Source: Aliarcobacter trophiarum LMG 25534
GTDB taxonomy: Bacteria > Campylobacterota > Campylobacteria > Campylobacterales > Arcobacteraceae
Length of the DNA stretch: 64,000 nucleotides
NCBI RefSeq assembly: GCF_003355515.1
Contig: NZ_CP031367.1
Coordinates: forward strand, 1,178,001 to 1,242,000
Direction: 5' to 3'
In this document: positions 1 to 64,000 of the stretch, in pieces
How positions within the stretch are numbered: the stretch's first letter is position 1
How the letters are laid out: the number at the start of each line of letters is the position of its first letter
Notes under the pieces: model-generated
Databases searched by the model: none
Told to the model about the DNA's origin: nothing
Seen by the model: the letters and a program-made list of their open reading frames with translations, nothing else
Position numbers and translations under genes: made by a program

Positions 1-556
1 CTATTATAAAACCGTTATAATCACTATATAAAACTATATTTTTTGGAACAAAAACTTCAATAATTGTATCTTTTTTTATATCTTCAAACTTCTCTAAAGA
101 GTTATTTATAGATTCAATCAAAGAGAACTCCTCTAAATCTATATTTTCAAACTCTTTTTTAAATTCGTACTCCATATTATTATATAAGTAACTTAAATTC
201 TCATTTGCTTTCTCTATTCTTTCAAGCCTTGTTAAACTCTTTATATCTGTTATATCTTTTTTTAAAAGTTGAAGATTTATCTTTATTGTAGAGGTTGGAA
301 TATTTAGTTCATGAATTCTATTTTTAATACTATTTTTTATATTCTCTTCGCTTTTGAAAATTGGTTTTAATATTTTTGTAGATATTAGTAAAAAAAATAA
401 AGAGCCAAAAAGTGTAATAATAAATATAAAAATTAAGCTATTTTCTATAATATTAAACTTAGAAACAAAAAAATAGTTTAAAATAAGTACAAGCAGTATT
501 GTAAAAAAGACCAAAATGAAATTTGAAATATAAAAATATATCTTTTTAAAGTTCAA
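1..556 (-). CDS. Sensor histidine kinase, 3' part cut by window edge
   Basis: I read this frame directly from the complementary strand. It starts at a TTG whose first base is at 556, so it overlaps the end of the preceding regulator by 11 nt. The visible 185 residues show two membrane segments (about residues 8-28 and 37-56) separated by only some ten residues, so there is almost no periplasmic sensor. An H-box follows with the motif IHELNIPTSTIKINLQLL; the usual HELKTP is altered to HELNIP but the histidine and proline remain. The N, G1 and G2 boxes lie beyond the window. With the regulator it forms a two-component pair in regulator-kinase order, like the pair at 22212-24003. The signal is probably supplied by a partner, perhaps the small membrane protein encoded just upstream. 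Confidence 0.8.
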   Translation of the reverse strand, partial: MNFKKIYFYISNFILVFFTILLVLILNYFFVSKFNIIENSLIFIFIITLFGSLFFLLISTKILKPIFKSEENIKNSIKNRIHELNIPTSTIKINLQLLKKDITDIKSLTRLERIEKANENLSYLYNNMEYEFKKEFENIDLEEFSLIESINNSLEKFEDIKKDTIIEVFVPKNIVLYSDYNGFII

Positions 557-1211
557 ATCTATACCCTATTCCTTTTATATTTGTTATAACATTTTGTTTT
601 TTCTCAAAAATATTCTTTAAATTATTTATATAAACTCTAATTGAACCTTCACTATGCATCTCTGATTTACTCCATAATCTATCAACTATCATCTCTTTTG
701 ATATAACTTTTCTTTGATTTTCTATAAAAAGCTCCAATAAATCCAAAACTTTTACAGGAAGTTTCAACTCCTCCTCGCCTCTACATACTCTCTTTTCATT
801 TTGATTATAAATTAAGTTATCTTCCAAAACTATATTTAAAAAACCTTTATTCTCTCTTTTAAATATAGCTTTTATTCTCAAAATAAGCTCATCTAAATCA
901 ACTGGCTTTTTTAAATAATCATCACAACCTTTTAAAAAAGCATCTTTTAGAGTATCTTTATCTTTATATGAAGTTAGAAAAATAGTTGGTGTATTATCTT
1001 CACTAGCCCTTAACTCTTCAAGAGTTTTTAAACCATTTATTTTTGGAACATTTATATCAAAAATATATAGATCATAGTTTTTATTAAAGGTAAAATCAAA
1101 TACCTCTTCTCCATCTTTTGCAATATCTACACAAAATCCCTCACAAAGAAGAAAATCTTCAATACTAGAAGCAAATAAATTATCATCTTCTAAAAGCAAA
1201 ATACTATACAT
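546..1211 (-). CDS. OmpR-family response regulator
   Basis: This 221-residue protein has an N-terminal receiver domain (about 1-115) and a C-terminal winged-helix DNA-binding domain (about 125-221). The receiver carries the acidic pair D9-D10, the phosphoacceptor D52 in YIFDINVP, T80 in FLTSY and K102 before the cis-proline, so it should be phosphorylated normally. The C-terminus ends with the usual GIGYRFEL strand. It overlaps the upstream membrane-protein gene by 8 nt and the downstream kinase by 11 nt, which indicates translational coupling of all three. It presumably receives phosphate from the kinase at 1-556. Target genes cannot be told from the sequence. Confidence 0.93.
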   Translation of the reverse strand: MYSILLLEDDNLFASSIEDFLLCEGFCVDIAKDGEEVFDFTFNKNYDLYIFDINVPKINGLKTLEELRASEDNTPTIFLTSYKDKDTLKDAFLKGCDDYLKKPVDLDELILRIKAIFKRENKGFLNIVLEDNLIYNQNEKRVCRGEEELKLPVKVLDLLELFIENQRKVISKEMIVDRLWSKSEMHSEGSIRVYINNLKNIFEKKQNVITNIKGIGYRFEL

Positions 1212-1569
1212 CTTCTCTTCTCTTCTTCCCTTTTTGCTTTATAGGAGTTGAATATTTTTTCTCTATTTTTTTTCTCTCTTTTAACTCTATTTCTACAGAT
1301 AAAGAGTTATTGTCTCGTATTCCCAATCTCTTTTCAATAGGAATTTTACCTTTTAATTTTGGATTTAATTCAAAAAACTCATCAATATCTATATCAAAAG
1401 CTTCACCTTTGTTATGAAGTTCTGCACTTTTTGGGTAACTTATAATGTAACAACCTTGAAAATCCCTCTCAATCCTTCCACCATAAGAGAGAACCTTTAA
1501 TACATTAAATTTCTTAATTATAAACAATAAAATAAAAATTGATATAATAATAAAAGTAGTATCAACCAT
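1204..1569 (-). CDS. Small membrane-anchored protein of unknown function, co-operonic with two-component pair
   Basis: I do not recognise this 121-residue protein. It has one N-terminal hydrophobic segment (about residues 5-18, rich in Ile/Phe) with no signal cleavage site, then a soluble region, and it ends in a strongly basic tail (KQKGKKRREDV). The ATG has an AGGA Shine-Dalgarno a few bases upstream. Its 3' end overlaps the regulator gene by 8 nt. Because the kinase downstream lacks a periplasmic domain, this protein is a reasonable candidate accessory partner, but that is only inferred from position. Confidence 0.7.
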   Translation of the reverse strand: MVDTTFIIISIFILLFIIKKFNVLKVLSYGGRIERDFQGCYIISYPKSAELHNKGEAFDIDIDEFFELNPKLKGKIPIEKRLGIRDNNSLSVEIELKERKKIEKKYSTPIKQKGKKRREDV

Positions 1570-1580
1570 ATTTTTATCCT

Positions 1581-1946
1581 TTATATATTTTCTTTAATAT
1601 TATCATATATTCTTTTGTATTGAAAAGTTTCATCAAAAATCTTATCTTTATGCTCTATTATAAAATCTAGTTTCTCTTCTAGTGTTGAATCTTTTGAATA
1701 TAAACCAAAAATCTTCATAAGCATCCAAAGAGGAAAGCCTTTTTTTCCTAAAATAGCGTCAGAGCTTGACTCATTTCTTATACTAAGATAACTATAATTA
1801 TCGTACCACTTTCCATTTAAATCTATTTTCCATATAGTTCCATTTCCAAAAGTCGCAATACAATCACTATCTTTTTCCAAAAAGAAGTCAATTGTCAAAA
1901 GCTTATTTTTTGCAAGTATTAACTCTTTTTTATATCTTTCATACAT
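1581..1946 (-). CDS. Hypothetical soluble protein
   Basis: This 121-residue protein has no recognisable domain. It is soluble, acidic and aromatic-rich (WKIDLNGKWYDNYSYLSIRN), with no membrane segment or signal peptide. An AGGGA lies about 11 nt before the ATG. It is the first gene of a leftward group of four that leads into the regulator and kinase, with 11 nt between it and the next gene. Codon use matches its neighbours, so I take it as a real native gene of unknown role. Confidence 0.65.
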   Translation of the reverse strand: MYERYKKELILAKNKLLTIDFFLEKDSDCIATFGNGTIWKIDLNGKWYDNYSYLSIRNESSSDAILGKKGFPLWMLMKIFGLYSKDSTLEEKLDFIIEHKDKIFDETFQYKRIYDNIKENI

Positions 1947-2027
1947 TTTTTAATATTTCCCTAAAACATACATTTTTAAAAAATATTTTAACTAAATCTA
2001 GCTTATTAACATTAATTGAGTTTTGGC

Positions 2028-2033
2028 TATAAT
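2028..2033 (+). promoter_or_regulatory. Sigma-70 extended -10 box for the Na/Pi cotransporter gene
   Basis: The hexamer TATAAT is preceded by TTTTGGC, the extended -10 form common in Campylobacterota. It lies 29 nt upstream of the TTG start at 2063, with AGGAG at 2051-2055 in between. No conserved -35 is evident, as is usual in this phylum. Confidence 0.75.
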
Positions 2034-2062
2034 CGAAACTTAAATTCACAAGGAGAGTTAGT

Positions 2063-3823
2063 TTGTTAAAAAGTGTTTCTATTCCTTTTTTTCTAATCTT
2101 TTTAGGCTATATTGTTGTTGCAAATGAAAACTTTACAGTTATTTTAAGTGGTATTGCTATTTTTATAATTGGTATGTTTTTTATGCAAGATGGTTTCAAA
2201 CAGTTATCAGGTGGGCTTTTAGAAAAGCTCTTACAAAAATTTACAAATAATAGTATTTATGCTATTTTAACAGGATTTTTAGCAACTTCAATAGTTCAAA
2301 GCTCAACTATTACAACACTTCTTACAATCTCATTTGTTGGAGCTGAATTAATTACTTTAGTTCAAGGAATTGGAGTTATTTTTGGCTCAAACCTAGGAAG
2401 TACAACAACAGCTTGGATAGTTTCATCTTTAGGTATAGATGTAAAAATTTCAACTTATGCATTTCCTATGCTAGTATTTGGAGTAGTTTTAAGATTTTTC
2501 AAAAAAAATGCTATGAAAGGGAGTGGAAATGTTCTTTTAGGACTTGGTTTTATCTTTTTAGGGATTGCTTATATGAAAGATGGATTTGATGTTATAAAAG
2601 ATCAAATTGATTTAGCATCTTATGCTATGGATGGATATGGTGGTATTTTATTATATATTGTAATTGGTCTAGTTATAACTATTGTTATTCAATCAAGTGC
2701 GGCAACTTTAGCTATTATTATTACAGCTTTAAATGTTGATAGTATTACATATATAAATGCTCTAGCACTTGCAATTGGTGCAAATGTTGGAACTGTATTA
2801 ACAGCAGTTTTGGCCTCTCTTACATCAACACAAGATGCAAAAAGGGTTGCTGGCTCGCATGTAATCTTTAACTTTGTAACAGCTGCCATAATTACAATTT
2901 TCATATATCAGTTTAAAGATTTTGTTGATTATCTAGCTCCTTATTTGGGAATTAGTGAAACAAATAATGGAATGAAACTAGCACTATTTCACACTATTTT
3001 TAGCTTAGTTGGTATTTTTATACTTTTTCCTTTTATCCCTGCAATATCAAGATTTTTGGAAAGAATTATTCCACATAAAGTATCTTCAGCTTCAAAACCA
3101 AAATATCTATCTCCTATAGTTTTAGAAAACCCTGATGCTGCTTTAGTTGCTATTAAAAAAGAGATAATAAATCTATATGAAAATTGTCAAAAAGCTATAT
3201 TACATGCTCTCAATTTTCATACAACAGGGCTTACAAAAGATAATTTAAAAATTCAAATAAATCAAGAGCTTTCAATAATAGATACAAATATAGATGAGAT
3301 TTATCAAACAAACCTAAAATCTCTATATAGCGATATTATAAAGTTCTCATCTTTTGCACAAGAAAAAATGCTAGATTTTCAACATAAAGAAGTTGGTGAG
3401 CTTAAACGTGCGGCTGCAATTATTGTAGAAGTTTTAAAAGATACAAGAGATATTCAAAAAAATCTAAACTACTACTTAAAAAGTAGAAATGAGTTTATTA
3501 AAGAGGAATACAACATCTTAAGAAAAGAGTTAGCAGAGATGTTAATCGATATTAACACACTTTCAACACTACAAAGTGATGTAGAGCAACTAACACAACT
3601 TGAAGTTATAAAAATGGAGTTGGCTCACAATGATATGGCAAGTAGCGAAGAGATTGATATGTTAATTAGAGAAGATAAGATAAAAGCTACAATGGCAACA
3701 TCTTTTATAAATGATAGTGCTACAGGTTATTCAATCCAGAAAAAACTTGTTGAGTTAGCAAATATTCTATTTCTAAATAGCGATGTAGTAAAACAAATAG
3801 GGGAAAGCAATGAAACTAAATAA
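2063..3823 (+). CDS. Na+/Pi cotransporter family protein with PhoU-like C-terminus
   Basis: This 586-residue protein starts at a TTG with AGGAG 7 nt upstream. Residues about 1-330 are a polytopic membrane domain with the two inverted repeats typical of the NptA/YjbB family, each with a Q-S-S motif (ATSIVQSSTITT near residue 80 and VIQSSAATLA near 210). Residues about 350-575 are hydrophilic, helical and PhoU-like. Family knowledge predicts sodium-coupled phosphate movement across the inner membrane, either import or export, with the PhoU-like domain controlling it. The last 14 nt overlap a small coiled-coil gene. No Pho box was recognised upstream. Confidence 0.88.
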   Translation: MLKSVSIPFFLIFLGYIVVANENFTVILSGIAIFIIGMFFMQDGFKQLSGGLLEKLLQKFTNNSIYAILTGFLATSIVQSSTITTLLTISFVGAELITLVQGIGVIFGSNLGSTTTAWIVSSLGIDVKISTYAFPMLVFGVVLRFFKKNAMKGSGNVLLGLGFIFLGIAYMKDGFDVIKDQIDLASYAMDGYGGILLYIVIGLVITIVIQSSAATLAIIITALNVDSITYINALALAIGANVGTVLTAVLASLTSTQDAKRVAGSHVIFNFVTAAIITIFIYQFKDFVDYLAPYLGISETNNGMKLALFHTIFSLVGIFILFPFIPAISRFLERIIPHKVSSASKPKYLSPIVLENPDAALVAIKKEIINLYENCQKAILHALNFHTTGLTKDNLKIQINQELSIIDTNIDEIYQTNLKSLYSDIIKFSSFAQEKMLDFQHKEVGELKRAAAIIVEVLKDTRDIQKNLNYYLKSRNEFIKEEYNILRKELAEMLIDINTLSTLQSDVEQLTQLEVIKMELAHNDMASSEEIDMLIREDKIKATMATSFINDSATGYSIQKKLVELANILFLNSDVVKQIGESNETK

Positions 3824-4043
3824 AATTGTTAGTAAAATAAAAAAGTACTTAAAAAGAGATGAGTTAAAATCATCTCAAGAGAGAAAGATATTAAGTATAA
3901 TCGAAGAGCTAGAGAGAAAAAAAAGCAAAATAAAAGCTGAGCTAAAGAGTATTGATAAAACCAATATCAAAAAAAGAGTTGAGCTAGAAAAGAAATATGA
4001 TGCTGTATCAAAAGTTCTTAAAAAGAGTCGTTCTATTCTTTAG
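3810..4043 (+). CDS. Small basic coiled-coil protein downstream of the Na/Pi cotransporter
   Basis: This 77-residue protein is almost wholly helical and very rich in Lys and Glu, with heptad-like spacing (SIIEELERKKSKIKAELKSI). It has no membrane segment and no named domain that I recognise. Its ATG lies within the end of the cotransporter gene, preceded by GGGGAAAGC, so the two are translationally coupled. A role as a small partner of the PhoU-like domain is conceivable but is only positional inference. Its stop codon overlaps the 3' end of the converging brnQ gene. Confidence 0.72.
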   Translation: MKLNKIVSKIKKYLKRDELKSSQERKILSIIEELERKKSKIKAELKSIDKTNIKKRVELEKKYDAVSKVLKKSRSIL

Positions 4044-4056
4044 AACAACCCTTTTT
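4020..4056. terminator. Bidirectional hairpin terminator shared by the coiled-coil gene and brnQ
   Basis: An imperfect 16-bp stem (4020-4035 with 4041-4056, two mismatches) closes a 5-nt loop and ends in CTTTTT on the plus strand and in the same form on the minus strand. It spans both stop codons of two convergent genes that overlap by 11 nt. This is a typical compact two-way terminator. Confidence 0.6.
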
Positions 4057-5328
4057 ATCTCTAATTAAAAACCCTATAAAAGCAAAAATAATTGCTGGTA
4101 AAATCCAACCTAATCCCTCTTTTGAAAAAGGAATATTATCTATAAACTGAAGTTTAAAATAACTATTTGATAAAAGCTCTAAAACTGAGTAAAGAATAGT
4201 TCCAAAACTAGCAAATTTATATATATTTTGATTTTTTATATATTTATCAAAAAAAGCTAGCAAAATTATAACAATAGCAGCAGGATATACCAAAAATAAA
4301 ATTGGAGCAGCAAAATTTATAATAGTTTCTAAACCAAAATTAGTAACAACAATTGCAAATAAAGATGTAATAACAACAATCTTCTTATAAGAAAATCTTC
4401 CCATACTTATTTTTGAGAAATATTCAGCTGTAACACTAACAAGTGCAGCTCCTGTTGTAAAACAGGCCAAAAATACAACAAAAGATAAAATAATAGCACC
4501 AGAGCTTCCAAAAAGAAGATAGATAATCTTATTTAAAAGAGTAACTTTTTCTATATCTGTTTCAAAAATAGTAGTAGCTGTTGCTCCTAAATATGTAAGT
4601 CCATAATATACTAACATTATTACAAAAGCTGCAATCAAAGATGCCATTGCTACAATTTTAAATGTAGTCTTATCATCTTTATATCCTTTTTGTCTTAAAA
4701 TTTTTACAATAATAATTCCAAAAGCAAGAGCTGCTAAAACATCCAAAGTTTGATAACCCAATAAAAGTCCATCAAAAAATAGATTGTTATTATCTAAATT
4801 CTCTTTTATCTCTCCTATTGGAGTAAAAATCCCTTTTATAATTAAAATAGATAAAGCAATAAATAGAAGTGGAGATAAAACTTTCCCTAAAATTTCAAGC
4901 ATTGAAGTTGGTCTAAATGTAAAAATCATTATTAAACCAAAATAGAAAATAGAAGCAACTATAGAGCTTGTTATACTTTTTCCCATATAAGGTACAAGTA
5001 ACATCTCATAAGCAACTGCTCCTGTTCTAGGAAGGGCTATTAATGGTCCAATACAAAGTATTATAATGGACATTAATATCATTCCATTTTTTCTTCCTAT
5101 TTTTCCCATTAAGTCTTCAACATTTCCACCCATTTTAAGAAGTGCAAACATGGCAACTGTAGCAAAACCAATATCAGCTAAAAAATATGCAAAAAATGAG
5201 ATTTGCCAATCACTTGAACTAGTAAGTCCTAAATATGGTGGAAAAATTACATTTCCAGCACCAAAATACATAGAAAATATCGCAAATCCTAAAATTAAAC
5301 TATCTTTTATTATAGAGCTTTGCTTCAT
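4033..5328 (-). CDS. brnQ: Branched-chain amino acid:cation symporter (LIVCS family)
   Basis: This 431-residue polytopic protein has about twelve hydrophobic segments and no signal peptide. The N-terminus carries the family hallmark AIFSMYFGAGNVIFPPYLG, which is specific to BrnQ-type carriers of leucine, isoleucine and valine coupled to Na+ or H+. PRTGAVAYE near residue 100 is also typical. Length matches the family. It reads away from trmL, 8 nt downstream of it, so it could be the last gene of the purU-trmL-brnQ run. Its 3' end overlaps the converging coiled-coil gene. Confidence 0.92.
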   Translation of the reverse strand: MKQSSIIKDSLILGFAIFSMYFGAGNVIFPPYLGLTSSSDWQISFFAYFLADIGFATVAMFALLKMGGNVEDLMGKIGRKNGMILMSIIILCIGPLIALPRTGAVAYEMLLVPYMGKSITSSIVASIFYFGLIMIFTFRPTSMLEILGKVLSPLLFIALSILIIKGIFTPIGEIKENLDNNNLFFDGLLLGYQTLDVLAALAFGIIIVKILRQKGYKDDKTTFKIVAMASLIAAFVIMLVYYGLTYLGATATTIFETDIEKVTLLNKIIYLLFGSSGAIILSFVVFLACFTTGAALVSVTAEYFSKISMGRFSYKKIVVITSLFAIVVTNFGLETIINFAAPILFLVYPAAIVIILLAFFDKYIKNQNIYKFASFGTILYSVLELLSNSYFKLQFIDNIPFSKEGLGWILPAIIFAFIGFLIRDKKGCSKE

Positions 5329-5336
5329 ATTTTTTC

Positions 5337-5801
5337 CTACTTAAAAAAGTTAAAATTTTGTCTTAGTGCTTCATAACAAATGATTGAAACACTATTTGAA
5401 AGATTTAAACTTCTCGCTATTTTTACCATTGGGATTGTGATACAACACTCTTTGTTTTTATTTAAAATATACTCAGGAAGTCCTGCATCTTCTCTTCCAA
5501 AATAGATATAATCTCCTACTTCAAATTTTGCATCGAAATAGGCTTTGTTTGTCTTTGTTGTAGCAAAAAAATGTCTATTAGAAAATGGATTTTTTGCCCA
5601 AAATTCATCTATGTTCTCATACTCAAAAAGCTCTAAATCTTTCCAATAATCAAGTCCAGCCCTACGAACCTCTTTTTCTGTAATATCTCCAAAACCATAA
5701 GGTTTTATTAAGTGTAATTTACAGTTGAGTGCAACTGCCGTTCTTCCTATTGTTCCCACATTTCCAGGCATTCTTGGTTCATGAAGTACTATATTAAACA
5801 C
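5337..5801 (-). CDS. trmL: tRNA (cytidine/uridine-34-2'-O)-methyltransferase
   Basis: This 154-residue SPOUT-fold protein methylates the 2'-OH of wobble base 34 in leucine tRNAs, according to the family. The motifs LHEPRMPGNVGTIGRTA at the N-terminus, GREDAGLP near residue 103 and IPM...RSLNLSNSVSII at the C-terminus form the trefoil-knot SAM site. It starts with GTG, whose first base is the last base of the purU stop (TAGTG), so translation is coupled. Length is normal for TrmL. Confidence 0.94.
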   Translation of the reverse strand: MFNIVLHEPRMPGNVGTIGRTAVALNCKLHLIKPYGFGDITEKEVRRAGLDYWKDLELFEYENIDEFWAKNPFSNRHFFATTKTNKAYFDAKFEVGDYIYFGREDAGLPEYILNKNKECCITIPMVKIARSLNLSNSVSIICYEALRQNFNFFK

Positions 5802-6634
5802 TATAAAATCACCGTTTTATTTCTATGTATAAATACTTTATCATTTAAAAGAAGCTCAAAAGCATTTGAAAGAACCACTTTTTCTACATTTCTTCCAGCA
5901 TTTCTCATCTCTTCCCAGCTATATGAGTGATCAACTCTTACAACATCTTGATAGATAATTGGTCCCTCATCTAAATCATTTGTTACATAATGTGCAGTTG
6001 CTCCAATAATTTTAACTCCTCTTTCAAAGGCTTGTTTATATGGATTTGCTCCAATAAATGCTGGTAAAAAAGAGTGATGAATATTTAAAACTTTTCCACA
6101 ATATTTCTCTACAAAGCTTGAAGATAATATTCTCATATATTTTGCTAAAACTATAAGCTCTGGATTAAACTCATCTATTTTCTGTGAAACCAATTTTTCA
6201 TGCTCTTCTTTAGTTAAGTTTGTAGCACTTATACAAAAAAATGGAATATCAAATTTTTCAACCAAACTTCTTAAATCTTCATGATTTGCTATAACTGCTT
6301 TAATATTTGCATTTAGCTCATTTGAACTATATCTTATAAGCAAATCACCTAAAACATGGCTCTCTTTTGTAGCCAACAAAACTACATCTTTTCTTTTATT
6401 TTGGTTTAATGTTATATTTGATCCAAGTGGTAAAACCTCTTTTAACTCTTTTAGTAAAATTGTTTGCATAACTTTTCCACTAATTATAGTTCTCATAAAA
6501 AACTCTTTTGTCTCTGGATCCACATATTCGGCATTTTGTTCAATATTTAAGTTATTTGCAAAAAGGACTTTTGAGATATTATAAATAAGCCCTTTTGCAT
6601 CTTTTGTAGAGATTTTTAATATATACTCTTGCAT
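5801..6634 (-). CDS. purU: Formyltetrahydrofolate deformylase
   Basis: The enzyme hydrolyses 10-formyl-THF to THF and formate, balancing the one-carbon pool. An N-terminal ACT domain (about residues 1-80) precedes a formyltransferase-fold catalytic domain with the HHSFLPAFIGANPYKQAFERG motif region and the downstream catalytic Asp in TNDLDEGPI. I chose the ATG at 6634 (277 residues) because it has GGGGA just upstream; a TTG six codons earlier lacks a ribosome-binding site. The stop is fused to the trmL start. The gene lies next to the malic enzyme gene with a 42-nt gap. Confidence 0.93.
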   Translation of the reverse strand: MQEYILKISTKDAKGLIYNISKVLFANNLNIEQNAEYVDPETKEFFMRTIISGKVMQTILLKELKEVLPLGSNITLNQNKRKDVVLLATKESHVLGDLLIRYSSNELNANIKAVIANHEDLRSLVEKFDIPFFCISATNLTKEEHEKLVSQKIDEFNPELIVLAKYMRILSSSFVEKYCGKVLNIHHSFLPAFIGANPYKQAFERGVKIIGATAHYVTNDLDEGPIIYQDVVRVDHSYSWEEMRNAGRNVEKVVLSNAFELLLNDKVFIHRNKTVIL

Positions 6635-6676
6635 TTTTCCCCATTTTTTCAATATCTTTGGAAAAATTGTATCATT

Positions 6677-7936
6677 TTATATATTAATGCTTCTTCTTAA
6701 GCTCTCTTTGTACTCTTCATGATTGTAGTTTTTAACTCTCGTTAATCCACTTTCAAAAGCACTTTTTGCAACAGCACTTGAAACTTCAACCATCAATCTT
6801 TTATCAAAAGGAGTTGGAATTATATACTCTTTTCCAAACTCTAATTCTCCAAAAATCTCTCTAATTTCATCTGTAATTGGCTCTTTTGCCAAAGTAGCAA
6901 TTGCATTTGCAGCAGCTAGTTTCATACTCATATTTATTTTTAAAGCTTGAACATCCAAAGCTCCTCTAAAGATAAAAGGGAAACCTAAAACATTATTTAC
7001 TTGATTATTAAAATCTGACCTTCCAGTAGCAATTATTGCATTTGGTCTTACACTTTTTACATCTTCTGGAAATAGTTCAGGAGTAGGATTTGCTAAAGTA
7101 AATACAATTGGTTCTTCACTCATTAAAGCTAAATGCTCTTTTGTAAAGCTATTTGGTTTTGAAAGTCCTAAAACCATATTTGCATCTTTAAATGCTTCAT
7201 TCATATCTTGAAAATCACTTATAAAAGCCTTTTTATATCTATTTAAATCATCTCTTTTTTTATTTAAAACTCCTTTTGAATCAAACATTACAATATTTGT
7301 AACTCCTAACTCTTTATACATATTTGCACTTGCAATTGCAGCAGCTCCAGCTCCAATTATTACAATTTTCATATCTTCAAATTTTATATTTAAAATCTCA
7401 CTTGCATTTATAAGTGCAGCTGTTGTAATAATTGCTGTTCCATGTTGGTCATCATGCATAACAGGAATATCAAGCTCTTCAGCAAGCCTCTCTTCAATAG
7501 CAAAACACTCAGGAGCCTTTATATCTTCAAGATTTACTCCACCAAAAGTAGGACTTATTGCTTTTACAATTTCACAAAACCTATCAATATCATTCTCATT
7601 AACTTCAATATCAAAAGCATCTACTTTTGCAAACTCTTTAAAAAGTACCGCTTTCCCTTCCATAACAGGTTTAGAAGCTAATGCTCCAATATTTCCAAGT
7701 CCTAAAACAGCAGTTCCATTTGATATAACTGCTACAAGATTTCTCTTTGCTGTATATAAAAATGCATCTTGTGGATTGTTTTTTATCTCTTCACAGGCAT
7801 ATGCAACTCCTGGAGTATATGCTAAACTTAAATCTTTTTTATTTTTAAAGCTTTTAGTAGTTCTTATCTCTATTTTTCCAGCTTTTGGAAATTTGTGATA
7901 CTCCAAAGCCTCTTCTTTTATTGTTGGATTACTCAT
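6677..7936 (-). CDS. maeB: NAD(P)-dependent malic enzyme, short form
   Basis: The 419-residue enzyme decarboxylates malate to pyruvate with reduction of NAD(P). It lacks the C-terminal phosphotransacetylase-like domain of the long E. coli MaeB, as is usual for short bacterial forms. Visible signature segments are AYTPGVAYAC (catalytic Tyr region), the FKEFAKVDAFDIEV stretch, EDIKAPECF and MHDDQHGTAI (metal-binding acids), and a Rossmann motif IIGAGAAAIA. It is preceded by AAGGAAAA before the ATG. The role in the cell is anaplerotic or NADPH supply; which cofactor it prefers cannot be read from the sequence. Confidence 0.93.
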   Translation of the reverse strand: MSNPTIKEEALEYHKFPKAGKIEIRTTKSFKNKKDLSLAYTPGVAYACEEIKNNPQDAFLYTAKRNLVAVISNGTAVLGLGNIGALASKPVMEGKAVLFKEFAKVDAFDIEVNENDIDRFCEIVKAISPTFGGVNLEDIKAPECFAIEERLAEELDIPVMHDDQHGTAIITTAALINASEILNIKFEDMKIVIIGAGAAAIASANMYKELGVTNIVMFDSKGVLNKKRDDLNRYKKAFISDFQDMNEAFKDANMVLGLSKPNSFTKEHLALMSEEPIVFTLANPTPELFPEDVKSVRPNAIIATGRSDFNNQVNNVLGFPFIFRGALDVQALKINMSMKLAAANAIATLAKEPITDEIREIFGELEFGKEYIIPTPFDKRLMVEVSSAVAKSAFESGLTRVKNYNHEEYKESLRRSINI

Positions 7937-8004
7937 AGTTTTTCCTTATATTTTATTATAAAAAATTTATGAAACCATACAATACATGCCCTTAAAATAG
8001 GTTT

Positions 8005-8673
8005 TTAATCAACTTGTACAACTCCTGCGAATCTTCCTGTTTTTACATCTTTTCTATATGAAAAATATGGCATATTTCCACATTTTGTACAAATATTTGA
8101 AATTTCTATATCTAAAATTGATAAATCATTTAACTGTTTTTTGTTTATACTTTGTAAATCTATATTTCTATTCTCTACAAACTTTTTTCCAAATGAGTTT
8201 TCAACTATTTTTGCCATATCAAGGCTAACTTCATAGCAACATTTTTGAATAGAAGGCCCTAAAATTACCTTTATCTCTTTTGGATTACTATAAAATTTAT
8301 CTATAAATATTTGTGCAGTTTTTTTTGCTATCTCTTTAAAAGTTGAATTTCTTCCAGCATGAATAGCTGCAACCACTCCTTTGTTCTCATCATACATTAA
8401 AATTGGAATACAATCAGCAACCATCACCATAAGTGGAATATTTTTACTTTTTGTAATAATTGCATCACAATTATCTATTAATTTTGGACTATTTTCATCC
8501 ACAACTACAATATTATCTGTATGAATTTGATTCATATATACCAAATCTTCATCTTTATAGTTATGTTTTTTTGCTAAATCTCTTCTATTTTTTATAACTA
8601 TATTTTTATCATCTTCTACATGAAATGCTAAGTTTCCATCAAAACTATTGCTAAAAAAATATTTTATACCCAT
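8005..8673 (-). CDS. pgeF: Peptidoglycan editing factor PgeF / multicopper-oxidase-like (YfiH, laccase domain)
   Basis: This 222-residue protein belongs to the YfiH/DUF152 family. In E. coli the family member removes wrongly inserted L-Ser from peptidoglycan precursors; others have purine nucleoside phosphorylase/deaminase activity. Visible zinc-site segments are MVADCIPILMYD, AIHAGRNST and GPSIQKCCYEV. The usual HAGWRG is HAGRNS here, an oddity in an otherwise conserved loop. The protein is cytosolic. It is transcribed divergently from the methyltransferase gene across a 58-nt gap. Confidence 0.88.
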   Translation of the reverse strand: MGIKYFFSNSFDGNLAFHVEDDKNIVIKNRRDLAKKHNYKDEDLVYMNQIHTDNIVVVDENSPKLIDNCDAIITKSKNIPLMVMVADCIPILMYDENKGVVAAIHAGRNSTFKEIAKKTAQIFIDKFYSNPKEIKVILGPSIQKCCYEVSLDMAKIVENSFGKKFVENRNIDLQSINKKQLNDLSILDIEISNICTKCGNMPYFSYRKDVKTGRFAGVVQVD

Positions 8674-8697
8674 TTTCTCTTCTTAATATGCTTTTGG

Positions 8698-8703
8698 TAT
8701 AAT
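8698..8703 (+). promoter_or_regulatory. Sigma-70 extended -10 for the methyltransferase-aroE unit
   Basis: TATAAT preceded by CTTTTGG forms an extended -10 box, 29 nt before the TTG start at 8732. AAGGA at 8720-8724 is the ribosome-binding site. Confidence 0.75.
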
Positions 8704-8731
8704 TTAGCCAAAAAGTCTTTAAGGATAAATT

Positions 8732-9343
8732 TTGAGTAGATTTGATGAGAGAGCGAAGGATTGGGATAAAAAACAGCTAAGTCTTGATAAAACTGAAGCT
8801 TGTTTAGAAAACATGAGAAAAAACTTAAATCTTGATAGCTTTAAAAATATTTTAGATTATGGTTGTGGAACTGGTCTTATCGCCTTTAATCTTATAAATA
8901 ATAGAAATGAAGTTTTAGGACTTGATAGCTCTAGTGGGATGATAGAAGAGTTCAATAAAAAAGCAAAAGATAGAAACTTAGAGAATATCAAAGCCTTTAA
9001 ACATGATATTATAAATGATGAGATTAAGGAAAATAGCTTTGATTTAATAGTAATTTCAATGTCACTTCACCATATAGAAAATCTTGATATTTTCTTTAAG
9101 AAAAGTTATGAAGCCTTAAAAATTGGTGGAATTTTATGTATCAATGATTTAGAGACAGAAGATGGAACTTTTCACAAAAAACATAATAATGCTGGAGTTT
9201 ATCACTTTGGTTTTAGCAAAGAGGAGCTAATAAATAAGACAAAACCTTTAGGATTTAGTAACTTTTTATATGAGAGAGTTTTTATTTACGAAAGAGATTA
9301 TGGGAGCTTTCCTCTTTTTAATTTCTATGCTACAAAGGTTTGA
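8732..9343 (+). CDS. Class I SAM-dependent methyltransferase
   Basis: This 203-residue protein has the Rossmann-like methyltransferase fold with motif I ILDYGCGTGLIAF (about residues 40-52), motif II acid at the end of LGLDSS, and the post-II segment ISMSLHHIENL. It resembles the small UbiE/BioC-like methyltransferases often annotated next to aroE or in tRNA/quinone contexts, but its substrate cannot be deduced. The TTG start follows AAGGA by 7 nt. It ends one base before the aroE leader, so the two genes are co-transcribed. Confidence 0.85.
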   Translation: MSRFDERAKDWDKKQLSLDKTEACLENMRKNLNLDSFKNILDYGCGTGLIAFNLINNRNEVLGLDSSSGMIEEFNKKAKDRNLENIKAFKHDIINDEIKENSFDLIVISMSLHHIENLDIFFKKSYEALKIGGILCINDLETEDGTFHKKHNNAGVYHFGFSKEELINKTKPLGFSNFLYERVFIYERDYGSFPLFNFYATKV

Positions 9344-9345
9344 TT

Positions 9346-10137
9346 ATGAAAAAATTTGCAATATTTGGAAACCCAGTAGTTCACTCAAAATCTCCTCAAA
9401 TGCAAAATGCTGGATTTAAACATATAAATTTTGATGGAGCATATGAGAAATTCTTATTAGAAGATGGAGATAAAATAAAAAAAGAATTCCTTAAAAATAG
9501 TTTTTGTGGAGCAAATATTACAGTCCCACACAAAGAGTTTGCATTTAAAAATGCAGATATTGTAAAAGGAATTGCACAAAAAATAGAAGCAGTTAATACA
9601 TATATTTTAGAAGATGAAAAAGTTGTTGCATATAATACAGATGCTCCTGGATTTTTAAAAGCTATAGAAAGTTTTGGGAAAATAGATAAAGTATTAGTTC
9701 TAGGAGCTGGTGGAACAGCAAAAGCAATAGCCTTAGCTTTAAAAGAGCAAAATATTGATGTGACTATTTTAAATAGAAGTGAAAATAGATTGGAATTTTT
9801 TAGAGAGTTTGGGATAAAAGCATCTACTTTTAACAATTTCAAAATAGAAAAATTTGACTTAGTTGTAAACTCTACAAGTGCTGGATTAAAAGATGAAGAA
9901 CTTCCTGCTCCAAAAGAGACATTAGAAAATATTTTAAAATATAGCTCTTTTGCATTTGATTGTATTTATGGAAAAAAGACACCATTTTTAACTTTAGCAA
10001 AAAGTTTAGAAAATAAGATAAAAGATGGAGAGGATATGCTTTTATATCAAGGGGTACTTGCCTTTGAACTTTTCACTTCAACGAAAGCCGATAATAGCTT
10101 AGTTGAAGCTATGAGAGAAGGATTGAAAGAGAAATAG
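9346..10137 (+). CDS. aroE: Shikimate dehydrogenase
   Basis: The enzyme reduces 3-dehydroshikimate to shikimate with NADPH in the aromatic amino acid pathway. The N-terminal substrate domain has FGNPVVHSKSPQMQN and ANITVPHKE (with the catalytic Lys), and the C-terminal domain has the nucleotide motif VLGAGGTAKAI and LNRSENRL. The final segment GEDMLLYQGVLAFELFT is the conserved glutamine region. I place the start at the ATG at 9346 (263 residues), 7 nt after AAAGG; a TTG two codons earlier overlaps that site. The gene overlaps or abuts the methyltransferase gene and converges on ribBA. Confidence 0.95.
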   Translation: MKKFAIFGNPVVHSKSPQMQNAGFKHINFDGAYEKFLLEDGDKIKKEFLKNSFCGANITVPHKEFAFKNADIVKGIAQKIEAVNTYILEDEKVVAYNTDAPGFLKAIESFGKIDKVLVLGAGGTAKAIALALKEQNIDVTILNRSENRLEFFREFGIKASTFNNFKIEKFDLVVNSTSAGLKDEELPAPKETLENILKYSSFAFDCIYGKKTPFLTLAKSLENKIKDGEDMLLYQGVLAFELFTSTKADNSLVEAMREGLKEK

Positions 10138-10225
10138 ATTTATACTATTCTCTCTTTATATCTAATCCTATTTTATAAAATGAAGGCTTTGTTTACTTTC
10201 ATAATAAAGTATCTAAAAAAGAGTA

Positions 10226-11257
10226 TTAATCTTCAATTTGTATCTCTTCTAAAATCTCTAAACCAAAACCTTGAAGTCCTACAAATGAGTGTTTTCCACC
10301 GCTAGTCATTAGTTTTATTTTTTTAATTTTCAAAGAGTTTAGTATTTGAGCCCCTATTCCGTAATTTTTCTCTAGCTCCTGATTTTTGTTTGAGTTATTT
10401 AAAAATATTAAAACTCCACCTTTGGCTTGTAAAAAGTTGATAGTTTTTAACATAGAGCTTAGTTTATGATCATTTAAAAATAGTTTTATATCTGGTCTTA
10501 TAGTATGAAATTTTACATGATTTATATCTTCTTCTTTCCCAAAAAGCATTACTGTATGAATATTTTCTAAATGGTCTTTAAACTCTTTTTTTATAACCTC
10601 TTTCCCAAAAAAGATAGAGTTTTCACTTGATACTTCACTTACAAGTGTCTCATTTGACAATCTGTACTCAACTAGATCAGATATATAAATTTGCTTTAAA
10701 TTGTGTTTCTCTGCAAAAATATCCAAATCATCCCGTCTTGCCATTGTCCCATCTTCTTTTAAGATTTCACAAATAACTGCTTCACCTTTTAAACCAGCAA
10801 GTTTACATAAATCAACACTACCTTCTGTATGACCAGTTCTTACAAGAACTCCTCCATCTTTTGCTATTAATGGAAAAATATGTCCTGGACGTACTAACTC
10901 AACTGCTTTTGCTATTGGATTTGCTAAAATTTTTATAGTATTATCTCTTTCTATTGCACTAATTCCAGTTGCTGCATTTACATCATCAACTGAAACTGTA
11001 AAAGCTGTTTCATACGATGAAGTATTATTTGAAACCATTGGAAAAAGTTCTAATCTTTTTGCAGTTTCATTTGGTACACTAACACAAACTAAACCTTTTG
11101 CATGTGTTACCATAAAGTTTACAAGTTCTGGAGTACTTAAAGCTGCTGAATAGACTAAATCACCTTCATTTTCTCTATCTTCATCATCCAACATTATTAC
11201 CATATTACCTTTTTTTATCTCTTCTATTGCCTCTTTTACTCTTCTTATTGCACTCAT
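10226..11257 (-). CDS. ribB: 3,4-dihydroxy-2-butanone 4-phosphate synthase with degenerate GTP cyclohydrolase II-like domain
   Basis: Residues about 1-200 are an intact RibB domain that makes the four-carbon unit of riboflavin from ribulose 5-phosphate. DDEDRENEGDLV, the H..GLVCVSV region and RTGHTEGSVDLCKLAG are all present. Residues about 205-343 align by position with GTP cyclohydrolase II, and YGIGAQIL is recognisable, but the zinc-binding cysteine cluster of active enzymes is absent, so this half is probably not a cyclohydrolase. This arrangement is known in Helicobacter and Campylobacter, where a separate RibA supplies the activity. Neighbouring aroE converges on it with 88 nt between, in which I saw no clear terminator. 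Confidence 0.9.
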   Translation of the reverse strand: MSAIRRVKEAIEEIKKGNMVIMLDDEDRENEGDLVYSAALSTPELVNFMVTHAKGLVCVSVPNETAKRLELFPMVSNNTSSYETAFTVSVDDVNAATGISAIERDNTIKILANPIAKAVELVRPGHIFPLIAKDGGVLVRTGHTEGSVDLCKLAGLKGEAVICEILKEDGTMARRDDLDIFAEKHNLKQIYISDLVEYRLSNETLVSEVSSENSIFFGKEVIKKEFKDHLENIHTVMLFGKEEDINHVKFHTIRPDIKLFLNDHKLSSMLKTINFLQAKGGVLIFLNNSNKNQELEKNYGIGAQILNSLKIKKIKLMTSGGKHSFVGLQGFGLEILEEIQIED

Positions 11258-11319
11258 ATTTTCTCTTTAAATTATATTTTTTATGGATTATATCAAAAAA
11301 GCCCTTGAGAGTATGCTAA

Positions 11320-12306
11320 CTAATCAAATGGCAAAATAGTATTTTGCTCTTCATATCTCTTTAATTTTTGAATTAAATTTATCTTTGCATCTTCAAAACT
11401 ATTTGATGATGCACCTTTTAATTCAATAGTTTTGCTTGATATTTGCCTGTTTTTTTCATCTTTGATTTTAATATTTAATATATTTTCAATAATAAAAAAA
11501 CCTGATGGCACAGCCTTACTTTGATTTGAATTTAACTCTAATTCATAACTATTTACATTATCTCTTTTCTCTATAACTTTATATGATTTTTTGTTTAAAT
11601 TCTCTTTAAAAAACTCTTTGAAAATTTCTGAATTATTATCAGTTTTTATGGAAAAACTAATCTTTGAAATACTATTTTTTATCTCTTCTTCTATTTTTTG
11701 AACTATTTTTATATAACTATTTTCACTTCTCTTTTTATTCTGTAAACTCTCCAAAAGCTCTGCTTTATTTAGGTTTATATAAAATTTCTCTAAAAGCTTT
11801 TTTTGTTTTATATTTTTACTCAAAATATCATCAGAGCTTCTTTTTATAACTTCATATTCATTATAAAGAGTTGATATTTCCTTATCTAAACTACTTATTA
11901 AATCACTCTTTTTTATGCTAATTAAATAGTATATCTCTTTTTGAGAACTATAAAAATCATCTATATTATATTCTTTAAATGTTAATTTTTCACTCTTTGT
12001 TTTTATATTAAGAGTTGTAGTTTTACTAATATACTCTCTATAATCCCTAAAAGATTTTGAAGTTATCTCTTGATTTGACTCTAATGTTAACATTAATCTT
12101 GAAGAGAGATCATCTAAAGCATTTAAAATAGCTTCTTGTTTTGTATTTGAAACTCCTACTCCATAGAGTAGATTTTCATCATTTAAAGGTGGATTTAAAT
12201 ACCAAGTTGGATATTTCAAAGAGTTGTTTTGTATAACTGCATCTTTTGAAGCTCCAAAACAACCTAAAAAAAATATTGAGATAAAAAGAGGAACTAAATA
12301 TCTCAT
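11320..12306 (-). CDS. LPP20-like lipoprotein
   Basis: This 328-residue protein starts with a lipoprotein signal peptide (FISIFFLGCFG, Cys at residue 16). The mature N-terminus PTWYLNPPLNDENLLYGVGVS, shortened here to its key residues P-WY-NPP and YGVG, matches the LPP20 family of Helicobacter surface lipoproteins. The rest is helical with a long Lys/Glu-rich stretch (about 140-215). It probably sits in the outer membrane or periplasm. It is the last gene of a lipoprotein operon, overlapping the CsgG-like gene by 4 nt. The molecular role is unknown. Confidence 0.8.
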   Translation of the reverse strand: MRYLVPLFISIFFLGCFGASKDAVIQNNSLKYPTWYLNPPLNDENLLYGVGVSNTKQEAILNALDDLSSRLMLTLESNQEITSKSFRDYREYISKTTTLNIKTKSEKLTFKEYNIDDFYSSQKEIYYLISIKKSDLISSLDKEISTLYNEYEVIKRSSDDILSKNIKQKKLLEKFYINLNKAELLESLQNKKRSENSYIKIVQKIEEEIKNSISKISFSIKTDNNSEIFKEFFKENLNKKSYKVIEKRDNVNSYELELNSNQSKAVPSGFFIIENILNIKIKDEKNRQISSKTIELKGASSNSFEDAKINLIQKLKRYEEQNTILPFD

Positions 12307-13307
12307 TTTTCACCTTCCATTTGAGAATTTAGCCTATCTTTCTCATCAATTCTCTGTTTTATCCTACTAATTGCTTCAATTACTGTTTTATTTGGTTTTA
12401 GTGTTAATCTATCTGACAAAGTATAGAGCTCTTTTGCATTTTCATACTCTCCTAAACTCTCTTTTATAACTCCTAAATTATAAGAGGCAACATAGCATTT
12501 ATCATTTGTTGAATTTAAAAGTTTACTAAAAATCTCCATACTTCTATCTAATTCCCCAAGCTTTAAATACTCCAAGCCATTCTCTAAAAATATCTCTTGC
12601 TCTTTTGTATAAGATATATCAGGGTCATCAAAAAGCTCTAGATAATAACTTTGCTTTGTAGGAGCAATATATGGTAAAAACTCATCTACAATACTCTTTG
12701 CAAAGAGGTCATAAACAACATTTGATTGAGGTAAACCTCCGCCCTCATCTGAGCACTTTTTATAACTTCTATTTTTGATATAGTTATTTGTATAGATTAC
12801 ATCACCTTTTTGGACATCTATCATTGAAATATTCGCTATTAGTGAATACTTCGCATTTGTACAATATACCCTATACTCTTTTGTATATATACACTTTTTA
12901 TCAACACATCTATATCTTGTCTCATAATAGTTATCTTTTTGCATATTTGAGCTATCTATTTTTCCACTAATTAGTGCTTCAGCTCCTAAAAGTTCACCTA
13001 TTTCTACACTATTTTTTCTATCTGATAAGCCTGAATATTGGAATTTTTGCTCATTTAGTATAACCTCTCTACTATTTTTGCTAATAACTGTAAAATATGA
13101 TTTATCATCAACTTTTACACTATATAAAGCTGACTCTATTTTTGAAGATAAACCTACACTATCATTTTCAAACTTTAAAACTGCAACTTTTTTTGTATTT
13201 GCTGCTCTATCAATAATAGCTGGTTTAGTACTATTTATAAGTACTTTTGTACTACAACCAGATATAAAAAAAGCGACAAACAAAATAAAAAGTGTAGTTG
13301 TTTTCAT
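12303..13307 (-). CDS. CsgG/LpoB-like lipoprotein with C-terminal TPR-type region
   Basis: The 334-residue protein has a signal peptide and lipobox ending at the Cys of FFISGCSTK (residue 18). The following domain (about 35-215) resembles the CsgG/LpoB fold: KKVAVLKFENDS, then SSKIESALYSV, SREVILNEQKFQYSG and a GELLGAEALISGKI strand-helix unit. Residues about 245-320 form tetratricopeptide-like helices (ASYNLGVIKESLGEYENAKEL). Family members either form outer-membrane secretion pores or activate cell-wall synthases; which applies here is not visible. It overlaps both neighbours by 4 nt. Confidence 0.8.
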   Translation of the reverse strand: MKTTTLFILFVAFFISGCSTKVLINSTKPAIIDRAANTKKVAVLKFENDSVGLSSKIESALYSVKVDDKSYFTVISKNSREVILNEQKFQYSGLSDRKNSVEIGELLGAEALISGKIDSSNMQKDNYYETRYRCVDKKCIYTKEYRVYCTNAKYSLIANISMIDVQKGDVIYTNNYIKNRSYKKCSDEGGGLPQSNVVYDLFAKSIVDEFLPYIAPTKQSYYLELFDDPDISYTKEQEIFLENGLEYLKLGELDRSMEIFSKLLNSTNDKCYVASYNLGVIKESLGEYENAKELYTLSDRLTLKPNKTVIEAISRIKQRIDEKDRLNSQMEGEK

Positions 13308-13432
13308 AAGCCTCTTAAAGCCTCTTTTGCATTTTGCTGTTGAGTTTTTGTATCTATTAATGTACTATCTTTTGAAGAACAGGCTACAAAAAATAGTGAA
13401 AAAATAAGTAAAACTATTGATATTTTTTTCAT
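13304..13432 (-). CDS. 42-residue lipoprotein
   Basis: I read this short frame by hand. It encodes a complete lipoprotein signal peptide with the Cys at residue 18 (LFFVACSSK) and a mature part of only 25 residues rich in Gln, Lys and Thr. The stop TGA overlaps the ATG of the next gene (ATGA at 13307-13304), so it is translationally coupled to the CsgG-like gene. Its placement between two other lipoprotein genes and the intact lipobox make it likely to be real. Small lipoproteins of this sort can be membrane-anchored regulators or entry-exclusion-like factors, but no function can be assigned. Confidence 0.72.
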   Translation of the reverse strand: MKKISIVLLIFSLFFVACSSKDSTLIDTKTQQQNAKEALRGL

Positions 13433-13440
13433 AAATTTTC

Positions 13441-13971
13441 CTATATTTTATCTAGCGAATTAAGAGCTTTTTCAACTTCACTATTTATTGCTTTTTCTAT
13501 ATTTACTTTAGGAATTGCTACAAGAATATATAAAAAATTATCCTTTGGATTTTCCCAAAAACTTATCTGTTTAGACTCTTTTAAAACCTTAGATGATGTC
13601 TGTCTTGAAACCATAGTTACAACTCTTTCTATGCTCTCACTCTCTTTTAATCCTGTTGAGTTCATATAACTTTCTACTTTGTTTTTAACCTCAAGTTCTA
13701 TATCATTTACTAAATTTGTTCTAGCATTTGCTAAAGCTTCCCTTCTAGTAAAATCATGTCCCAGTTTTGACATAGGTGCAGACCCAACTGCTACAAATCT
13801 ACTCTCTTCACTATAGTTTCCACAAGCCCAAAGAGGAGCTTTTGCTCCAGCAATTGTACACTCTGTAACTGCTATTTCATTTATATTTTCATTTTTAGAG
13901 CTACAAGATACAAAAAAAATTGAAGCTAAAGAGATCAAAAAGATAGTTGATGTTTTTTTTAAAATAGACAT
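13441..13971 (-). CDS. LPP20/FlgP-like lipoprotein
   Basis: The 176-residue protein has an N-terminal signal with lipobox (SIFFVSCSSK, Cys at residue 23). The mature domain has PLWACGNYS and FVAVGSAPMSKLG followed by a helix with EALANARTNLVNDIE, the pattern of the LPP20 family (Helicobacter LPP20; related to Campylobacter FlgP). It is the first gene of four consecutive lipoprotein genes on this strand, 8 nt before the 42-residue gene. A role in the cell envelope or around the flagellar base is possible from family knowledge; flagellar genes are not adjacent. Confidence 0.8.
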   Translation of the reverse strand: MSILKKTSTIFLISLASIFFVSCSSKNENINEIAVTECTIAGAKAPLWACGNYSEESRFVAVGSAPMSKLGHDFTRREALANARTNLVNDIELEVKNKVESYMNSTGLKESESIERVVTMVSRQTSSKVLKESKQISFWENPKDNFLYILVAIPKVNIEKAINSEVEKALNSLDKI

Positions 13972-14043
13972 ATTTTTCCTTAGAATTTTTAATTTTAAAA
14001 TATTAATACATATTTGTGCAAAAATAGTTAATTATTACTATTT

Positions 14044-14469
14044 TTACTTCATATTTTGAATATAGTGATAAATTGCTTCAATCTCTTCTTCAACCATAAA
14101 ATATGTAGGCATAACATTTGCTTTGTAGATTAATTTATCACAAACCTGCTCTTTCCCAAATTTAAGATTGTCATTTTTTTTCAAATTAACTTTTTTTGAA
14201 AAAACATCATACTCAATATATTTTATATCAGGAGCAATTAAAGAGCAAAAATACTCCTCTTGATTTTGAGTATGTTTAAACTCAACAAGTTTTTTGCCTC
14301 TTGCATCATCTCCATGACAGTTGTTACACCCTATTCCCCTTGGATTATTATATAACATTTTTCCATACTCATATTTTGTAATAAAAGAGTTATTAATATC
14401 AGAACTATTTAAACTTTCTTCCGCAAAAGAGTTTAAAAATATAAATATAGATAAAACTAAAACTCTCAT
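14044..14469 (-). CDS. Small monohaem c-type cytochrome
   Basis: This 141-residue protein has a cleavable signal peptide (about residues 1-17) and one haem attachment site, CNNCH (C48, C51, H52). A methionine in NVMPTYFM near residue 118 is the likely second axial ligand, and EIEAIYHYIQ is the usual C-terminal helix of class I cytochromes. It would carry electrons in the periplasm. The insertion between haem site and Met (about 60 residues, Lys-rich) has two extra cysteines. Its start overlaps the NUDIX gene stop by 4 nt, so both are co-translated, though the functional link is unclear. Confidence 0.85.
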   Translation of the reverse strand: MRVLVLSIFIFLNSFAEESLNSSDINNSFITKYEYGKMLYNNPRGIGCNNCHGDDARGKKLVEFKHTQNQEEYFCSLIAPDIKYIEYDVFSKKVNLKKNDNLKFGKEQVCDKLIYKANVMPTYFMVEEEIEAIYHYIQNMK

Positions 14470-15083
14470 TTTAATTCCAAATCTTTTTCATTTTGTAAAA
14501 ACCAATATAGACTAAAGATTAGTCCTGGTGTTTTTGCCTTACTCTCATCAAAAATAAAATCATCTATTCTATTTTTTGATAGAAAAAAGAGTTCAATTTG
14601 CTCATCATTTATTCCACCACCACTATGGATTTTCTGATTTTCACAAATTGTTGCAAAATAGAGATATTGTCTAGCTCCACTTATTCCAACATTTGTAAAA
14701 AAAGAGGTGATTTTTTTTATATCTTTTTTTGAAACTTTATAACCACACTCTTCATCTATCTCTTCGCAAACTATCTCTTCAAGAGTCATCTCTTTATCAA
14801 CCAAACCAGCACAAAGTTCATAGGTATATTTAATACTATTATCATTTAAATAAACAGGAACTCTAAACTGTTTTACAAGTAAAAAAGCATCTTTTTCTTT
14901 GTGATACAACAAAACAGATACACTATCGTGGCTTCTTACAGCTTCCCAACTCTTCTTATATCCATTTAAAGTAAAGTTTACTTTTATAGGTTTTATATAA
15001 TTTGTCTCTTTTAGTGGAGATATTTCTAAATCTTCAATAATATTATTCATTAAATCAACTATTCTTTTATTTAAAGTTATCAA
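14466..15083 (-). CDS. NUDIX hydrolase (nucleotide-sugar/ADP-ribose pyrophosphatase type)
   Basis: The 205-residue protein contains a NUDIX box around residues 114-136 with the conserved EEIDEECGY metal-binding end; the first box glutamate is Met and the usual Arg is Glu. The preceding YTYELCAGLVDKE matches the ADP-ribose/TDP-sugar pyrophosphatase branch. It would hydrolyse a nucleoside diphosphate linked to another group in the cytosol. It overlaps yajQ by 17 nt upstream and the cytochrome gene by 4 nt downstream. Confidence 0.85.
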   Translation of the reverse strand: MITLNKRIVDLMNNIIEDLEISPLKETNYIKPIKVNFTLNGYKKSWEAVRSHDSVSVLLYHKEKDAFLLVKQFRVPVYLNDNSIKYTYELCAGLVDKEMTLEEIVCEEIDEECGYKVSKKDIKKITSFFTNVGISGARQYLYFATICENQKIHSGGGINDEQIELFFLSKNRIDDFIFDESKAKTPGLIFSLYWFLQNEKDLELK

Positions 15084-15567
15084 AAACCAATGGAGCTTTT
15101 AAATCCAAACTTCTTAAATGCTTCATAATGATCTGTAAATCATCTATATTTTTTCCAGTAACTCTTATACTATCACCTTGATTTACAGCACTTACTTTTA
15201 ATTTTAAGTTTTTTATCTCTGTTTGTATTCTTTTTGCTTCATCTTTTTCTATACTATCTATTATTTTATAAATATATTTTCTATTTCCACCACTACTATC
15301 CTCTTTTTTTAACTCTTCAAGTGAGTTTATACTTATATCTCTTTTATTCATTTTTGAAATCATAATATCAAGCATAGCATCTACTTTATTGTCACTTGAA
15401 GAGATAAGAGTTAAAGTTTTTGCTCCAATATTTAAATCTATCTCTTTACTTATACCTTTGAAATCATAACGATTATCTATCTCTTTTTGTGCTTGAATAA
15501 CTGCATTTTTCATCTCTTGCATATCAAGTTTTGCTGAAATATCTAGTGAGTGTTCTTTTGCTGCCAT
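15067..15567 (-). CDS. yajQ: YajQ-family nucleotide/cyclic-di-GMP-binding protein
   Basis: The 166-residue protein matches YajQ along its whole length: EHSLDISAKLDMQEMKNA at the start, QKEIDNRYDFKG, and the C-terminal QGDSIRVTGKNIDDLQ. The family has two ferredoxin-like domains and binds RNA or nucleotides; the Xanthomonas member binds cyclic-di-GMP and acts with a transcription factor. The ATG follows AAGGAG. It is the first gene of the yajQ-NUDIX-cytochrome unit. Confidence 0.93.
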   Translation of the reverse strand: MAAKEHSLDISAKLDMQEMKNAVIQAQKEIDNRYDFKGISKEIDLNIGAKTLTLISSSDNKVDAMLDIMISKMNKRDISINSLEELKKEDSSGGNRKYIYKIIDSIEKDEAKRIQTEIKNLKLKVSAVNQGDSIRVTGKNIDDLQIIMKHLRSLDLKAPLVFDNFK

Positions 15568-15599
15568 TTTTATTTTCTCCTTTTTTAATAATTCATAGA

Positions 15600-15992
15600 C
15601 TATTTGTTATCTTTTAAAATTGCATAAGCCAAAAGTAAATATGCAATAATCTGTAAAGTTCCACCTATTGGTGTAATTGCTCCTAGAATTGGAATATTTA
15701 AAATTGTGAGCAGATATAAAGATATACTAAAAATTAAAGTTCCAACTAAAATTAGTAATTGAACAACTTTTAACTTATTATTGTATGGTCTTAACATTGT
15801 TAAAACTGTTGCAAAAAAAAGTCCAAAAGTATTATAAAACTGATATTCAACACCTGTATGAAATACTTTTAACATTTCAGGAGTTAAAATTTTCTTCAAT
15901 CCATGAGCTCCAAAAGCTCCAAAAGCTATTGCACTTGCCATAAGAAGAGCAGTTATTGCCAAAAAAAATCTAGCTCGTCTATCATAAATCAT
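15600..15992 (-). CDS. DUF423-family inner-membrane protein
   Basis: This 130-residue protein has four predicted membrane helices and the family motif AFGAFGAHGLKKIL near the N-terminus, followed by VEYQFYNTFGLF. DUF423 proteins (YgdD-like) have no established function. It overlaps the phosphoribosyltransferase gene by 4 nt and is followed 32 nt later by yajQ. Confidence 0.88.
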   Translation of the reverse strand: MIYDRRARFFLAITALLMASAIAFGAFGAHGLKKILTPEMLKVFHTGVEYQFYNTFGLFFATVLTMLRPYNNKLKVVQLLILVGTLIFSISLYLLTILNIPILGAITPIGGTLQIIAYLLLAYAILKDNK

Positions 15993-16465
15993 ATCTTTAC
16001 CTCTTTATTTTCTTCATCTATTTGTACATCAACTTCCCAAAAAAATTCAATCCAGATATCTGTCTCTTTCACATAGAAATCAGGTTTTACTAAAGCAGTT
16101 GGCTTATAAAAAAGTGTTGCTAATTTGAACTTTGTATTTGGGAATTTATTATTTAATATTTCCAAAATAGTTTTCATAGTTTTTCCACTATCAACTATAT
16201 CATCAATTATCAAGACTCTTTTATAAGAACTTAAATCTGGAATATTAAAAATTTCAACACTCTCTTTTTGATTTTTTCTATCATAAGATATTGAATTTAT
16301 TGTAAAAAGCTCTCTTTTATTTAGAGCTTGAGCCATAAGATGGGATAGAGTTAATCCACCTCTTGCAATACTTAAAAGTGCATCTGCTTTAAAATCTTTT
16401 ACTAAATATAGAAGTTTTAAAGTATCATTTTTACACATTTCGTAACTATAATATAGTTTATTCAA
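15989..16465 (-). CDS. Phosphoribosyltransferase (xanthine/hypoxanthine type)
   Basis: This 158-residue type I phosphoribosyltransferase carries the PRPP-binding loop VLIIDDIVDSGKTM (about residues 83-96) and an N-terminal ALLSIARGGLTLSHLMAQAL segment. It would transfer ribose phosphate from PRPP to a purine base for salvage; xanthine-guanine is the likely class (Gpt-like) but the base cannot be fixed. It overlaps the DUF423 gene by 4 nt. Confidence 0.87.
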   Translation of the reverse strand: MNKLYYSYEMCKNDTLKLLYLVKDFKADALLSIARGGLTLSHLMAQALNKRELFTINSISYDRKNQKESVEIFNIPDLSSYKRVLIIDDIVDSGKTMKTILEILNNKFPNTKFKLATLFYKPTALVKPDFYVKETDIWIEFFWEVDVQIDEENKEVKI

Positions 16466-16539
16466 AAAAATATCCTCTGTCTTTAAAAGATATATTCTAA
16501 CAATTTGTTGCTTATTTTGTGGTTTTATAAGTTTAGTTT

Positions 16540-16564
16540 GTATAAAGAGAAAATCTCTTTATAC
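16540..16564 (-). terminator. Hairpin downstream of acnB
   Basis: An 11-bp perfect stem (16540-16550 with 16554-16564) with an AAA loop lies 15 nt after the acnB stop. The run after it on the minus strand is A-rich and not T-rich, so termination strength is doubtful; it could instead protect the mRNA 3' end. Confidence 0.45.
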
Positions 16565-16578
16565 AGTTTTATAGTTTC

Positions 16579-19155
16579 TTATCTTGAAGTTAAAAGTGTA
16601 GTTAAGTGGTCTGCACTTACTTGGTGGAAGTTTAGGTATTTGTAAACTCCATCTTTATTGCTCTCATTTATTTTCTTAGCAACTATTTCTAAATACTCTT
16701 TTACAGTTGGAAGTCTTCCTAAAAGAGCAGCAACAGCTGCAACTTCTGCTGAACCTAAATAAACTTTTGAGTTTTTACCAAGTCTATTATCAAAGTTTCT
16801 TGTACTTGTACTAAATACAGTTGAACCTTCTCCAACTTGTGCTTGGTTACCCATACATAATGAACATCCAGGAATCTCTATTCTAGCACCAGCAGCAGCA
16901 AATGCAGCATAGTATCCCTCTTCTGTTAATTGAGCTTCATCCATTTTTGTTGGTGGTGCAACCCATAGTTTAGCTTTTGCTACACCCTCACCTTTAAGAA
17001 CTTCTCCTAAAGCTCTAAATAGTCCAATATTTGTCATACAAGATCCAACAAATACTTCATCAATATTTTTTGGTCTTGAGTCATCTGCTAAGATTTCACT
17101 TAGAGTTGCAACATCATCTGGATCATTTGGACAAGCTAAAATTGGCTCTTTAATATCATCAAGATTAATCTCAATTGTTGCTAAATATTCAGCATCTGCA
17201 TCTGGCTCTAATAATTGAGGATTTTTAATCCACTCTTTCATCTTATCAGCTCTTCTTTGAAGAGTTTTTGCATCTTCATATCCCTCTTCAATCATTTTTT
17301 CGATTAAAGCAATATTTGAAGATAGGTATTCAATAATTGGCTCTTTGTTTAATTGAACACTACAAGCAGCAGCAGATCTCTCAGCTGAAGCATCTGATAA
17401 TTCAAAAGCTTGTTCAACTTTTAAGTCTGGTAATCCTTGAATTTCAACAATTGTTCCAGCAAAAATATTCTTTTTGTTTTTCTTAGGAACAGTTAAAAGT
17501 CCTTGTTTAATAGCATAATATGGAATAGCATTTACAAGATCTCTAAGAGTAATTCCCTCTTGCATTTTTCCTGTAAACTTAACTAAAACAGACTCTGGCA
17601 TTGTTAGAGGCATCATTCCAGTAACTCCTGCAAATGCAATAAGTCCTGAACCTGCTGGGAAAGAGATACCAATTGGGAATCTTGTATGTGAATCTCCACC
17701 TGTTCCTACAGTATCTGGTAAACAAAGTCTATTTAACCATGAGTGAATAACACCATCACCTGGCTTAAGTGTAACTCCACCTCTTGAATTAATGAAATCT
17801 GGTAAAGTGTGTCTTAATTTAATATCAGCTGGTTTTGGATAAGCAGCTGTGTGACAGAATGATTGCATAACCATATCAGCACCAAAACTTAATGCTGCAA
17901 GCTCTTTAATCTCATCTCTTGTCATTGGTCCTGTTGTATCTTGGCTTCCTACAGTTGTAGCGATTGGCTCAACATACATTCCTGGTTTAACACCATCAAC
18001 ACCACAAGCTCTTCCTACCATTTTTTGTGCTTGAGTATAACCTTTTCCATTATTTGCTGGTTGCTCAGGAGCAATAAATTTATCACTAGAAGCTAATTTT
18101 AAAGCTTCTCTAGCTTTTGCAGTTAAGCCTTTTCCAATAATTAATGGAATTCTTCCACCTGCTCTCATCTCATCTGTTAATGTATTTGGGCTTAATTTAA
18201 AAGTAGATACTACTTTTCCATCTTTTAATATTTCACCAGCATATGGTTTTAAAGTAATTACATCACCAGTATCAATACTATCAACATTTGCTTCAATTGG
18301 TAAACATCCTGAATCTTCTGCTGTATTAAAGAAAATTGGTGCAATAATCGATCCAATTACAACTCCACCTGTTCTTTTATTTGGAACACCAGCGATATCT
18401 CTTCCCATATGCCATTGAACAGAGTTAATTCCTGATTTTCTTGAACTTCCAGTTCCTACAACATCTCCAACATAAGCTAATGGATAACCTTTTTTCTTTA
18501 ACTCTTCCATTTTTTCTAAAGGTTTTTCCATTCTTGATTGTAACATTGCAGTTGCATGTAGTGGAATATCTGCTCTTGTAAATGCAACAGTTGCAGGAGA
18601 TAAATCATCTGTATTTGTTTCACCAGGGATTTTGTAAACTGTTAAAGTAATCTCTTCTTCTAATGCTGGTTTATTTGTAAACCACTCAGCATTTGCCCAA
18701 GATTCGATAACTTCTTTTGCTTTTGCATTTCCTGCATCCATTAAAGATTTTACATCATTAAATGAGTTATAAACTAAGATTGTATTTTTTAACTCTTTTG
18801 CAGCAGCATCAGCTACATCTGCAATTTTTAGAGCTTCTACTAATGGTGGTACATTATATCCACCCATCATTGTTCCTAAAATCTCAATAGCTTCAACTCT
18901 TGAAATAACTGAACATGAAACCTTACCTTGAACAACATCGTTCAAAAAAGCAGCTTTTACATAAGCAGCATCATCAACACCTGGATTGATTTTATTTTTA
19001 AATAGGTTTAATGCAAACTCTGCATCTTCCACTTTACTTACTTTTAAAAGCTCCACTAAATCAGCAGTTTGAGCAGCTGTAAGAGCAAGACCTGGTAATC
19101 CACCTTCGCTTTGTCTTTGTGCTTCGTGTGCTTTATACTCTTGTAATAAACTCAT
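16579..19155 (-). CDS. acnB: Bifunctional aconitate hydratase 2 / 2-methylisocitrate dehydratase
   Basis: The 858-residue enzyme isomerises citrate to isocitrate in the TCA cycle. The layout is that of AcnB: an N-terminal HEAT-like domain (about 1-160), a swivelling domain (about 165-380, with [16 protein letters not shown]), then the catalytic domains. The three cluster cysteines are in the segments [17 protein letters not shown] and PGCSLCMGN. The ATG has AGGAG upstream. AcnB can act post-transcriptionally when its cluster is lost, as in E. coli and Helicobacter. The 247-nt upstream region holds four TGTACA palindromes that could be operator sites. Confidence 0.97.
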
Positions 19156-19215
19156 TTTTTCTCCTATTAAATTTTAAGAATTTGGGAAAATTATATCACA
19201 AAGTTCTAAATATCT

Positions 19216-19335
19216 TTGTACAATTTTTGTTTACAGTTGTACAAATTTATATTATGTAAATAAAAGTTACACTTACGGCTAATATTCTAGTAAATGTTAA
19301 TTATATGATAGTAATACTGTACAAAAACTGTACAA
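19216..19335. promoter_or_regulatory. Four TGTACA palindromes between acnB and the M48 protease gene
   Basis: The palindromes are at 19216-19223 and 19237-19244 (TTGTACAA) and at 19317-19324 and 19328-19335 (CTGTACAA). Start-to-start spacings are 21, 80 and 11 nt, that is two and one helical turns inside each pair, so dimers would bind on the same DNA face. The first pair is nearer acnB, the second nearer the protease gene. No such regulator is identified; the region otherwise holds only AT-rich promoter-like sequence. Confidence 0.5.
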
Positions 19336-19402
19336 TATTAGATTAAACTATTTTTATACTTTTTTTTGTAAAAATAGCAAAATTTTAATTTAAAGAGGAA
19401 AA

Positions 19403-20167
19403 ATGGGTTACTTAAAAATCATTTCATCTGCAACTTTGATAGCTATTTTATTTTCTGCTTGTACACATAAAACTCCATACACAAATAGGTCTCAACTAAT
19501 TCTTATGTCAGCTCAAGAGGAGTTGGCATTGGGTGAAAAATCATATAAAGAGTCATTAAGTGAGGTAAAGGTAATAACAGGTACAACAGATGCAAAAAGA
19601 GTTCAAACTATTGGACAAAGAATTGCAGTGGTTGCAAATCAACCAAGTTACAAATGGGAATTTAACTTAGTTGATGATAATCAAGCAAATGCTTTTTGTC
19701 TTCCAGGAGGAAAAGTTGTTGTTTATACAGGTATCTTAAAATATGCCAAAAATGATGATCAACTAGCAACTGTAATCTCTCATGAAATAGCACATGCCCT
19801 TGCAAGGCACGGAGCAGAAAGAGTTACTCAAGGAATGATACAACAAGGTGTTGGACTAATTGGAAGTGTTGCTGTTGCTGCAACTGCACCACAATACCAA
19901 AATGCTTTTAATCAAGCTTATGGTTTAGGTTCAAATTTAGGAGTGATGCTTCCTTATGGAAGAATGCAAGAGAGTGAAGCAGATGAAATAGGAATTTATC
20001 TAATGCACAAAGCTGGATATAATATAAATGAAGCTACTAAATTTTGGGGAAATATGAGTGAAGGTAAAAGTAGTGAAAGTGACTTTTTCTCTACACACCC
20101 TAGCTCACAAAATAGAGTAAAAGATATACAAACAACAATAAACAAAATAAATAGTGAAACAAAATAG
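19403..20167 (+). CDS. M48-family zinc metalloprotease lipoprotein (LoiP/BepA-like)
   Basis: The 254-residue protein has a lipoprotein signal (AILFSACTH, Cys at residue 20) and an M48 peptidase domain. The zinc site is SHEIAHALARHG (H127, E128, H131) with the third ligand in ESEADEIGIY. The final STHPSSQNRV motif is typical of the LoiP/BepA branch, which degrades or folds outer-membrane proteins in the periplasm. It has AAAGAGGAAAA before the ATG. It is followed 89 nt later by the TsdA-like cytochrome on the same strand. Confidence 0.92.
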   Translation: MGYLKIISSATLIAILFSACTHKTPYTNRSQLILMSAQEELALGEKSYKESLSEVKVITGTTDAKRVQTIGQRIAVVANQPSYKWEFNLVDDNQANAFCLPGGKVVVYTGILKYAKNDDQLATVISHEIAHALARHGAERVTQGMIQQGVGLIGSVAVAATAPQYQNAFNQAYGLGSNLGVMLPYGRMQESEADEIGIYLMHKAGYNINEATKFWGNMSEGKSSESDFFSTHPSSQNRVKDIQTTINKINSETK

Positions 20168-20256
20168 GTATTTTTAGTAAATCTAATATTTGTTATATTC
20201 AAGTTATGTTTAAAAGATATAGTTCTACATATTATAAATATTAGGAGGAGTTATTT

Positions 20257-21255
20257 ATGAAAAAGATTATAACTGTTGCACTTTTTGGTGCATTATCTAC
20301 TGGTTTTTTATTAGCTAGTGAAGTTGTTAAGTTTGATAAAAAACTTATTGGTGAAAGAAACAATATTGGATATAAATATAATGGTGAAAAGCTAGAGTAT
20401 AAAATTCCAGATGAAAGTACAATCCCAAATAACCAATTTGGAGATTTAATTAAATATGGAAAAGAGCTTACTGTTCATACTTATAAATATATAGGTCCTG
20501 AGGTTAAAGATAAAAAGATGAGATATTCAGGTAATAACCTTTCATGTCAAAGTTGTCACTTAGAAGCTGCAACAAAACCTTATGCAGCACCATTTGTTGG
20601 ACTTTATGGACAATTTCCACAATATAGACCAAGAGAGAATACAATAGGAACATTGGCTGATAGAATAAATGGTTGTATGCAAAGAAGTATGAATGGTAAA
20701 CCTCTTCCTGTTGAGAGTAAAGAGATGAGAGCTTTTGAAGCATATATCTATTGGTTAAGTCAAGGAGTACCTGTTGGTGCTAAGGTTGAAGGAAATAGTT
20801 TATCTGAAATTAATAGAAAAATGATACTAACAACAAAAGCAGATGAAGCTAAAGGAAAAGAGGTTTATTCTGTACACTGTGCCTCTTGCCATGGAGTAAA
20901 TGGAGAAGGTGTTAAAAATGAAGGTCTTGCAAATGGTTATACTTTCCCACCACTTTGGGGTAATGATACATATAACAAAGGTGCTGGAATGTATAGAACT
21001 CTAAAAGCAGCTGATTTTATAAAATCAAATATGCCTATTGGTGCTACAAAAGAGAACCCTATTTTAACAGATGAAGAGGCATACAATGTAGCTGTTTATA
21101 TGAATTCAAACAATCATAAAAGACCAGAAAAAGCAAATAGAGAGAAAGATTTCCCAGATGCAAATGTAAAAGCTCCAGATACTTATATTGAAGGAAAAGA
21201 CCCAATTGAAAGACAACATGGCCCATTTGGACAATTTATCAAAACTAATAAATAA
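20257..21255 (+). CDS. tsdA: Dihaem cytochrome c, thiosulfate dehydrogenase/tetrathionate reductase-like
   Basis: The 332-residue protein has a cleavable signal peptide (about 1-20) and two CXXCH sites: CQSCH (C97, C100, H101) and CASCH (C208, C211, H212). A conserved RINGCMQRSMNG segment holds C140; in TsdA a cysteine in this type of motif ligates the active-site haem, which supports the assignment. The enzyme would oxidise thiosulfate to tetrathionate, or the reverse, in the periplasm; this is known in Campylobacter jejuni. AGGAGG at 20243-20248 gives strong translation. It is followed 15 nt later by the sensor, regulator and kinase genes, so it may share or be the target of their regulation. 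Confidence 0.87.
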   Translation: MKKIITVALFGALSTGFLLASEVVKFDKKLIGERNNIGYKYNGEKLEYKIPDESTIPNNQFGDLIKYGKELTVHTYKYIGPEVKDKKMRYSGNNLSCQSCHLEAATKPYAAPFVGLYGQFPQYRPRENTIGTLADRINGCMQRSMNGKPLPVESKEMRAFEAYIYWLSQGVPVGAKVEGNSLSEINRKMILTTKADEAKGKEVYSVHCASCHGVNGEGVKNEGLANGYTFPPLWGNDTYNKGAGMYRTLKAADFIKSNMPIGATKENPILTDEEAYNVAVYMNSNNHKRPEKANREKDFPDANVKAPDTYIEGKDPIERQHGPFGQFIKTNK

Positions 21256-21270
21256 AAAAGGAGTATCTTT

Positions 21271-22215
21271 ATGATACTGCCTTTTATCAGAAGCTATAAA
21301 AAAACTTTTATTTTATTTAGCATATTTATGGCTACTTTACTATATTTCTTATTTAAATATAACAATATTTTAAATCAAAAAACTTTAGATATTTTTGTAC
21401 AAAATCAAGTGCAAATTGTACAAAATGAACTAGAAAATCAGAAAAATCAAGCTTTATCTTTAGCTTTAATGTTTTCTAAAAATCAAGATATTATAAATAA
21501 TTTAGAAAACAACAATAATGTAGAACTAAAAAAAGAGCTTCTAAAGCTACTTAATATAATAAAAACATATACAAAAAATAGTATTGATATACAAATTCAC
21601 ACAAAAGATTTAGAAGTTTTTACTAGAAGTTGGGAAGATATTGATTTTGGACTAAAACTAGAGAGTTTTAGAGAAGGTCTTGTAAAGGTAAAAAATTCAA
21701 ATGAACCTTATGTCTCAAGTGAATTAGGTAAAAGATTTAATATTAAAGCTATAGCACCTATTTACAATAATAAAAATTTATTTGTTGGCTCAATTGAAGT
21801 AATAGTTGATTTTAATCCACTTATAAATAGGCTAAAAGGCTTAGGTATTGATTCGATGATTTTACTTGAAAAAGATTATTTAAATATTGCAACTTATCAT
21901 GTTGATAATACTAAACTAGAAAATTATGTAATTTTGCAAAGTAGTTTTAGTAAGAGTTTACTTGATACTTTAATAAAAAATCCAGATTATCTTAAAAAAA
22001 ATAGTTTCTATTATGAAACAAATGAAAAAGTTTTTACTCAAATTCCTCTAGGAGAGTTTGGAAATAAGAGTGTTGGAATTTTGATAATAAGTTTTGACAA
22101 AAATCTAAATAGCTTTCGATATTTACCAAAGTATGACTATTTTGGAGATATAGATATAAAAGAGGATAGAAAGAATTTAAAAGAAGTTCAAAAAAAAGAG
22201 ATAATAATTAGATGA
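21271..22215 (+). CDS. Membrane-anchored periplasmic Cache-type sensor protein without output domain
   Basis: This 314-residue protein has an N-terminal membrane segment (about residues 11-29), a helical stalk, and a periplasmic double-Cache-like domain (about 35-285, with AIAPIYNNKNLFVGSIEVIVDF as the typical strand pair). There is no second membrane segment and no kinase, methyl-accepting or GGDEF domain after it. The stop overlaps the regulator ATG by 4 nt. The kinase encoded two genes on has only a small periplasmic loop of its own, so this protein probably acts as a separate signal-binding subunit. This is inferred from gene order. Confidence 0.8.
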   Translation: MILPFIRSYKKTFILFSIFMATLLYFLFKYNNILNQKTLDIFVQNQVQIVQNELENQKNQALSLALMFSKNQDIINNLENNNNVELKKELLKLLNIIKTYTKNSIDIQIHTKDLEVFTRSWEDIDFGLKLESFREGLVKVKNSNEPYVSSELGKRFNIKAIAPIYNNKNLFVGSIEVIVDFNPLINRLKGLGIDSMILLEKDYLNIATYHVDNTKLENYVILQSSFSKSLLDTLIKNPDYLKKNSFYYETNEKVFTQIPLGEFGNKSVGILIISFDKNLNSFRYLPKYDYFGDIDIKEDRKNLKEVQKKEIIIR

Positions 22216-22871
22216 TAAAAATACTATTACTTGAAGATGATTATTTATATAAAATTTCAATAAAAGAGTTTTTAGAAGAGCTCGATTTTGCAGTTGATGA
22301 TTTTGATAATGGAGAAGATGCTCTAAATGCAATTTTTGATAAAAAATATGATCTACTTTTACTTGATATTAGAGTCCCAAAAATGGATGGATTTGAACTT
22401 GTAAAATATGTAAGAGAGGCAAATATTGATACCCCTATAATTATCTTAACTTCTCTAACAGATATAAAAGATTTGAGCCGTGGATACACTTTGGGTTGTA
22501 ATGATTATATTAGAAAACCTTTTGATATGATTGAGCTTAAATTTAGAATAGAAGCACTTATAAAAAATCACTTTAATGCAAATGATGATTGTATAGAACT
22601 TGAGCTTGACTTTAAATATAATATAAAAGAATTTTTACTTTATAAAGATAATAATTTAGTAGATTTATCTTCAAAAGAGCTTGAATTAGTCTCTTTTTTA
22701 GTACAAAATAGAGGTTTTTTTGTATCTATTGAATCTTTGCATGAAAATGTTTGGGAAAATAAAGATATAAGCTATGCAGATATTAGAATGTGTATAAAAA
22801 GAGTTAGAGAAAAAACAGATAAAGACTTTATAAAAACAAAAAGATTTTTGGGATATAAAATTGATAAATAG
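22212..22871 (+). CDS. OmpR-family response regulator
   Basis: The 219-residue protein has a receiver domain with D9-D10, phosphoacceptor D52 in LLLLDIRVP, T80 and K102, then a winged-helix domain (about 130-219) ending in RFLGYKIDK. It is coupled to the Cache-protein gene (ATGA) upstream and to the kinase gene downstream by an 11-nt overlap. The arrangement is the same as the pair at 1-1211, including the TTG start of the kinase, and the two regulators are clearly paralogous. The tsdA-like gene is a likely target. Confidence 0.93.
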   Translation: MIKILLLEDDYLYKISIKEFLEELDFAVDDFDNGEDALNAIFDKKYDLLLLDIRVPKMDGFELVKYVREANIDTPIIILTSLTDIKDLSRGYTLGCNDYIRKPFDMIELKFRIEALIKNHFNANDDCIELELDFKYNIKEFLLYKDNNLVDLSSKELELVSFLVQNRGFFVSIESLHENVWENKDISYADIRMCIKRVREKTDKDFIKTKRFLGYKIDK

Positions 22872-24003
22872 TAAATCCGAACTAAAATATATTGTAATTC
22901 AAGTAATAATCGGACTTTTAATTGCTTTTATTCCTATATATTTTTATATAGATGCAACTATAAAAAATCAAGATATAAAAGATAGACTTGATTTACAAAA
23001 CTATTCTAATCAAATAGTTTTACAAATAGAGAATTTTGAGAAGCAAAATAGCAATATATTTTATTACCCAAGATCAAATATATTTTTTTCAACTATCTTT
23101 GATGAAAACAAAAAAGAGCTTTTTAGTTCAAATATTAGTTTAGATTTTTTTGATGAAGAGTTTAAAAGTTTTAGCAATAAATTTTGCTATAAAAAATATC
23201 TATCTTCAAATATTTTGAATGCTTCATATTTGATTGTTTGCAAAAATATCGATTACAGTGAAGTTATCTACAATGCTTTAATTCTTCTTTTAATGGTAAC
23301 ATTTTTTATATTTTTACTCTCATTTTTTGTTATAAAACAGAGTATAGAACCATATAAAAAATTAAATATCTATCTTGATGAGTTCTTAAAAGATGCTATG
23401 CATGAACTAAAAACTCCTATTGGAGTGGCAAGAATAAATACAGATATGCTTTCTATGAGGCTAAAAAATGATAAAAATATCTTAAGAGTTAAATCCGCAC
23501 TTAAAAATATGACTATTATCTATGAAGATTTAGAGTATTATATGCAACAAAATGAGGTAAAAGAGCTAAAAACAAATATAAACTTTTCAAGCTTTTTAGA
23601 AAAAAGAGTTGAGTTTTTTAATGACTTAGCCGTTGCTAGAGATATAAAATTTTATAAAAATATAGAACCAAATATTGAAATTCTTTTTAATGAAATTGAA
23701 GCTTACAGAATTATTGATAATAATCTTTCAAATGCGATAAAATATTCAAAAAACAACTCAAATATCTATGTAAGTTTACAAAAATATGAAAATAGTATAA
23801 AACTAACTTTTAAGGATGAAGGAGTTGGAATAAGTGATACAAGTACGATTTTTGAAAGATATTTTAGAGGAGATAATATAACGGGTGGTTTTGGAATAGG
23901 ACTTAGTATTGTAAAAAATATATGCAAAAAGAATAATATATCAATAGAAGTTGTTTCCAAAGAAAATTTTGGAACAACTTTTATTTATACTTTTAATTTG
24001 TAG
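22861..24003 (+). CDS. Sensor histidine kinase
   Basis: The 380-residue kinase begins with TTG inside the end of the regulator gene. Two membrane segments (about 10-30 and 137-158) enclose a roughly 100-residue periplasmic loop with two cysteines (C109, C127). The H-box is MHELKTPIGVARINTDML with H181. The N-box (NNLSNAIKYSKNNSN), G1 (DEGVGIS) and G2 (GGFGIGLSIV) complete the ATPase domain. There is no clear HAMP linker. The 3' end overlaps the converging SMR exporter gene by 11 nt. Confidence 0.93.
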   Translation: MINSKSELKYIVIQVIIGLLIAFIPIYFYIDATIKNQDIKDRLDLQNYSNQIVLQIENFEKQNSNIFYYPRSNIFFSTIFDENKKELFSSNISLDFFDEEFKSFSNKFCYKKYLSSNILNASYLIVCKNIDYSEVIYNALILLLMVTFFIFLLSFFVIKQSIEPYKKLNIYLDEFLKDAMHELKTPIGVARINTDMLSMRLKNDKNILRVKSALKNMTIIYEDLEYYMQQNEVKELKTNINFSSFLEKRVEFFNDLAVARDIKFYKNIEPNIEILFNEIEAYRIIDNNLSNAIKYSKNNSNIYVSLQKYENSIKLTFKDEGVGISDTSTIFERYFRGDNITGGFGIGLSIVKNICKKNNISIEVVSKENFGTTFIYTFNL

Positions 24004-24310
24004 TTAGTTTTAAGCCAATAATTCCCAAAATAATAAACAATATACTTACTATCCTAATTAAATTCATAGATTCGCCAAACATAAATATTCCAGCAATAAC
24101 TGTACCAATAGTTCCAATTCCTACCCAAACAGCATAAGCTGTTCCCAAAGGAAGAGATTTTAATGCAAGACTAAGAAGATAGAAACTTATAATCATAGTA
24201 ACAATAGTAAAAACACTAGGAGTTAATTTTGTAAAACCTTCACTGTATTTTAATCCAATAGCCCAAGCTATCTCAAATAATCCAGCTAAAAATAGTATTC
24301 CCCAACTCAT
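23993..24310 (-). CDS. gdx: Guanidinium exporter, SMR family
   Basis: The 105-residue protein has four membrane helices and matches the SugE/Gdx branch of small multidrug resistance proteins: FEIAWAIGLKYSEGFTKL with the central membrane Glu (E13), TPSVFTIVTMIISFYLLS, GTAYAVWVGIGTIGT and GESMNLIRI. Gdx dimers export guanidinium in exchange for protons. The riboswitch hairpins directly upstream independently support this substrate. The single gene should form a dual-topology homodimer. It follows AAGGAC by 6 nt. Confidence 0.93.
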   Translation of the reverse strand: MSWGILFLAGLFEIAWAIGLKYSEGFTKLTPSVFTIVTMIISFYLLSLALKSLPLGTAYAVWVGIGTIGTVIAGIFMFGESMNLIRIVSILFIILGIIGLKLTTN

Positions 24311-24332
24311 AAAAGTCCTTTTTTATAAATTT

Positions 24333-24374
24333 GAGGCCGTCCTCTAATGAGTAAAGAGGCTAGGTCGTCCTAGC
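24333..24374 (-). promoter_or_regulatory. Guanidine-II (mini-ykkC) riboswitch
   Basis: Read on the minus strand, two small hairpins precede the gdx gene. The first, 24374-24359, has a 6-bp stem and the loop ACGA (GCTAGG-ACGA-CCTAGC). The second, 24344-24333, has a 4-bp stem and the loop ACGG (GAGG-ACGG-CCTC). The linker is 14 nt. Paired stem-loops with ACGR tetraloops are the defining features of the guanidine-II class, in which ligand binding to the two loops frees the ribosome-binding site. The AAGGAC Shine-Dalgarno lies about 12 nt after the second hairpin. Confidence 0.9.
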
Positions 24375-24439
24375 TTTTAAGAAGTCCATTTTATAATATT
24401 TTAGATAAAATAAAAATAAATTTTAAAAAGGATTTATCT

Positions 24440-25321
24440 TTGAATGAAGTAGTAAAAGCACATATTATGATATTAATTGCAACTATTTTAATAGCTGGTT
24501 CTTTCTTAGCTTCACAAAAACTATCAAGTGTAATAGACCCAATATCTTTAACACTTTTAAGATTTATTTTGGCTCTTACTTTGTTATCTCCTATAATTAT
24601 TTTCAGTAAAAATAAACTAAAAAAAGTTTTCAAAGTTATTCCAAAAGCTATGATTGTTAGCCTTGTATATACTTTATATTTTATAGGAATGCTAAAAGCT
24701 TTAGAAGATACGACTGTTTTAAATACAGGAGCAATTTATACTTTAGTTCCTTTAATGACAGCTATTTTATGTATATTTTTCTTTAAAGAAAAAATACCTT
24801 TAAAACAGCTATCTATATATCTTTTAGGAATAATTTCAACTTGTATAGTTGTATTTAATGCTGATTTAAAACTCTTTTTAACTCTATCTTTAAATAAAGG
24901 TGATATTGTATTTTTACTAGCTTCTCTCTCTATGGCTTTGTATCCAATTTTTATCAAACTTCTATATAGTAAAAAAGATGAGTTGATTATTTTGGTTTTT
25001 GCTACACTAATTGGCGGAATTGTTTGGATGGCTTTAACTATGCAAATACTAAATATTCCTTATGAATGGAATAAACTAAATTTAAATCACTTCTATTATC
25101 TACTCTATTTAGTAATAGGAACTACTATAATAACTCTATTTTTGTATCAAAAAGCAACTTTAGTTTTAGGAGCAAAAAAAGTTATGGCATATATTTATTT
25201 AAGCCCTGCAATGGTCGCTATCATAATGTTTTTATTTGAAAATGAGACTATATCTTTAGGAGTTTTAGGTGGAATTTTATTATCTACTTTTGCTACAGTT
25301 ATTATTTTAAGACAAAAGTGA
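24440..25321 (+). CDS. EamA/DMT-family transporter
   Basis: This 293-residue protein has ten predicted membrane helices in two EamA repeats (about 8-140 and 155-290). Family members export amino acids, metabolites or drugs; the substrate is not predictable here. It starts at TTG, 8 nt after AAAAAGGA. It is divergent from gdx, sharing the 129-nt region that contains the riboswitch. A glutamate-rich functional motif is absent, as is usual. Confidence 0.87.
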   Translation: MNEVVKAHIMILIATILIAGSFLASQKLSSVIDPISLTLLRFILALTLLSPIIIFSKNKLKKVFKVIPKAMIVSLVYTLYFIGMLKALEDTTVLNTGAIYTLVPLMTAILCIFFFKEKIPLKQLSIYLLGIISTCIVVFNADLKLFLTLSLNKGDIVFLLASLSMALYPIFIKLLYSKKDELIILVFATLIGGIVWMALTMQILNIPYEWNKLNLNHFYYLLYLVIGTTIITLFLYQKATLVLGAKKVMAYIYLSPAMVAIIMFLFENETISLGVLGGILLSTFATVIILRQK

Positions 25322-25414
25322 TAAATATTAGAAAAATAGATATTAATATATGAAAGAGATTTAAAAAAGCAAACTTCAAAACTAAATATTTTACAATAGA
25401 ACTATATTTTTATC

Positions 25415-25420
25415 TATAAT
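25415..25420 (+). promoter_or_regulatory. -10 box for the PEBP-family gene
   Basis: TATAAT lies 14 nt before the start codon at 25434, with AAAAGGAG between. The rest of the 112-nt upstream gap is AT-rich with no other motif that I recognise. Confidence 0.55.
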
Positions 25421-25433
25421 AAAAGGAGAATAA

Positions 25434-25961
25434 ATGATAAATAAAATTTTATTAAGCTTAGTATTTTGTGCAAGTTTTCTATTTGCAGATAATTTTACTT
25501 TAAAAAGTAGTGATTTAAAAGGGCAATTAACAAAGAAGCAAGAGTTTAATGGTTTTGGTTGTAGTGGAGAGAATATTTCACCACAATTATCTTGGGAAAA
25601 TGCACCAAATGGTACAAAATCATTTGCAATTACAGTTTATGATCCAGATGCACCAACAGGTTCAGGTTGGTGGCATTGGATTATTTTTAATATTTCAAAA
25701 GATAGAGCTTCAATTCCAGCTGGATTTGGAAATAGTGACTCAAAAGATGCGATACAAAGTATAACTGACTATGGTAAATCTGGTTTTGGTGGAGCTTGTC
25801 CTCCTGTTGGAAATAGAGCTCATAGATATATTTTTACTATTCATGCACTTGATGTTGAATCTTTGGATTTAGATAAAAATACAAATGCTGCAACAGTTGG
25901 ATATTATATAAATTCTCATACAATTTCAAAAGCTTCAATCATCTCTTATTATAAAAGATGA
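25434..25961 (+). CDS. YbhB/YbcL-type PEBP (Raf kinase inhibitor-like) protein, periplasmic
   Basis: The 175-residue protein has a cleavable signal peptide (about 1-18, SFLFADN). The PEBP fold is recognised by CSGENISPQLSWENAP, TVYDPDAPTGSGWWHW and the GKSGFGGACPPVG-HRYIFTIHAL pair. Bacterial members bind small anionic ligands or phospholipid head groups, and their role is unclear. The last 13 nt overlap the converging LysR gene. Its terminator seems to lie inside that gene. Confidence 0.9.
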   Translation: MINKILLSLVFCASFLFADNFTLKSSDLKGQLTKKQEFNGFGCSGENISPQLSWENAPNGTKSFAITVYDPDAPTGSGWWHWIIFNISKDRASIPAGFGNSDSKDAIQSITDYGKSGFGGACPPVGNRAHRYIFTIHALDVESLDLDKNTNAATVGYYINSHTISKASIISYYKR

Positions 25962-26833
25962 TTTTCATTAAACCTACTTTTTATAAACTCTTTAAAAGTA
26001 TTAAAAAGTAGGTTTTTTGTCTTATCTTTATGATAAATTAGATAAAACTCTCTACTTAATTTTATATTTTTAAGCTCTATTTGGAAAAGTTTTTTCTCTT
26101 CCAGCTCTTTTTTTACTGCAACTTTTGATAGAGCTGTTACACAGTTTTTATTTCCTAAAACAATAGTTTTTATCTCTTCAAACTCTTGTAACTCCATAAA
26201 TATATCTAACTCTTTTGAAATTTCACCAATATAATTTATAAAAATCTCTCTTGTTCCACTACCTTTTTCTCTTAAAATCCATCTTTTATCTATGCTATCA
26301 ATAAATGCTTTTTTAAAATAATTAAAATCACTTGTTACAACTATTAGTTCATCATTTGCAAGTTTCTCTTTTATTAAATTACTATTTTCTACATCAACTT
26401 CAATAAGTCCAATATCAAGCTCTGATTTTAAAATCTTTTCTACAATATTTGTAGAATTTATTGTGGAAATATCTAGTTTCACATCTTTATATCTTGATAA
26501 AAAATCAAAATATATATTTGGCATAATATAGTTTGAGATTGTTTTACTAGCAGCTATTTTTATATTACCAGCTAGTTTATTCTCCTCAAAGATATGTGAA
26601 GCATCAATCAAAGACAAGTAATGAAAAAGTGTTTTTTCTTTAAATAATCTTCCTTTTTCGTTTAAGATTAGTTTTTTACCAACCCTATCAAAAAGCTGTT
26701 CATTTAGACTATTTTCTAAAGATTTTATAGCTAAAGAGATTGCAGATTGACTAATACCTAATTCATTTGCAACTTGTGTAACTTGTGAATTTTCACAAAG
26801 TTTATAAAAAAAATTCAGCTCTTTTAGTGTCAT
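25949..26833 (-). CDS. LysR-family transcriptional regulator (YeiE/CysL-like by context)
   Basis: The 294-residue protein has an N-terminal winged helix-turn-helix (about 1-60, ELGISQSAISLAIKSLE) and a C-terminal two-lobed effector domain (about 88-290, with TVLGNKNCVTALSK-like hinge sequence). It is divergent from the yeiH gene across 99 nt, the usual LysR arrangement for control of its neighbour. In Enterobacteria YeiE controls yeiH in response to sulfite, and Bacillus CysL responds to sulfur state, so sulfite is a plausible effector by analogy. Which compound it senses cannot be read from the sequence. Confidence 0.88.
   Translation of the reverse strand: MTLKELNFFYKLCENSQVTQVANELGISQSAISLAIKSLENSLNEQLFDRVGKKLILNEKGRLFKEKTLFHYLSLIDASHIFEENKLAGNIKIAASKTISNYIMPNIYFDFLSRYKDVKLDISTINSTNIVEKILKSELDIGLIEVDVENSNLIKEKLANDELIVVTSDFNYFKKAFIDSIDKRWILREKGSGTREIFINYIGEISKELDIFMELQEFEEIKTIVLGNKNCVTALSKVAVKKELEEKKLFQIELKNIKLSREFYLIYHKDKTKNLLFNTFKEFIKSRFNENHLL
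25970..26018 (+). terminator. Terminator of the PEBP gene embedded in the 3' end of the LysR gene
   Basis: A perfect 13-bp stem (25970-25982 with 26003-26015) encloses a 20-nt loop and is followed by three more T residues on the plus strand. It lies just after the PEBP stop and inside the coding region of the converging LysR gene, so the codons there serve both purposes. Confidence 0.65.
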
Positions 26834-26932
26834 ATTTTTCCTTATTAGAAATATCTATTATTATATTAAAAATAATATATTTTACAAATTAATTAAATAA
26901 GAATATAGTTCAGAAATTAAAGGAGTATTATT

Positions 26933-27958
26933 ATGAAAACAAATAATCAAGATACAAAATTACTAATAATAGGAGTATTTGCCATATTTATTTTCTCAAT
27001 AATATCAATTTTGATTTCAAATTTAACTATAGTTTCAAGTTTGGCTATAAGCCCACTAATTGTTGGTATTATTTTAGGAATACTATTTGCAAATACAGTA
27101 AAAGAGAGCTTGTTTGAAAAATATAATCAAGCTATAAAGTTTAGTGCAAAAAGACTTTTACGAATAGGTATTATCTTATATGGATTTAGACTTAGTTTTC
27201 AAGATATTGCAGAAGTAGGATTTGGTGGAGTTTTTGTGGCTTTATTCATTATTTTTTCTACTTTTATTTTAGGATATTTTATAGGAGTTAAAATTTTAAA
27301 ACTTGATCGTGAAATATCTATTTTATGTAGTTCAGGAGCGGCTATTTGTGGAGCAGCTGCTGTTATGGCTACATCAAGTGTTGTAAAAAATGAATCGTAT
27401 AAAAGTGCAATTGCTGTATCATTTGTCGTTATTTTTGGTTCTATTGGTATGTTTTTATTGCCTTTTTTATACAAAATTGGCTTAATACCACTAGATAACA
27501 ATCAAATTGGGGTCTATTTTGGAGCAGTTTTACACGAAGTTGCAAATGTAGTTGCAGCTGGTAATATGGTAAGTGAAGAAGCTACAAATAGCGCAATAAT
27601 TGTAAAGATGATTAGAGTTATGTTTTTAGTTCCATTTTTATTGCTTTTATCATATTTCTTAATTAAATTTCCAAGTTCACAAAATAGTAAAACTAAAAGT
27701 AAAATTATAATTCCTTGGTTTGCAGTTATATTTATATTTGTTGTTGCTTTTAACTCTTTTAAATTTTTAAATATAGAAATATTATCAACAATAAATTATA
27801 TAGATATGATATTTTTAACAATGGCAATGTTTGCTTTGGGATTAAATACAAATATTAAAAAGTTCAAAGAAGTTGGCTTAAAGCCTTTTTATTTAACTCT
27901 TTTATTATTTTTATATTTATCTATAATAGGATATTTTTTAGTTTTGATTTTTGTTTAA
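26933..27958 (+). CDS. yeiH: YeiH-family (UPF0324) putative sulfate/sulfite exporter
   Basis: The 341-residue polytopic protein has about ten helices. Family signatures are ISPLIVGIILGILFANT, SAKRLLRIGIILYGFRLSFQDI, CSSGAAICGAAAVMATS and GAVLHEVANVVAAGN. Members are thought to export sulfate or sulfite, but direct transport data are thin. AAAGGAG precedes the ATG. It is divergent from a LysR regulator and converges on the PhnD-like gene, with which it shares a terminator. Confidence 0.9.
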   Translation: MKTNNQDTKLLIIGVFAIFIFSIISILISNLTIVSSLAISPLIVGIILGILFANTVKESLFEKYNQAIKFSAKRLLRIGIILYGFRLSFQDIAEVGFGGVFVALFIIFSTFILGYFIGVKILKLDREISILCSSGAAICGAAAVMATSSVVKNESYKSAIAVSFVVIFGSIGMFLLPFLYKIGLIPLDNNQIGVYFGAVLHEVANVVAAGNMVSEEATNSAIIVKMIRVMFLVPFLLLLSYFLIKFPSSQNSKTKSKIIIPWFAVIFIFVVAFNSFKFLNIEILSTINYIDMIFLTMAMFALGLNTNIKKFKEVGLKPFYLTLLLFLYLSIIGYFLVLIFV

Positions 27959-27982
27959 TAGTGGGGATAAATACCCACTATT
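27957..27982. terminator. Bidirectional terminator between yeiH and the PhnD-like gene
   Basis: A 9-bp perfect stem AATAGTGGG/CCCACTATT (27957-27965 with 27974-27982) with an 8-nt loop ends both convergent units. TTTT follows or overlaps on the plus strand. The hairpin touches both stop codons. Confidence 0.7.
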
Positions 27983-28813
27983 TTACCAATTATTTTTGAT
28001 TAAATCTTGCTCTTTCATAGCTTCTGTTAAAACATCATAACCTTTAAGCTCCTCTTTTGTTGTAAGAACCCATCTATTAAGTCCTTCCATTTGCATCATT
28101 TTTTTTATGATTGGGTCATTTGGATCTTGACTTAAAAGCACCTCAACAAATCTTTTTTTGATACTCTTATCTAAGCTATCAAGAGCTGTAAAATTACAGT
28201 GACAATATCCCTCACTTGTATAAAAAGACTCTATTTCTCCATCTGAAAAAAGACTCTCTTCAAGAATTCTAACCCATGTACTAATACCAATAGCTCCAGC
28301 ATCAAGTTTATCGTTTTTAATATCTTCTAAAACATCAAACTCACTTCTTCCTGTATCTCCATGTTTACCTAAATCAGAGTTATATCTAATAATTTCAACA
28401 TCTTTAATACTCTCTCCTAGCTCATTTTGTAAATATTTTAGAGGTAAAATTGCAGCTTGCGCTGAATCAGCACTTCCAAGTCCAAATTTTTTACCTTTTA
28501 AATCTTGAATTGATTTTATACCACTTTTTGTTTTTGATATAAATACTGACTTAAAATCAATATCTGTATCTCTCATAACAAGTGCTTGTGCCTTATGATT
28601 ACTTAGTTCATAAGTTCTAACCCACGCAACATTTGTGTTCCAAGCAATATCAATTTTACCGCTTAATAAATACTCAATTTGTGCTTCATAATTTGAAAAA
28701 AGTATATAATCAAGTCTTACACCTTTCTCATTAAAATAATCTCTTATAATATCCCAAATAGTTACTATTTTTGGATCATAAGCAACAGATCCTACAATAA
28801 TTGGTTTAGTCAT
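27983..28813 (-). CDS. PhnD-like substrate-binding-fold protein without signal peptide
   Basis: The 276-residue protein has the type II periplasmic-binding fold of the PhnD family, seen in GSVAYDPKIVTIW, SGKIDIAWNTNVAW, FGLGSADSAQAAILPLKYL and DAGAIGISTWVRILE. Unlike ordinary members it starts directly at the first strand, with no signal peptide or lipobox, and the ATG (7 nt after AAGGA) admits no upstream extension. No ABC permease or ATPase gene is nearby. It is therefore probably cytosolic and may be an enzyme, a ligand-sequestering protein or a sensor. It ends the operon with the flavoprotein and di-iron genes, 10 nt after the flavoprotein stop. Confidence 0.8.
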   Translation of the reverse strand: MTKPIIVGSVAYDPKIVTIWDIIRDYFNEKGVRLDYILFSNYEAQIEYLLSGKIDIAWNTNVAWVRTYELSNHKAQALVMRDTDIDFKSVFISKTKSGIKSIQDLKGKKFGLGSADSAQAAILPLKYLQNELGESIKDVEIIRYNSDLGKHGDTGRSEFDVLEDIKNDKLDAGAIGISTWVRILEESLFSDGEIESFYTSEGYCHCNFTALDSLDKSIKKRFVEVLLSQDPNDPIIKKMMQMEGLNRWVLTTKEELKGYDVLTEAMKEQDLIKNNW

Positions 28814-28823
28814 TCTTTCATCC

Positions 28824-29951
28824 TTATAATATTTCTTGATTTGTTAAAGCTTTTCCAAGCCAAGTTGTAAGTACATCACTACTTGGTGCCATAACTTGTG
28901 CAGCTAATGAATCTCTTAAAAGCCGTTCTATTGGTAATCTTTTTGCATAAGCAGTACCTCCACCAATCTTCATAGCTTTTGTACAAACATCAACTGCCAT
29001 ATTTGAAGCATTTAATCTAGCAGCAATTACATTTGCTAAAGCTGCTAGATCAGCATCAACTACACTTTTTGCTGCACTAAGAGTTAAAAATTTTGCACTT
29101 ATAGCTTTTGTATAAATATCTGCTAAATGATTTTGAACTGTTGGAATATTGCAAAGAGTCGAATTATCGCTATATGTTCTATTCATTGAGTATTCAATAA
29201 TAGTATTACAAGCATTTAAAGCAACTCCACTATAAACTGCAGCTAATCCAATAATAAAAAATGGTCCAACTATATTCATAATTTGTTCTAATCCACTTCC
29301 AGAAGCTCCAATTCTAAATTTTTCATCAATTTTTACATTCTCTAAAATCATTGGACAAGAAGCATTTCCTCTCATCCCAAGACCATTCCAAGCGCTATGT
29401 TCAAAAGTAATTCCTTCTAAATCTTTTGAAACTAACCAATTATCTAGTCCTTCACTATCAAATGAGTTTGCATCTATTAAATAATAATCAGCATATTGTG
29501 CAGATGTTACAAAACTTTTTTTACCACTCATATTTAAATTTTGTCCATCTTTTGTAACTTTTATCTCTGGTATATAAAAATGTGTTCCCGTACCACTTTC
29601 ACTATATGCAAGAGCCAACATCAATTCACCATTGGCAATTTTTGGTAAAAACTCTTTTTTTAACTCTTCACTACCATAAGTTACTAAACAATTTGTAGCA
29701 ACATTATGCATCATGTAACATAGAGCTGTTGTTGCACAATAGTTTGCAAAAGCTAATATAGTTTGTGTATGCTCATAAAAACCAAGCCCCATTCCACCAT
29801 ACTCTTTTGGTACAAGTAAACCTGTGATTTTTTTATCTTTTATAAATTTAAAACTTTCAATTGGGAATTTTGCTTCACAATCTACATCTTGTGTATATGG
29901 TGCAATACTCTCTTTCGCAAACTCTATCATTTCATTATATAATTCTGACAT
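28824..29951 (-). CDS. Acyl-CoA dehydrogenase-fold flavoprotein, DszC/SfnC-like
   Basis: I take the ATG at 29951 (375 residues) as the start because it has AAGGAAG upstream; a frame extension to 30014 would overlap the preceding gene by 53 nt. The three-domain acyl-CoA dehydrogenase fold is clear: VPKEYGGMGLGFYEH, ALAYSESGTGTHF and the C-terminal AMKIGGGTAYAKRLPIERLLRD. At the place of the catalytic Glu of the dehydrogenases (YEGT) it has QVMAPSSD, so it lacks the usual alpha-proton base. Flavin monooxygenases such as DszC and SfnC, which attack organosulfur compounds, share this trait. It sits 10 nt after the di-iron gene. The substrate is unknown. Confidence 0.82.
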   Translation of the reverse strand: MSELYNEMIEFAKESIAPYTQDVDCEAKFPIESFKFIKDKKITGLLVPKEYGGMGLGFYEHTQTILAFANYCATTALCYMMHNVATNCLVTYGSEELKKEFLPKIANGELMLALAYSESGTGTHFYIPEIKVTKDGQNLNMSGKKSFVTSAQYADYYLIDANSFDSEGLDNWLVSKDLEGITFEHSAWNGLGMRGNASCPMILENVKIDEKFRIGASGSGLEQIMNIVGPFFIIGLAAVYSGVALNACNTIIEYSMNRTYSDNSTLCNIPTVQNHLADIYTKAISAKFLTLSAAKSVVDADLAALANVIAARLNASNMAVDVCTKAMKIGGGTAYAKRLPIERLLRDSLAAQVMAPSSDVLTTWLGKALTNQEIL

Positions 29952-29961
29952 TTTCTTCCTT

Positions 29962-31203
29962 TTACATAAAATTTGGGGTGTGAGCTTTTGAAATATCATT
30001 TGCCAAATCTTCATCTATACCTATATTTACCAACCTCTTTACTCTATTTTCATTCATTTTCTCTTTTAACTCTTCTAATAAATCAAAACCTCTTTTATAA
30101 GCATTTGGTTCATCACTACCTGCTGCTAAAATAGCCAAAGCTTCAAGTAATATAGATGATTCTCCATTTATCTCATCCATAAACTCTTTTCTTTTAAATG
30201 CAGTATTTTTTAAAGCATTTATTCTATTTGGATTTTGTTCAATTGCTGATTTTACATGCTCTATTCCATAAGCAACATGTCGCATTTCATCTCTTTTTGC
30301 AAGTCTTATAATCTTTTTTGTTGCTTCATCAGGCATATATTTTTCTAAAAAGCTTAATAAATCAACAAAAGTTCCCTCTCCCATAACATGAAGCAAAAAA
30401 GAACTTTTAATATAATCATCCTCTTTAAATAGTGAAAAAAGCGATCTTTGAGTAACTCCACTTGAATATTGAAAACCACCTCCATTTGCATTTGCTCTTT
30501 TTGTAAACACTTCTATATGTCTTGCTTCATCATTCATTAAAGAGGATAAAAATAGAGGAACCTCCATATAATATGGATTTATTTTACTTATAAATTTTGC
30601 TGGAATATACAAAGCTGAAAACTCATTTTCAACTAAATATGTCATTATTTGACAAATGGCTCTTTCTAAAACAGGATTTAAATCAGGAATCTCATTCCAA
30701 GCTATATCAGTTGTTGCATTCCATTGAAGACTTTTCCCCTCTTCATAAAGAATAGATACTGGATTTGACCAAACTTGCTCTTTATGTGATAGTTCAAAGT
30801 CATATATAGGGCTATTTTCTTCAACTACAATTCCTCTTGTGAGAAGTCCATTATTTTGTGGTGCAATAGATAATATTTCATCACTTAAATTCAAATCTTT
30901 TAATTTTGGATTTCCTATGTCTATGCCTTGCATTTTTTTGCCCCAAGAGGCTTTTTGTAAAAAGCTATCTTTTTTTATCTTTTGTATTTTATACGAGTAT
31001 TGTTGTTTTAGTCTTTCCCTTCCTAAATAGATATGCCCCCTTAATTTTGCCCAGCCACGAAGTTCAGTTTCAATATTTTCTTTTTGTGAAATAACTTCAA
31101 TTATTTCATAAGTATTGCAGAGCAAAAAAGCATTTTCAAGTCTTAAAAACAGTGCTTTTGACGGTGGTAAATTACCTGTAAATATAGAGATAGAGTGGTT
31201 CAA
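29962..31203 (-). CDS. Fusion of TusA-like domain and ferritin-like di-iron protein
   Basis: The 413-residue protein starts at a TTG after GGAA. Residues about 1-75 resemble TusA: NTYEIIEVISQKENIET, ELRGWAKLRGHIYLGRER and YSYKIQK match the strand-helix-strand pattern, but the catalytic Cys-Pro is Pro-Pro-Ser. Residues about 170-330 are a four-helix di-iron domain with likely ligands E192 or E194, E226 and H229 (DEARH), E276 (GEG) and E306 and H309 (DEMRH). Such domains act as oxygenases, N-oxygenases or oxidases. It leads the operon with the flavoprotein and the PhnD-like gene. I know of no named protein with this domain order; the function is unknown. Confidence 0.75.
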   Translation of the reverse strand: MNHSISIFTGNLPPSKALFLRLENAFLLCNTYEIIEVISQKENIETELRGWAKLRGHIYLGRERLKQQYSYKIQKIKKDSFLQKASWGKKMQGIDIGNPKLKDLNLSDEILSIAPQNNGLLTRGIVVEENSPIYDFELSHKEQVWSNPVSILYEEGKSLQWNATTDIAWNEIPDLNPVLERAICQIMTYLVENEFSALYIPAKFISKINPYYMEVPLFLSSLMNDEARHIEVFTKRANANGGGFQYSSGVTQRSLFSLFKEDDYIKSSFLLHVMGEGTFVDLLSFLEKYMPDEATKKIIRLAKRDEMRHVAYGIEHVKSAIEQNPNRINALKNTAFKRKEFMDEINGESSILLEALAILAAGSDEPNAYKRGFDLLEELKEKMNENRVKRLVNIGIDEDLANDISKAHTPNFM

Positions 31204-31264
31204 ATGAATATTCCAAATTATAATTTAATTTTGAATCATTCAATAAATTTTAAATTTAGTGATG

Positions 31265-31298
31265 AAAATCTCAACCTGAGACCTAAGAATGAGATTTT
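31265..31298 (-). promoter_or_regulatory. Inverted repeat in the leader of the di-iron operon
   Basis: A perfect 9-bp inverted repeat (31265-31273 with 31290-31298, arms AAAATCTCA/TGAGATTTT) with a 16-nt loop lies about 60 nt upstream of the operon start, in the 159-nt gap before comEC. It could be an RNA hairpin or an operator. I could not match it to a known riboswitch, and nothing else stands out in the gap. Confidence 0.35.
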
Positions 31299-31362
31299 AA
31301 CATATAAAAATAAGAATTAAATAAAAATTTAAATTTAGTTTTCAAATAATATAACTTGAAGA

Positions 31363-31988
31363 CTAAATATAGAGATAAAGATTAAATCCTATCATCAAAA
31401 TATTTAATACAAAAAAAGCTTTTTTACTCCAAATAGATAAAAATGAGAATAAAATATATAAAATAAAAAAATATATTGGGGTAAATACTTCATAAACATA
31501 TATTTTATTTTCTAAAAAGATTTTCAAATAAGTATCAAAATAGTGTGAAATATAAAAACTATGTGCAACTATCTCAAGCGGATAAAAAATTGTAAAGAGT
31601 ATTGTAATAGGAATAGAGTAAAACTGTTCTAATGCTGTTTGACCAAAGAAATAGTGAACTATTGGATTAAAGATTAAAAACATCCATATATTAAAAAAGA
31701 TATAGAGTAAAATCTTATTTGAACTTTTAAAATATTGAATAAACAAATATATATAAAAAACAGCAATTATAGAGAACCAAAAACCAATATTAAAAATATA
31801 TTGTGGAAAAAAAGAGATAACAATTAAAAAGGTATATAACAAAGTAATATATGATATAAGCTTTATATTGCTTCTTAAAAGATAAACTCCCATACAAAAA
31901 AGAACAAAAGCCCTATATGTGTAATTAATTTGTATATAATAAAATTACATAAAACTATTATTTTGTGGTTTTGTTATATACTTTACAA
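31363..31988 (-). pseudogene. comEC: comEC, C-terminal fragment cut off by the IS
   Basis: From the left IS end the reading frame shows residues like those of a short Campylobacterota ComEC, the inner-membrane channel for DNA uptake. It starts VKYITKPQNNSFM, meets an in-frame TAA at 31945-31947, then continues FYYIQINYTYRAFVLFC and a 176-residue membrane region with FNIGFWFSIIAVFYIYLF, which is the family's core. The fragment cannot be joined in frame with the N-terminal part: two extra bases remain even if the IS is removed. Together with the nonsense codon this shows decay beyond a simple insertion. Confidence 0.8.
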
Positions 31989-32078
31989 TGGAATGACCCC
32001 AAAAAAGTAGACAGAAATTTATTCAGTTAATTAAAATAACAATTTAGAGAAAATTGTAAACAATTGAAGGAATTAAAA

Positions 32079-32363
32079 ATGGCAAGAAGAGAATATAGTG
32101 AAGAGTTTAGAAGAGATGCTGTAAAACAAGTTATAGAAAATGGATATGGGGTTGTTGAAACAGCTGAGAGGTTAGGTGTCCATTATGATTCTTTGAGAAA
32201 CTGGATAAAAAAATACAAATCACCAGAAGCTGAAGTAGAAATAAAAAAAACTCAAGATACAACAGCTGAAATAAAAAGATTGCAAAAAGAATTAAAGAGA
32301 GTTACAGAAGAGAGGGATATTTTAAAAAAGGCCGCAGCGTACTTTGCAAACAACCCAAATTAA
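32079..32363 (+). CDS. IS3-family transposase OrfA
   Basis: The 94-residue protein has an N-terminal helix-turn-helix (about 5-50, EFRRDAVKQVIENGYGV and LGVHYDSLRNWIKKY) that recognises the IS ends, and a C-terminal leucine-zipper helix (EIKRLQKELKRVTEERDILKKA). The ATG at 32079 has GAAGGA upstream; a TTG 15 nt earlier is less likely. It ends with TAA at 32361-32363, past the slippery site that leads into orfB. Confidence 0.9.
   Translation: MARREYSEEFRRDAVKQVIENGYGVVETAERLGVHYDSLRNWIKKYKSPEAEVEIKKTQDTTAEIKRLQKELKRVTEERDILKKAAAYFANNPN
32324..32330 (+). other. Programmed -1 frameshift site for OrfAB
   Basis: The heptamer A-AAA-AAG lies in the orfA frame at codons Leu-Lys-Lys near its end. 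A -1 slip there leads into an open frame (GRSVLCKQPKLKYAFIKEYQ) that runs without a stop into orfB. The resulting OrfAB fusion is the active transposase in IS3 elements. Confidence 0.8.
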
Positions 32364-32410
32364 AGTACGCATTTATAAAGGAGTATCAAATACAGTACAC
32401 AATCAGAAGA

Positions 32411-33247
32411 ATGTGTACTGTATTGAAAGTTCATCCTAGTGGGTATTATAAATGGTTAAAACAACCTATTTCAAATTTAGAGATTGAAAATCAACAAATT
32501 TTACAAGAGATAAAAAAAGCATATAGAGAGTCAAATGGGATATATGGATATAGAAATATTCATAAAGATTTAAAGGCTTCAAATATACATGTAAATAAGA
32601 AAAGAGTTGCAAGATTAATGAAAGAAGCAAAACTTTGTGGAATAGGAAATTATAAAAGAAAACCAAAGCATAAGGCTGGTTCAATTCATAAAGCACATCC
32701 AAATCATTTAAAACAATGTTTTTTAACATATAAACCAAATGAATCTTGGGTTAGTGATATCACATATATCAGAACTTATGAAGGATGGTTATATTTAGCT
32801 ACAGTTATAGATCTTTATTCAAGAAAAATAATTGGTTGGGCAACAGGACATAGACAATCAACATCTTTAATTATTAAAGCTTTGAAAAAAACAACTCACA
32901 GAATTAAAAATCATAAAGTAATTCTTCATTCAGATCAAGGTAGCCAATATAGTTCTTATGAATACCAAACATTTTTAAAGCATCATAATATTATCCCAAG
33001 TATGAGCCGTAGAGGTAATTGTTATGATAATGCAGTAGCAGAGAGTTTTTTTAAGACATTAAAAAAAGAATTAGTTAGAAAAACTATATTTCATACAAGA
33101 GCAGAAGCTAGAGATAAAATATTTGAATATATAGAAATGTTTTATAACGCAAAAAGACGACATAGTTTTTTAGATTTTATAAGTCCAAATGAATTTGAGA
33201 AAAGATACAATGATAGTGTTACTCAACCAAAGGTGTTAACTGATTAA
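32411..33247 (+). CDS. IS3-family transposase OrfB (DDE domain)
   Basis: The 278 residues from the internal ATG contain the integrase-type catalytic core: WVSDITYIRT (first Asp), ILHSDQGSQYSS (second Asp) and GNCYDNAVAESFFKTLKKE (Glu). The conserved C-terminal FYNAKRRHSFLDFISPNEFE is present. The open frame extends upstream of the ATG to the slippery site at 32324, so the main product is probably the OrfAB fusion. All three catalytic residues are intact. Confidence 0.93.
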   Translation: MCTVLKVHPSGYYKWLKQPISNLEIENQQILQEIKKAYRESNGIYGYRNIHKDLKASNIHVNKKRVARLMKEAKLCGIGNYKRKPKHKAGSIHKAHPNHLKQCFLTYKPNESWVSDITYIRTYEGWLYLATVIDLYSRKIIGWATGHRQSTSLIIKALKKTTHRIKNHKVILHSDQGSQYSSYEYQTFLKHHNIIPSMSRRGNCYDNAVAESFFKTLKKELVRKTIFHTRAEARDKIFEYIEMFYNAKRRHSFLDFISPNEFEKRYNDSVTQPKVLTD

Positions 33248-33277
33248 AAAAGTATCTACACTCTTGGGGTCATTCCA

Positions 33278-33790
33278 GTGAAAACCTGACAGAGCTACAA
33301 CATGTGCTACTCGATAAGCTGTAATAACATCTCTTAATTCACTAGAAACTGGAATTGCTAAAAATAGAGCATTAAAAAGCTCTTTTATCATCAAATCATC
33401 GTGATTTTCTTCTATGTTTTTAACAATTTTTTCTTTTACACTATACTTTTTATCTAATCTATCAAAGTACAGAATTTTTGTAAAAAACCCTTTAAGGTAA
33501 TTTAGAAAATCAACTTCTCTAGTATCAATTGCGAGTTCAATATAATCCAAAATATCAAGCTCTTCGTTTTTAGAAATAGTTCCAAAAAACTCAAAACCTT
33601 CACCTTTTAACTTAAGAATATCAAACTTCTCTTTTTTATATATTTTTAAAATAGTAGCTTTTGATACAAAAACTGTCTCTTCTTTGAAATTTTGAAAATC
33701 AATATATTTAAAAGATATATTTACAAAAAAAATCAGAAGTAAAAATAGAATAAAAAATATCTCATTTTTAAACTCTAAAAATTTTTTCAT
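33278..33790 (-). pseudogene. comEC: comEC, N-terminal fragment interrupted by the IS
   Basis: The 171 codons from the ATG at 33790 encode an N-terminal membrane helix (about 11-27), an OB-like soluble region and the start of the competence domain with AYRVAHVVALSGFH. That last motif is the ComEC/Rec2 signature, normally followed by LG and the first channel helices. Immediately after His171 the frame enters the IS right end and stops 13 codons later. DNA uptake through this channel should be lost unless another copy exists elsewhere. Confidence 0.88.
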
Positions 33791-33798
33791 GATTTTTC

Positions 33799-34872
33799 CT
33801 AATAAATCGTTACCTTATTTCGACCATCTTTTTTTGAACAGTACAAAGCTTCATCTGCTCTTTTAAATATACTCTCTTTTGTATCATTATCTTTAAAGAA
33901 TGTAGCACCTAAACTAATAGTTATATTTTTATCCAAGCCAAAATCATACTCTTGTACTTTTTTTCTTAATTTATCTGTTAAATTTTCTAAATTACTTTTA
34001 TCTAAATTCTTTACCAAAATCACAAACTCTTCTCCTCCAATTCTAAAAAGTTTATCTGTTTTCCTTATATTCACTGCTATAAGATTTACTAAATCTTTTA
34101 GAACTGTATCTCCAGCTTTATGTCCAAGAGTATCATTTATGTTTTTAAAAAAATCTATATCAAAAATAATAAAAGCTACACTATTTTTATATCTTAAAAA
34201 GGCCTCTAATTCATTCTCCATATACTCATTATAAACATTTCTATTATAAGCATTTGTAAGTGGGTCAACTCTACTTAAAATCTCCAATTTTTTTCTTATA
34301 AACTTATTTATTATAAAAATTACAAAAAGTATTAAAAAAAACTCAAAAGCAAATATTATAAAGCTAAATTTAAATATATAAGTTTTTTGTGTAGCTATAG
34401 TTGAAAGAGTATTCATTAAATTTTCACTTAAAAACCAAAACTCTTCACTTTTCAATAAAACAAGCTCTTGGTTTTTATTTGAATGATCATCTGAATAAAT
34501 TTTTAGAGCCTCTTTTAACTCCTCCCAATTACTAGATAAAAGAGTAATCATTTCTAAATAGTTTTGCATTGTTAAAGAGTCTAGATTATAATTAGATTTA
34601 TCTAAAATTTTTTGAAAAATTTCATCAACTCTTTTTATATCACTTTTATAATCTTTTTGTGCGAATTCAAGCTTTACAACTCTTTGAACTCCACTTCTTA
34701 TCTTTCCAGTTGTATTAATAAGTCTGGCATCATTTTCTATTTGATTCATAGCATATTTTATAAAAAAGGTATTTAAAGAGATTATGATAATATGAAAAGA
34801 TACAATAGAGATAAGAACAAATCCAATACCAACTTTTTGGAAAGTTCTTTTACAAAAACTAATAAAAAACAT
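33799..34872 (-). CDS. Membrane-bound diguanylate cyclase with PilJ-type sensor
   Basis: The 357-residue protein has membrane segments at about 15-35 and 165-190 enclosing a helical periplasmic domain of the PilJ/NarX type (ARLINTTGKIRSGVQRVVKLE near residue 40). The C-terminal GGDEF domain (about 200-357) has the intact active site RIGGEEFVIL and an inhibitory site RKTD five residues before it. It should make cyclic-di-GMP with product inhibition. AAGGAG precedes the ATG. It lies 8 nt before the broken comEC, in the same direction. Confidence 0.92.
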   Translation of the reverse strand: MFFISFCKRTFQKVGIGFVLISIVSFHIIIISLNTFFIKYAMNQIENDARLINTTGKIRSGVQRVVKLEFAQKDYKSDIKRVDEIFQKILDKSNYNLDSLTMQNYLEMITLLSSNWEELKEALKIYSDDHSNKNQELVLLKSEEFWFLSENLMNTLSTIATQKTYIFKFSFIIFAFEFFLILFVIFIINKFIRKKLEILSRVDPLTNAYNRNVYNEYMENELEAFLRYKNSVAFIIFDIDFFKNINDTLGHKAGDTVLKDLVNLIAVNIRKTDKLFRIGGEEFVILVKNLDKSNLENLTDKLRKKVQEYDFGLDKNITISLGATFFKDNDTKESIFKRADEALYCSKKDGRNKVTIY

Positions 34873-35016
34873 AATATACTCCTTTTTTTAAGGATAGAGA
34901 GTATCTATATCTATTATATCTTTTTTTACTCTTTTTATTCTATCTTTAAGAGCTTTTAACACAAATTTAAGTATATTAAGCTCTTTATTTATAGATTTTA
35001 TAAGGTTATTTAAAAT

Positions 35017-36300
35017 ATGAAGAAATTTGATTATACAGCAATTAGTGATGATTGTGTAAAGTGTGGAAAATGTAAACCTGTTTGTACAATATTTAATATA
35101 AATCAAGATGAAGCAACAAGTCCTAGAGGTTTTATTGACCTCTTAGGAGCATATAAAAGAGATGAACTAGAACTTGATGAAAATGCAAAAAACATATTTG
35201 AATCATGTTTTTTATGTACAAACTGTGTTGAAGTTTGTCCAAATGACTTACCAACAGATATGATAATAGAGCAAGTACGTGCCGATATTGCAAAAAAATA
35301 TGGAATAGCTTGGTATAAAAGACTATTTTTCTTCCTTTTAAGACATAGAAAAATTATGGATTTTATGTCAAAACTAGGTTATATGTTCCAAACTTGCGGT
35401 ATTAAAATTGATGAAGAGAAGCAAAGTGCAACTCCTAGATTTTCTCTACCTATTATAAAAAAAGATAGAGCTTTACCATTTGCAGATAGTAAGAGCTTTT
35501 TAAATAAATATCCAGAAAATATTAGAGTAAAAGAGCAGAGTAATAAAAAGGGAAGAGTTGCAATTTTTATTGGATGTATGAGTAACTATACTTATACAAA
35601 TACAGGGGATAGTCTAGTAAAAATCCTAAAAAAACTAGATTTAGATATTTTTATTCCAAAAAAACAACTCTGTTGTTCTGCACCTGCATATTTTACAGGT
35701 GCTTTTGATACTGTTGATTATTTAACTAAAAAAAATATTACATATTTTGAAGAGTGGATAGATGAAGTTGATGCAGTAATTATTCCAGAAGCTACTTGTA
35801 GTGCTATGATAAATAAAGATTGGGAACATTACTTACATGATCAACCAGACTGGAAAGAAAGAGCAATCAATCTATCAAAAAAGATATTCTTAGCTACAAA
35901 ATGGCTAGAAAATAACACTGAACTAAAAAATTTATTAGCAAAAAGTGGTAAAAAATTTGATCAAATGGTAACTTATCACGACCCATGTCATGCTAAAAAA
36001 ATGCAAGGTGTTTGGAAAGAGCCAAGAGAGCTTTTAAAACAAAACTATGTTTTGAAAGAGATGAGTGATTCAAATAGATGTTGTGGTTTTGGTGGAGTTA
36101 CTATGCAAACAGAGAAATTTAGTTTTGCAAAAGCTGCTGGTGCTCCAAAAGCAGCAATGATTAGAGATACAAAGGCTCAAATAGTAAGTGCTGAGTGTAG
36201 TGCCTGTAGAATGCAAATAACTGATAGTTTATGGAGAGCTGATGTTGATGTAGTGTTTAAAAATCCTATTGAGTTAATAGCTGAAGCTTTGGAAGATTAA
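35017..36300 (+). CDS. Iron-sulfur oxidoreductase subunit, GlcF/GlpC-like
   Basis: The 427-residue protein has two N-terminal 4Fe-4S motifs (C13, C16, C19, C23 and C64, C67, C70, C74) and two CCG domains (LCCSAPAYFTGAF near residue 220 and NRCCGFGG near 350). This layout is that of GlcF, GlpC and heterodisulfide-reductase-D-like proteins, which pass electrons from a 2-hydroxyacid dehydrogenase to quinone. No dehydrogenase flavoprotein gene is adjacent, so the partner is unknown. It is followed 4 nt later by lgt. It is divergent from the cyclase gene across 144 nt. Confidence 0.88.
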   Translation: MKKFDYTAISDDCVKCGKCKPVCTIFNINQDEATSPRGFIDLLGAYKRDELELDENAKNIFESCFLCTNCVEVCPNDLPTDMIIEQVRADIAKKYGIAWYKRLFFFLLRHRKIMDFMSKLGYMFQTCGIKIDEEKQSATPRFSLPIIKKDRALPFADSKSFLNKYPENIRVKEQSNKKGRVAIFIGCMSNYTYTNTGDSLVKILKKLDLDIFIPKKQLCCSAPAYFTGAFDTVDYLTKKNITYFEEWIDEVDAVIIPEATCSAMINKDWEHYLHDQPDWKERAINLSKKIFLATKWLENNTELKNLLAKSGKKFDQMVTYHDPCHAKKMQGVWKEPRELLKQNYVLKEMSDSNRCCGFGGVTMQTEKFSFAKAAGAPKAAMIRDTKAQIVSAECSACRMQITDSLWRADVDVVFKNPIELIAEALED

Positions 36301-36304
36301 ATTT

Positions 36305-37120
36305 ATGGAATTTTGGCAAAACATCTACTCTCATTTTAATCCTGTGGCTTTCTCTATAGGTGAGATACAAGTCCACTGGTATGGAATTATGTATGCAATG
36401 GCTCTTTTAAGTGCTATTTTTATTGCAAAATGGTTTATAAAATACGACAATATAAATATTAAAGATGATATTTTTGATTCATATATTTGGTGGGCTGAAA
36501 TTGGTGTAATTTTAGGAGCTAGATTTGGATATATTTTATTTTATGACCCAAATAGTTTTTACTATCTTACAAATCCTTGGCAAATCTTTAATCCTTATGT
36601 AAATGGAACTTATGTTGGAATATCAGGGATGAGTTATCATGGAGCATTTATAGGATTTATAGTTGCTAGTTTACTATTTTGTAAAAGAAAAAATATTAAT
36701 TTTTGGTTTATAACAGATATTGCAGTTTTAGGAGTAAGTGCAGCATATATTTTTGGAAGAGTTGGAAACTTTTTCAATCAAGAGTTAGTTGGTCGTGTTA
36801 CAGATGTTCCTTGGGCTATTTATGTAAATGGTGTTTTAAGACACCCTTCTCAACTATATGAGGCATTTTTAGAAGGTGTTGTAGTATTCTTAATACTTTT
36901 ATACTTTAGAAATAGAAAAAAATTTGATGGGCAGCTAGCTTTAATGTATGGTATTTTTTATACAATAGCAAGAATTATTGCAGAAACTTACAGACAACCT
37001 GATGCTCAAATTGGATTTTTAGTTGGAAATTGGCTAACAATGGGGATGTTACAATCATTTGCTATACTATTTGTTTGTATATCTTTATATGTTTATAAAA
37101 CAAAAGAGATGTTAAAATAA
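36305..37120 (+). CDS. lgt: Phosphatidylglycerol--prolipoprotein diacylglyceryl transferase
   Basis: This 271-residue inner-membrane enzyme attaches diacylglycerol to the lipobox cysteine of prolipoproteins. Seven helices and the family motifs are visible: IQVHWYGIMY, GVILGARFGYILFYD, MSYHGAFIGF, the signature GRVGNFFNQELVGRVTDVPW and RHPSQLYEAF. The start follows the Fe-S gene by 4 nt. Its substrates include the lipoproteins at 11.3-14 kb and 19.4 kb. A strong hairpin overlaps its last codons. Confidence 0.97.
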   Translation: MEFWQNIYSHFNPVAFSIGEIQVHWYGIMYAMALLSAIFIAKWFIKYDNINIKDDIFDSYIWWAEIGVILGARFGYILFYDPNSFYYLTNPWQIFNPYVNGTYVGISGMSYHGAFIGFIVASLLFCKRKNINFWFITDIAVLGVSAAYIFGRVGNFFNQELVGRVTDVPWAIYVNGVLRHPSQLYEAFLEGVVVFLILLYFRNRKKFDGQLALMYGIFYTIARIIAETYRQPDAQIGFLVGNWLTMGMLQSFAILFVCISLYVYKTKEMLK

Positions 37121-37131
37121 ACATCTCTTTT
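37102..37131. terminator. Bidirectional terminator at the lgt 3' end
   Basis: A perfect 12-bp stem AAAAGAGATGTT/AACATCTCTTTT (37102-37113 with 37120-37131) with a 6-nt loop overlaps the lgt stop codon. T-rich tails occur on both strands, so it also serves the converging small gene at 37134. Confidence 0.8.
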
Positions 37132-37133
37132 AT

Positions 37134-37349
37134 CTATTTATTTAGTTTTATATGATTTTTATAAGAAGTTGGAACTATCTTATATAATTTTGCATTTGCA
37201 AGATCTTGTAGAAACTTTGGTTCAACTTCATGTAAAGCTATAATATCAACAAATCCATCATCCATATACCAGCCTCTGCCTGTATCTACAATTTTCTCAT
37301 CTTTAAATAACTCTACAAGCTCTTCTTTTGAAACAATCAATTCTTGCAA
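37134..37349 (-). CDS. Hypothetical 71-residue protein
   Basis: The protein is soluble and acidic, with MDDGFVDIIALHEVEPKFLQDL in the middle; I recognise no domain. It starts at a TTG with AAGG 8 nt upstream and follows the orphan regulator gene by 13 nt, so both are probably on one transcript ending at the lgt terminator. The composition is protein-like and there is no overlapping alternative gene, which is why I keep it. Confidence 0.55.
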   Translation of the reverse strand: MQELIVSKEELVELFKDEKIVDTGRGWYMDDGFVDIIALHEVEPKFLQDLANAKLYKIVPTSYKNHIKLNK

Positions 37350-37362
37350 ATCTTAGGCCTTT

Positions 37363-38061
37363 TTATTTTTTTAAAAGATCTATAGTATATCCTCTACTAG
37401 AGTGATTTCTTACTATTTCATAATATGTTTTTTGTCTTATCTTATTTACAATATTTCTCATAGTATAAATAGACATCTCTTTACCTTTCCATACTACATC
37501 TTTTATAGTATCATAACTAGTTATTTCATCTCTTTTTTCTATTAAAAGTTTTAAAAATCCTTTTTCAAGTCTAGTAAAGTCTATCATAACTCCACCTTTT
37601 TTGAAAAACTGGTCTCTATACTCATCAAAATATACACCATTACCAAGCTCTACTTTATCAGTTCTTTTTGTTTGATTTATACACATAATAATTGCTAATT
37701 TTAAATTCATTGGGTTAAAAGGTTTTAATAAAAATGTGTATGCTTGTATATTTACAGCTTTAGAGATATATTCTTCATCACTTATTGATGAAACAACAAT
37801 TTTTGGAGTTAATGCTAATAAGCTATTTGCTTTTGCAGCTATTTTAGTAAAACTCTCTTTTGCTATATCCATATCAACAACAACCACATCATTAAAAGAT
37901 ATACTTTTATAATTAATAGTATCTCTAGTTGAAATGATTTTTACCTCTTTAAAATCAGAATAGAACTCTTTAAGCTCTTGTTCATTAAAAATTTCATCAT
38001 CACTTACGATGATGATTTTTGTATTACTGATTTTTCTTATACTCTTCATATTTTTTTCCAT
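37363..38061 (-). CDS. Orphan OmpR-type response regulator with divergent receiver
   Basis: The 232-residue protein has a weakly conserved receiver domain (about 14-125) and a winged-helix domain (about 135-232, ending HSSRGYTIDLLKK). Key receiver residues are still present: acids D21-D22, a phosphoacceptor Asp in VVVVDMD (D63 or D65), Ser in VVSSIS and Lys in FLLKPF. No kinase gene is adjacent. A second Met at residue 5 is an alternative start. Possible inputs are a distant kinase or non-phosphorylation signals. Confidence 0.82.
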   Translation of the reverse strand: MEKNMKSIRKISNTKIIIVSDDEIFNEQELKEFYSDFKEVKIISTRDTINYKSISFNDVVVVDMDIAKESFTKIAAKANSLLALTPKIVVSSISDEEYISKAVNIQAYTFLLKPFNPMNLKLAIIMCINQTKRTDKVELGNGVYFDEYRDQFFKKGGVMIDFTRLEKGFLKLLIEKRDEITSYDTIKDVVWKGKEMSIYTMRNIVNKIRQKTYYEIVRNHSSRGYTIDLLKK

Positions 38062-38213
38062 TTTTTACTCTCTATAAATAATTTAATATACGAAATAATA
38101 ACAAAAAAATGTTTTAATGTCAAAATAATTTGTATTTTTTAATAATAAATTCTAAAACTTCCATATTTTAAACATTAGAGTCACCTTACAGTTTATCAAT
38201 ATATGATATTTGT

Positions 38214-38219
38214 TATAGT
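38214..38219 (+). promoter_or_regulatory. -10-like box for the DUF234 gene
   Basis: TATAGT in the context TTGTTATAGTAG lies 40 nt before the start at 38259. The 197-nt gap to the divergent regulator gene is otherwise AT-rich, with runs of A and T and no other recognised element. Confidence 0.45.
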
Positions 38220-38258
38220 AGAATCAATTTTTTTAAAAGATAAGGAATCACAACTACT

Positions 38259-39134
38259 ATGATAATATTAGAAAAATCTCCAAAAGAGCTATTTAGACAT
38301 TTTTGTAAAATAAACAATATAGAAAATATGCAAATTGCAGTTAAATACTTCTCTGTATTTGGTGGGCTTGATATAGAAATTGACACATCAAAACCTATTT
38401 TAGAACTAATTGAAAAACATATCTTAAATAACTATAACTATCTTAGAAGTGAAGTAAATAGCCTAACTGGTGGATACCATGTAGAACATGCAATTCTTTC
38501 AGGAATTGCTCTAGGAGATAGGAAAACAACAAATGCATTCAAAAGAGCTCATGTTAGTTTTGAAGAGGGAAGTAAATGTGTAGATAACCTTTATGAAAAA
38601 GAGATTATAGATATTGACTCTTCTGAACATTTTTTATTAGGGAAAAGAGGTGATTCTAAAATTGCACAAAAACTACTCTTTACTAACCCTTTTCTTAGAT
38701 TTTGGTTTGCATTTGTATCTCCAATTTATAAAGGGATTAAAGATGGAAACTATGAAGAGTTTAAAACAAAGTTTCAAGGAAGAGAGGCAGATTTTAGCGA
38801 TTTTATATTTGAAGAGTTAGCTTTAACTTTTATAAAAAATAGTTTTTTAGAAGACCCTATAAAACAACATGGGCAATATTGGGATGAAAAGATACAAATT
38901 CCAATAGTAGCAAAAACAGTTTCAGGAAAAATAGTAGTTGGATTTTGTAAATATAGTGATAATAAAATTAAAAAAAGTGAGTTAAACAGATTTTTAGAAG
39001 ATTTAAAAAATGCCGATATAAGTGCAGATATTATTGTTATATTCTCAAAGAGTGGTTATTCAAATGAGCTTAAACAACTAAAAAGCAACTCTTTAATGCT
39101 TTTTACTATAAGAAATTTCAACTCTATAATTTAA
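38259..39134 (+). CDS. DUF234-type protein (C-terminal half of DEXX-box ATPases)
   Basis: The 291-residue protein has a winged-helix-like N-terminal part (LTGGYHVEHAILSGIALGDRKT) and a DUF234 domain (about 135-290): NPFLRFWFAFVSPIY, FIFEELALTFI and a nuclease-like strand pair IPIVAKTVSGKIVVGFCKY. In archaea and many bacteria this domain follows a P-loop ATPase; here no Walker motif is present, so it stands alone. PD-(D/E)XK nuclease fold has been suggested for the domain. The function is not known. Confidence 0.72.
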   Translation: MIILEKSPKELFRHFCKINNIENMQIAVKYFSVFGGLDIEIDTSKPILELIEKHILNNYNYLRSEVNSLTGGYHVEHAILSGIALGDRKTTNAFKRAHVSFEEGSKCVDNLYEKEIIDIDSSEHFLLGKRGDSKIAQKLLFTNPFLRFWFAFVSPIYKGIKDGNYEEFKTKFQGREADFSDFIFEELALTFIKNSFLEDPIKQHGQYWDEKIQIPIVAKTVSGKIVVGFCKYSDNKIKKSELNRFLEDLKNADISADIIVIFSKSGYSNELKQLKSNSLMLFTIRNFNSII

Positions 39135-39167
39135 ACTTAAAATTTGCAACTTAAAGAGACAAAATTA

Positions 39168-39173
39168 TATAAT
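39168..39173 (+). promoter_or_regulatory. -10 box for kdsB
   Basis: TATAAT lies 33 nt before the kdsB start, followed by AAAGAGAAAA as a weak ribosome-binding site. The gap between the genes is 71 nt. Confidence 0.55.
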
Positions 39174-39205
39174 CAAAATAAATTTAAAAACAAAGAGAAA
39201 ACAGT

Positions 39206-39928
39206 ATGATAATAATTCCTGCAAGATTAAATTCAAGTAGATTTGCAAATAAGATTTTAGTAGATATTTTTGGACTTCCTATGGTTATAAAAACTGCAAA
39301 ACAGGTTAGTTCTTTGGATAGAGTTGTAATTGCTACAGATACAAAAGAAGTTTATGATTTAGCAAAAGTGCATGGTTTTGAAGCAGTTATGACAAGTATT
39401 GAGCACAATAGTGGAACAGATAGAATAAATGAAGCTGTTAATAGTCTAAATATAAATGATGATGAAATTATTATAAATGTTCAAGCTGATGAACCATTTA
39501 TTGAAATTGATGTTGTAAAAGCTGTAATAAATAGAGTAAAAGAGATAAGAAATTGCCCAAATACTTTGATAACTTCTTGCTATAAGAAAATAGATAGCAA
39601 AAGTGCAAATGACCCAAATTTAGTAAAAGTAGTTCTAAATTCTCTTGAAGAAGCAATATATTTTTCAAGAGCAAAGATCCCATATCATAGAGATGGTGAA
39701 GAAAACTCTACATATTTTGGACATTTAGGAATTTATGGATTTACAAAGAAATCTTTAAATAAATTTTGTAGTTTAATCTCTTCAAAATTAGAAAATATAG
39801 AGAAGCTAGAGCAACTAAGAGCGATAGACAATGGTTATAAAATAGCCATGGTAGAAGTAAACTCTAAATCTTTTGGTATAGATACAAAAGAGGATTTAGA
39901 AAGAGCTTTAAATATATTTGCTAAGTAG
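39206..39928 (+). CDS. kdsB: 3-deoxy-manno-octulosonate cytidylyltransferase
   Basis: The 240-residue enzyme activates KDO with CTP to CMP-KDO for lipopolysaccharide core synthesis. The N-terminal nucleotide motif IIPARLNSSRFANKIL, VIATDT, and the metal-binding VQADEPFIE are present, as is HLGIYGFTKKSLNKF. Length is typical. It converges on lptB, another LPS gene, with a shared hairpin between the two. Confidence 0.96.
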   Translation: MIIIPARLNSSRFANKILVDIFGLPMVIKTAKQVSSLDRVVIATDTKEVYDLAKVHGFEAVMTSIEHNSGTDRINEAVNSLNINDDEIIINVQADEPFIEIDVVKAVINRVKEIRNCPNTLITSCYKKIDSKSANDPNLVKVVLNSLEEAIYFSRAKIPYHRDGEENSTYFGHLGIYGFTKKSLNKFCSLISSKLENIEKLEQLRAIDNGYKIAMVEVNSKSFGIDTKEDLERALNIFAK

Positions 39929-39942
39929 CTTAAAAAAAGAGA

Positions 39943-39968
39943 AAGATTTTATTAAAAATTAAAATCTT
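39943..39968. terminator. Hairpin between kdsB and lptB
   Basis: A 9-bp stem AAGATTTTA/TAAAATCTT (39943-39951 with 39960-39968) with an 8-nt loop overlaps the lptB stop. It is AU-rich and so only moderately stable; A/T runs flank it on both sides. Confidence 0.45.
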
Positions 39969-40674
39969 CTCCTAAATAGTGCTCTTTTACATTTATATCA
40001 TTTTTAATCTCTTCAGATGTTCCACTAGCAAGTAAACTTCCACTTTTCATAACATAAGCTCTATGACAAATTTGTAATGTCTCTCTTACATTATGATCCG
40101 TAATTAAAACCCCTATTCCTATCTTTGTAAGTTCATTTATTAAATCTTGAATATCTTTTACAGCAATTGGATCAACTCCAGCAAAAGGCTCATCTAATAG
40201 TAAAAATTTAGGTTTTGACACTAATGACCTAGCTATTTCAGTTCTTCTTCTCTCTCCACCAGAAAGAGAGATTCCCTTTCTTTGACGAATAGGCTCAATA
40301 TCAAGAAGCTCTAATAGCTCTTCAACTCTTCTATTTTGCTCATCCTTATCTTTTATTACAATTTCAGCTGCTAAAAGAAGATTGTCTTCTACACTTAAAT
40401 CTTTAAAAATTGATGACTCTTGTGGTAAATAGCCTATTCCTTTTAAAGCTCTTTTGTGAAGTGGCAAAGATGTGATATTCTCATCATCAAAAAAAACATC
40501 TCCACTTGTTGGTTTTACAAGACCACAAACTGTATAAAAAGTTGTAGTTTTACCAGCTCCATTTGGTCCTAAAAGTCCAACTATTTCACCTGAATTTATC
40601 TCTAAAGAGATTCCATGCAATATCTCAGTCTTTTTAATTCTTTTTTTAATATCAACAATTCTTAAATTATTCAT
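39952..40674 (-). CDS. lptB: LPS export ABC transporter ATP-binding protein
   Basis: The 240-residue ATPase powers transfer of LPS from the inner membrane through LptFG to the Lpt bridge. Walker A is GPNGAGKTT, the signature is LSGGERRRTEIARSL, and Walker B is FLLLDEPFAGVDP. The start YLPQESSIF Q-loop form is typical of LptB. It overlaps tsaE by 8 nt. It is the last gene of the S4-trpD-tsaE-lptB operon. Confidence 0.96.
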   Translation of the reverse strand: MNNLRIVDIKKRIKKTEILHGISLEINSGEIVGLLGPNGAGKTTTFYTVCGLVKPTSGDVFFDDENITSLPLHKRALKGIGYLPQESSIFKDLSVEDNLLLAAEIVIKDKDEQNRRVEELLELLDIEPIRQRKGISLSGGERRRTEIARSLVSKPKFLLLDEPFAGVDPIAVKDIQDLINELTKIGIGVLITDHNVRETLQICHRAYVMKSGSLLASGTSEEIKNDINVKEHYLGEDFNF

Positions 40675-41080
40675 CTATTTTATACAACCTTTTATCATCA
40701 TTTTTAAAAATATTTATAATAACCACATCAAAACCATAGTCATTTAAAATATTTTCTAACTTAGCATCTCCCCACTCTACAAAATGTAAACCACTCTTTT
40801 CAAACTCTTCAAGCATACCTAATGAGATAAATTCTTCCAAAGTTTTATTATATAAATCATAATGAAAAATATCTTCTCCATAAATTACTTGTAAGGAGAA
40901 AGTTGGAGAGTTTACAATATCTTTTAAATCCAAGCTCTTTACAAACTCTTTTACAAGTGTAGTTTTCCCACTTGCTAAGTCTCCTCTTAAAATAACAATG
41001 CAATCTCTATTTTCCAAAATAGATTTAAGACAAGTAATTAGGGGATCTAACTCTTTCTCTTCTAGTAAGAACTCTCTCAT
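40667..41080 (-). CDS. tsaE: tRNA threonylcarbamoyladenosine biosynthesis ATPase
   Basis: The 137-residue P-loop protein works with TsaB and TsaD in forming t6A at position 37 of tRNAs. Walker A is GDLASGKTTLVK, followed by NSPTFSLQVIYG and FHYDLYNK, and the GLHFVEWGD motif near residue 103. It begins at the base right after the trpD stop, and overlaps lptB. Confidence 0.95.
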   Translation of the reverse strand: MREFLLEEKELDPLITCLKSILENRDCIVILRGDLASGKTTLVKEFVKSLDLKDIVNSPTFSLQVIYGEDIFHYDLYNKTLEEFISLGMLEEFEKSGLHFVEWGDAKLENILNDYGFDVVIINIFKNDDKRLYKIDE

Positions 41081-42067
41081 TTAGCAACTAAGCCTTTGTG
41101 AAAACTTAATAATCTCTTCTAGCTTTCTCTTTGCATTTCCACCATTTATTGCATCTCTTGCTATTTCTATACCATCTTTAATATCTCTTGCTTTTCCATC
41201 TACAAGAAGAGCTACTGCTGCATTTAAAAGAACAATATCTAGTTTTGCACCTTTTTGTTTTCCATTTAATATATCTCTTGTTATTTGTGCATTTATATCT
41301 GGTCCAGCACCTACTATATCATCTTTTGAGGCAATTTTAAAACCATAATCAATAGGATTTATAATCAAATCTTTAAGCTTTCCATTCTCCAAAAATGTAG
41401 CATATGTTATACTTGAGATTGAAACTTCATCCATCCCATCATCACTTGATAAAACCATAGCCCTTTTACAACCTAACATATCAAGAGCTGTCGCAATCTT
41501 ATTTATAAAATCTTTAGTATAAACTCCTAAAACTATCTTTTCAACTCCAGCAGGACTACATAGTGGTCCAATTATATTCATAATAGTTCTATGGTCTATT
41601 GTTTTTCGTACAGGTGTTATATATTTCATTGCAGGATGATGATTTGCAGCAAACATAAATCCAAAACCAGTCTCTTCCAGCATTTTAGCAGTATCTTCCA
41701 AACTTAAATTTAGATTTATTCCAAGTGCTTCTAACATATCAGCACTTCCACTTTTACTTGTAACACTTCTATTTCCATGCTTTGCAACAAAGCAGCCAAC
41801 ACTTGCTAAAAGTATAGAAACCGTACTTGAAATATTAAAACTATAACTTTTATCTCCACCAGTTCCTACAATATCAATAGCTTTTTCTCTTAAACTCTCA
41901 CTTATTGGAAGTGGTATTACAAAATCTCTCATAGAACTAGCAGCACCTGCTAATTCACTAGCAGTCTCTCCTCTTTCATAAAGAGCTAAAAAATAATCTC
42001 TTATTTCATTATGAGATAATTTATCTTCAAAAATCTCATCAAATTTCACTTTTGTCTCTAAAAACAT
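41081..42067 (-). CDS. trpD: Anthranilate phosphoribosyltransferase
   Basis: The 328-residue enzyme transfers phosphoribose to anthranilate in tryptophan synthesis. The PRPP-binding GTGGDKSYSFNIS, the KHGNRSVTSKSG active-site loop and HHPAMKYITPVRK are all seen. The gene is not with other trp genes here, but in a tight operon of unrelated functions, each abutting the next (S4 gene stop TAG directly followed by its ATG). Confidence 0.95.
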   Translation of the reverse strand: MFLETKVKFDEIFEDKLSHNEIRDYFLALYERGETASELAGAASSMRDFVIPLPISESLREKAIDIVGTGGDKSYSFNISSTVSILLASVGCFVAKHGNRSVTSKSGSADMLEALGINLNLSLEDTAKMLEETGFGFMFAANHHPAMKYITPVRKTIDHRTIMNIIGPLCSPAGVEKIVLGVYTKDFINKIATALDMLGCKRAMVLSSDDGMDEVSISSITYATFLENGKLKDLIINPIDYGFKIASKDDIVGAGPDINAQITRDILNGKQKGAKLDIVLLNAAVALLVDGKARDIKDGIEIARDAINGGNAKRKLEEIIKFSQRLSC

Positions 42068-42316
42068 CTAATTTACCCTTTGTACATACTCATCTATTTT
42101 TGATTTTGGTGTTGATTTCGTTGTTGGAATTTGAATAATTTTAAACTTCTCACTATTTTCAAGATATTTTATTTCAATAATATCCCCAACTTTTACCTCT
42201 TTTGCTTTTTTTACTGCAATATCATTTAGAAAAACAACTTTGTGTTCCAGCATATCTTCAGCAACGGCTCTTCTTTTTGTTATATTTACGGCATTTAAAA
42301 ATTTATCTATTCTCAT
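42068..42316 (-). CDS. S4-domain RNA-binding protein (Hsp15-like)
   Basis: The 82-residue protein consists of an S4 domain: MRIDKFLNAVNITKRRAVAEDML, then VFLNDIAVKKAKEVKVGDIIEI. Relatives bind rRNA on stalled 50S subunits (Hsp15/RqcP type) or act as RNA-binding accessories. It is the first gene of the trpD-tsaE-lptB run, with no gap to trpD. Confidence 0.88.
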   Translation of the reverse strand: MRIDKFLNAVNITKRRAVAEDMLEHKVVFLNDIAVKKAKEVKVGDIIEIKYLENSEKFKIIQIPTTKSTPKSKIDEYVQRVN

Positions 42317-42353
42317 AAAAAAGATTATAACAAATTTAAACTAAAATGATTTT

Positions 42354-43175
42354 TTATACTCTTTCTAGCAACTTATCAAGCCATTTTTGGCTTAAAACTC
42401 TTTTTGCAAAACCCAAAATATATGTGGCTTTTGTTACATAATATCTAGGTTTTGGATTATCTACATTTAAAATTTTTAAGACAACATTTGCAACACTACT
42501 TGGAGGAAGAGTAAAAACCCCTTTATTATCACTGCTTTCTAGCCTTGCTTGTAACTCTTTTTCATAAGAACTTCTCCAAAAACTATTTTTTATATCTATA
42601 TGTTTTTTAAAATTTATTAGTGAATTTTCTCTAAACTTTGAAGTAACTGGACCTGTATTTATCGTGCTTATGAAAATATTACTATTTGAAGTTTCAAGTC
42701 TTAAAGTATCACAAAGTCCTTCAATAGCATATTTACTTGCATTATATGCTCCCCTAAATCTCAAAGATATAATTCCCAAAACAGAACTATGTTGAATAAT
42801 CTTTCCATACCCTTGTTCTCTAAAAATCTTCATAGCTTGAATTGTTACTTCATGAAGTCCAAAAAAGTTTGTATCAAATAACTCTTTTAAAACCTCCGTA
42901 TCTATATCTTCAATGGCTCCAGGAACTGCAAAACCAGCATTATTAAAAACAGAATCTAGTTTATTATCTTGCTTTAATATCTCATTTAAAGCAAATTTTA
43001 TCTCATCTTTATTTCTAACATCTATTTTAAAAGCTATTAATCCTAATTTTTCTAGCATTATTACATCTTTTTGCTCTCTTGCACTTGCATATACTTTTAC
43101 ATTATTCTCTTTCAAAAAAAGTGCTGTTTCAAGTCCAATTCCACTAGAACATCCAGTTATCAATATATTTCGCAA
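42354..43175 (-). CDS. Short-chain dehydrogenase/reductase
   Basis: I place the start at TTG 43175 (273 residues), 7 nt after AGGA; the frame stays open 12 codons further but with no ribosome-binding site. The cofactor motif is ILITGCSSGIGLETA, the NNAGF element follows, and the catalytic set is QHSSV plus YNASKYAI. It resembles the classical SDRs of lipid or retinol type, with a hydrophobic C-terminal tail (YYVTKATYILGFAKRVL) that may touch the membrane. The substrate is unknown. It is divergent from the DUF2400 gene. Confidence 0.9.
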   Translation of the reverse strand: MRNILITGCSSGIGLETALFLKENNVKVYASAREQKDVIMLEKLGLIAFKIDVRNKDEIKFALNEILKQDNKLDSVFNNAGFAVPGAIEDIDTEVLKELFDTNFFGLHEVTIQAMKIFREQGYGKIIQHSSVLGIISLRFRGAYNASKYAIEGLCDTLRLETSNSNIFISTINTGPVTSKFRENSLINFKKHIDIKNSFWRSSYEKELQARLESSDNKGVFTLPPSSVANVVLKILNVDNPKPRYYVTKATYILGFAKRVLSQKWLDKLLERV

Positions 43176-43230
43176 TTTTATTCCTAATAAATTTTTTGCT
43201 ATTATATCCAAAAATTATTTGAGTAAAAAA

Positions 43231-44007
43231 ATGACAAAAAAAGATAAAGAGTTAAAAGAACTTTTAGATATTGAAGTAAATAGTAGAAATTGTGTTTTAG
43301 AGTTAAGTTATGAAAAACCTGACCCTTTGATGGTTGCAAAAAGACAAAATGATGAGTTTGCAATACTTTTATGTGCTTTGTTTGCTTATGGAAATGCAAA
43401 ATTAATAGTGAAATTTTTGGATAGTTTGAATTTCTTACTTTTAAATGAGAGTGAAATAAAAATCGAAGAGGAGCTTAAAAATCACTATTATAGATTTCAA
43501 AATAGTGCTGATGTTATAGCAGTTTTTAAAACTTTTAGAAGATTAAAACAAGAAAATAGTTTGGAAGAGTTATTTTTTGAAGGTTATAAAAATGAAAATA
43601 GTGTTTTAGAAGGCATTGATTTTGTGATACAAAAGATAAAACAAAAAGCAAACTACTCTTCTCAAGGATTTGATTTTTTGGTTGGAAATCCACTAAAAAG
43701 AGATAAAAATGGAAGAATAAAAGATTCAAATGCACCATATAAAAGATGGAATATGTTTTTAAGATGGATGGTTAGAAAAGATAGTTTGGATTTAGGACTT
43801 TGGCAAAAAATAGATAAAAAAGATTTGATTTTACCGCTTGATACTCATACATTTAAAGTTTCACAAAAATTGGGACTTCTTAAAAATAGAACTTACAATC
43901 TAAAATCTGCATTAGAGATATCAGAAAAATTAAAAGAGTTTGATATAAAAGACCCTATAAAGTATGATTTTGCGATATATAGATTGGGACAAGAAAAACT
44001 TATTTAA
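43231..44007 (+). CDS. TIGR02757/DUF2400 family protein
   Basis: The open frame extends upstream to 42913, but that part is antisense to the SDR gene, so I take the ATG at 43231 (258 residues). The family markers RQNDEFAILLCALFAYGN, FLVGNPLKRD and APYKRWNMFLRWMVRKD...DLGLW are all here, as is LPLDTHTFKVSQKLGLL. The helical arrangement recalls HhH-GPD DNA glycosylases, and a role in DNA metabolism has been guessed for the family, but none is shown. It overlaps nagZ by 8 nt at the 3' ends. Confidence 0.9.
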   Translation: MTKKDKELKELLDIEVNSRNCVLELSYEKPDPLMVAKRQNDEFAILLCALFAYGNAKLIVKFLDSLNFLLLNESEIKIEEELKNHYYRFQNSADVIAVFKTFRRLKQENSLEELFFEGYKNENSVLEGIDFVIQKIKQKANYSSQGFDFLVGNPLKRDKNGRIKDSNAPYKRWNMFLRWMVRKDSLDLGLWQKIDKKDLILPLDTHTFKVSQKLGLLKNRTYNLKSALEISEKLKEFDIKDPIKYDFAIYRLGQEKLI

Positions 44008-45088
44008 GTTTCTCTTGTAATAAATCTATTTTTCTATTTGACTCAATTATCTTTTCTAATAGAATTTCTTCACTTAAAATTTGACTATAAACTGTATTTA
44101 CTATCTCTTCTAAAGAGATCGGTTTTGCTAACTGATTTGCAAAAAGTAGTAAGTTCACGCCACTATTTATAGCTAAAGTCAAAGTCTGCTTTAAATCATA
44201 ATGTTTACTAATAGCACTCATTTGTAAATCATCTGTTATCAAGACTCCATTAAATCCTAACTCTTCCCTTAAAAGCTTTGTATTTATATTGTAAGATAGT
44301 GTTGCTGGATATTCTTTATCTAAGTTTTCATTAAAAACATGAGCCGTCATAATCATATCAACTTTATTATTTTTAATAAAATATTTATAAGGTTCAAGCT
44401 CTTTTTTGTCCCATGTTTTAGAAATATCCACAAAACCTAAATGAGAATCAGCCAAAGAGGAACCATGACCTGGAAAATGCTTCAAAGTTGAAATTACACC
44501 CTCTTTTTTTAACTCATCTACAAAAATAGATGCATATTTTGTAACAATTTTAGAAGTCTCACCAAAACTTCGTCCACGAGTCACAACTACCTTATTATCT
44601 TTATTTATAGCTAAATCAACAACTGGAGCAAAATCAAGATTTATTCCAACACTACTTAAATCTTTTGCCATTGCTTCATAACTTTGTTTTGCAAAAACTT
44701 CTCCATTTTGCGATATTTGACTAGCTTTTAAAGTGTTTACAAAACCCATATCACTTTTAAGCCTTTGAACTATCCCACCTTCTTGGTCTATTGAGATAAG
44801 AAGCTTTCTATTTGAAATATTTTGTAATTGTTGGTTTAATCTCTTTAATTGAGTTTTGTTCTCTATATTTTTCGCTTTTGTCTTATCATTTGGGTCTTTA
44901 TCAAATAGTATAACTCCTCCCAAACCAAACTCTATATCTTTGTAAATTTTACTGTTTTTATCTATATTAGTACCAGAAAATCCAAGTACAACCATTTTTG
45001 CTATCATTTTTTCTATATCTTTTTTTGAGTAGTTCTCTTGTGCAAAACATGAAACAATCAAAAATAAAACTACAACCAAACTCTTCAT
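44000..45088 (-). CDS. nagZ: Beta-N-acetylhexosaminidase, glycoside hydrolase family 3
   Basis: The 362-residue enzyme removes GlcNAc from muropeptides in cell-wall recycling. IDQEGGIVQRL, the KHFPGHGSSLADSH loop with the catalytic His/Asp dyad, and ITDDLQMSAI with the nucleophile Asp are present. Unlike cytosolic NagZ it has a signal peptide (about 1-16); the SCFAQ stretch could be a lipobox (Cys14) or just the end of a cleavable signal. So it may act in the periplasm. A J-domain gene lies 8 nt upstream. Confidence 0.92.
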   Translation of the reverse strand: MKSLVVVLFLIVSCFAQENYSKKDIEKMIAKMVVLGFSGTNIDKNSKIYKDIEFGLGGVILFDKDPNDKTKAKNIENKTQLKRLNQQLQNISNRKLLISIDQEGGIVQRLKSDMGFVNTLKASQISQNGEVFAKQSYEAMAKDLSSVGINLDFAPVVDLAINKDNKVVVTRGRSFGETSKIVTKYASIFVDELKKEGVISTLKHFPGHGSSLADSHLGFVDISKTWDKKELEPYKYFIKNNKVDMIMTAHVFNENLDKEYPATLSYNINTKLLREELGFNGVLITDDLQMSAISKHYDLKQTLTLAINSGVNLLLFANQLAKPISLEEIVNTVYSQILSEEILLEKIIESNRKIDLLQEKLK

Positions 45089-45096
45089 AAAATCTC

Positions 45097-45363
45097 CTAT
45101 TTAACCCAATTTTTATAGTTTGTAAATGCTGGAAACTGCTTTTTAAACTCTTTTTCTTCAAAAGAAAAACTATAACTATCCATATACTCTTGCAAAATTT
45201 CATAAGATTTTTTAAGTTCTGTAAACTTCTCATGGCTTCCACCTTCCATATCTGGATGGTACTTTTTTGAAAGTTTTAAGTATCTTTTTTTTACATCTTT
45301 TTTGCTCATATTTGAGATAATTCCAAACAGTTCAACAGATTTGATAAAATCATCATAATTCAT
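45097..45363 (-). CDS. J-domain protein, cytosolic
   Basis: The 88-residue protein has a J domain (about residues 10-65) with the essential HPD in KKYHPDMEGGS, preceded by KKDVKKRYLKLSK. There is no glycine-rich or zinc-finger region, so it is a minimal (type III) J protein that would stimulate an HSP70. The 59-nt gap to the divergent second J-domain gene has a -10 for the latter. A similar HPDxxGG motif in both suggests duplication. Confidence 0.88.
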   Translation of the reverse strand: MNYDDFIKSVELFGIISNMSKKDVKKRYLKLSKKYHPDMEGGSHEKFTELKKSYEILQEYMDSYSFSFEEKEFKKQFPAFTNYKNWVK

Positions 45364-45418
45364 ATAAATCCTTTAAAGAATATATTGTACAAAAATATTA
45401 TGATTAATCTACTTATTG

Positions 45419-45424
45419 TATAAT
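45419..45424 (+). promoter_or_regulatory. -10 box of the membrane J-domain gene
   Basis: TATAAT lies 26 nt before the start I chose at 45450. Its last two bases overlap an ATG at 45423, which argues that this earlier ATG is not used. A TTGTACAA palindrome lies at 45385-45392, upstream of the -35 position. Confidence 0.6.
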
Positions 45425-45449
45425 GCTCACAAAATTTTTAAGGTATTTT

Positions 45450-45878
45450 ATGGGACAAATTATAAACTTAGCAATAACAATTTTTATTTTATATCTAATT
45501 TTTACAAATTTTGGTGCTTTTTTAATGATAATTGGTGGGATTATCCTATTTTTTGCAATTGCAATATATTTTATAAGAAAAGCTTTTTTAAAAAATGCAT
45601 CAAAGTTTCAATACCAATATCAAAACTTTGAGTTTAAAAACTTTAATCAAGATTTTAATAATAGAGGGTTTCAAGGAAATTTTTATAATCAAACTTCAAA
45701 ACTACAAGAAGCAAAAGAGTTTTTTGGTTTTTCATCAACTCCATCAAAAGAGGATATAAAAAAGAGATATAAAGAGTTAGCAAAAATTTATCATCCTGAT
45801 TTAAATGGAGGAGATGAAGAGAAGATGAAGAGATTAAATGAATATCGAGATATTTTAATACAAGCCTACACAGAATAA
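45450..45878 (+). CDS. Membrane-anchored J-domain protein
   Basis: The 142-residue protein has two N-terminal membrane helices (about residues 5-24 and 28-44), an aromatic Asn/Gln/Phe-rich linker (FQYQYQNFEFKNFNQDFNN) and a C-terminal J domain with IYHPDLNGGDEEKMKRLNE. I place the start at 45450, which has AAGG 6 nt upstream; an in-frame ATG at 45423 lies in the -10 box. It likely recruits DnaK to the inner membrane, as DjlA-type proteins do, but with opposite domain size and no DjlA similarity visible. Confidence 0.85.
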   Translation: MGQIINLAITIFILYLIFTNFGAFLMIIGGIILFFAIAIYFIRKAFLKNASKFQYQYQNFEFKNFNQDFNNRGFQGNFYNQTSKLQEAKEFFGFSSTPSKEDIKKRYKELAKIYHPDLNGGDEEKMKRLNEYRDILIQAYTE

Positions 45879-45886
45879 GGAAATTT

Positions 45887-46384
45887 ATGAGTATAGATAT
45901 GACAAAAGTAGCAAATATTATATTATATATGTTACACAAACAAGTTAAAGCTTTAAATCACAAAAAGATAGAGCTAATGATATTTTTCATAGAGCAAAAT
46001 CATCTAAATTTTTGTGAAAAAAAGATTTTAGGTGAAAGCTTTATAAAAACTCCAAGAGGAGTAAAAGCTGATATTTTAGATGAACTTTTTAATCTAATAT
46101 TAGATGATGTAGAGTTTGAAGATGAAGAGGATGATAGAGTATTTTTTATTCAAGAGTTAATGGATTTTTTAGAGATTGAAATAGTTGAAAAAGCGACATT
46201 TAAAGAGCTTAAATTTAAAAAACTAGACGAAGATTTTGACGAAACTATCTTTTCGATTGATGAGCTAAAATCTATACATAAAGTTATAAATTTATATAAA
46301 GATACAAGTGTTAGAAATCTTGCAAATGAGTCCTTTAAACTTGAAAAAGTACGAGCTTGCGATACTAATGAAATTATTTTCTAA
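45887..46384 (+). CDS. Panacea/DUF4065-like protein
   Basis: The 165-residue protein begins MTKVANIILYMLHKQVKALN-HKKIELMIFFIEQ, close to the start of Panacea (SocA/GepA-type) domains, and shows the later ESFIKTPRGVKADILDELF helix. Panacea proteins often act as antitoxins or adaptors, but no toxin-like gene is beside it here. The acidic stretch FEDEEDDR near residue 80 is unusual. It follows the J-domain gene by 8 nt. The assignment rests on the N-terminal third. Confidence 0.55.
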   Translation: MSIDMTKVANIILYMLHKQVKALNHKKIELMIFFIEQNHLNFCEKKILGESFIKTPRGVKADILDELFNLILDDVEFEDEEDDRVFFIQELMDFLEIEIVEKATFKELKFKKLDEDFDETIFSIDELKSIHKVINLYKDTSVRNLANESFKLEKVRACDTNEIIF

Positions 46385-46499
46385 AAATCTATAAATTATA
46401 ATATTTTTTTATTTTAAAGAATTAATTTTATCTAATAATTATAATTCAAGTAACTATTGGCTACCATTTCTATTAACTTTAATTTAATGAGGTGATAAA

Positions 46500-48496
46500 A
46501 TGGGTTTAAAGAATTTAAAAGTAAATTATAAGATAAATATCATATCTATTATTACAATAATTCTTTTAGCTATTGTAACAGCAGTTTTATACAATGGTAT
46601 GTCTAAAATCAACAATAGCTATGAAAATAGTAGTTTAATTTCTGATTTAGCAATTAATATTACAAAAACTAGTGAACAAGGTCTTCAAGTCTCAAATGCT
46701 CTAAGGGGAATAATTATAAATCCTAGTGATACAAAAGCAAAAGACAACTTCATTCAAGCAGTAAAAGAGCTTGATGATTTAATCTTAGTTCTTAAAGATA
46801 GTTCTAAAAATTTTCAAGGTTTCGAGAAATTTGAAATTGCTTCTTTATATGCTTCACAAATTGAGGTATTGAATAAAATAGTTGAAAAGCTAAAAAATAA
46901 CGAAACTTTAACAAAAGAGGACAACTCTCTATCAACAAAAGAGTGGAGACCATTAAAAGCTGCTTTACTAAAGTGGCAAGAGAGAAATTATGAAAGAAAT
47001 AGAGAGATAAGGAGTGAATTCAACGATACTATATCAACTACTACATCTTTTATTGTGACTATTTTAGGAATAACTATTTTAAGTATCTTAATAATAATCC
47101 AGCTAATTTCTAGAAATATTGTAACTAGCCTTAATATCTTTCAAAGTGGTCTTCTAAGTTTTTTTGCTTTTTCAAATAAAGAGAGTACAAAAGTTGAGCT
47201 AATAAATCTTAATAGTACAGATGAGTTTGGAACTATGACAAAAGTAATAAACCAAAACATTGTAAAAACACAAGATTTAATAACTCAAGACAATGCTTTA
47301 ATAGAAGATGTAAAAAGAGTTGTAAATGAGGTAAAATCTGGGAATTTAGATTCAAAAATAGAAAAATCAACTATAAATGAAGAGCTAGAAGAGTTAAAAA
47401 GTAGCTTCAATGAGATGCTTGAAGTTACAAAAAGAAATGTTTGTTCTGATATAAATAGAGTTGTTGATGTTCTTGATAACTTTGCAAAACTAAACTTTAC
47501 AAAGAAGATAGAAAATGACAATGGAAAAGTTCAAGTGGTATAAATCAACTATCAACAATTATAAATCAAATGTTAGCTGAGAACAAATCAAATGGTTTAA
47601 CACTAGAAGAGAGTTCACATCTTCTATTATCAAATGTAAATAAATTAAACTTAAGTTCAAATGAAGCAGCAGCATCACTAGAAGAGACAGCAGCAGCATT
47701 AGAAGAGATAACTTCAAATATAAGAAATAATACAGAGAGCATTGCAAAGATGTCACATCTTTCAAATGGTGTTACAAAAGCAGTAAATGAAGGACAAGCT
47801 ATGGCAAATCAGACAACAACTGCAATGGATGAGATAAATACACAAGTAAATCTTGTAAATGAGGCAATAGGAGTAATTGATAATATAGCATTTCAAACAA
47901 ATATTCTTTCACTAAATGCAGCAGTAGAAGCAGCAACAGCAGGGGAAGCAGGGAAAGGGTTTGCAGTTGTTGCACAAGAGGTAAGAAATCTAGCAACAAG
48001 AAGTGCAGAAGCTGCAAAAGAGATAAAAGAGATAGTAGAAAGAGCAACAGTAAAAGCTAATGAAGGAAAAACTATTGCTACAAATATGATAGATGGATAT
48101 AAAAACTTAAATACAAATATCTCTTCAACAATGAATTTAATATCTGATATAGAGAATGCTTCAAAAGAGCAACTATTAGGGATTGAACAGATAAATGATG
48201 CAGTAAATCAATTAGACCAACAAACTCAACAAAATGCTATGATAGCTAGTCAATCACATGATATTGCTCTAAGTACAGATGAGATAGCAAAACTAATAGT
48301 AGAAGATGCTAATCAAAAAGAGTTTGTAGGTAAGAGTGAGGTAAAAGCTAAAGAGATAGGATTAAAGAAAGAGGTAAAAGAGCATATAATAAACTCTACA
48401 GCCAAAAAGACAGTAAAACCAAATCAAAATATAAACACTTCTAAAGTAAAAGAGATTAAAGATAACTCTAATAGTGATGAGTGGGAAAGCTTTTAA
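46500..48496 (+). pseudogene. Methyl-accepting chemotaxis protein, interrupted by a one-base frameshift
   Basis: The first frame (46500-47543, 347 codons) has a membrane helix at about 14-34, a four-helix-bundle periplasmic domain (about 35-180), a second helix (about 183-203) and HAMP-like linkers. It ends shortly after NDNGKVQ. The second frame reads [20 protein letters not shown] and on through the signalling domain with the hairpin [16 protein letters not shown], and ends in [10 protein letters not shown]. One missing T in the GTTC at 47529-47532 explains the shift; with GTTTC the joined protein would have about 665 residues. It could be true inactivation or a sequencing error. Confidence 0.85.
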
Positions 48497-48604
48497 GAGA
48501 TCTTAAATCTCTTAGGCTTTACACTTAAAACTTAATCTTATTTTATAAAATAAGATATCTATTTCTATTTTCTAACAAATAATGATTTTCTAATTAGTTA
48601 ATAA

Positions 48605-48638
48605 TAAAAAAAGATAAGAGACTTAAATCTCTTATCTT
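48605..48638 (-). terminator. Terminator of the acrAB-tolC type operon
   Basis: A perfect 11-bp stem (48611-48621 with 48628-48638) with a 6-nt loop is followed on the minus strand by TTTTTTTATTAT. It lies 21 nt beyond the RND permease stop. A weaker 7-bp hairpin with nearly the same loop sequence is found at 48495-48513, right after the chemoreceptor stop; it may terminate the plus-strand transcript. Confidence 0.8.
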
Positions 48639-48658
48639 AAAAAGAGTAGTGAGAATGA

Positions 48659-51600
48659 CTACTTCTCACTATTGTTTTCTTCCTCTTCTTTTCTTAAATC
48701 TTCAGCAATATTTCCCTCTTTTTCTCTACTTAATCTTGATATTAATATATAAAATAGTGGTATAAATACTATTGCTATAAATGTTGCTGTAAGCATTCCA
48801 CCAACAACTCCTGTTCCAATAGAGTGTTTAGAAGCCGCTCCAGCACCTTCACTAATCGCTAAAGGCATAACTCCAATAGTAAATGCTAAAGAAGTCATAA
48901 CAATTGGTCTTAGTCTTACCTTTGCAGCTTCTAGTGCTGAATCTACTAAGTTATACCCCTCTTTTCTTTTTTGAAGAGCAAACTCAACAATCAAAATAGC
49001 ATTTTTAGCTGCCAATCCAGCAAGAACTAAAAGCCCAACTTGGAAATATATATTATTATCCAATCCTCGTAAGTTTGTTGCCAAAATAGCTCCAAATATA
49101 GCAAAAGGAACTGCCAATACAACAGCTATTGGAAGTAGCCATTTTTCATATAAAGCTGCAAGAATTAAAAACAAGAAAATAATTCCAAAAATAAAAGCTT
49201 GTGCAGAGCTTCCACCTATTTGTTTCTCTTGATATGCCGTTCCTACCCAAGCAATTGTATAACCTTCAGGTAGAACCTCTTTAGATACCTCTTCAATAGC
49301 ATTTAAAGCATCTCCTGAACTATATCCTTGTGCTGGTTGTCCTGATACTTTTGAAGCTTGGAATAAGTTAAATCTCTCAATAATATCAGCACCAACTTGC
49401 TTTTTCAAAGTTACAAAAGAGCTAAGAGGAAGAAGCTCATCATTTTTTGATCTTACAAATATATTTTGCATATTATTTGGATTATCTCTAAAGCTATCAA
49501 CTGCTTGCATATTTACTTTATATGTTCTTCCATAAAGTGTAAAATCATTTACATAATAACTTCCAAAAGTTGCATTTATAGTGCTATAAATATCATCAAT
49601 TCTAACTCCTTTTGATTTTGCTTTTTCTAAATCAACTTCCATTTGATATTGTGGAATATTAGCTGCTAATGATGTTCTAGTACCAAATAGTTCTGGTCTT
49701 GTTTTTGCTTTTTCAATTACGGCATTTGTTACTTTTTGAAGCTCTTCAACAGAACCACCTGTTCTATCTTGAATATACATATCAAATCCACCAGTAACAC
49801 TCATTCCCATAATAGCAGGTGGTACAACAGCAAATGAGAAACCTTCACTAGTGCCCATTAGTTGCCCACTAAATTTTGTCAAAAGATTCATAGCATGTTG
49901 GTCATCATTTGGTCTATCTTTCCAATCTTTAAGCTTAATAATAGTTGCCACAGTGTGACTTCTATATGCTGATGTTGTAAAGTCATAACCAGCAAGTGTA
50001 ATAATATTTTTTACATTTGGATCTTGTTCAATAATTGAATTTATCTCTTCACTAAGCTCAATTGTTCTTGAAAGAGAAGAACCTGGAGGATTAAATCCAA
50101 ACACAAAGATAGTTCCTTGATCTTCATCAGGTACAAGCCCTGTTTTCATACCCTTAAACATATCCCATGATATAAATAGTAAGCCACCAAATAGTAAAAG
50201 TGAGATTAAAGAGTATCTAATAGTCTTTTTAACTAAAAATGAGTAACCATCTGTAAATTTATCAAACATAGTATTAAACCATTTGAAGAAACCTTTTGGT
50301 TCATTGTGGCTATTTTTCAAAATTCTTACACATAAAGATGGTGTCAAAGTTAAAGCTACAAATCCAGAGATGGCAACGGATATAACAATGGTAATAGCAA
50401 ACTGTCTATACATAACCCCACTTAATCCACCCATAAAGGCAACAGGAATAAACACAGCTCCTAAAACCAATATAATAGCAATTAAAGCTCCAGTAACCTC
50501 TCTCATAGCTGCAAAAGCTGCCTCTTTTGGAGTTTTTCCCATATGCATATGTCGTTCTATGTTTTCAATAACGATAATAGCATCATCAACAACAATTCCA
50601 ATAGCAAGAACCAGACCAAAAAGAGTTAAAAGATTTATACTAAATCCTAAAGCATACATTCCAGCAAATGCTCCAATAATAGAAACAGGAACTGCTATTA
50701 AAGGAATAATTGTAGCTCTCCAGTTTTGTAAGAATAAGTATATAATTAAAATAACCAATATAAGGGCTTCCACAAAAGTTTTTACAACCTCTGTAATTGA
50801 AGCTGTAATAAAATCTGTACTATCATAAGGAATACTATAAGTCATATCATCTGGAAAAGTTTTACTAGCCTCTTCTAAAGCTTTTTTAATGGCATTTGCA
50901 CTATTTAAAGCATTTGCATCACTTTGTAAAAATACCCCTATAGGAATAGATGGTGAGCCATTTAGTTTAGTCTGCATTGAGTAATCATTGCTTCCTAATT
51001 CAATAGTTGAAACATCTTTTAGTTTTAAACTACTACCATCTTCATTTGCTCTAATAATAATATTTGAGAATTGAGAAGGATTATCAAATCTCTCTGGAGT
51101 TTTGATAGTGTAAGTATACATCTGCTTATTTAAAATTGGCTCTTCACCAATTTTTCCTGCTGCATACTGCTTATTTTGCTCTTTTATTGCAGTTAGTATA
51201 TCAGTTGTTGTTAATTTATACTTCTCTAATTTTGCTGGGTCCATCCAGATTCTAATAGAGTAATCTTTTGCTCCAAAGATCATAGCATCTCCAACACCCT
51301 CAGACCTTTTTAAAGTCTCAACCATATTTAAAAGTGCATAATTTGACAAGTAAATAGAGTCATAAGTATTATTTGGAGATTGAAGCATTGCAAAAAGTAA
51401 AATACTAGGAGATTGTTCTCTAACAACAACTCCCATTCTTTGAACTTCTTCAGGCATAGAAGCTAAGGCTGCTTGAACCCTATTATTTACATCAATCTTT
51501 GCACTATCAGGATCTGTTCCTGTCTCAAAATATACATTTATACTTAATCTTCCACTATCTTCTGCTAGTGAATTCATATAAATCATATTTTTTGCACCAT

Positions 51601-51811
51601 TAATTTGTTGTTCTAATGGAGCTGCAACAGTTTTTGCAATAGTACTAGCACTAGCTCCTGGATAAGTTGTATTTACAACAATTTGAGGTGGTAAAACTCT
51701 TGGATATTGTTCAATTGGAAGATTAAACATAGATATAATTCCAACAAGGAAAATAATTATACTTAAAACTCCAGCAAAAACGGGTTTTCTAATAAAAAAT
51801 GCTGAAATCAT
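48659..51811 (-). CDS. RND efflux permease, AcrB/MexB (HAE1) type
   Basis: The 1,050-residue inner-membrane pump exports drugs and other amphiphiles in exchange for protons. It has twelve membrane helices and two large periplasmic loops. The proton relay is complete: the acid pair in VVDDAIIVIENIERH (helix 4) and the Lys in GLAAKNAILIVEFAL (helix 10). The start MISAFFIRKPVFAGVLSII and the N-terminal PxxVVNTTYPGASA are typical. It begins 1 nt after the adaptor stop. This is likely a CmeB-like major pump; the name cannot be fixed. Confidence 0.95.
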   Translation of the reverse strand: MISAFFIRKPVFAGVLSIIIFLVGIISMFNLPIEQYPRVLPPQIVVNTTYPGASASTIAKTVAAPLEQQINGAKNMIYMNSLAEDSGRLSINVYFETGTDPDSAKIDVNNRVQAALASMPEEVQRMGVVVREQSPSILLFAMLQSPNNTYDSIYLSNYALLNMVETLKRSEGVGDAMIFGAKDYSIRIWMDPAKLEKYKLTTTDILTAIKEQNKQYAAGKIGEEPILNKQMYTYTIKTPERFDNPSQFSNIIIRANEDGSSLKLKDVSTIELGSNDYSMQTKLNGSPSIPIGVFLQSDANALNSANAIKKALEEASKTFPDDMTYSIPYDSTDFITASITEVVKTFVEALILVILIIYLFLQNWRATIIPLIAVPVSIIGAFAGMYALGFSINLLTLFGLVLAIGIVVDDAIIVIENIERHMHMGKTPKEAAFAAMREVTGALIAIILVLGAVFIPVAFMGGLSGVMYRQFAITIVISVAISGFVALTLTPSLCVRILKNSHNEPKGFFKWFNTMFDKFTDGYSFLVKKTIRYSLISLLLFGGLLFISWDMFKGMKTGLVPDEDQGTIFVFGFNPPGSSLSRTIELSEEINSIIEQDPNVKNIITLAGYDFTTSAYRSHTVATIIKLKDWKDRPNDDQHAMNLLTKFSGQLMGTSEGFSFAVVPPAIMGMSVTGGFDMYIQDRTGGSVEELQKVTNAVIEKAKTRPELFGTRTSLAANIPQYQMEVDLEKAKSKGVRIDDIYSTINATFGSYYVNDFTLYGRTYKVNMQAVDSFRDNPNNMQNIFVRSKNDELLPLSSFVTLKKQVGADIIERFNLFQASKVSGQPAQGYSSGDALNAIEEVSKEVLPEGYTIAWVGTAYQEKQIGGSSAQAFIFGIIFLFLILAALYEKWLLPIAVVLAVPFAIFGAILATNLRGLDNNIYFQVGLLVLAGLAAKNAILIVEFALQKRKEGYNLVDSALEAAKVRLRPIVMTSLAFTIGVMPLAISEGAGAASKHSIGTGVVGGMLTATFIAIVFIPLFYILISRLSREKEGNIAEDLRKEEEENNSEK

Positions 51812-51812
51812 A

Positions 51813-52883
51813 CTATTTCTCTTTAGTTACTATTTGAACTTTTGTATTTGGTTTAAGTTTAGCAATATTTGAAATAATAATTTGCTCACCACCTTTTAAA
51901 CCACCTTTAACTATAACTCCTCCTTTTATCAAATCACCAACAACAACTGGTATTGGTTTTGAGATATTACCCTCTGCCACAACAATTACAACTGTTGCTT
52001 GTGCAGTTTTTAATATTGCATTTTCTGGAACCACAAAAATATCTCCTAAATCAAGATTTGAGATCTCAATTTGTGCAAAATTTCCAACAATTAAATCACC
52101 ATTTGGATTATCTATTTTTGCTCTTAAAAGTAGTGTATCTGTATTAATATCAATAGTTGGCGAAACAAAATCAATAGTTCCATTAAAAAGCTTATCACCT
52201 ACAGATAAAGTAACTTTTGCTTTATTCTCTCTAATTTGACTTAAATATTTATTCATATCATCTTTTGGAAGAGAGAATTCAGCATGAATTGGATTTGTAT
52301 TTGTAATAGTTACAAGTGTTGAATTAGCTGAACTCGTTCCAACTAAATCTCCAATATCTTGTCTTTTTATTCCAGCAATTCCATCTATTGGGCTTGTAAC
52401 TTTTGTATAGTTATATTGAATTTGTGCTTCATCTAAAGCAGCTTTTGAACTCTCATATTGGTATGTAAATTCATCAAACTGCTGAGGACTAATTGATTTT
52501 GTAGATATTAGAGATTTTGCTCTATCAAAATCTTTTTTTGCTTTTGTATAGTTCGCTTTTTTTGAGTTAAGATTTGCCAAATATGTATCTGGTTCTATTT
52601 TATATAAAAGAGTTCCTTTTTTTACAAAAGCACCTTCTGTATAATTTTTCTCCTGCAAAGTTCCAGAAACTCTTGCAATAATATCAACCTGTTCAACAGA
52701 TTTTAAAATTGTTGGGTAAGTTTTATTTGTAGTAAAATCTTTTTTTTCTACTTTAAATACTTGAACTGGAATGGCTGGTGTCTCATCTGCATTTAGATTT
52801 GCAAATGCCATACTTGCCACAAAAAGTGACATTATTGATTTTGTCCATACAATGTGGAATTTTGTTTTACTACTTTTTATCAT
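51813..52883 (-). CDS. RND periplasmic adaptor (membrane fusion protein)
   Basis: The 356-residue AcrA-type protein has a signal sequence (about 15-32, MSLFVASMAFANLNADE), a lipoyl half-motif (VDIIARVSGTLQEKNYTEGAFVKKGTLLYKI), a coiled-coil hairpin (about 100-165), the second lipoyl half (YTKVTSPIDGIAG) and a beta-barrel. No lipobox is evident, so it is probably soluble or anchored by an uncleaved signal. Its start overlaps the TolC-like gene stop by 4 nt. Confidence 0.93.
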   Translation of the reverse strand: MIKSSKTKFHIVWTKSIMSLFVASMAFANLNADETPAIPVQVFKVEKKDFTTNKTYPTILKSVEQVDIIARVSGTLQEKNYTEGAFVKKGTLLYKIEPDTYLANLNSKKANYTKAKKDFDRAKSLISTKSISPQQFDEFTYQYESSKAALDEAQIQYNYTKVTSPIDGIAGIKRQDIGDLVGTSSANSTLVTITNTNPIHAEFSLPKDDMNKYLSQIRENKAKVTLSVGDKLFNGTIDFVSPTIDINTDTLLLRAKIDNPNGDLIVGNFAQIEISNLDLGDIFVVPENAILKTAQATVVIVVAEGNISKPIPVVVGDLIKGGVIVKGGLKGGEQIIISNIAKLKPNTKVQIVTKEK

Positions 52884-54112
52884 CTTATATACTCCTGTAA
52901 TTTTTCACCACTATGGTAAATTATTGTTGCTTTTTTCACCTCTAAATCATTTATAGCTTTTTTATGTTGGCTTATTGCATCAAATTTTTCACTTAAACTT
53001 TGTAAAAAGGCAACATTATCTATTAAACCATTTTCATATTTTGATTTTATAATCTCATAAGCTGTTTGAGAAGCTCTAAGAGTTGCTTCTGTTGATTTTA
53101 TCTTTGCTTTTGATATATCATAAGCTTTTAAAGCTAATTGTAAATCAACATCTGCTTTATTTTTTTCATACTCAAAATTTGATCTACTAGCCAAATACTC
53201 TTTCTGTTTAGACTCATATTTATACTGTGTTTCACCAAAAGAGAATAGATTCCATTTCATATTTGCACTTGCTATATTTTGATGATTTTTTATATCTGTA
53301 TCATTACTTTCTTTATCATAATTTCTATCATAATAGTTATATGTATTATCCAATGTAATTGTTGGATAGTAATCACTTTTTTGTGCTTTTGCAATACTTT
53401 GTTTTGATTGAGTTCCAAAATCTAAAGCTTGAATATCAAATCTAGGATTTTTTTGTACAAGACTACTAACATCTTCAAGTTTTGAACCCTCTGTTATTGA
53501 TACTTTTGTACCTGTAACATACTCAAGATTATGAATAATTGTAATAATATCTAGCTCTACTTCTTGAAGTTCAACAATAGCATTTTGTAATCTTGAAACT
53601 ATCTTTTGAAGTTCATCTTCTGTTGCTGTTCCTGCACTATAAAATCTTCCAACTCTATCTTCTTGAGCTATTAGTTGCTCTATCTCTTTTTGTTTAGCAT
53701 CTTTTCTTGCTATAAAAGAGAGATAATCAAAATAATAATTTACAACTGTAAGAGATAAATCATTTCTAAGTGCATCTACTGATTTCTCACCACTTTTAAT
53801 ATCACTTTCATATCCATCATAAATATCATATTTTTTTCCACCATCAAAAAGCATATAATTTAAACTTCCATAAATATTTGCTCCTTTTTTAGGATTACCA
53901 GCATATTCATGTTCGTTTATAGAGTAAGAAGCTCCTGTATCTAATTTTGGTAAATAACCTCTTTGTACACTTTTATACTCATCTTTTAAAGCATCTAAAT
54001 TTTGTTTAGAAGATTGAACTAATCTATTTTCAATTGTTAAATTTACTAACTCTTCTAAATTTTGACTATATAAAAATATTGGTACTAAAAATGTAAAATA
54101 TATCTTTTTCAT
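52880..54112 (-). CDS. TolC-family outer-membrane efflux protein
   Basis: The 410-residue protein has a signal peptide (about 1-16, FLYSQN) and two repeated outer-membrane-efflux domains with long helices (for example KAYDISKAKIKSTEATLRASQTAYEI, cut here to its key part). It forms the exit channel for the adaptor and permease encoded next. The start follows AGGAGC. A palindromic operator lies 44 nt upstream. Confidence 0.9.
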   Translation of the reverse strand: MKKIYFTFLVPIFLYSQNLEELVNLTIENRLVQSSKQNLDALKDEYKSVQRGYLPKLDTGASYSINEHEYAGNPKKGANIYGSLNYMLFDGGKKYDIYDGYESDIKSGEKSVDALRNDLSLTVVNYYFDYLSFIARKDAKQKEIEQLIAQEDRVGRFYSAGTATEDELQKIVSRLQNAIVELQEVELDIITIIHNLEYVTGTKVSITEGSKLEDVSSLVQKNPRFDIQALDFGTQSKQSIAKAQKSDYYPTITLDNTYNYYDRNYDKESNDTDIKNHQNIASANMKWNLFSFGETQYKYESKQKEYLASRSNFEYEKNKADVDLQLALKAYDISKAKIKSTEATLRASQTAYEIIKSKYENGLIDNVAFLQSLSEKFDAISQHKKAINDLEVKKATIIYHSGEKLQEYIR

Positions 54113-54155
54113 TTTGCTCCTTTATAAATAAAATGAGATTTTATCTATTTTTTTC

Positions 54156-54187
54156 TTAAAATTGTCTTGCTAGAAAGATAATTTTAA
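54156..54187. promoter_or_regulatory. MarR-type operator between the efflux operon and the marR gene
   Basis: A 13-bp inverted repeat with one mismatch, TTAAAATTGTCTT then GCTAGA then AAGATAATTTTAA, is centred in the 100-nt divergent region. Its size and symmetry are those of MarR dimer sites. Bound repressor would block both promoters. Confidence 0.7.
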
Positions 54188-54212
54188 TCTTCTCTTCGAT
54201 ACTATTTCAAGT

Positions 54213-54695
54213 ATGAAGAAACAACATATAGAAGAGTTTTATAAACAAGTCGAGCAAAATAATTGCAATGATATTTTTGCACTATCTTTACCAATGTTAC
54301 TTATAAATAAATATTTACACAATTCCCAAGAGAGTTTTTTTAAGACAAAATATGACCTTTTACACTCAGATATTGATGTATTAGCAGCTCTATATTTTGC
54401 TAACAATGAACATACCTTGACCCCAACAGAGCTTTACGATGCAACTGTTTTTTCAAGTGGTGGTATGACAAAAGTTTTAAAAAAATTACAAGAGAGAGAG
54501 CTTATATTAAAGCAGAGTTCAAAAAAGGATAAAAGAAGCCAAGAGGTTAGTTTAAGCCAAAAAGGTGAAGAGTTAATAGTAGAAGGAATAGAACTTAGCT
54601 CAAAAAAGCTAAAAGATACTTTTTGTGTACTTAAAGAGAAAGAGCAAAAAGAGTTAAAAAAAATTTTACAAAAGCTTCTTTTTTCTATGATATAA
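54213..54695 (+). CDS. MarR-family transcriptional regulator
   Basis: The 160-residue protein has a winged helix-turn-helix (about 65-135): LTPTELYDATVFSSGGMTKVLKKLQE and the wing KKDKRSQEVSLSQKG. It is divergent from the efflux operon and is the likely repressor, releasing the DNA on ligand binding. No Shine-Dalgarno is visible before the ATG, and a -10-like TACTAT at 54200-54205 ends only 7 nt before it, so the mRNA may be nearly leaderless. It abuts the converging regulator gene. Confidence 0.92.
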   Translation: MKKQHIEEFYKQVEQNNCNDIFALSLPMLLINKYLHNSQESFFKTKYDLLHSDIDVLAALYFANNEHTLTPTELYDATVFSSGGMTKVLKKLQERELILKQSSKKDKRSQEVSLSQKGEELIVEGIELSSKKLKDTFCVLKEKEQKELKKILQKLLFSMI

Positions 54696-55361
54696 CTAAT
54701 CTAAAATAGATACCATATATCCTTGTGATGATACATTTTCTATCAAATCTTTAGAAGTTTTTACTCTTAGCCTTTTTATAAATGTTCTAACTCTTTCATC
54801 ACTTATATCTTCTATATCCCATAAAATTTCTTTGATTTTTTGTAGCTTTACAGATGAGTTTTTATTTTCTACAAGTAGATTTATAAACTCTTTTTCCCTT
54901 TTTGTAAGGTTTATAAGCTCACTATTTTTATATAAACTAATTGTCTTTTTTACAAATACAAAACCATCTCTTAGCTTATAGCTTCTCTCTTTATTTATCT
55001 TATTTGATAACTCTTTTAAGTAGTCAATAAAACTTTCAATATCAAAAGGTTTTATAAAATATTTAGAAATTCCCAAATCAATAGCTTGAAGTAACATCTC
55101 TTTTTGGCTATATGCACTTAAAATTATGATAGAAATAGAACTATTTTGATCTTTTATTTTTTTACACATCTCAAGGCCAGATAAATTTGGCATAGTAATA
55201 TCACTTATTACAATATCTGGTTTAAAGGTTTTAAATTTATTAAAACCATCCAATCCATCTTTTGCAGTTGTAACCTTAAAAAATAGCTCTTTTATTGAGC
55301 TTCTTATTAAATTGGCTAATTTTTGCTCATCTTCAACTATTAAAACTCTTAGATTTTTCAT
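54696..55361 (-). CDS. OmpR-type response regulator
   Basis: The 221-residue protein has a receiver domain (E10-D11 acids, phosphoacceptor D54 in IVISDITMPN, Ser in ILSAY and Lys in FIKPF) and a winged-helix output domain with LTKREKEFINLLVEN and RVRTFIKRLRVKT. It overlaps the kinase gene by 4 nt, so the two are a pair. The winged helix shares the style of the other regulators in this window. Confidence 0.92.
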   Translation of the reverse strand: MKNLRVLIVEDEQKLANLIRSSIKELFFKVTTAKDGLDGFNKFKTFKPDIVISDITMPNLSGLEMCKKIKDQNSSISIIILSAYSQKEMLLQAIDLGISKYFIKPFDIESFIDYLKELSNKINKERSYKLRDGFVFVKKTISLYKNSELINLTKREKEFINLLVENKNSSVKLQKIKEILWDIEDISDERVRTFIKRLRVKTSKDLIENVSSQGYMVSILD

Positions 55362-56434
55362 ACTATTTTTGGAAACTTTAGAGTAAATTTCAAGCCATTT
55401 TCTATATTTTCATGCATAATCTCACCTTTAAAACTATTTTCAATAATTATTTTACAAATAAAAAGTCCAAGTCCTGTACCACTACTTTTATGCTTTGTTG
55501 TAAAATATGGTTCATAAATTTTATCAAATAGCTCTTTATGTAAGCCTTGAGCATTATCAATATATTCAAAAATAATAAATTCATCTTTTTTATATGTTTT
55601 AAAAGTTATCTCTTTTTTTGTAATATTTTTTTGAATAAAAGCATCTTTTGAGTTATTTATAAGATTTAAAAGAACTTGAGTTAACTCATTTTTTAATCCA
55701 AAAATCTCCAAATCTTTTACAATATCAAATTTAATATTTATATTTTCCTCTTGCAAAACTCTATTTAAAATCTTTAAAGCCTCATTTATACTCTGATTTA
55801 ATAAAAATCTCTCTTTTTGTTTTTGTGGAGAAAAAAAGTTTGTGAACTCTTCAATTGTATTTGACATACCTAAAATAAGATTTTTTGAGTTTCCATAAAG
55901 ATTTTCAAACTCTTTTTGATTTCTATTTTCAAATGCCTTTTTAAGATTAAACAAGCTTAAATTTAACTCTGTTAAAGGTTGCCTCCACTGATGAGCAATA
56001 TTTGCAAGCATCTGTCCTAAACTTGCCATTCTACTTTGTAAAAATATAATTTTTTGCTTCTCTTCTAACTCTTTTTGAAGCATTACTTCATTTGTAATAT
56101 CATATCTTATAGCTACAAACTCAACAATATTTTCTTCATTCTCATCTAAAATAGGAATAATAGTTGTGTTTAAATAGATATCTTTCCCATTTTTTGATAG
56201 ATTTTTCACTGTTGCTTTATGAACTTCTTTGTTTAAAATTGTATCCCACAAAGTTTGGAAATTCTCTTTTGGAGTATCTGGATGTCTAATTATATTATGG
56301 TTTTTTCCAATTAACTCATCTTTTGTAAAGCCAAAAAGCTTACAGAATTCATCATTTACAAATGTTATAACTCCGTTTATATCAGTTTTTGAGACTATAT
56401 TTGAGTTTTCTATTGCTTTTTGATAACTATTCAT
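55358..56434 (-). CDS. PAS-domain soluble histidine kinase
   Basis: The 358-residue kinase has no membrane segment. An Aer-like PAS domain (about 5-115, with FVNDEFCKLFGFTKDELIGK and HNIIRHPDTPKENF) could hold FAD or haem and sense redox state or oxygen. The H-box is IAHQWRQPLTELNLSL with H148, of the HisKA type seen in NtrB-like and many campylobacterial kinases. The ATPase boxes LLNLINNSKDAF and GTGLGLFICKIII are intact. It is coupled to the regulator gene by ATGA. Confidence 0.92.
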   Translation of the reverse strand: MNSYQKAIENSNIVSKTDINGVITFVNDEFCKLFGFTKDELIGKNHNIIRHPDTPKENFQTLWDTILNKEVHKATVKNLSKNGKDIYLNTTIIPILDENEENIVEFVAIRYDITNEVMLQKELEEKQKIIFLQSRMASLGQMLANIAHQWRQPLTELNLSLFNLKKAFENRNQKEFENLYGNSKNLILGMSNTIEEFTNFFSPQKQKERFLLNQSINEALKILNRVLQEENINIKFDIVKDLEIFGLKNELTQVLLNLINNSKDAFIQKNITKKEITFKTYKKDEFIIFEYIDNAQGLHKELFDKIYEPYFTTKHKSSGTGLGLFICKIIIENSFKGEIMHENIENGLKFTLKFPKIV

Positions 56435-56511
56435 AAGTTTAAATCCTATAAAAATTTTTCTATCCTATCAAAGAAGCTTTTTTTTGTCAATGATAGGAGT
56501 TCAAAATAGAG

Positions 56512-57009
56512 TTAAAAACTACTCCACCAAAGCCTTAGTTTTAAGCCTAAAGTTGAACTATATCCAACTTCACTAAACTTTAGATTTTGTTCTTTATCAT
56601 ATATAAATGTTGTTGGGAAAGCTTTTACATTAAATTTTTGACTTAAAAGTCCATCTTCATCATTTACTACTTTGAAGCTAAGATTTTTATCTTTTAAATA
56701 TTTCTCTATCTCTTCATTACTTCCTGATTGAGTTGCTATTGTGATTACTTCATAATCTTTTGAAAGTTCTTCTATATTTTGCTCTTCTAATGCACATATA
56801 GGACACCAAGTTGCCCAAACATTTAAAAGTAGTGGTTTATCATCTTTTACTATATAATTAGAACCATCTAAAAGAGTAAAAGTTTTGATATCAAGCTTCT
56901 CTTTATTTAAATCAAGAGCTTTGAAATAACTTACTATATTTAAAACTATTATAAATAAAATAGTATATTTTATTAGAGTTTTTAAAATCTTTTTTATCTT
57001 TTCAATCAT
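56512..57009 (-). CDS. TlpA-like thiol:disulfide oxidoreductase
   Basis: The 165-residue protein has one N-terminal membrane anchor (about 12-28) and a thioredoxin fold facing the periplasm with the active site WATWCPICALEE (C69, C72). The cis-Pro loop is AFPTTFIYD. The CPIC pair suggests a reductant for cytochrome maturation or for other periplasmic thiols. It follows the RND gene by more than 70 nt and is probably separate. The partner is not identifiable. Confidence 0.9.
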   Translation of the reverse strand: MIEKIKKILKTLIKYTILFIIVLNIVSYFKALDLNKEKLDIKTFTLLDGSNYIVKDDKPLLLNVWATWCPICALEEQNIEELSKDYEVITIATQSGSNEEIEKYLKDKNLSFKVVNDEDGLLSQKFNVKAFPTTFIYDKEQNLKFSEVGYSSTLGLKLRLWWSSF

Positions 57010-57086
57010 TTATTACCTTTAAAATTTTATAGATTTTATCATTTTATTGTAAATGGCTTTTAACTAAAATAGTTAAATACTCTTTT

Positions 57087-58742
57087 CTAAACTATTTTTT
57101 TCAAACTATTCCTTATAACAACTGGAACAAAAAACATAGAAACCACATAAGAGATTAAAGTTCCACCAATTAAAGCAACTCCAAGCCCACCAAAAACTGC
57201 ATCATTTGCTATTAAAGAACTTGCAAAAACAAGAACTAAAACTGTAAGAATAATAGGTTTTGACCTTGTAGCTGCTGCTTTTGCAATTGCTTCATTTACA
57301 CTTAAGCCTTTTTCTTGTACCAACTGTTTTGCAAAATCTATAATTAAAGTCGAGTTTCTTGAATTTATACCTATTAAAGCAATAAATCCAATAAGGCTAG
57401 TTGCAGTTAGATAAAAAGTATCACTTGTAAAAATATCCATAATAATATGAGCAATAATGACTCCAATTATAGAGATAAAGCTTGAAAGTACAATAGCACC
57501 ACTTAAAGCAAAATTTTTATAATAAACAACCATAAGTAAGAAGATTAAAACCAAGGCTACGATAAATGCCGTTCCTAAATCAATAAATGTATCAAGAGTT
57601 ACTTGTAACTCTCCATCAAAAACTACATCAAATCTCTCTTTGCTACTTTTATCTATAAAACTTAGGTTTAGCATATTTGTTTTTACTACTTCATAATCTT
57701 TGCTAAACTCCTCTATCATTTTTGTTCTTGAGCTTAAAAGTGGATATATTTGACTATCGTTTTGCGTTTCAGCTATTACATTTATAATCTGATTTAAGTT
57801 TTTTGAGTTTATTGTTGGCTCTTTTATACTATTTTTTATAGTTACAAGTTCACTAATACTTATCATTTTTCCCATATTATTCATAATTTTTAGACTATTT
57901 AACTTTGAATTCAAAGATGATATAGAGTTTGAAGATAAATTTTTACTATCATCCAATCTTAAAAATATTGGTATTTGACTCTCTTTTTTGTCATCATTTA
58001 TAACATCAATTTGCATACCTATAAAAGCCAAATACAAAGTAGCTTTTAGATGTTCTAAATCAACAAAACTCATAGTAGCTTTATTGCTATTTATCTCTAG
58101 AGTGTATGTTTGGTAATCCTTAGAGGTTAAAATATCAATATCAACTAAACTATTTTCACTTTTTAATATTTTTGCAACTTTTATTGCAAAATCTCTTTGA
58201 GATTTTAAATTAGCTCCTCCATAAACTTCAGCTACCAAAGATGCCAAAACAGGAGGACCAGCGGGAAGTTGTATGAATTTTATGATAGTATCATCATCTT
58301 TACAAGAGCCATAAACCTCCTGTCTTAACTCATTTACCAAAGAGTAGCTTGTAATTTCTCTATCCTTTGCTCTTTTAATATTTATCATAAGTTCAGCTTG
58401 GCTCTCTTTATGTTTTAATGAACTTTGCTTTACAAGTCCTGCAAAATCTATTGGTTGCCCTTGAGATATAAAAGCTGAAATATCTAAGATATTCTCATTT
58501 TTTTGCAAACTCTTTACTATACAATCTATCTTTTTTTTAGTCTCAAAACTACTACTCCCATCTTTTAAGTCAAGATAGATAGAAAAACTATCAGAATCTT
58601 TATCTGGAAGCATTTTTGCCTTTACTATTTTTGTAGGAAAAGTAAGAATTGCCAAAATAAAAAGAGCTAAAGTTATAAAATAGACCAAAAAAATCTTTTT
58701 TTTACTATTTAAAATATCATATATTACTCTCTCTAGTCTCAT
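57087..58742 (-). CDS. RND efflux permease, C-terminal half
   Basis: The 551 residues match the second half of an AcrB-like protein: an amphipathic entry (MRLERVIYDILNSKKK), helix 7, the second periplasmic loop and helices 8-12 (IGFIALIGINSRNSTLIIDF). At the position of the AcrB helix-10 Lys it has Arg/Asn. Its ATG overlaps the stop of the N-terminal half (ATGA). The natural intact form of such a protein is one chain of about 1,060 residues. See the slippery site at 58742-58748. Confidence 0.9.
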   Translation of the reverse strand: MRLERVIYDILNSKKKIFLVYFITLALFILAILTFPTKIVKAKMLPDKDSDSFSIYLDLKDGSSSFETKKKIDCIVKSLQKNENILDISAFISQGQPIDFAGLVKQSSLKHKESQAELMINIKRAKDREITSYSLVNELRQEVYGSCKDDDTIIKFIQLPAGPPVLASLVAEVYGGANLKSQRDFAIKVAKILKSENSLVDIDILTSKDYQTYTLEINSNKATMSFVDLEHLKATLYLAFIGMQIDVINDDKKESQIPIFLRLDDSKNLSSNSISSLNSKLNSLKIMNNMGKMISISELVTIKNSIKEPTINSKNLNQIINVIAETQNDSQIYPLLSSRTKMIEEFSKDYEVVKTNMLNLSFIDKSSKERFDVVFDGELQVTLDTFIDLGTAFIVALVLIFLLMVVYYKNFALSGAIVLSSFISIIGVIIAHIIMDIFTSDTFYLTATSLIGFIALIGINSRNSTLIIDFAKQLVQEKGLSVNEAIAKAAATRSKPIILTVLVLVFASSLIANDAVFGGLGVALIGGTLISYVVSMFFVPVVIRNSLKKIV

Positions 58743-60292
58743 TTTTTTGCCCCCAAAATCTTCTTAACCAAATATGGAGTAAAAGCATATGCAACAAATA
58801 AGGAAACAGCCAAAGAGATAGGTACAAAAACAGGAAGAGGATGCATAAACTCTCCCATCATTCCACCAACAAAGAACATAGGAATAAATACTAAAATAAT
58901 AGCAATTGTAGCTATATTTGTAGGATTTCCTATCTCATTTGTAGCCTCTATTGCTAAATCTTCTATATTTTTATTTGGTTCCTCTTTTTTATGCCTATGG
59001 ATATTTTCAATTACAATTATTGCAGCATCAACAAGCATTCCCAAAGATACAATCAATGCAAAAAGGGTAATACGATTTACAGTTTCTCCTAGTAAAAACC
59101 CAATAAATAGTGTCAAAGACAAAATCATAGGAACACTCAAAGATACTATTAAAGCCTCTTTAAACCCCAAAGTTAAAATTAAAAGTATAAAAATAATTAC
59201 AATTGAAGTTATCAAATCTTTTATCAAAGCATTTACTGCACTATTTGCGGTATAACCATCATCTCTTGTGATTGTAAACAGTATATTTTTATTTTGTAAA
59301 TCCTCTTTTATACTATTTATGTAACTAAATATCTCCTCATTTATAACTACACTATTTGCACCTTTTAGTTTTGATACCATTAAAGTTATCTGTTTTTGCT
59401 CTTCAAAATTGCTATCTTTTGTATAGATAAAGGCATCTTTTTTGTTTTGTATATCAAAACCTAAATCAATCTTTGCTATATCTTTTAAGTATATTGGAGT
59501 TTGGAAATTATAAGAGATAATTAGATTTTCTAAATCTTTTGGCTCTTTTATAGCTTTTTCTATAGAAAAAACTACTAATTCATTACTCTTTGTATTTGTT
59601 GTTATATTTGGAGTATTAAAGTTTAAACTCTCTATTGCTTTTTTAATCTCTCCTAAAGAGAGATTATATGAGCTTAATCTATTTATATCTACAAGAATAT
59701 TAAACTGGTCTTTTTTTTCACCTTTAAAATCAGTCATTGCTACATCTTTTATCCTATTTATCTCTTTTGATAAACGACTTATTTCATTGTAAATTGTAGG
59801 CATATCTACAAGCTCTTTTCCATCCTTTTTTGCACTATAAAAAGCTATAGTAGCTATTGGAATACCTGTATCGATATCCATAGTTTTTATTATTGGTTGC
59901 ATTGCATTTTTTGGCATCAAATCCATATTTCTCATAACTTGATCATATAATTTTAGATTAGAAAGCTCTTTGTCCTCACCTATATAAAATTGAACCTGTA
60001 CAATTGCTACACTATCATTTGCATATGAGAATATATGTTCAACTCCTTTTATCTCTCTTATTTTTTTCTCTAGTGGCTCAATAATTACTTTTTGAATTTC
60101 ACTAGCTTTTGCATTTGGAAGAGCCACAATTACAACTCCACCACTCACTTTTATTTGTGGATTCTCCTCTTTTGGCATTAAGCTTAAAGAAAAATATCCT
60201 AAAATCAAAATAAAAACACCTAAAATAAGTGTAAGTGGATGGTTTATAAATAGTTTTGCAATTTTTCCAGCACTATTTAACTCTTTGCTCAT
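58739..60292 (-). CDS. RND efflux permease, N-terminal half
   Basis: The 517 residues hold helix 1, the first periplasmic loop (VIVALPNAKASEIQKVIIEP) and helices 2-6, ending right after FTPYLVKKILGAKK. Helix 4 reads SLGMLVDAAIIVIENIHRH, with only one of the two acids found in AcrB, so proton relay may differ. The last codons are GCA AAA AAA TGA, and the A run is a slip site into the second half. Its start overlaps the adaptor gene stop by 4 nt. Confidence 0.9.
   Translation of the reverse strand: MSKELNSAGKIAKLFINHPLTLILGVFILILGYFSLSLMPKEENPQIKVSGGVVIVALPNAKASEIQKVIIEPLEKKIREIKGVEHIFSYANDSVAIVQVQFYIGEDKELSNLKLYDQVMRNMDLMPKNAMQPIIKTMDIDTGIPIATIAFYSAKKDGKELVDMPTIYNEISRLSKEINRIKDVAMTDFKGEKKDQFNILVDINRLSSYNLSLGEIKKAIESLNFNTPNITTNTKSNELVVFSIEKAIKEPKDLENLIISYNFQTPIYLKDIAKIDLGFDIQNKKDAFIYTKDSNFEEQKQITLMVSKLKGANSVVINEEIFSYINSIKEDLQNKNILFTITRDDGYTANSAVNALIKDLITSIVIIFILLILTLGFKEALIVSLSVPMILSLTLFIGFLLGETVNRITLFALIVSLGMLVDAAIIVIENIHRHKKEEPNKNIEDLAIEATNEIGNPTNIATIAIILVFIPMFFVGGMMGEFMHPLPVFVPISLAVSLFVAYAFTPYLVKKILGAKK
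58742..58748 (-). other. A7 slippery heptamer at the junction of the split RND permease
   Basis: On the minus strand the codons Ala-Lys-Lys-stop are GCA AAA AAA TGA. Taken with the A of GCA, the run is A-AAA-AAA, a canonical -1 slippery heptamer placed directly before the stop. A -1 slip continues as ATG AGA CTA, the start of the second half, giving one fused chain. One inserted A in the DNA or mRNA would do the same. Confidence 0.65.
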
Positions 60293-61005
60293 TTTTCATC
60301 CAAATCTATAGTAATTTTTGAATACATAGCTGGGAAAATATTAAAATCCTCTTTATTAAATGCGATTTTAATTATAAAAGAGTGAGCATTTTCTATATAG
60401 TTTGGATAAATAGCTATTATCTCTCCTTTATTTTTAAAGTTTTGTGATGCTATTTCTATATCCACTTTTTTCCCAATTTTTATATCTTTTAAACTACTCT
60501 CAGAAATATTTGCTTTTATTACTAAATCATCTAAATCTGTAAGAATAAGATGTGGCATACCAGGCATTGCCATTTCGCCCTCTTTTATTGATTTTTTTAC
60601 AACAAGAGCACTATTTGGAGCTTTTATTTTTAGATAATTATAATTTGCATTTAGTTCATTTTGTTTTGCTTTTGCAGTAGTCAAATTTAGTTCAAGTTGT
60701 TCATAGTCAAACTTTGAAACTAAATCTTGATTTAATAAATCTTTGTATCTTTTTAAATTTAACTCTAGGTTTTTTATCTGATTTTTCAAAATTTCACTAT
60801 TGTATGCTAAATCTATTGAATCTATCTCATATAAGATTTGACCTTTTTTTACCATATCACCTTCGTTAACATAGACTTTTGTAATAAAACCCATCATTTT
60901 ACTCGAGATAATCTTCTCATTTTGAGAAACTACAACTCCATCCAACTCCAAACTATTTGCAAAAATAGTTGAAAAGGATAAAAATATTAAAGCTAAAAAT
61001 CTCAC
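60289..61005 (-). CDS. RND periplasmic adaptor, short form
   Basis: The 238-residue adaptor has a signal peptide (about 1-17), a lipoyl half-motif (ISSKMMGFITKVYVNEGDMVKKGQ, in part), a coiled-coil hairpin (about 70-120), the returning lipoyl half (YLKIKAPNSALVV) and one beta-barrel. It lacks the membrane-proximal domain of AcrA, so it is shorter than the adaptor at 51813. It overlaps both neighbours by 4 nt. Confidence 0.9.
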   Translation of the reverse strand: MRFLALIFLSFSTIFANSLELDGVVVSQNEKIISSKMMGFITKVYVNEGDMVKKGQILYEIDSIDLAYNSEILKNQIKNLELNLKRYKDLLNQDLVSKFDYEQLELNLTTAKAKQNELNANYNYLKIKAPNSALVVKKSIKEGEMAMPGMPHLILTDLDDLVIKANISESSLKDIKIGKKVDIEIASQNFKNKGEIIAIYPNYIENAHSFIIKIAFNKEDFNIFPAMYSKITIDLDEK

Positions 61006-62363
61006 CTTTGCTCCTTTTGTAAATTTTGTCCCAAAACTAAATTTAGTTTAGCCAATGCCAAAGAGTTCTCATATTTTGCATTTAAAAGCATAGTTTGACT
61101 CTTCCTATAATTTGTCTCTTGCAATAAAAGAGTTGTCATAGATATAAGTCTATTTTTATATTGAAGTTTTGCTTGATTTAAAATATCAAGAGCTAGGTTA
61201 TTTGAAGCAATTTTCTCTTTTAAAATCTCTTGTTTTGCTCTATAATCCAAAAGAGATTTTTCTACTTCAAGTTTTATTCCATCTTGAAGTTTTGAAAAGT
61301 CCAACTTAGATTTCAAATACTCCAATTTACTTTTTTCAACATTAGCACTTCTTGTTCCATCAAAAAGAGTTAAAGAAATTCCCAAAAGTGCCATATAATA
61401 ATCTTTATCTTTGCTTGTTGAAAATTTATCATCACTATATCCATACTCTAAATGTGTAAAAATAGATGGATAGTATGAACCTTGGTTTGATTTTATATTT
61501 TTACTATTTGCTTCAATAGATATATTTTGTAAAGCTATCTCATCTCTTTTTTCTAAAGCTATTTTATATAAATCTTCAAACTCTTTTAGTTCCAAATAGC
61601 TATTTTGTAAATTTTCTACATCACTAATATTTTCATTTGAAGTTAAATATTTAAGATAAGCAAGAGAGAGTTTAAAGTTATTTTGAGCATCTATTAAACT
61701 TGAATTTGTATTTAAAAGATGTAGTTTTGCTTCATTTACATCAATTTTAGTAACCAAACCATTTTTGTGAAACTCTATTGCACCTTGCTCTATAAACTCT
61801 ATAGCATCTTTTGCTTTTTCCATAGTTTTAACAAAGTCTTTAGCTAAAACTGCACTATTGTAAGCTTTTAAAACCTCAAATTCAAGATTTTTTTTATCAA
61901 GATTATATAAAGTTTCATTTGCTTTTTCTTGAAGTTTTAAAATACCTTTTTGGTGATACAAAGCAAATCCAGTAAAAAGTGGTAAGTCATAAGATATATA
62001 ACTATTTATACTTGTATATGAATCTGGATAGTTTAAATCCTTTGGTTTTATATTTAAAACATTTGAATTTGAAGGGTTAAACTCCCCTGCTCCAAAATCT
62101 TTAAAAGTAGCATCCCTACTTGATAATTTTCCCATAAATACATATCCAGCATGATTTGTACGGCTAATATCACTATTTATAGCTAATTTTCCAAAGTTCA
62201 TTCCATCTATAAAATCACTATTTGTTTTTGCAATATCTATATTAATCTTCTGTTTTTGTAAATCCTTGCTATTTTCAATAGCCTGATTTAGAACCTCTTC
62301 AAAGCTTATAGTTTGAGCAAAGCATAAGTGTGAGCTTAATAATAATAGATATAATTTTTTCAT
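61002..62363 (-). CDS. TolC-family outer-membrane efflux protein
   Basis: I place the start at the ATG at 62363 (453 residues), which has AGGA upstream and gives a normal signal peptide (LLLLSSHLCFAQT); the frame is open 13 codons further upstream without such support. The protein has the two outer-membrane-efflux repeats with long helical segments (KLEYLKSKLDFSKLQDGI). It is the first gene of the second efflux operon: channel, adaptor and split pump. Confidence 0.9.
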   Translation of the reverse strand: MKKLYLLLLSSHLCFAQTISFEEVLNQAIENSKDLQKQKINIDIAKTNSDFIDGMNFGKLAINSDISRTNHAGYVFMGKLSSRDATFKDFGAGEFNPSNSNVLNIKPKDLNYPDSYTSINSYISYDLPLFTGFALYHQKGILKLQEKANETLYNLDKKNLEFEVLKAYNSAVLAKDFVKTMEKAKDAIEFIEQGAIEFHKNGLVTKIDVNEAKLHLLNTNSSLIDAQNNFKLSLAYLKYLTSNENISDVENLQNSYLELKEFEDLYKIALEKRDEIALQNISIEANSKNIKSNQGSYYPSIFTHLEYGYSDDKFSTSKDKDYYMALLGISLTLFDGTRSANVEKSKLEYLKSKLDFSKLQDGIKLEVEKSLLDYRAKQEILKEKIASNNLALDILNQAKLQYKNRLISMTTLLLQETNYRKSQTMLLNAKYENSLALAKLNLVLGQNLQKEQR

Positions 62364-62469
62364 AAAATTCCTAAGATAATTTAATGAAGAGATTATAGCC
62401 AAAAAAATATATTTTTCAAACTATAATTATAAAATATTGTAATATTTTAAATATGTAGTAAAATAAGTT

Positions 62470-64000
62470 TTAATTATATATATCTTTTAAACTATCTTTA
62501 ATTTTTAGGATTTCATCAAGGTTTTCAAATAAAATATCTACAAGCTTTGGATCAAAATGTTTTCCTTTTTCACTTTTTATATACTCTAAAACCTTATCTT
62601 GTTCCCAAGCTTTTTTATAACATCTATCACTACTAATTGCATCAAAAACATCTGCAATAGCTGTAATTCTTCCAAAAATTGGTATATCCTCACCTTTCAA
62701 ACCATTTGGATAACCTGTTCCATCATATTTTTCATGATGAGTTAAAGCTATTTCTGCAGCAACTTGAAATAGAGGTCTTGAAGAGACATTTAACATCTCA
62801 AAACCTTTTTGTGCATGTGTTTTCATAATCTCAAACTCTTCAAAAGTTAGCTTTGCTGGTTTATTTAAAATTTCATCAGGAATAGCTATTTTTCCTATAT
62901 CATGCATAGGACTTGCAAGTTCAAGCATTGAGACATCCTCTTTTGATAAACCATAAGCTTTTGCAAAAAGTTTAGAGTATTTTGCAACTCTTTTTACATG
63001 CTCTCCTGTCTCTTTACTTCTACTTTCAGCAATACTCCCCATAGTAAAAATAATCTCTCTTTGAAGCTCTTCTATATCCTTATTTGCTGTGATATCTTCT
63101 CTTATTGCAAAGTAGCCAATATGCTTATTATTCTCATCATATTCAGGTTCAAAATCAGCAACTACCCAATAATATGAGCCATCTTTTCTAAGATTTTTTA
63201 TCTCTACAGTTACTCTTTTTTTCTCTTTTATTTCACTCCAAATATGTTCAAAAAGCTCTTTTTGCATATCAGGATGCCTTACAATACTATGTGGTTTTCC
63301 TACTAACTCTTTTTTACTATATCCACTGATTTTGCAAAAAGCACTACTTGCATGTGTTATAACACCTTTTAAATCAGTCCTTGAAAAAATTACATTTTTA
63401 TCATAAATATCTAAAAGTTTTGACATTTTCTTTTGCTGATTTTTTATGCTTTTTGTTTTCTCTTGAACCTCTTTATTTAAACTTTTTGCATAGATAGTTT
63501 TTAAAAGATATAAAAAGATTAAACCGTAAATTAGTAAAAATGTTATTAAACCTGTAAGATAAATATTTTTAAAACTATTTATCTCATTTTTATCTAAATT
63601 TTTTATATCAAAAAACATTATAAATAGAGCTAAGTCTTCGCCTCTTGTATCATTTAATTTTATATTTGTAACTAAATAATTATCCATTAAAATATAGTCA
63701 TCTATTTGTATAAAACTATCTATATTTTTTCTTTCTATAAGTTCTAAAATCTCTCTGTTTGCATTTATATTTGCAATATAGTTATCTTTGATAAATATTT
63801 TAGAAAATGGCTCTTTTAATTTTTTACTTTTATCTTTACTAAGTATAAAGATAGGTTCTACCTTCTCTTTTTTTAAATTTATTGCAATAGAATTTAGTTT
63901 TGAATTTATCTCAATAAAACCTAAAAAATTGTTGTTATTATCATAAATAGGTTGTATAGATTTTAAGCTCAAATCATATAGTCCTGCACTTAAACTTTGC
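62470..64000 (-). CDS. Cache-PAS-HD-GYP cyclic-di-GMP phosphodiesterase, 5' end beyond window
   Basis: The frame is open to the right edge, so the N-terminus is missing; the visible part includes QSLSAGLYDLSLKSIQPIYD, the end of a Cache-type periplasmic domain. A membrane helix (about 148-170 residues into the visible part) is followed by a coiled coil, a PAS domain (ITHASSAFCKISGYSKKELVG) and an HD-GYP domain (MHDIGKIAIPDEIL and HHEKYDGTGYPNGL). It should hydrolyse cyclic-di-GMP. It may counter the cyclase at 33799. Confidence 0.9.
   Translation of the reverse strand, partial: QSLSAGLYDLSLKSIQPIYDNNNNFLGFIEINSKLNSIAINLKKEKVEPIFILSKDKSKKLKEPFSKIFIKDNYIANINANREILELIERKNIDSFIQIDDYILMDNYLVTNIKLNDTRGEDLALFIMFFDIKNLDKNEINSFKNIYLTGLITFLLIYGLIFLYLLKTIYAKSLNKEVQEKTKSIKNQQKKMSKLLDIYDKNVIFSRTDLKGVITHASSAFCKISGYSKKELVGKPHSIVRHPDMQKELFEHIWSEIKEKKRVTVEIKNLRKDGSYYWVVADFEPEYDENNKHIGYFAIREDITANKDIEELQREIIFTMGSIAESRSKETGEHVKRVAKYSKLFAKAYGLSKEDVSMLELASPMHDIGKIAIPDEILNKPAKLTFEEFEIMKTHAQKGFEMLNVSSRPLFQVAAEIALTHHEKYDGTGYPNGLKGEDIPIFGRITAIADVFDAISSDRCYKKAWEQDKVLEYIKSEKGKHFDPKLVDILFENLDEILKIKDSLKDIYN

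Follow-up and report, generated by a model that had tools for sequence, protein, structure and literature searches.

A three-gene cassette of Campylobacterota with a possible role in selenium metabolism

What do three adjoining genes of Aliarcobacter trophiarum LMG 25534 do when they encode a TusA-like/di-iron fusion (FER), an acyl-CoA dehydrogenase-fold flavoprotein (ACD) and a cytosolic PhnD-fold protein (SBP)? The genes lie in a 64,000-nucleotide stretch of DNA, here called the window. An earlier note on this sequence had read them as a pathway that cleaves an organosulfur or organophosphorus compound, with sulfite exported by the neighbouring YeiH. That reading is displaced by an association with selenium.

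All three ORFs were confirmed on the minus strand of the window, as FER (29962..31203), ACD (28824..29951) and SBP (27983..28813), with 10 nt between FER and ACD and 10 nt between ACD and SBP. The three-gene cluster with 10-nt spacing described before is thus real, with the start of ACD moved to 29951. This start is probably the correct one, rather than the ATG at 30014, because ACD relatives begin at residue ~20–22 of the longer reading. FER opens with a TTG that is probably genuine, since Arcobacteraceae relatives also have TTG at the aligned start, behind a GGAG-type site. Separately, the FER gene of one genome (G033, locus L037) holds a real in-frame TAA; stops that seemed to interrupt ACD in L103 and L111 were artefacts of coordinates.

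FER joins a TusA-like N-domain (residues ~4–75) to a ferritin-like di-iron domain (~140–395). Pfam TusA matched the single sequence at E=0.045, a profile of the FER family picked up E. coli TusA among PDB entries (E=1.5e-4), and the AlphaFold model of the fusion, a prediction that the earlier note had proposed, gives the order beta-alpha-beta-alpha-beta-beta, so that the N-domain is TusA-like in both fold and sequence. Where TusA has GLxCPxP, FER has GNLPPS; the catalytic Cys is replaced, and no conserved Cys takes the place of the sulfurtransferase CPxP Cys in the window's protein or its aligned homologues. The loss of this Cys and the two ExxH motifs had been correctly recognised before, and the motifs are joined by two further carboxylates: E194 (helix 177–205), E226xxH229, E276 and E306xxH309 form invariant columns across 34 aligned homologues. 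Together these four carboxylates and two His make up the ligand set expected of a di-iron ferritin-like oxygenase or oxidase. The nearest folds are aldehyde-deformylating oxygenase (ADO), VlmB and R2lox (Z about 18–21), which have the di-iron ferritin-like core and the two ExxH motifs in common with FER. However, identity is 12–20%, and only FER has the fused TusA-like domain and a C-terminal HTPNFM tail, which is conserved in the alignment. A scan of genome contigs with FER, by a method that reaches close relatives only, gave matches in Campylobacterota alone, one of them labelled just ‘bacterium’. A sound reading is that FER would be an O2-using di-iron enzyme paired with a non-classical flavoprotein, ACD.

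ACD has the acyl-CoA dehydrogenase fold, with PF02771, PF02770 and PF00441 all above cut-off as its N-terminal, middle and C-terminal domains. In the last of these the catalytic Glu (YEGT-type motif) is replaced by an invariant M-A-P-[S/T], which reads MAPSSD in the window (the APSSD of the earlier note) and whose M-A-P is invariant even among actinobacterial relatives. The Glu at the isovaleryl-CoA-dehydrogenase-like position is not conserved. Judged from these residues, ACD is predicted to be unable to act as an ordinary acyl-CoA dehydrogenase. Its description as DszC/SfnC-like is loose, the best family models being Rv1679/FadE16 and acryloyl-CoA reductase.

The SBP model (pLDDT 93.5) has a type 2 periplasmic-binding-protein fold, nearest to PhnD1 and PtxB. 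SBP has no signal peptide (its N-terminus is MTKPIIVGSVAYDPK), and no ABC transporter genes occur in the FER-ACD-SBP unit at the loci inspected, in agreement with what had been read from the sequence. ACD and SBP belong near Rv1679 and Rv1680, their best-matching families at scores below curated cut-offs: 270 bits against 600 for NF049984 (Rv1679/FadE16), and 327 bits against 400 for NF049985 (Rv1680 ‘SBP-like’, the nearest NCBIfam model for SBP). Rv1679 (FadE16) and Rv1680 form the same adjacent pair as in Campylobacterota, with the M-A-P motif and the SBP motifs RDTD and GKHGDTGRSE in common. The actinobacterial loci seen, however, are without FER and have instead an Rv1678 membrane protein and/or a radical SAM protein; beside the Rv1679/Rv1680 pair itself these are Rv1678 and the radical SAM Rv1681. 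Viral contigs searched for SBP relatives held none.

The trio forms a cassette that stands by itself and has a patchy distribution. The order FER-ACD-SBP is constant in 29 of the 33 Campylobacterota genomes that carry SBP, and the claim of a conserved unit therefore passes the test by which the earlier note would have had it refuted. Three of the 33 encode a core MetE-like methyltransferase and an OsmC-like protein instead of FER, and one has a degenerate unit. Within the sample the MetE-like gene occurs in exactly the three SBP genomes without FER, and MetE zinc and homocysteine motifs are visible in its product. No third-party neighbour of the trio recurs across genera. An ABC ATPase considered as a partner in Helicobacter-type loci proved to be background, following ribosomal-protein and elongation-factor genes. 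Complementation of methionine synthase was also rejected: full-length MetE is present in 70 of 104 Arcobacteraceae, the window's genome included, and does not track the cluster.

The MetE-like variant resembles the folate-independent methionine synthase MesD/MesX in its plan, in which a core MetE-like enzyme is joined by an accessory protein. It differs from MesD, which requires O2 (PMC7857596), in sitting in genomes without FER. It consists of the core MetE only, and no DUF1852 gene was seen beside it, its immediate neighbours being ACD-SBP and the OsmC-like gene. In Paracoccus, a MetE-like homologue has a TusA domain fused to MetE; selA and trxB come after it, and genes for a cysteine desulfurase, TusA and DsrE before it. 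Its TusA domain matches the FER N-domain with an hhalign prob of 95.

The sulfur reading had sulfite leave through the neighbouring YeiH. The trio had been described as converging on a LysR/YeiH pair; YeiH (plus strand) does converge on SBP, and LysR is divergent from YeiH. The window's YeiH scores 278.9 bits, above the model cut-off of 232.6, and its LysR falls short of two cut-offs, scoring 205 bits against 480 for YeiE and 178 against 250 for the selenium-type model. YeiH and LysR are not part of the trio unit, because YeiH adjoins it in no more than 7 of the 21 loci from Arcobacteraceae, all Aliarcobacter; adjacency was seen at none of the inspected loci of other families. Nor does including YeiH in the system, as first proposed, fit its occurrence in 17 of 21 cluster genomes against 51 of 83 others, a bare enrichment, or the standing of YeiE/YeiH as a known, independent sulfite-resistance or sulfite-stress pair (PMC12880088). 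Oxidative cleavage of an organosulfur compound by the trio, with sulfite exported via YeiH, would suit the seven Aliarcobacter loci with their YeiE-like LysR, the TusA-like domain of FER, the OsmC- and MetE-like partners and the Dsb/CcdA-type neighbours in Actinobacteria. Yet outside Aliarcobacter YeiH no longer adjoins the trio, the YeiH proteins of the locus fall into two divergent versions (84–87% vs 56–60%), and the distribution of SelA is left unexplained; we consider this reading unlikely.

Of the 23 genomes with FER, 22 encode SelA (selenocysteine synthase), the sole exception being a 75%-complete MAG, while 115 of the 276 without FER do so (Fisher 1.8e-7, uncorrected for phylogeny). 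For SBP the figures are 33 of 33 genomes with the gene and 154 of 216 without it (Fisher 3.6e-5, likewise uncorrected). The co-occurrence is seen in separate families, including two (f7 and f16) in which few sampled genomes have SelA, and many Sec-using genomes have no cassette. The window's genome has selA, selB, selD, tRNA-Sec and a Sec-containing FdhA. In one genome (G230) selD lies directly upstream of FER in a single selD-FER-ACD-SBP run, with selA-selB ~7 kb away; this is the only inspected FER locus with an adjoining sel gene. In Miltoncostaea, selB-selA-selD lie near the ACD-SBP pair. The trio thus has the marks of selenium utilisation, occurring mainly in Sec genomes and, at a few loci, in synteny with sel genes. 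Since it occurs almost only in selenium-using genomes, it is probably an unrecognised means of obtaining or handling selenium, acting on a putative selenium substrate. The ACD-SBP pair is not tied to selenium everywhere, because the Rv1679–Rv1681 relatives include those of M. tuberculosis, which to our knowledge has no Sec system.

The same correlation could arise from a shared microaerobic, formate-using lifestyle, with the trio serving an unrelated oxidative pathway such as N-oxygenation or aldehyde processing. The Sec trait has been reported alongside a low-oxygen lifestyle (PMC4607533), and ADO, VlmB and R2lox are the nearest solved folds to FER. We give this little credence, as sel-gene synteny occurs in two phyla, selA stands by the MetE-like homologue in a third, and the trio is present in families where SelA is rare.

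Precedents for selenium salvage exist. When selenium is scarce, SdmABC removes methyl groups from dimethylselenide (PMC11097638), and methyl-selenide salvage has been proposed for type I MGCs, which belong to the same UroD/MetE superfamily as the MetE-like variant (PMC10418091). These corrinoid systems are Sec-linked like the trio, which in contrast has no corrinoid protein; most cassettes combine a di-iron enzyme of the O2 type with a flavoprotein and an SBP-fold protein. Association with sel genes also yielded the selenium candidates YedE, YedF, LysR_Se and DUF3343 (PMC5322559, PMC4607533), among which YedF is a SirA/TusA-like protein, comparable with the TusA-like domain of FER; FER, ACD, SBP and the MetE-like and OsmC-like proteins are all absent from that list. 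Alternatively, the trio might act downstream of SelD, turning selenophosphate or selenide into a cofactor or other small molecule that contains selenium, FER being the O2-dependent oxygenase. Such a role would accord with the run of G230, with the requirement of Sec-using genomes for SelD and with the biosynthetic work of VlmB-type di-iron relatives. It seems quite improbable all the same, because the exchange of FER for a MetE-like enzyme and the precedents from methyl-selenium salvage favour supply, and carrier proteins, ligases and exporters never recur in the unit.

The leader of FER offers a further, lesser link. A -10-like promoter element, TGTTAAAAT (31294..31302, minus strand), has G.TA..AAT columns conserved in 14 Arcobacteraceae and is directly followed by a conserved hairpin, H1 (31268..31282, minus strand; GTCTC-AGGTT-GAGAT), which this arrangement puts at the transcript's 5′ end. 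The inverted repeat reported in the leader is real, and this inner hairpin is its conserved part. Its stem covaries, with double changes at all five pairs across 24 distinct versions; the search demanded pairing, so that the 100% paired cells arise partly by selection, and it is the double changes that are informative. With 5 bp, H1 has the SECIS shape (a 5–6 bp hairpin with G at the loop start) and resembles the epsilonproteobacterial SECIS with its 5 bp and loop G (PMC4607533). The fdhA SECIS of the window's genome is TTGCC-GGTGT-GGCAA, and in 20 kb of sequence the 15-nt leader-hairpin model gives 21 matches, among which this true SECIS comes only 6th, with 11.0 bits and an E of about 2. The resemblance therefore appears weak, compatible with selenium control and no proof of it.

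Rfam 15 has no family in the leader. RNA model R1, which matches 31204..31284 (minus strand), finds the leader in the family's cluster genomes (not reported in G026) and a relic in G009. A riboswitch regulon was rejected: beyond the cassette and this relic, R1 yields weak matches of a kind that chance seems to explain, and the RNA points to no other target genes. In most relatives the Shine-Dalgarno region can pair with H1 through the latter's 5′ arm, and sequestration was rejected as a conserved mechanism because the window, L022 and L025 lack the pairing and shuffled sequences form it too frequently. A leader peptide was likewise discarded, the short uORFs of the leaders showing no conservation at the peptide level.

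Our preferred reading, held tentatively, is that the cassette serves selenium metabolism in Sec-using Campylobacterota by mobilising organic, probably methylated, selenium for the selenophosphate made by SelD. The chemistry would probably be an O2-dependent processing of an organoselenium compound, most plausibly a demethylation, that feeds SelD. Cytosolic SBP would bind a small substrate or intermediate, and FER would oxidise the substrate with O2, for example by oxidative Se-demethylation, its Cys-less TusA-like domain perhaps serving for docking or for handling selenium or sulfur. ACD, having lost its catalytic base, might carry out a step of the redox or lyase type. In genomes of the Wolinella and C. 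hominis kind, the zinc core MetE-like enzyme and the OsmC-like protein that replace FER may provide an O2-independent version of the same role, and the SECIS-like hairpin may couple expression to selenium status. A fuller proposal, bolder and rather doubtful as a whole, joins two interchangeable demethylating modules (the O2-dependent TusA-di-iron protein and the O2-independent zinc MetE-like enzyme) to a flavoprotein and a cytosolic SBP-fold partner as an unrecognised form of selenium acquisition, with the leader reporting Sec-tRNA/SelB status.

Bacterial use of organic selenium under oxygen is largely open. According to a review, selenium transport of high affinity has yet to be assigned to any system (PMC9312934). 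If true, a conserved, Sec-tied cassette present in Aliarcobacter would account for a missing source of selenium for SelD, bring to light new di-iron chemistry and offer a first way into the function of the Rv1679/Rv1680 family of mycobacteria.

The trio lies on the minus strand as three genes about 10 nt apart: a TusA-like/di-iron fusion (FER, 29962-31203, TTG start), a flavoprotein (ACD, probably 28824-29951) and a cytosolic PhnD-fold protein (SBP, 27983-28813). This ACD start is favoured because homologues begin near residue 20-22 and an alternative ATG at 30014 overlaps FER. As the earlier note described, the genes face a LysR/YeiH pair; YeiH (26933-27958, plus strand) is convergent with SBP, and LysR (25949-26833) diverges from YeiH. 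An IS3-type transposase pair (32064-33247) sits just upstream of the trio. The flanking ORFs (31363-31893 and 33236-33790) look like two pieces of one interrupted gene, the latter ComEC-like with VVALSGFH near its end.

FER-ACD-SBP is a real and conserved unit. SBP occurs in 33 of 249 genomes of the phylum sample, with the trio in 29, a degenerate or rearranged version in one (G476) and a FER-less version in three. FER is carried by 21 of 104 Arcobacteraceae and by 23 of the 299 genomes sampled from the order. The gene order is the same in all 20 other Arcobacteraceae loci and in loci of more distant families, bearing out the expected co-conservation; neighbouring genes otherwise vary. YeiH had been read as the trio's sulfite exporter, a reading that the comparison does not sustain: it adjoins the trio in only 7 of 21 Arcobacteraceae cluster genomes, and occurs anywhere in 17/21 genomes with the cluster versus 51/83 without. 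At the locus it comes in two divergent versions (84-87% versus 56-60% identity; 26933-27958 and equivalents in L022, L025 and L028) beside the same LysR (78-82% identity), an apparent replacement in place. Salmonella YeiH is regulated by YeiE for sulfite resistance (PMC12880088). We treat YeiH as a neighbour rather than a member.

The predicted folds agree with the earlier reading. The FER N-domain (about residues 4-75) was modelled with TusA topology (pLDDT 85, pTM 0.89), and the family profile matches E. coli TusA (E=1.5e-4), with the CPxP cysteine absent. The C-domain adopts a ferritin-like di-iron fold in which E194, E226xxH229, E276 and E306xxH309 are invariant among 34 homologues; the tail HTPNFM is kept with one P-to-A exception. 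Among solved structures it comes closest to aldehyde-deformylating oxygenase, the azoxy synthase VlmB and R2-like ligand-binding oxidase (Z about 18-21, 12-20% identity), a likeness of fold and not of function. A Xenorhabdus plasmid encodes a short homologue that lacks the TusA domain, in a cluster with genes for condensation-domain and carrier proteins (L098:9941-10699); this may be a biosynthetic di-iron relative.

ACD has an acyl-CoA dehydrogenase fold, its best family models being Rv1679/FadE16, then acryloyl-CoA reductase and 3-sulfinopropanoyl-CoA desulfinase. The YEGT region of solved dehydrogenases aligns with MAPSSD. All 22 homologues compared, those from Actinobacteria included, keep M-A-P, and they show no conservation at the alternative base position; a role for ACD as a conventional dehydrogenase is therefore unlikely. 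SBP (pLDDT 93.5) is nearest to PhnD1/PtxB in structure and to Rv1680 'SBP-like' among family models, with neither export signal nor transporter. Compared with PhnD1 and its phosphonate-binding loops, SBP has partly different pocket-type motifs (RDTD, GSxDSAQA, GKHGDTGRSE, HCNF).

In the three FER-less loci (L118:8521-12140; L120:7516-11218; L121:8073-11595), a core MetE-like methyltransferase and an OsmC-like protein follow ACD and a divergent SBP, and neighbouring genes abut or overlap. The core MetE-like enzyme occurs in exactly these three of 249 genomes, replacing FER. The FER-less loci belong to Wolinella-like and C. hominis-like genomes; in the sample, G433, G412 and G404 are probably Wolinella succinogenes, Campylobacter hominis and Helicobacter hepaticus.

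The unit is associated with selenium. Scored on the same samples, SelA is present in 33/33 SBP genomes versus 154/216 others (Fisher p 3.6e-5) and in 22/23 FER genomes versus 115/276 others (p 1.8e-7), both ignoring phylogeny. Cluster genomes of the order sample span five families; in f7 and f16, where just one and two sampled genomes, respectively, have SelA, those carrying the cluster belong to these SelA genomes. In one genome (G230) selD lies immediately upstream of FER, with selA-selB about 7 kb away; in Miltoncostaea selB-selA-selD lies <10 kb from an ACD-SBP pair. That island (L097:524-14847) also holds DoxX, an Rv1681-like radical SAM protein, a glycosyltransferase and DUF2064. A Paracoccus MetE-like homologue (L170:5641-7122) carries an N-terminal TusA domain that aligns with the FER N-domain; its gene is preceded by those for a cysteine desulfurase, TusA and DsrE and followed by selA and trxB. 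In the window's genome, selA, selB and tRNA-Sec lie together; selD is present too, as is an FdhA gene containing an in-frame TGA and a SECIS (see also PMC4607533, PMC9312934). No such selenium-linked unit was described in the literature searched.

The inverted repeat noted in the leader contains a 5-bp hairpin directly after a -10-like element, at the predicted transcript start, which recurs in almost every Arcobacteraceae and Helicobacter-type locus; it also precedes ACD in the FER-less loci. Its arms covary, with double changes at all five pairs, and loop position 2 is G (AGGTT, CGTGT, AGGGT). SECIS RNA control acts in the E. coli selAB leader. Thanbichler and Bock (2002, cited in PMC8124441) reportedly treated SECIS RNA in E. 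coli translational control. Epsilonproteobacterial SECIS elements are 5/6-bp hairpins with an invariant loop G (PMC4607533). The fdhA SECIS here reads TTGCC-GGTGT-GGCAA and ranks sixth in 20 kb under a 15-nt leader-hairpin model, so the resemblance is suggestive only; the leader may instead be a DNA operator. One genome (G009; L163:5641-5720, minus strand) retains a 72-bit leader with all three genes gone, a relic of cluster loss, and another (G019; L166:5754-5806) has a second copy at a contig end.

We propose that the trio supplies selenium, the key step being demethylation or other oxidation of an organoselenium compound, in which ACD, SBP and the leader would each take part. Precedents include Methanococcus, where dimethylselenide use depends on SdmABC and selenium depletion also raises TusA/D transcripts (PMC11097638), as well as type I MGCs (PMC10418091). 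An O2-independent stand-in for FER would suit low-O2 lifestyles. Selenium supply is a plausible function of the trio.
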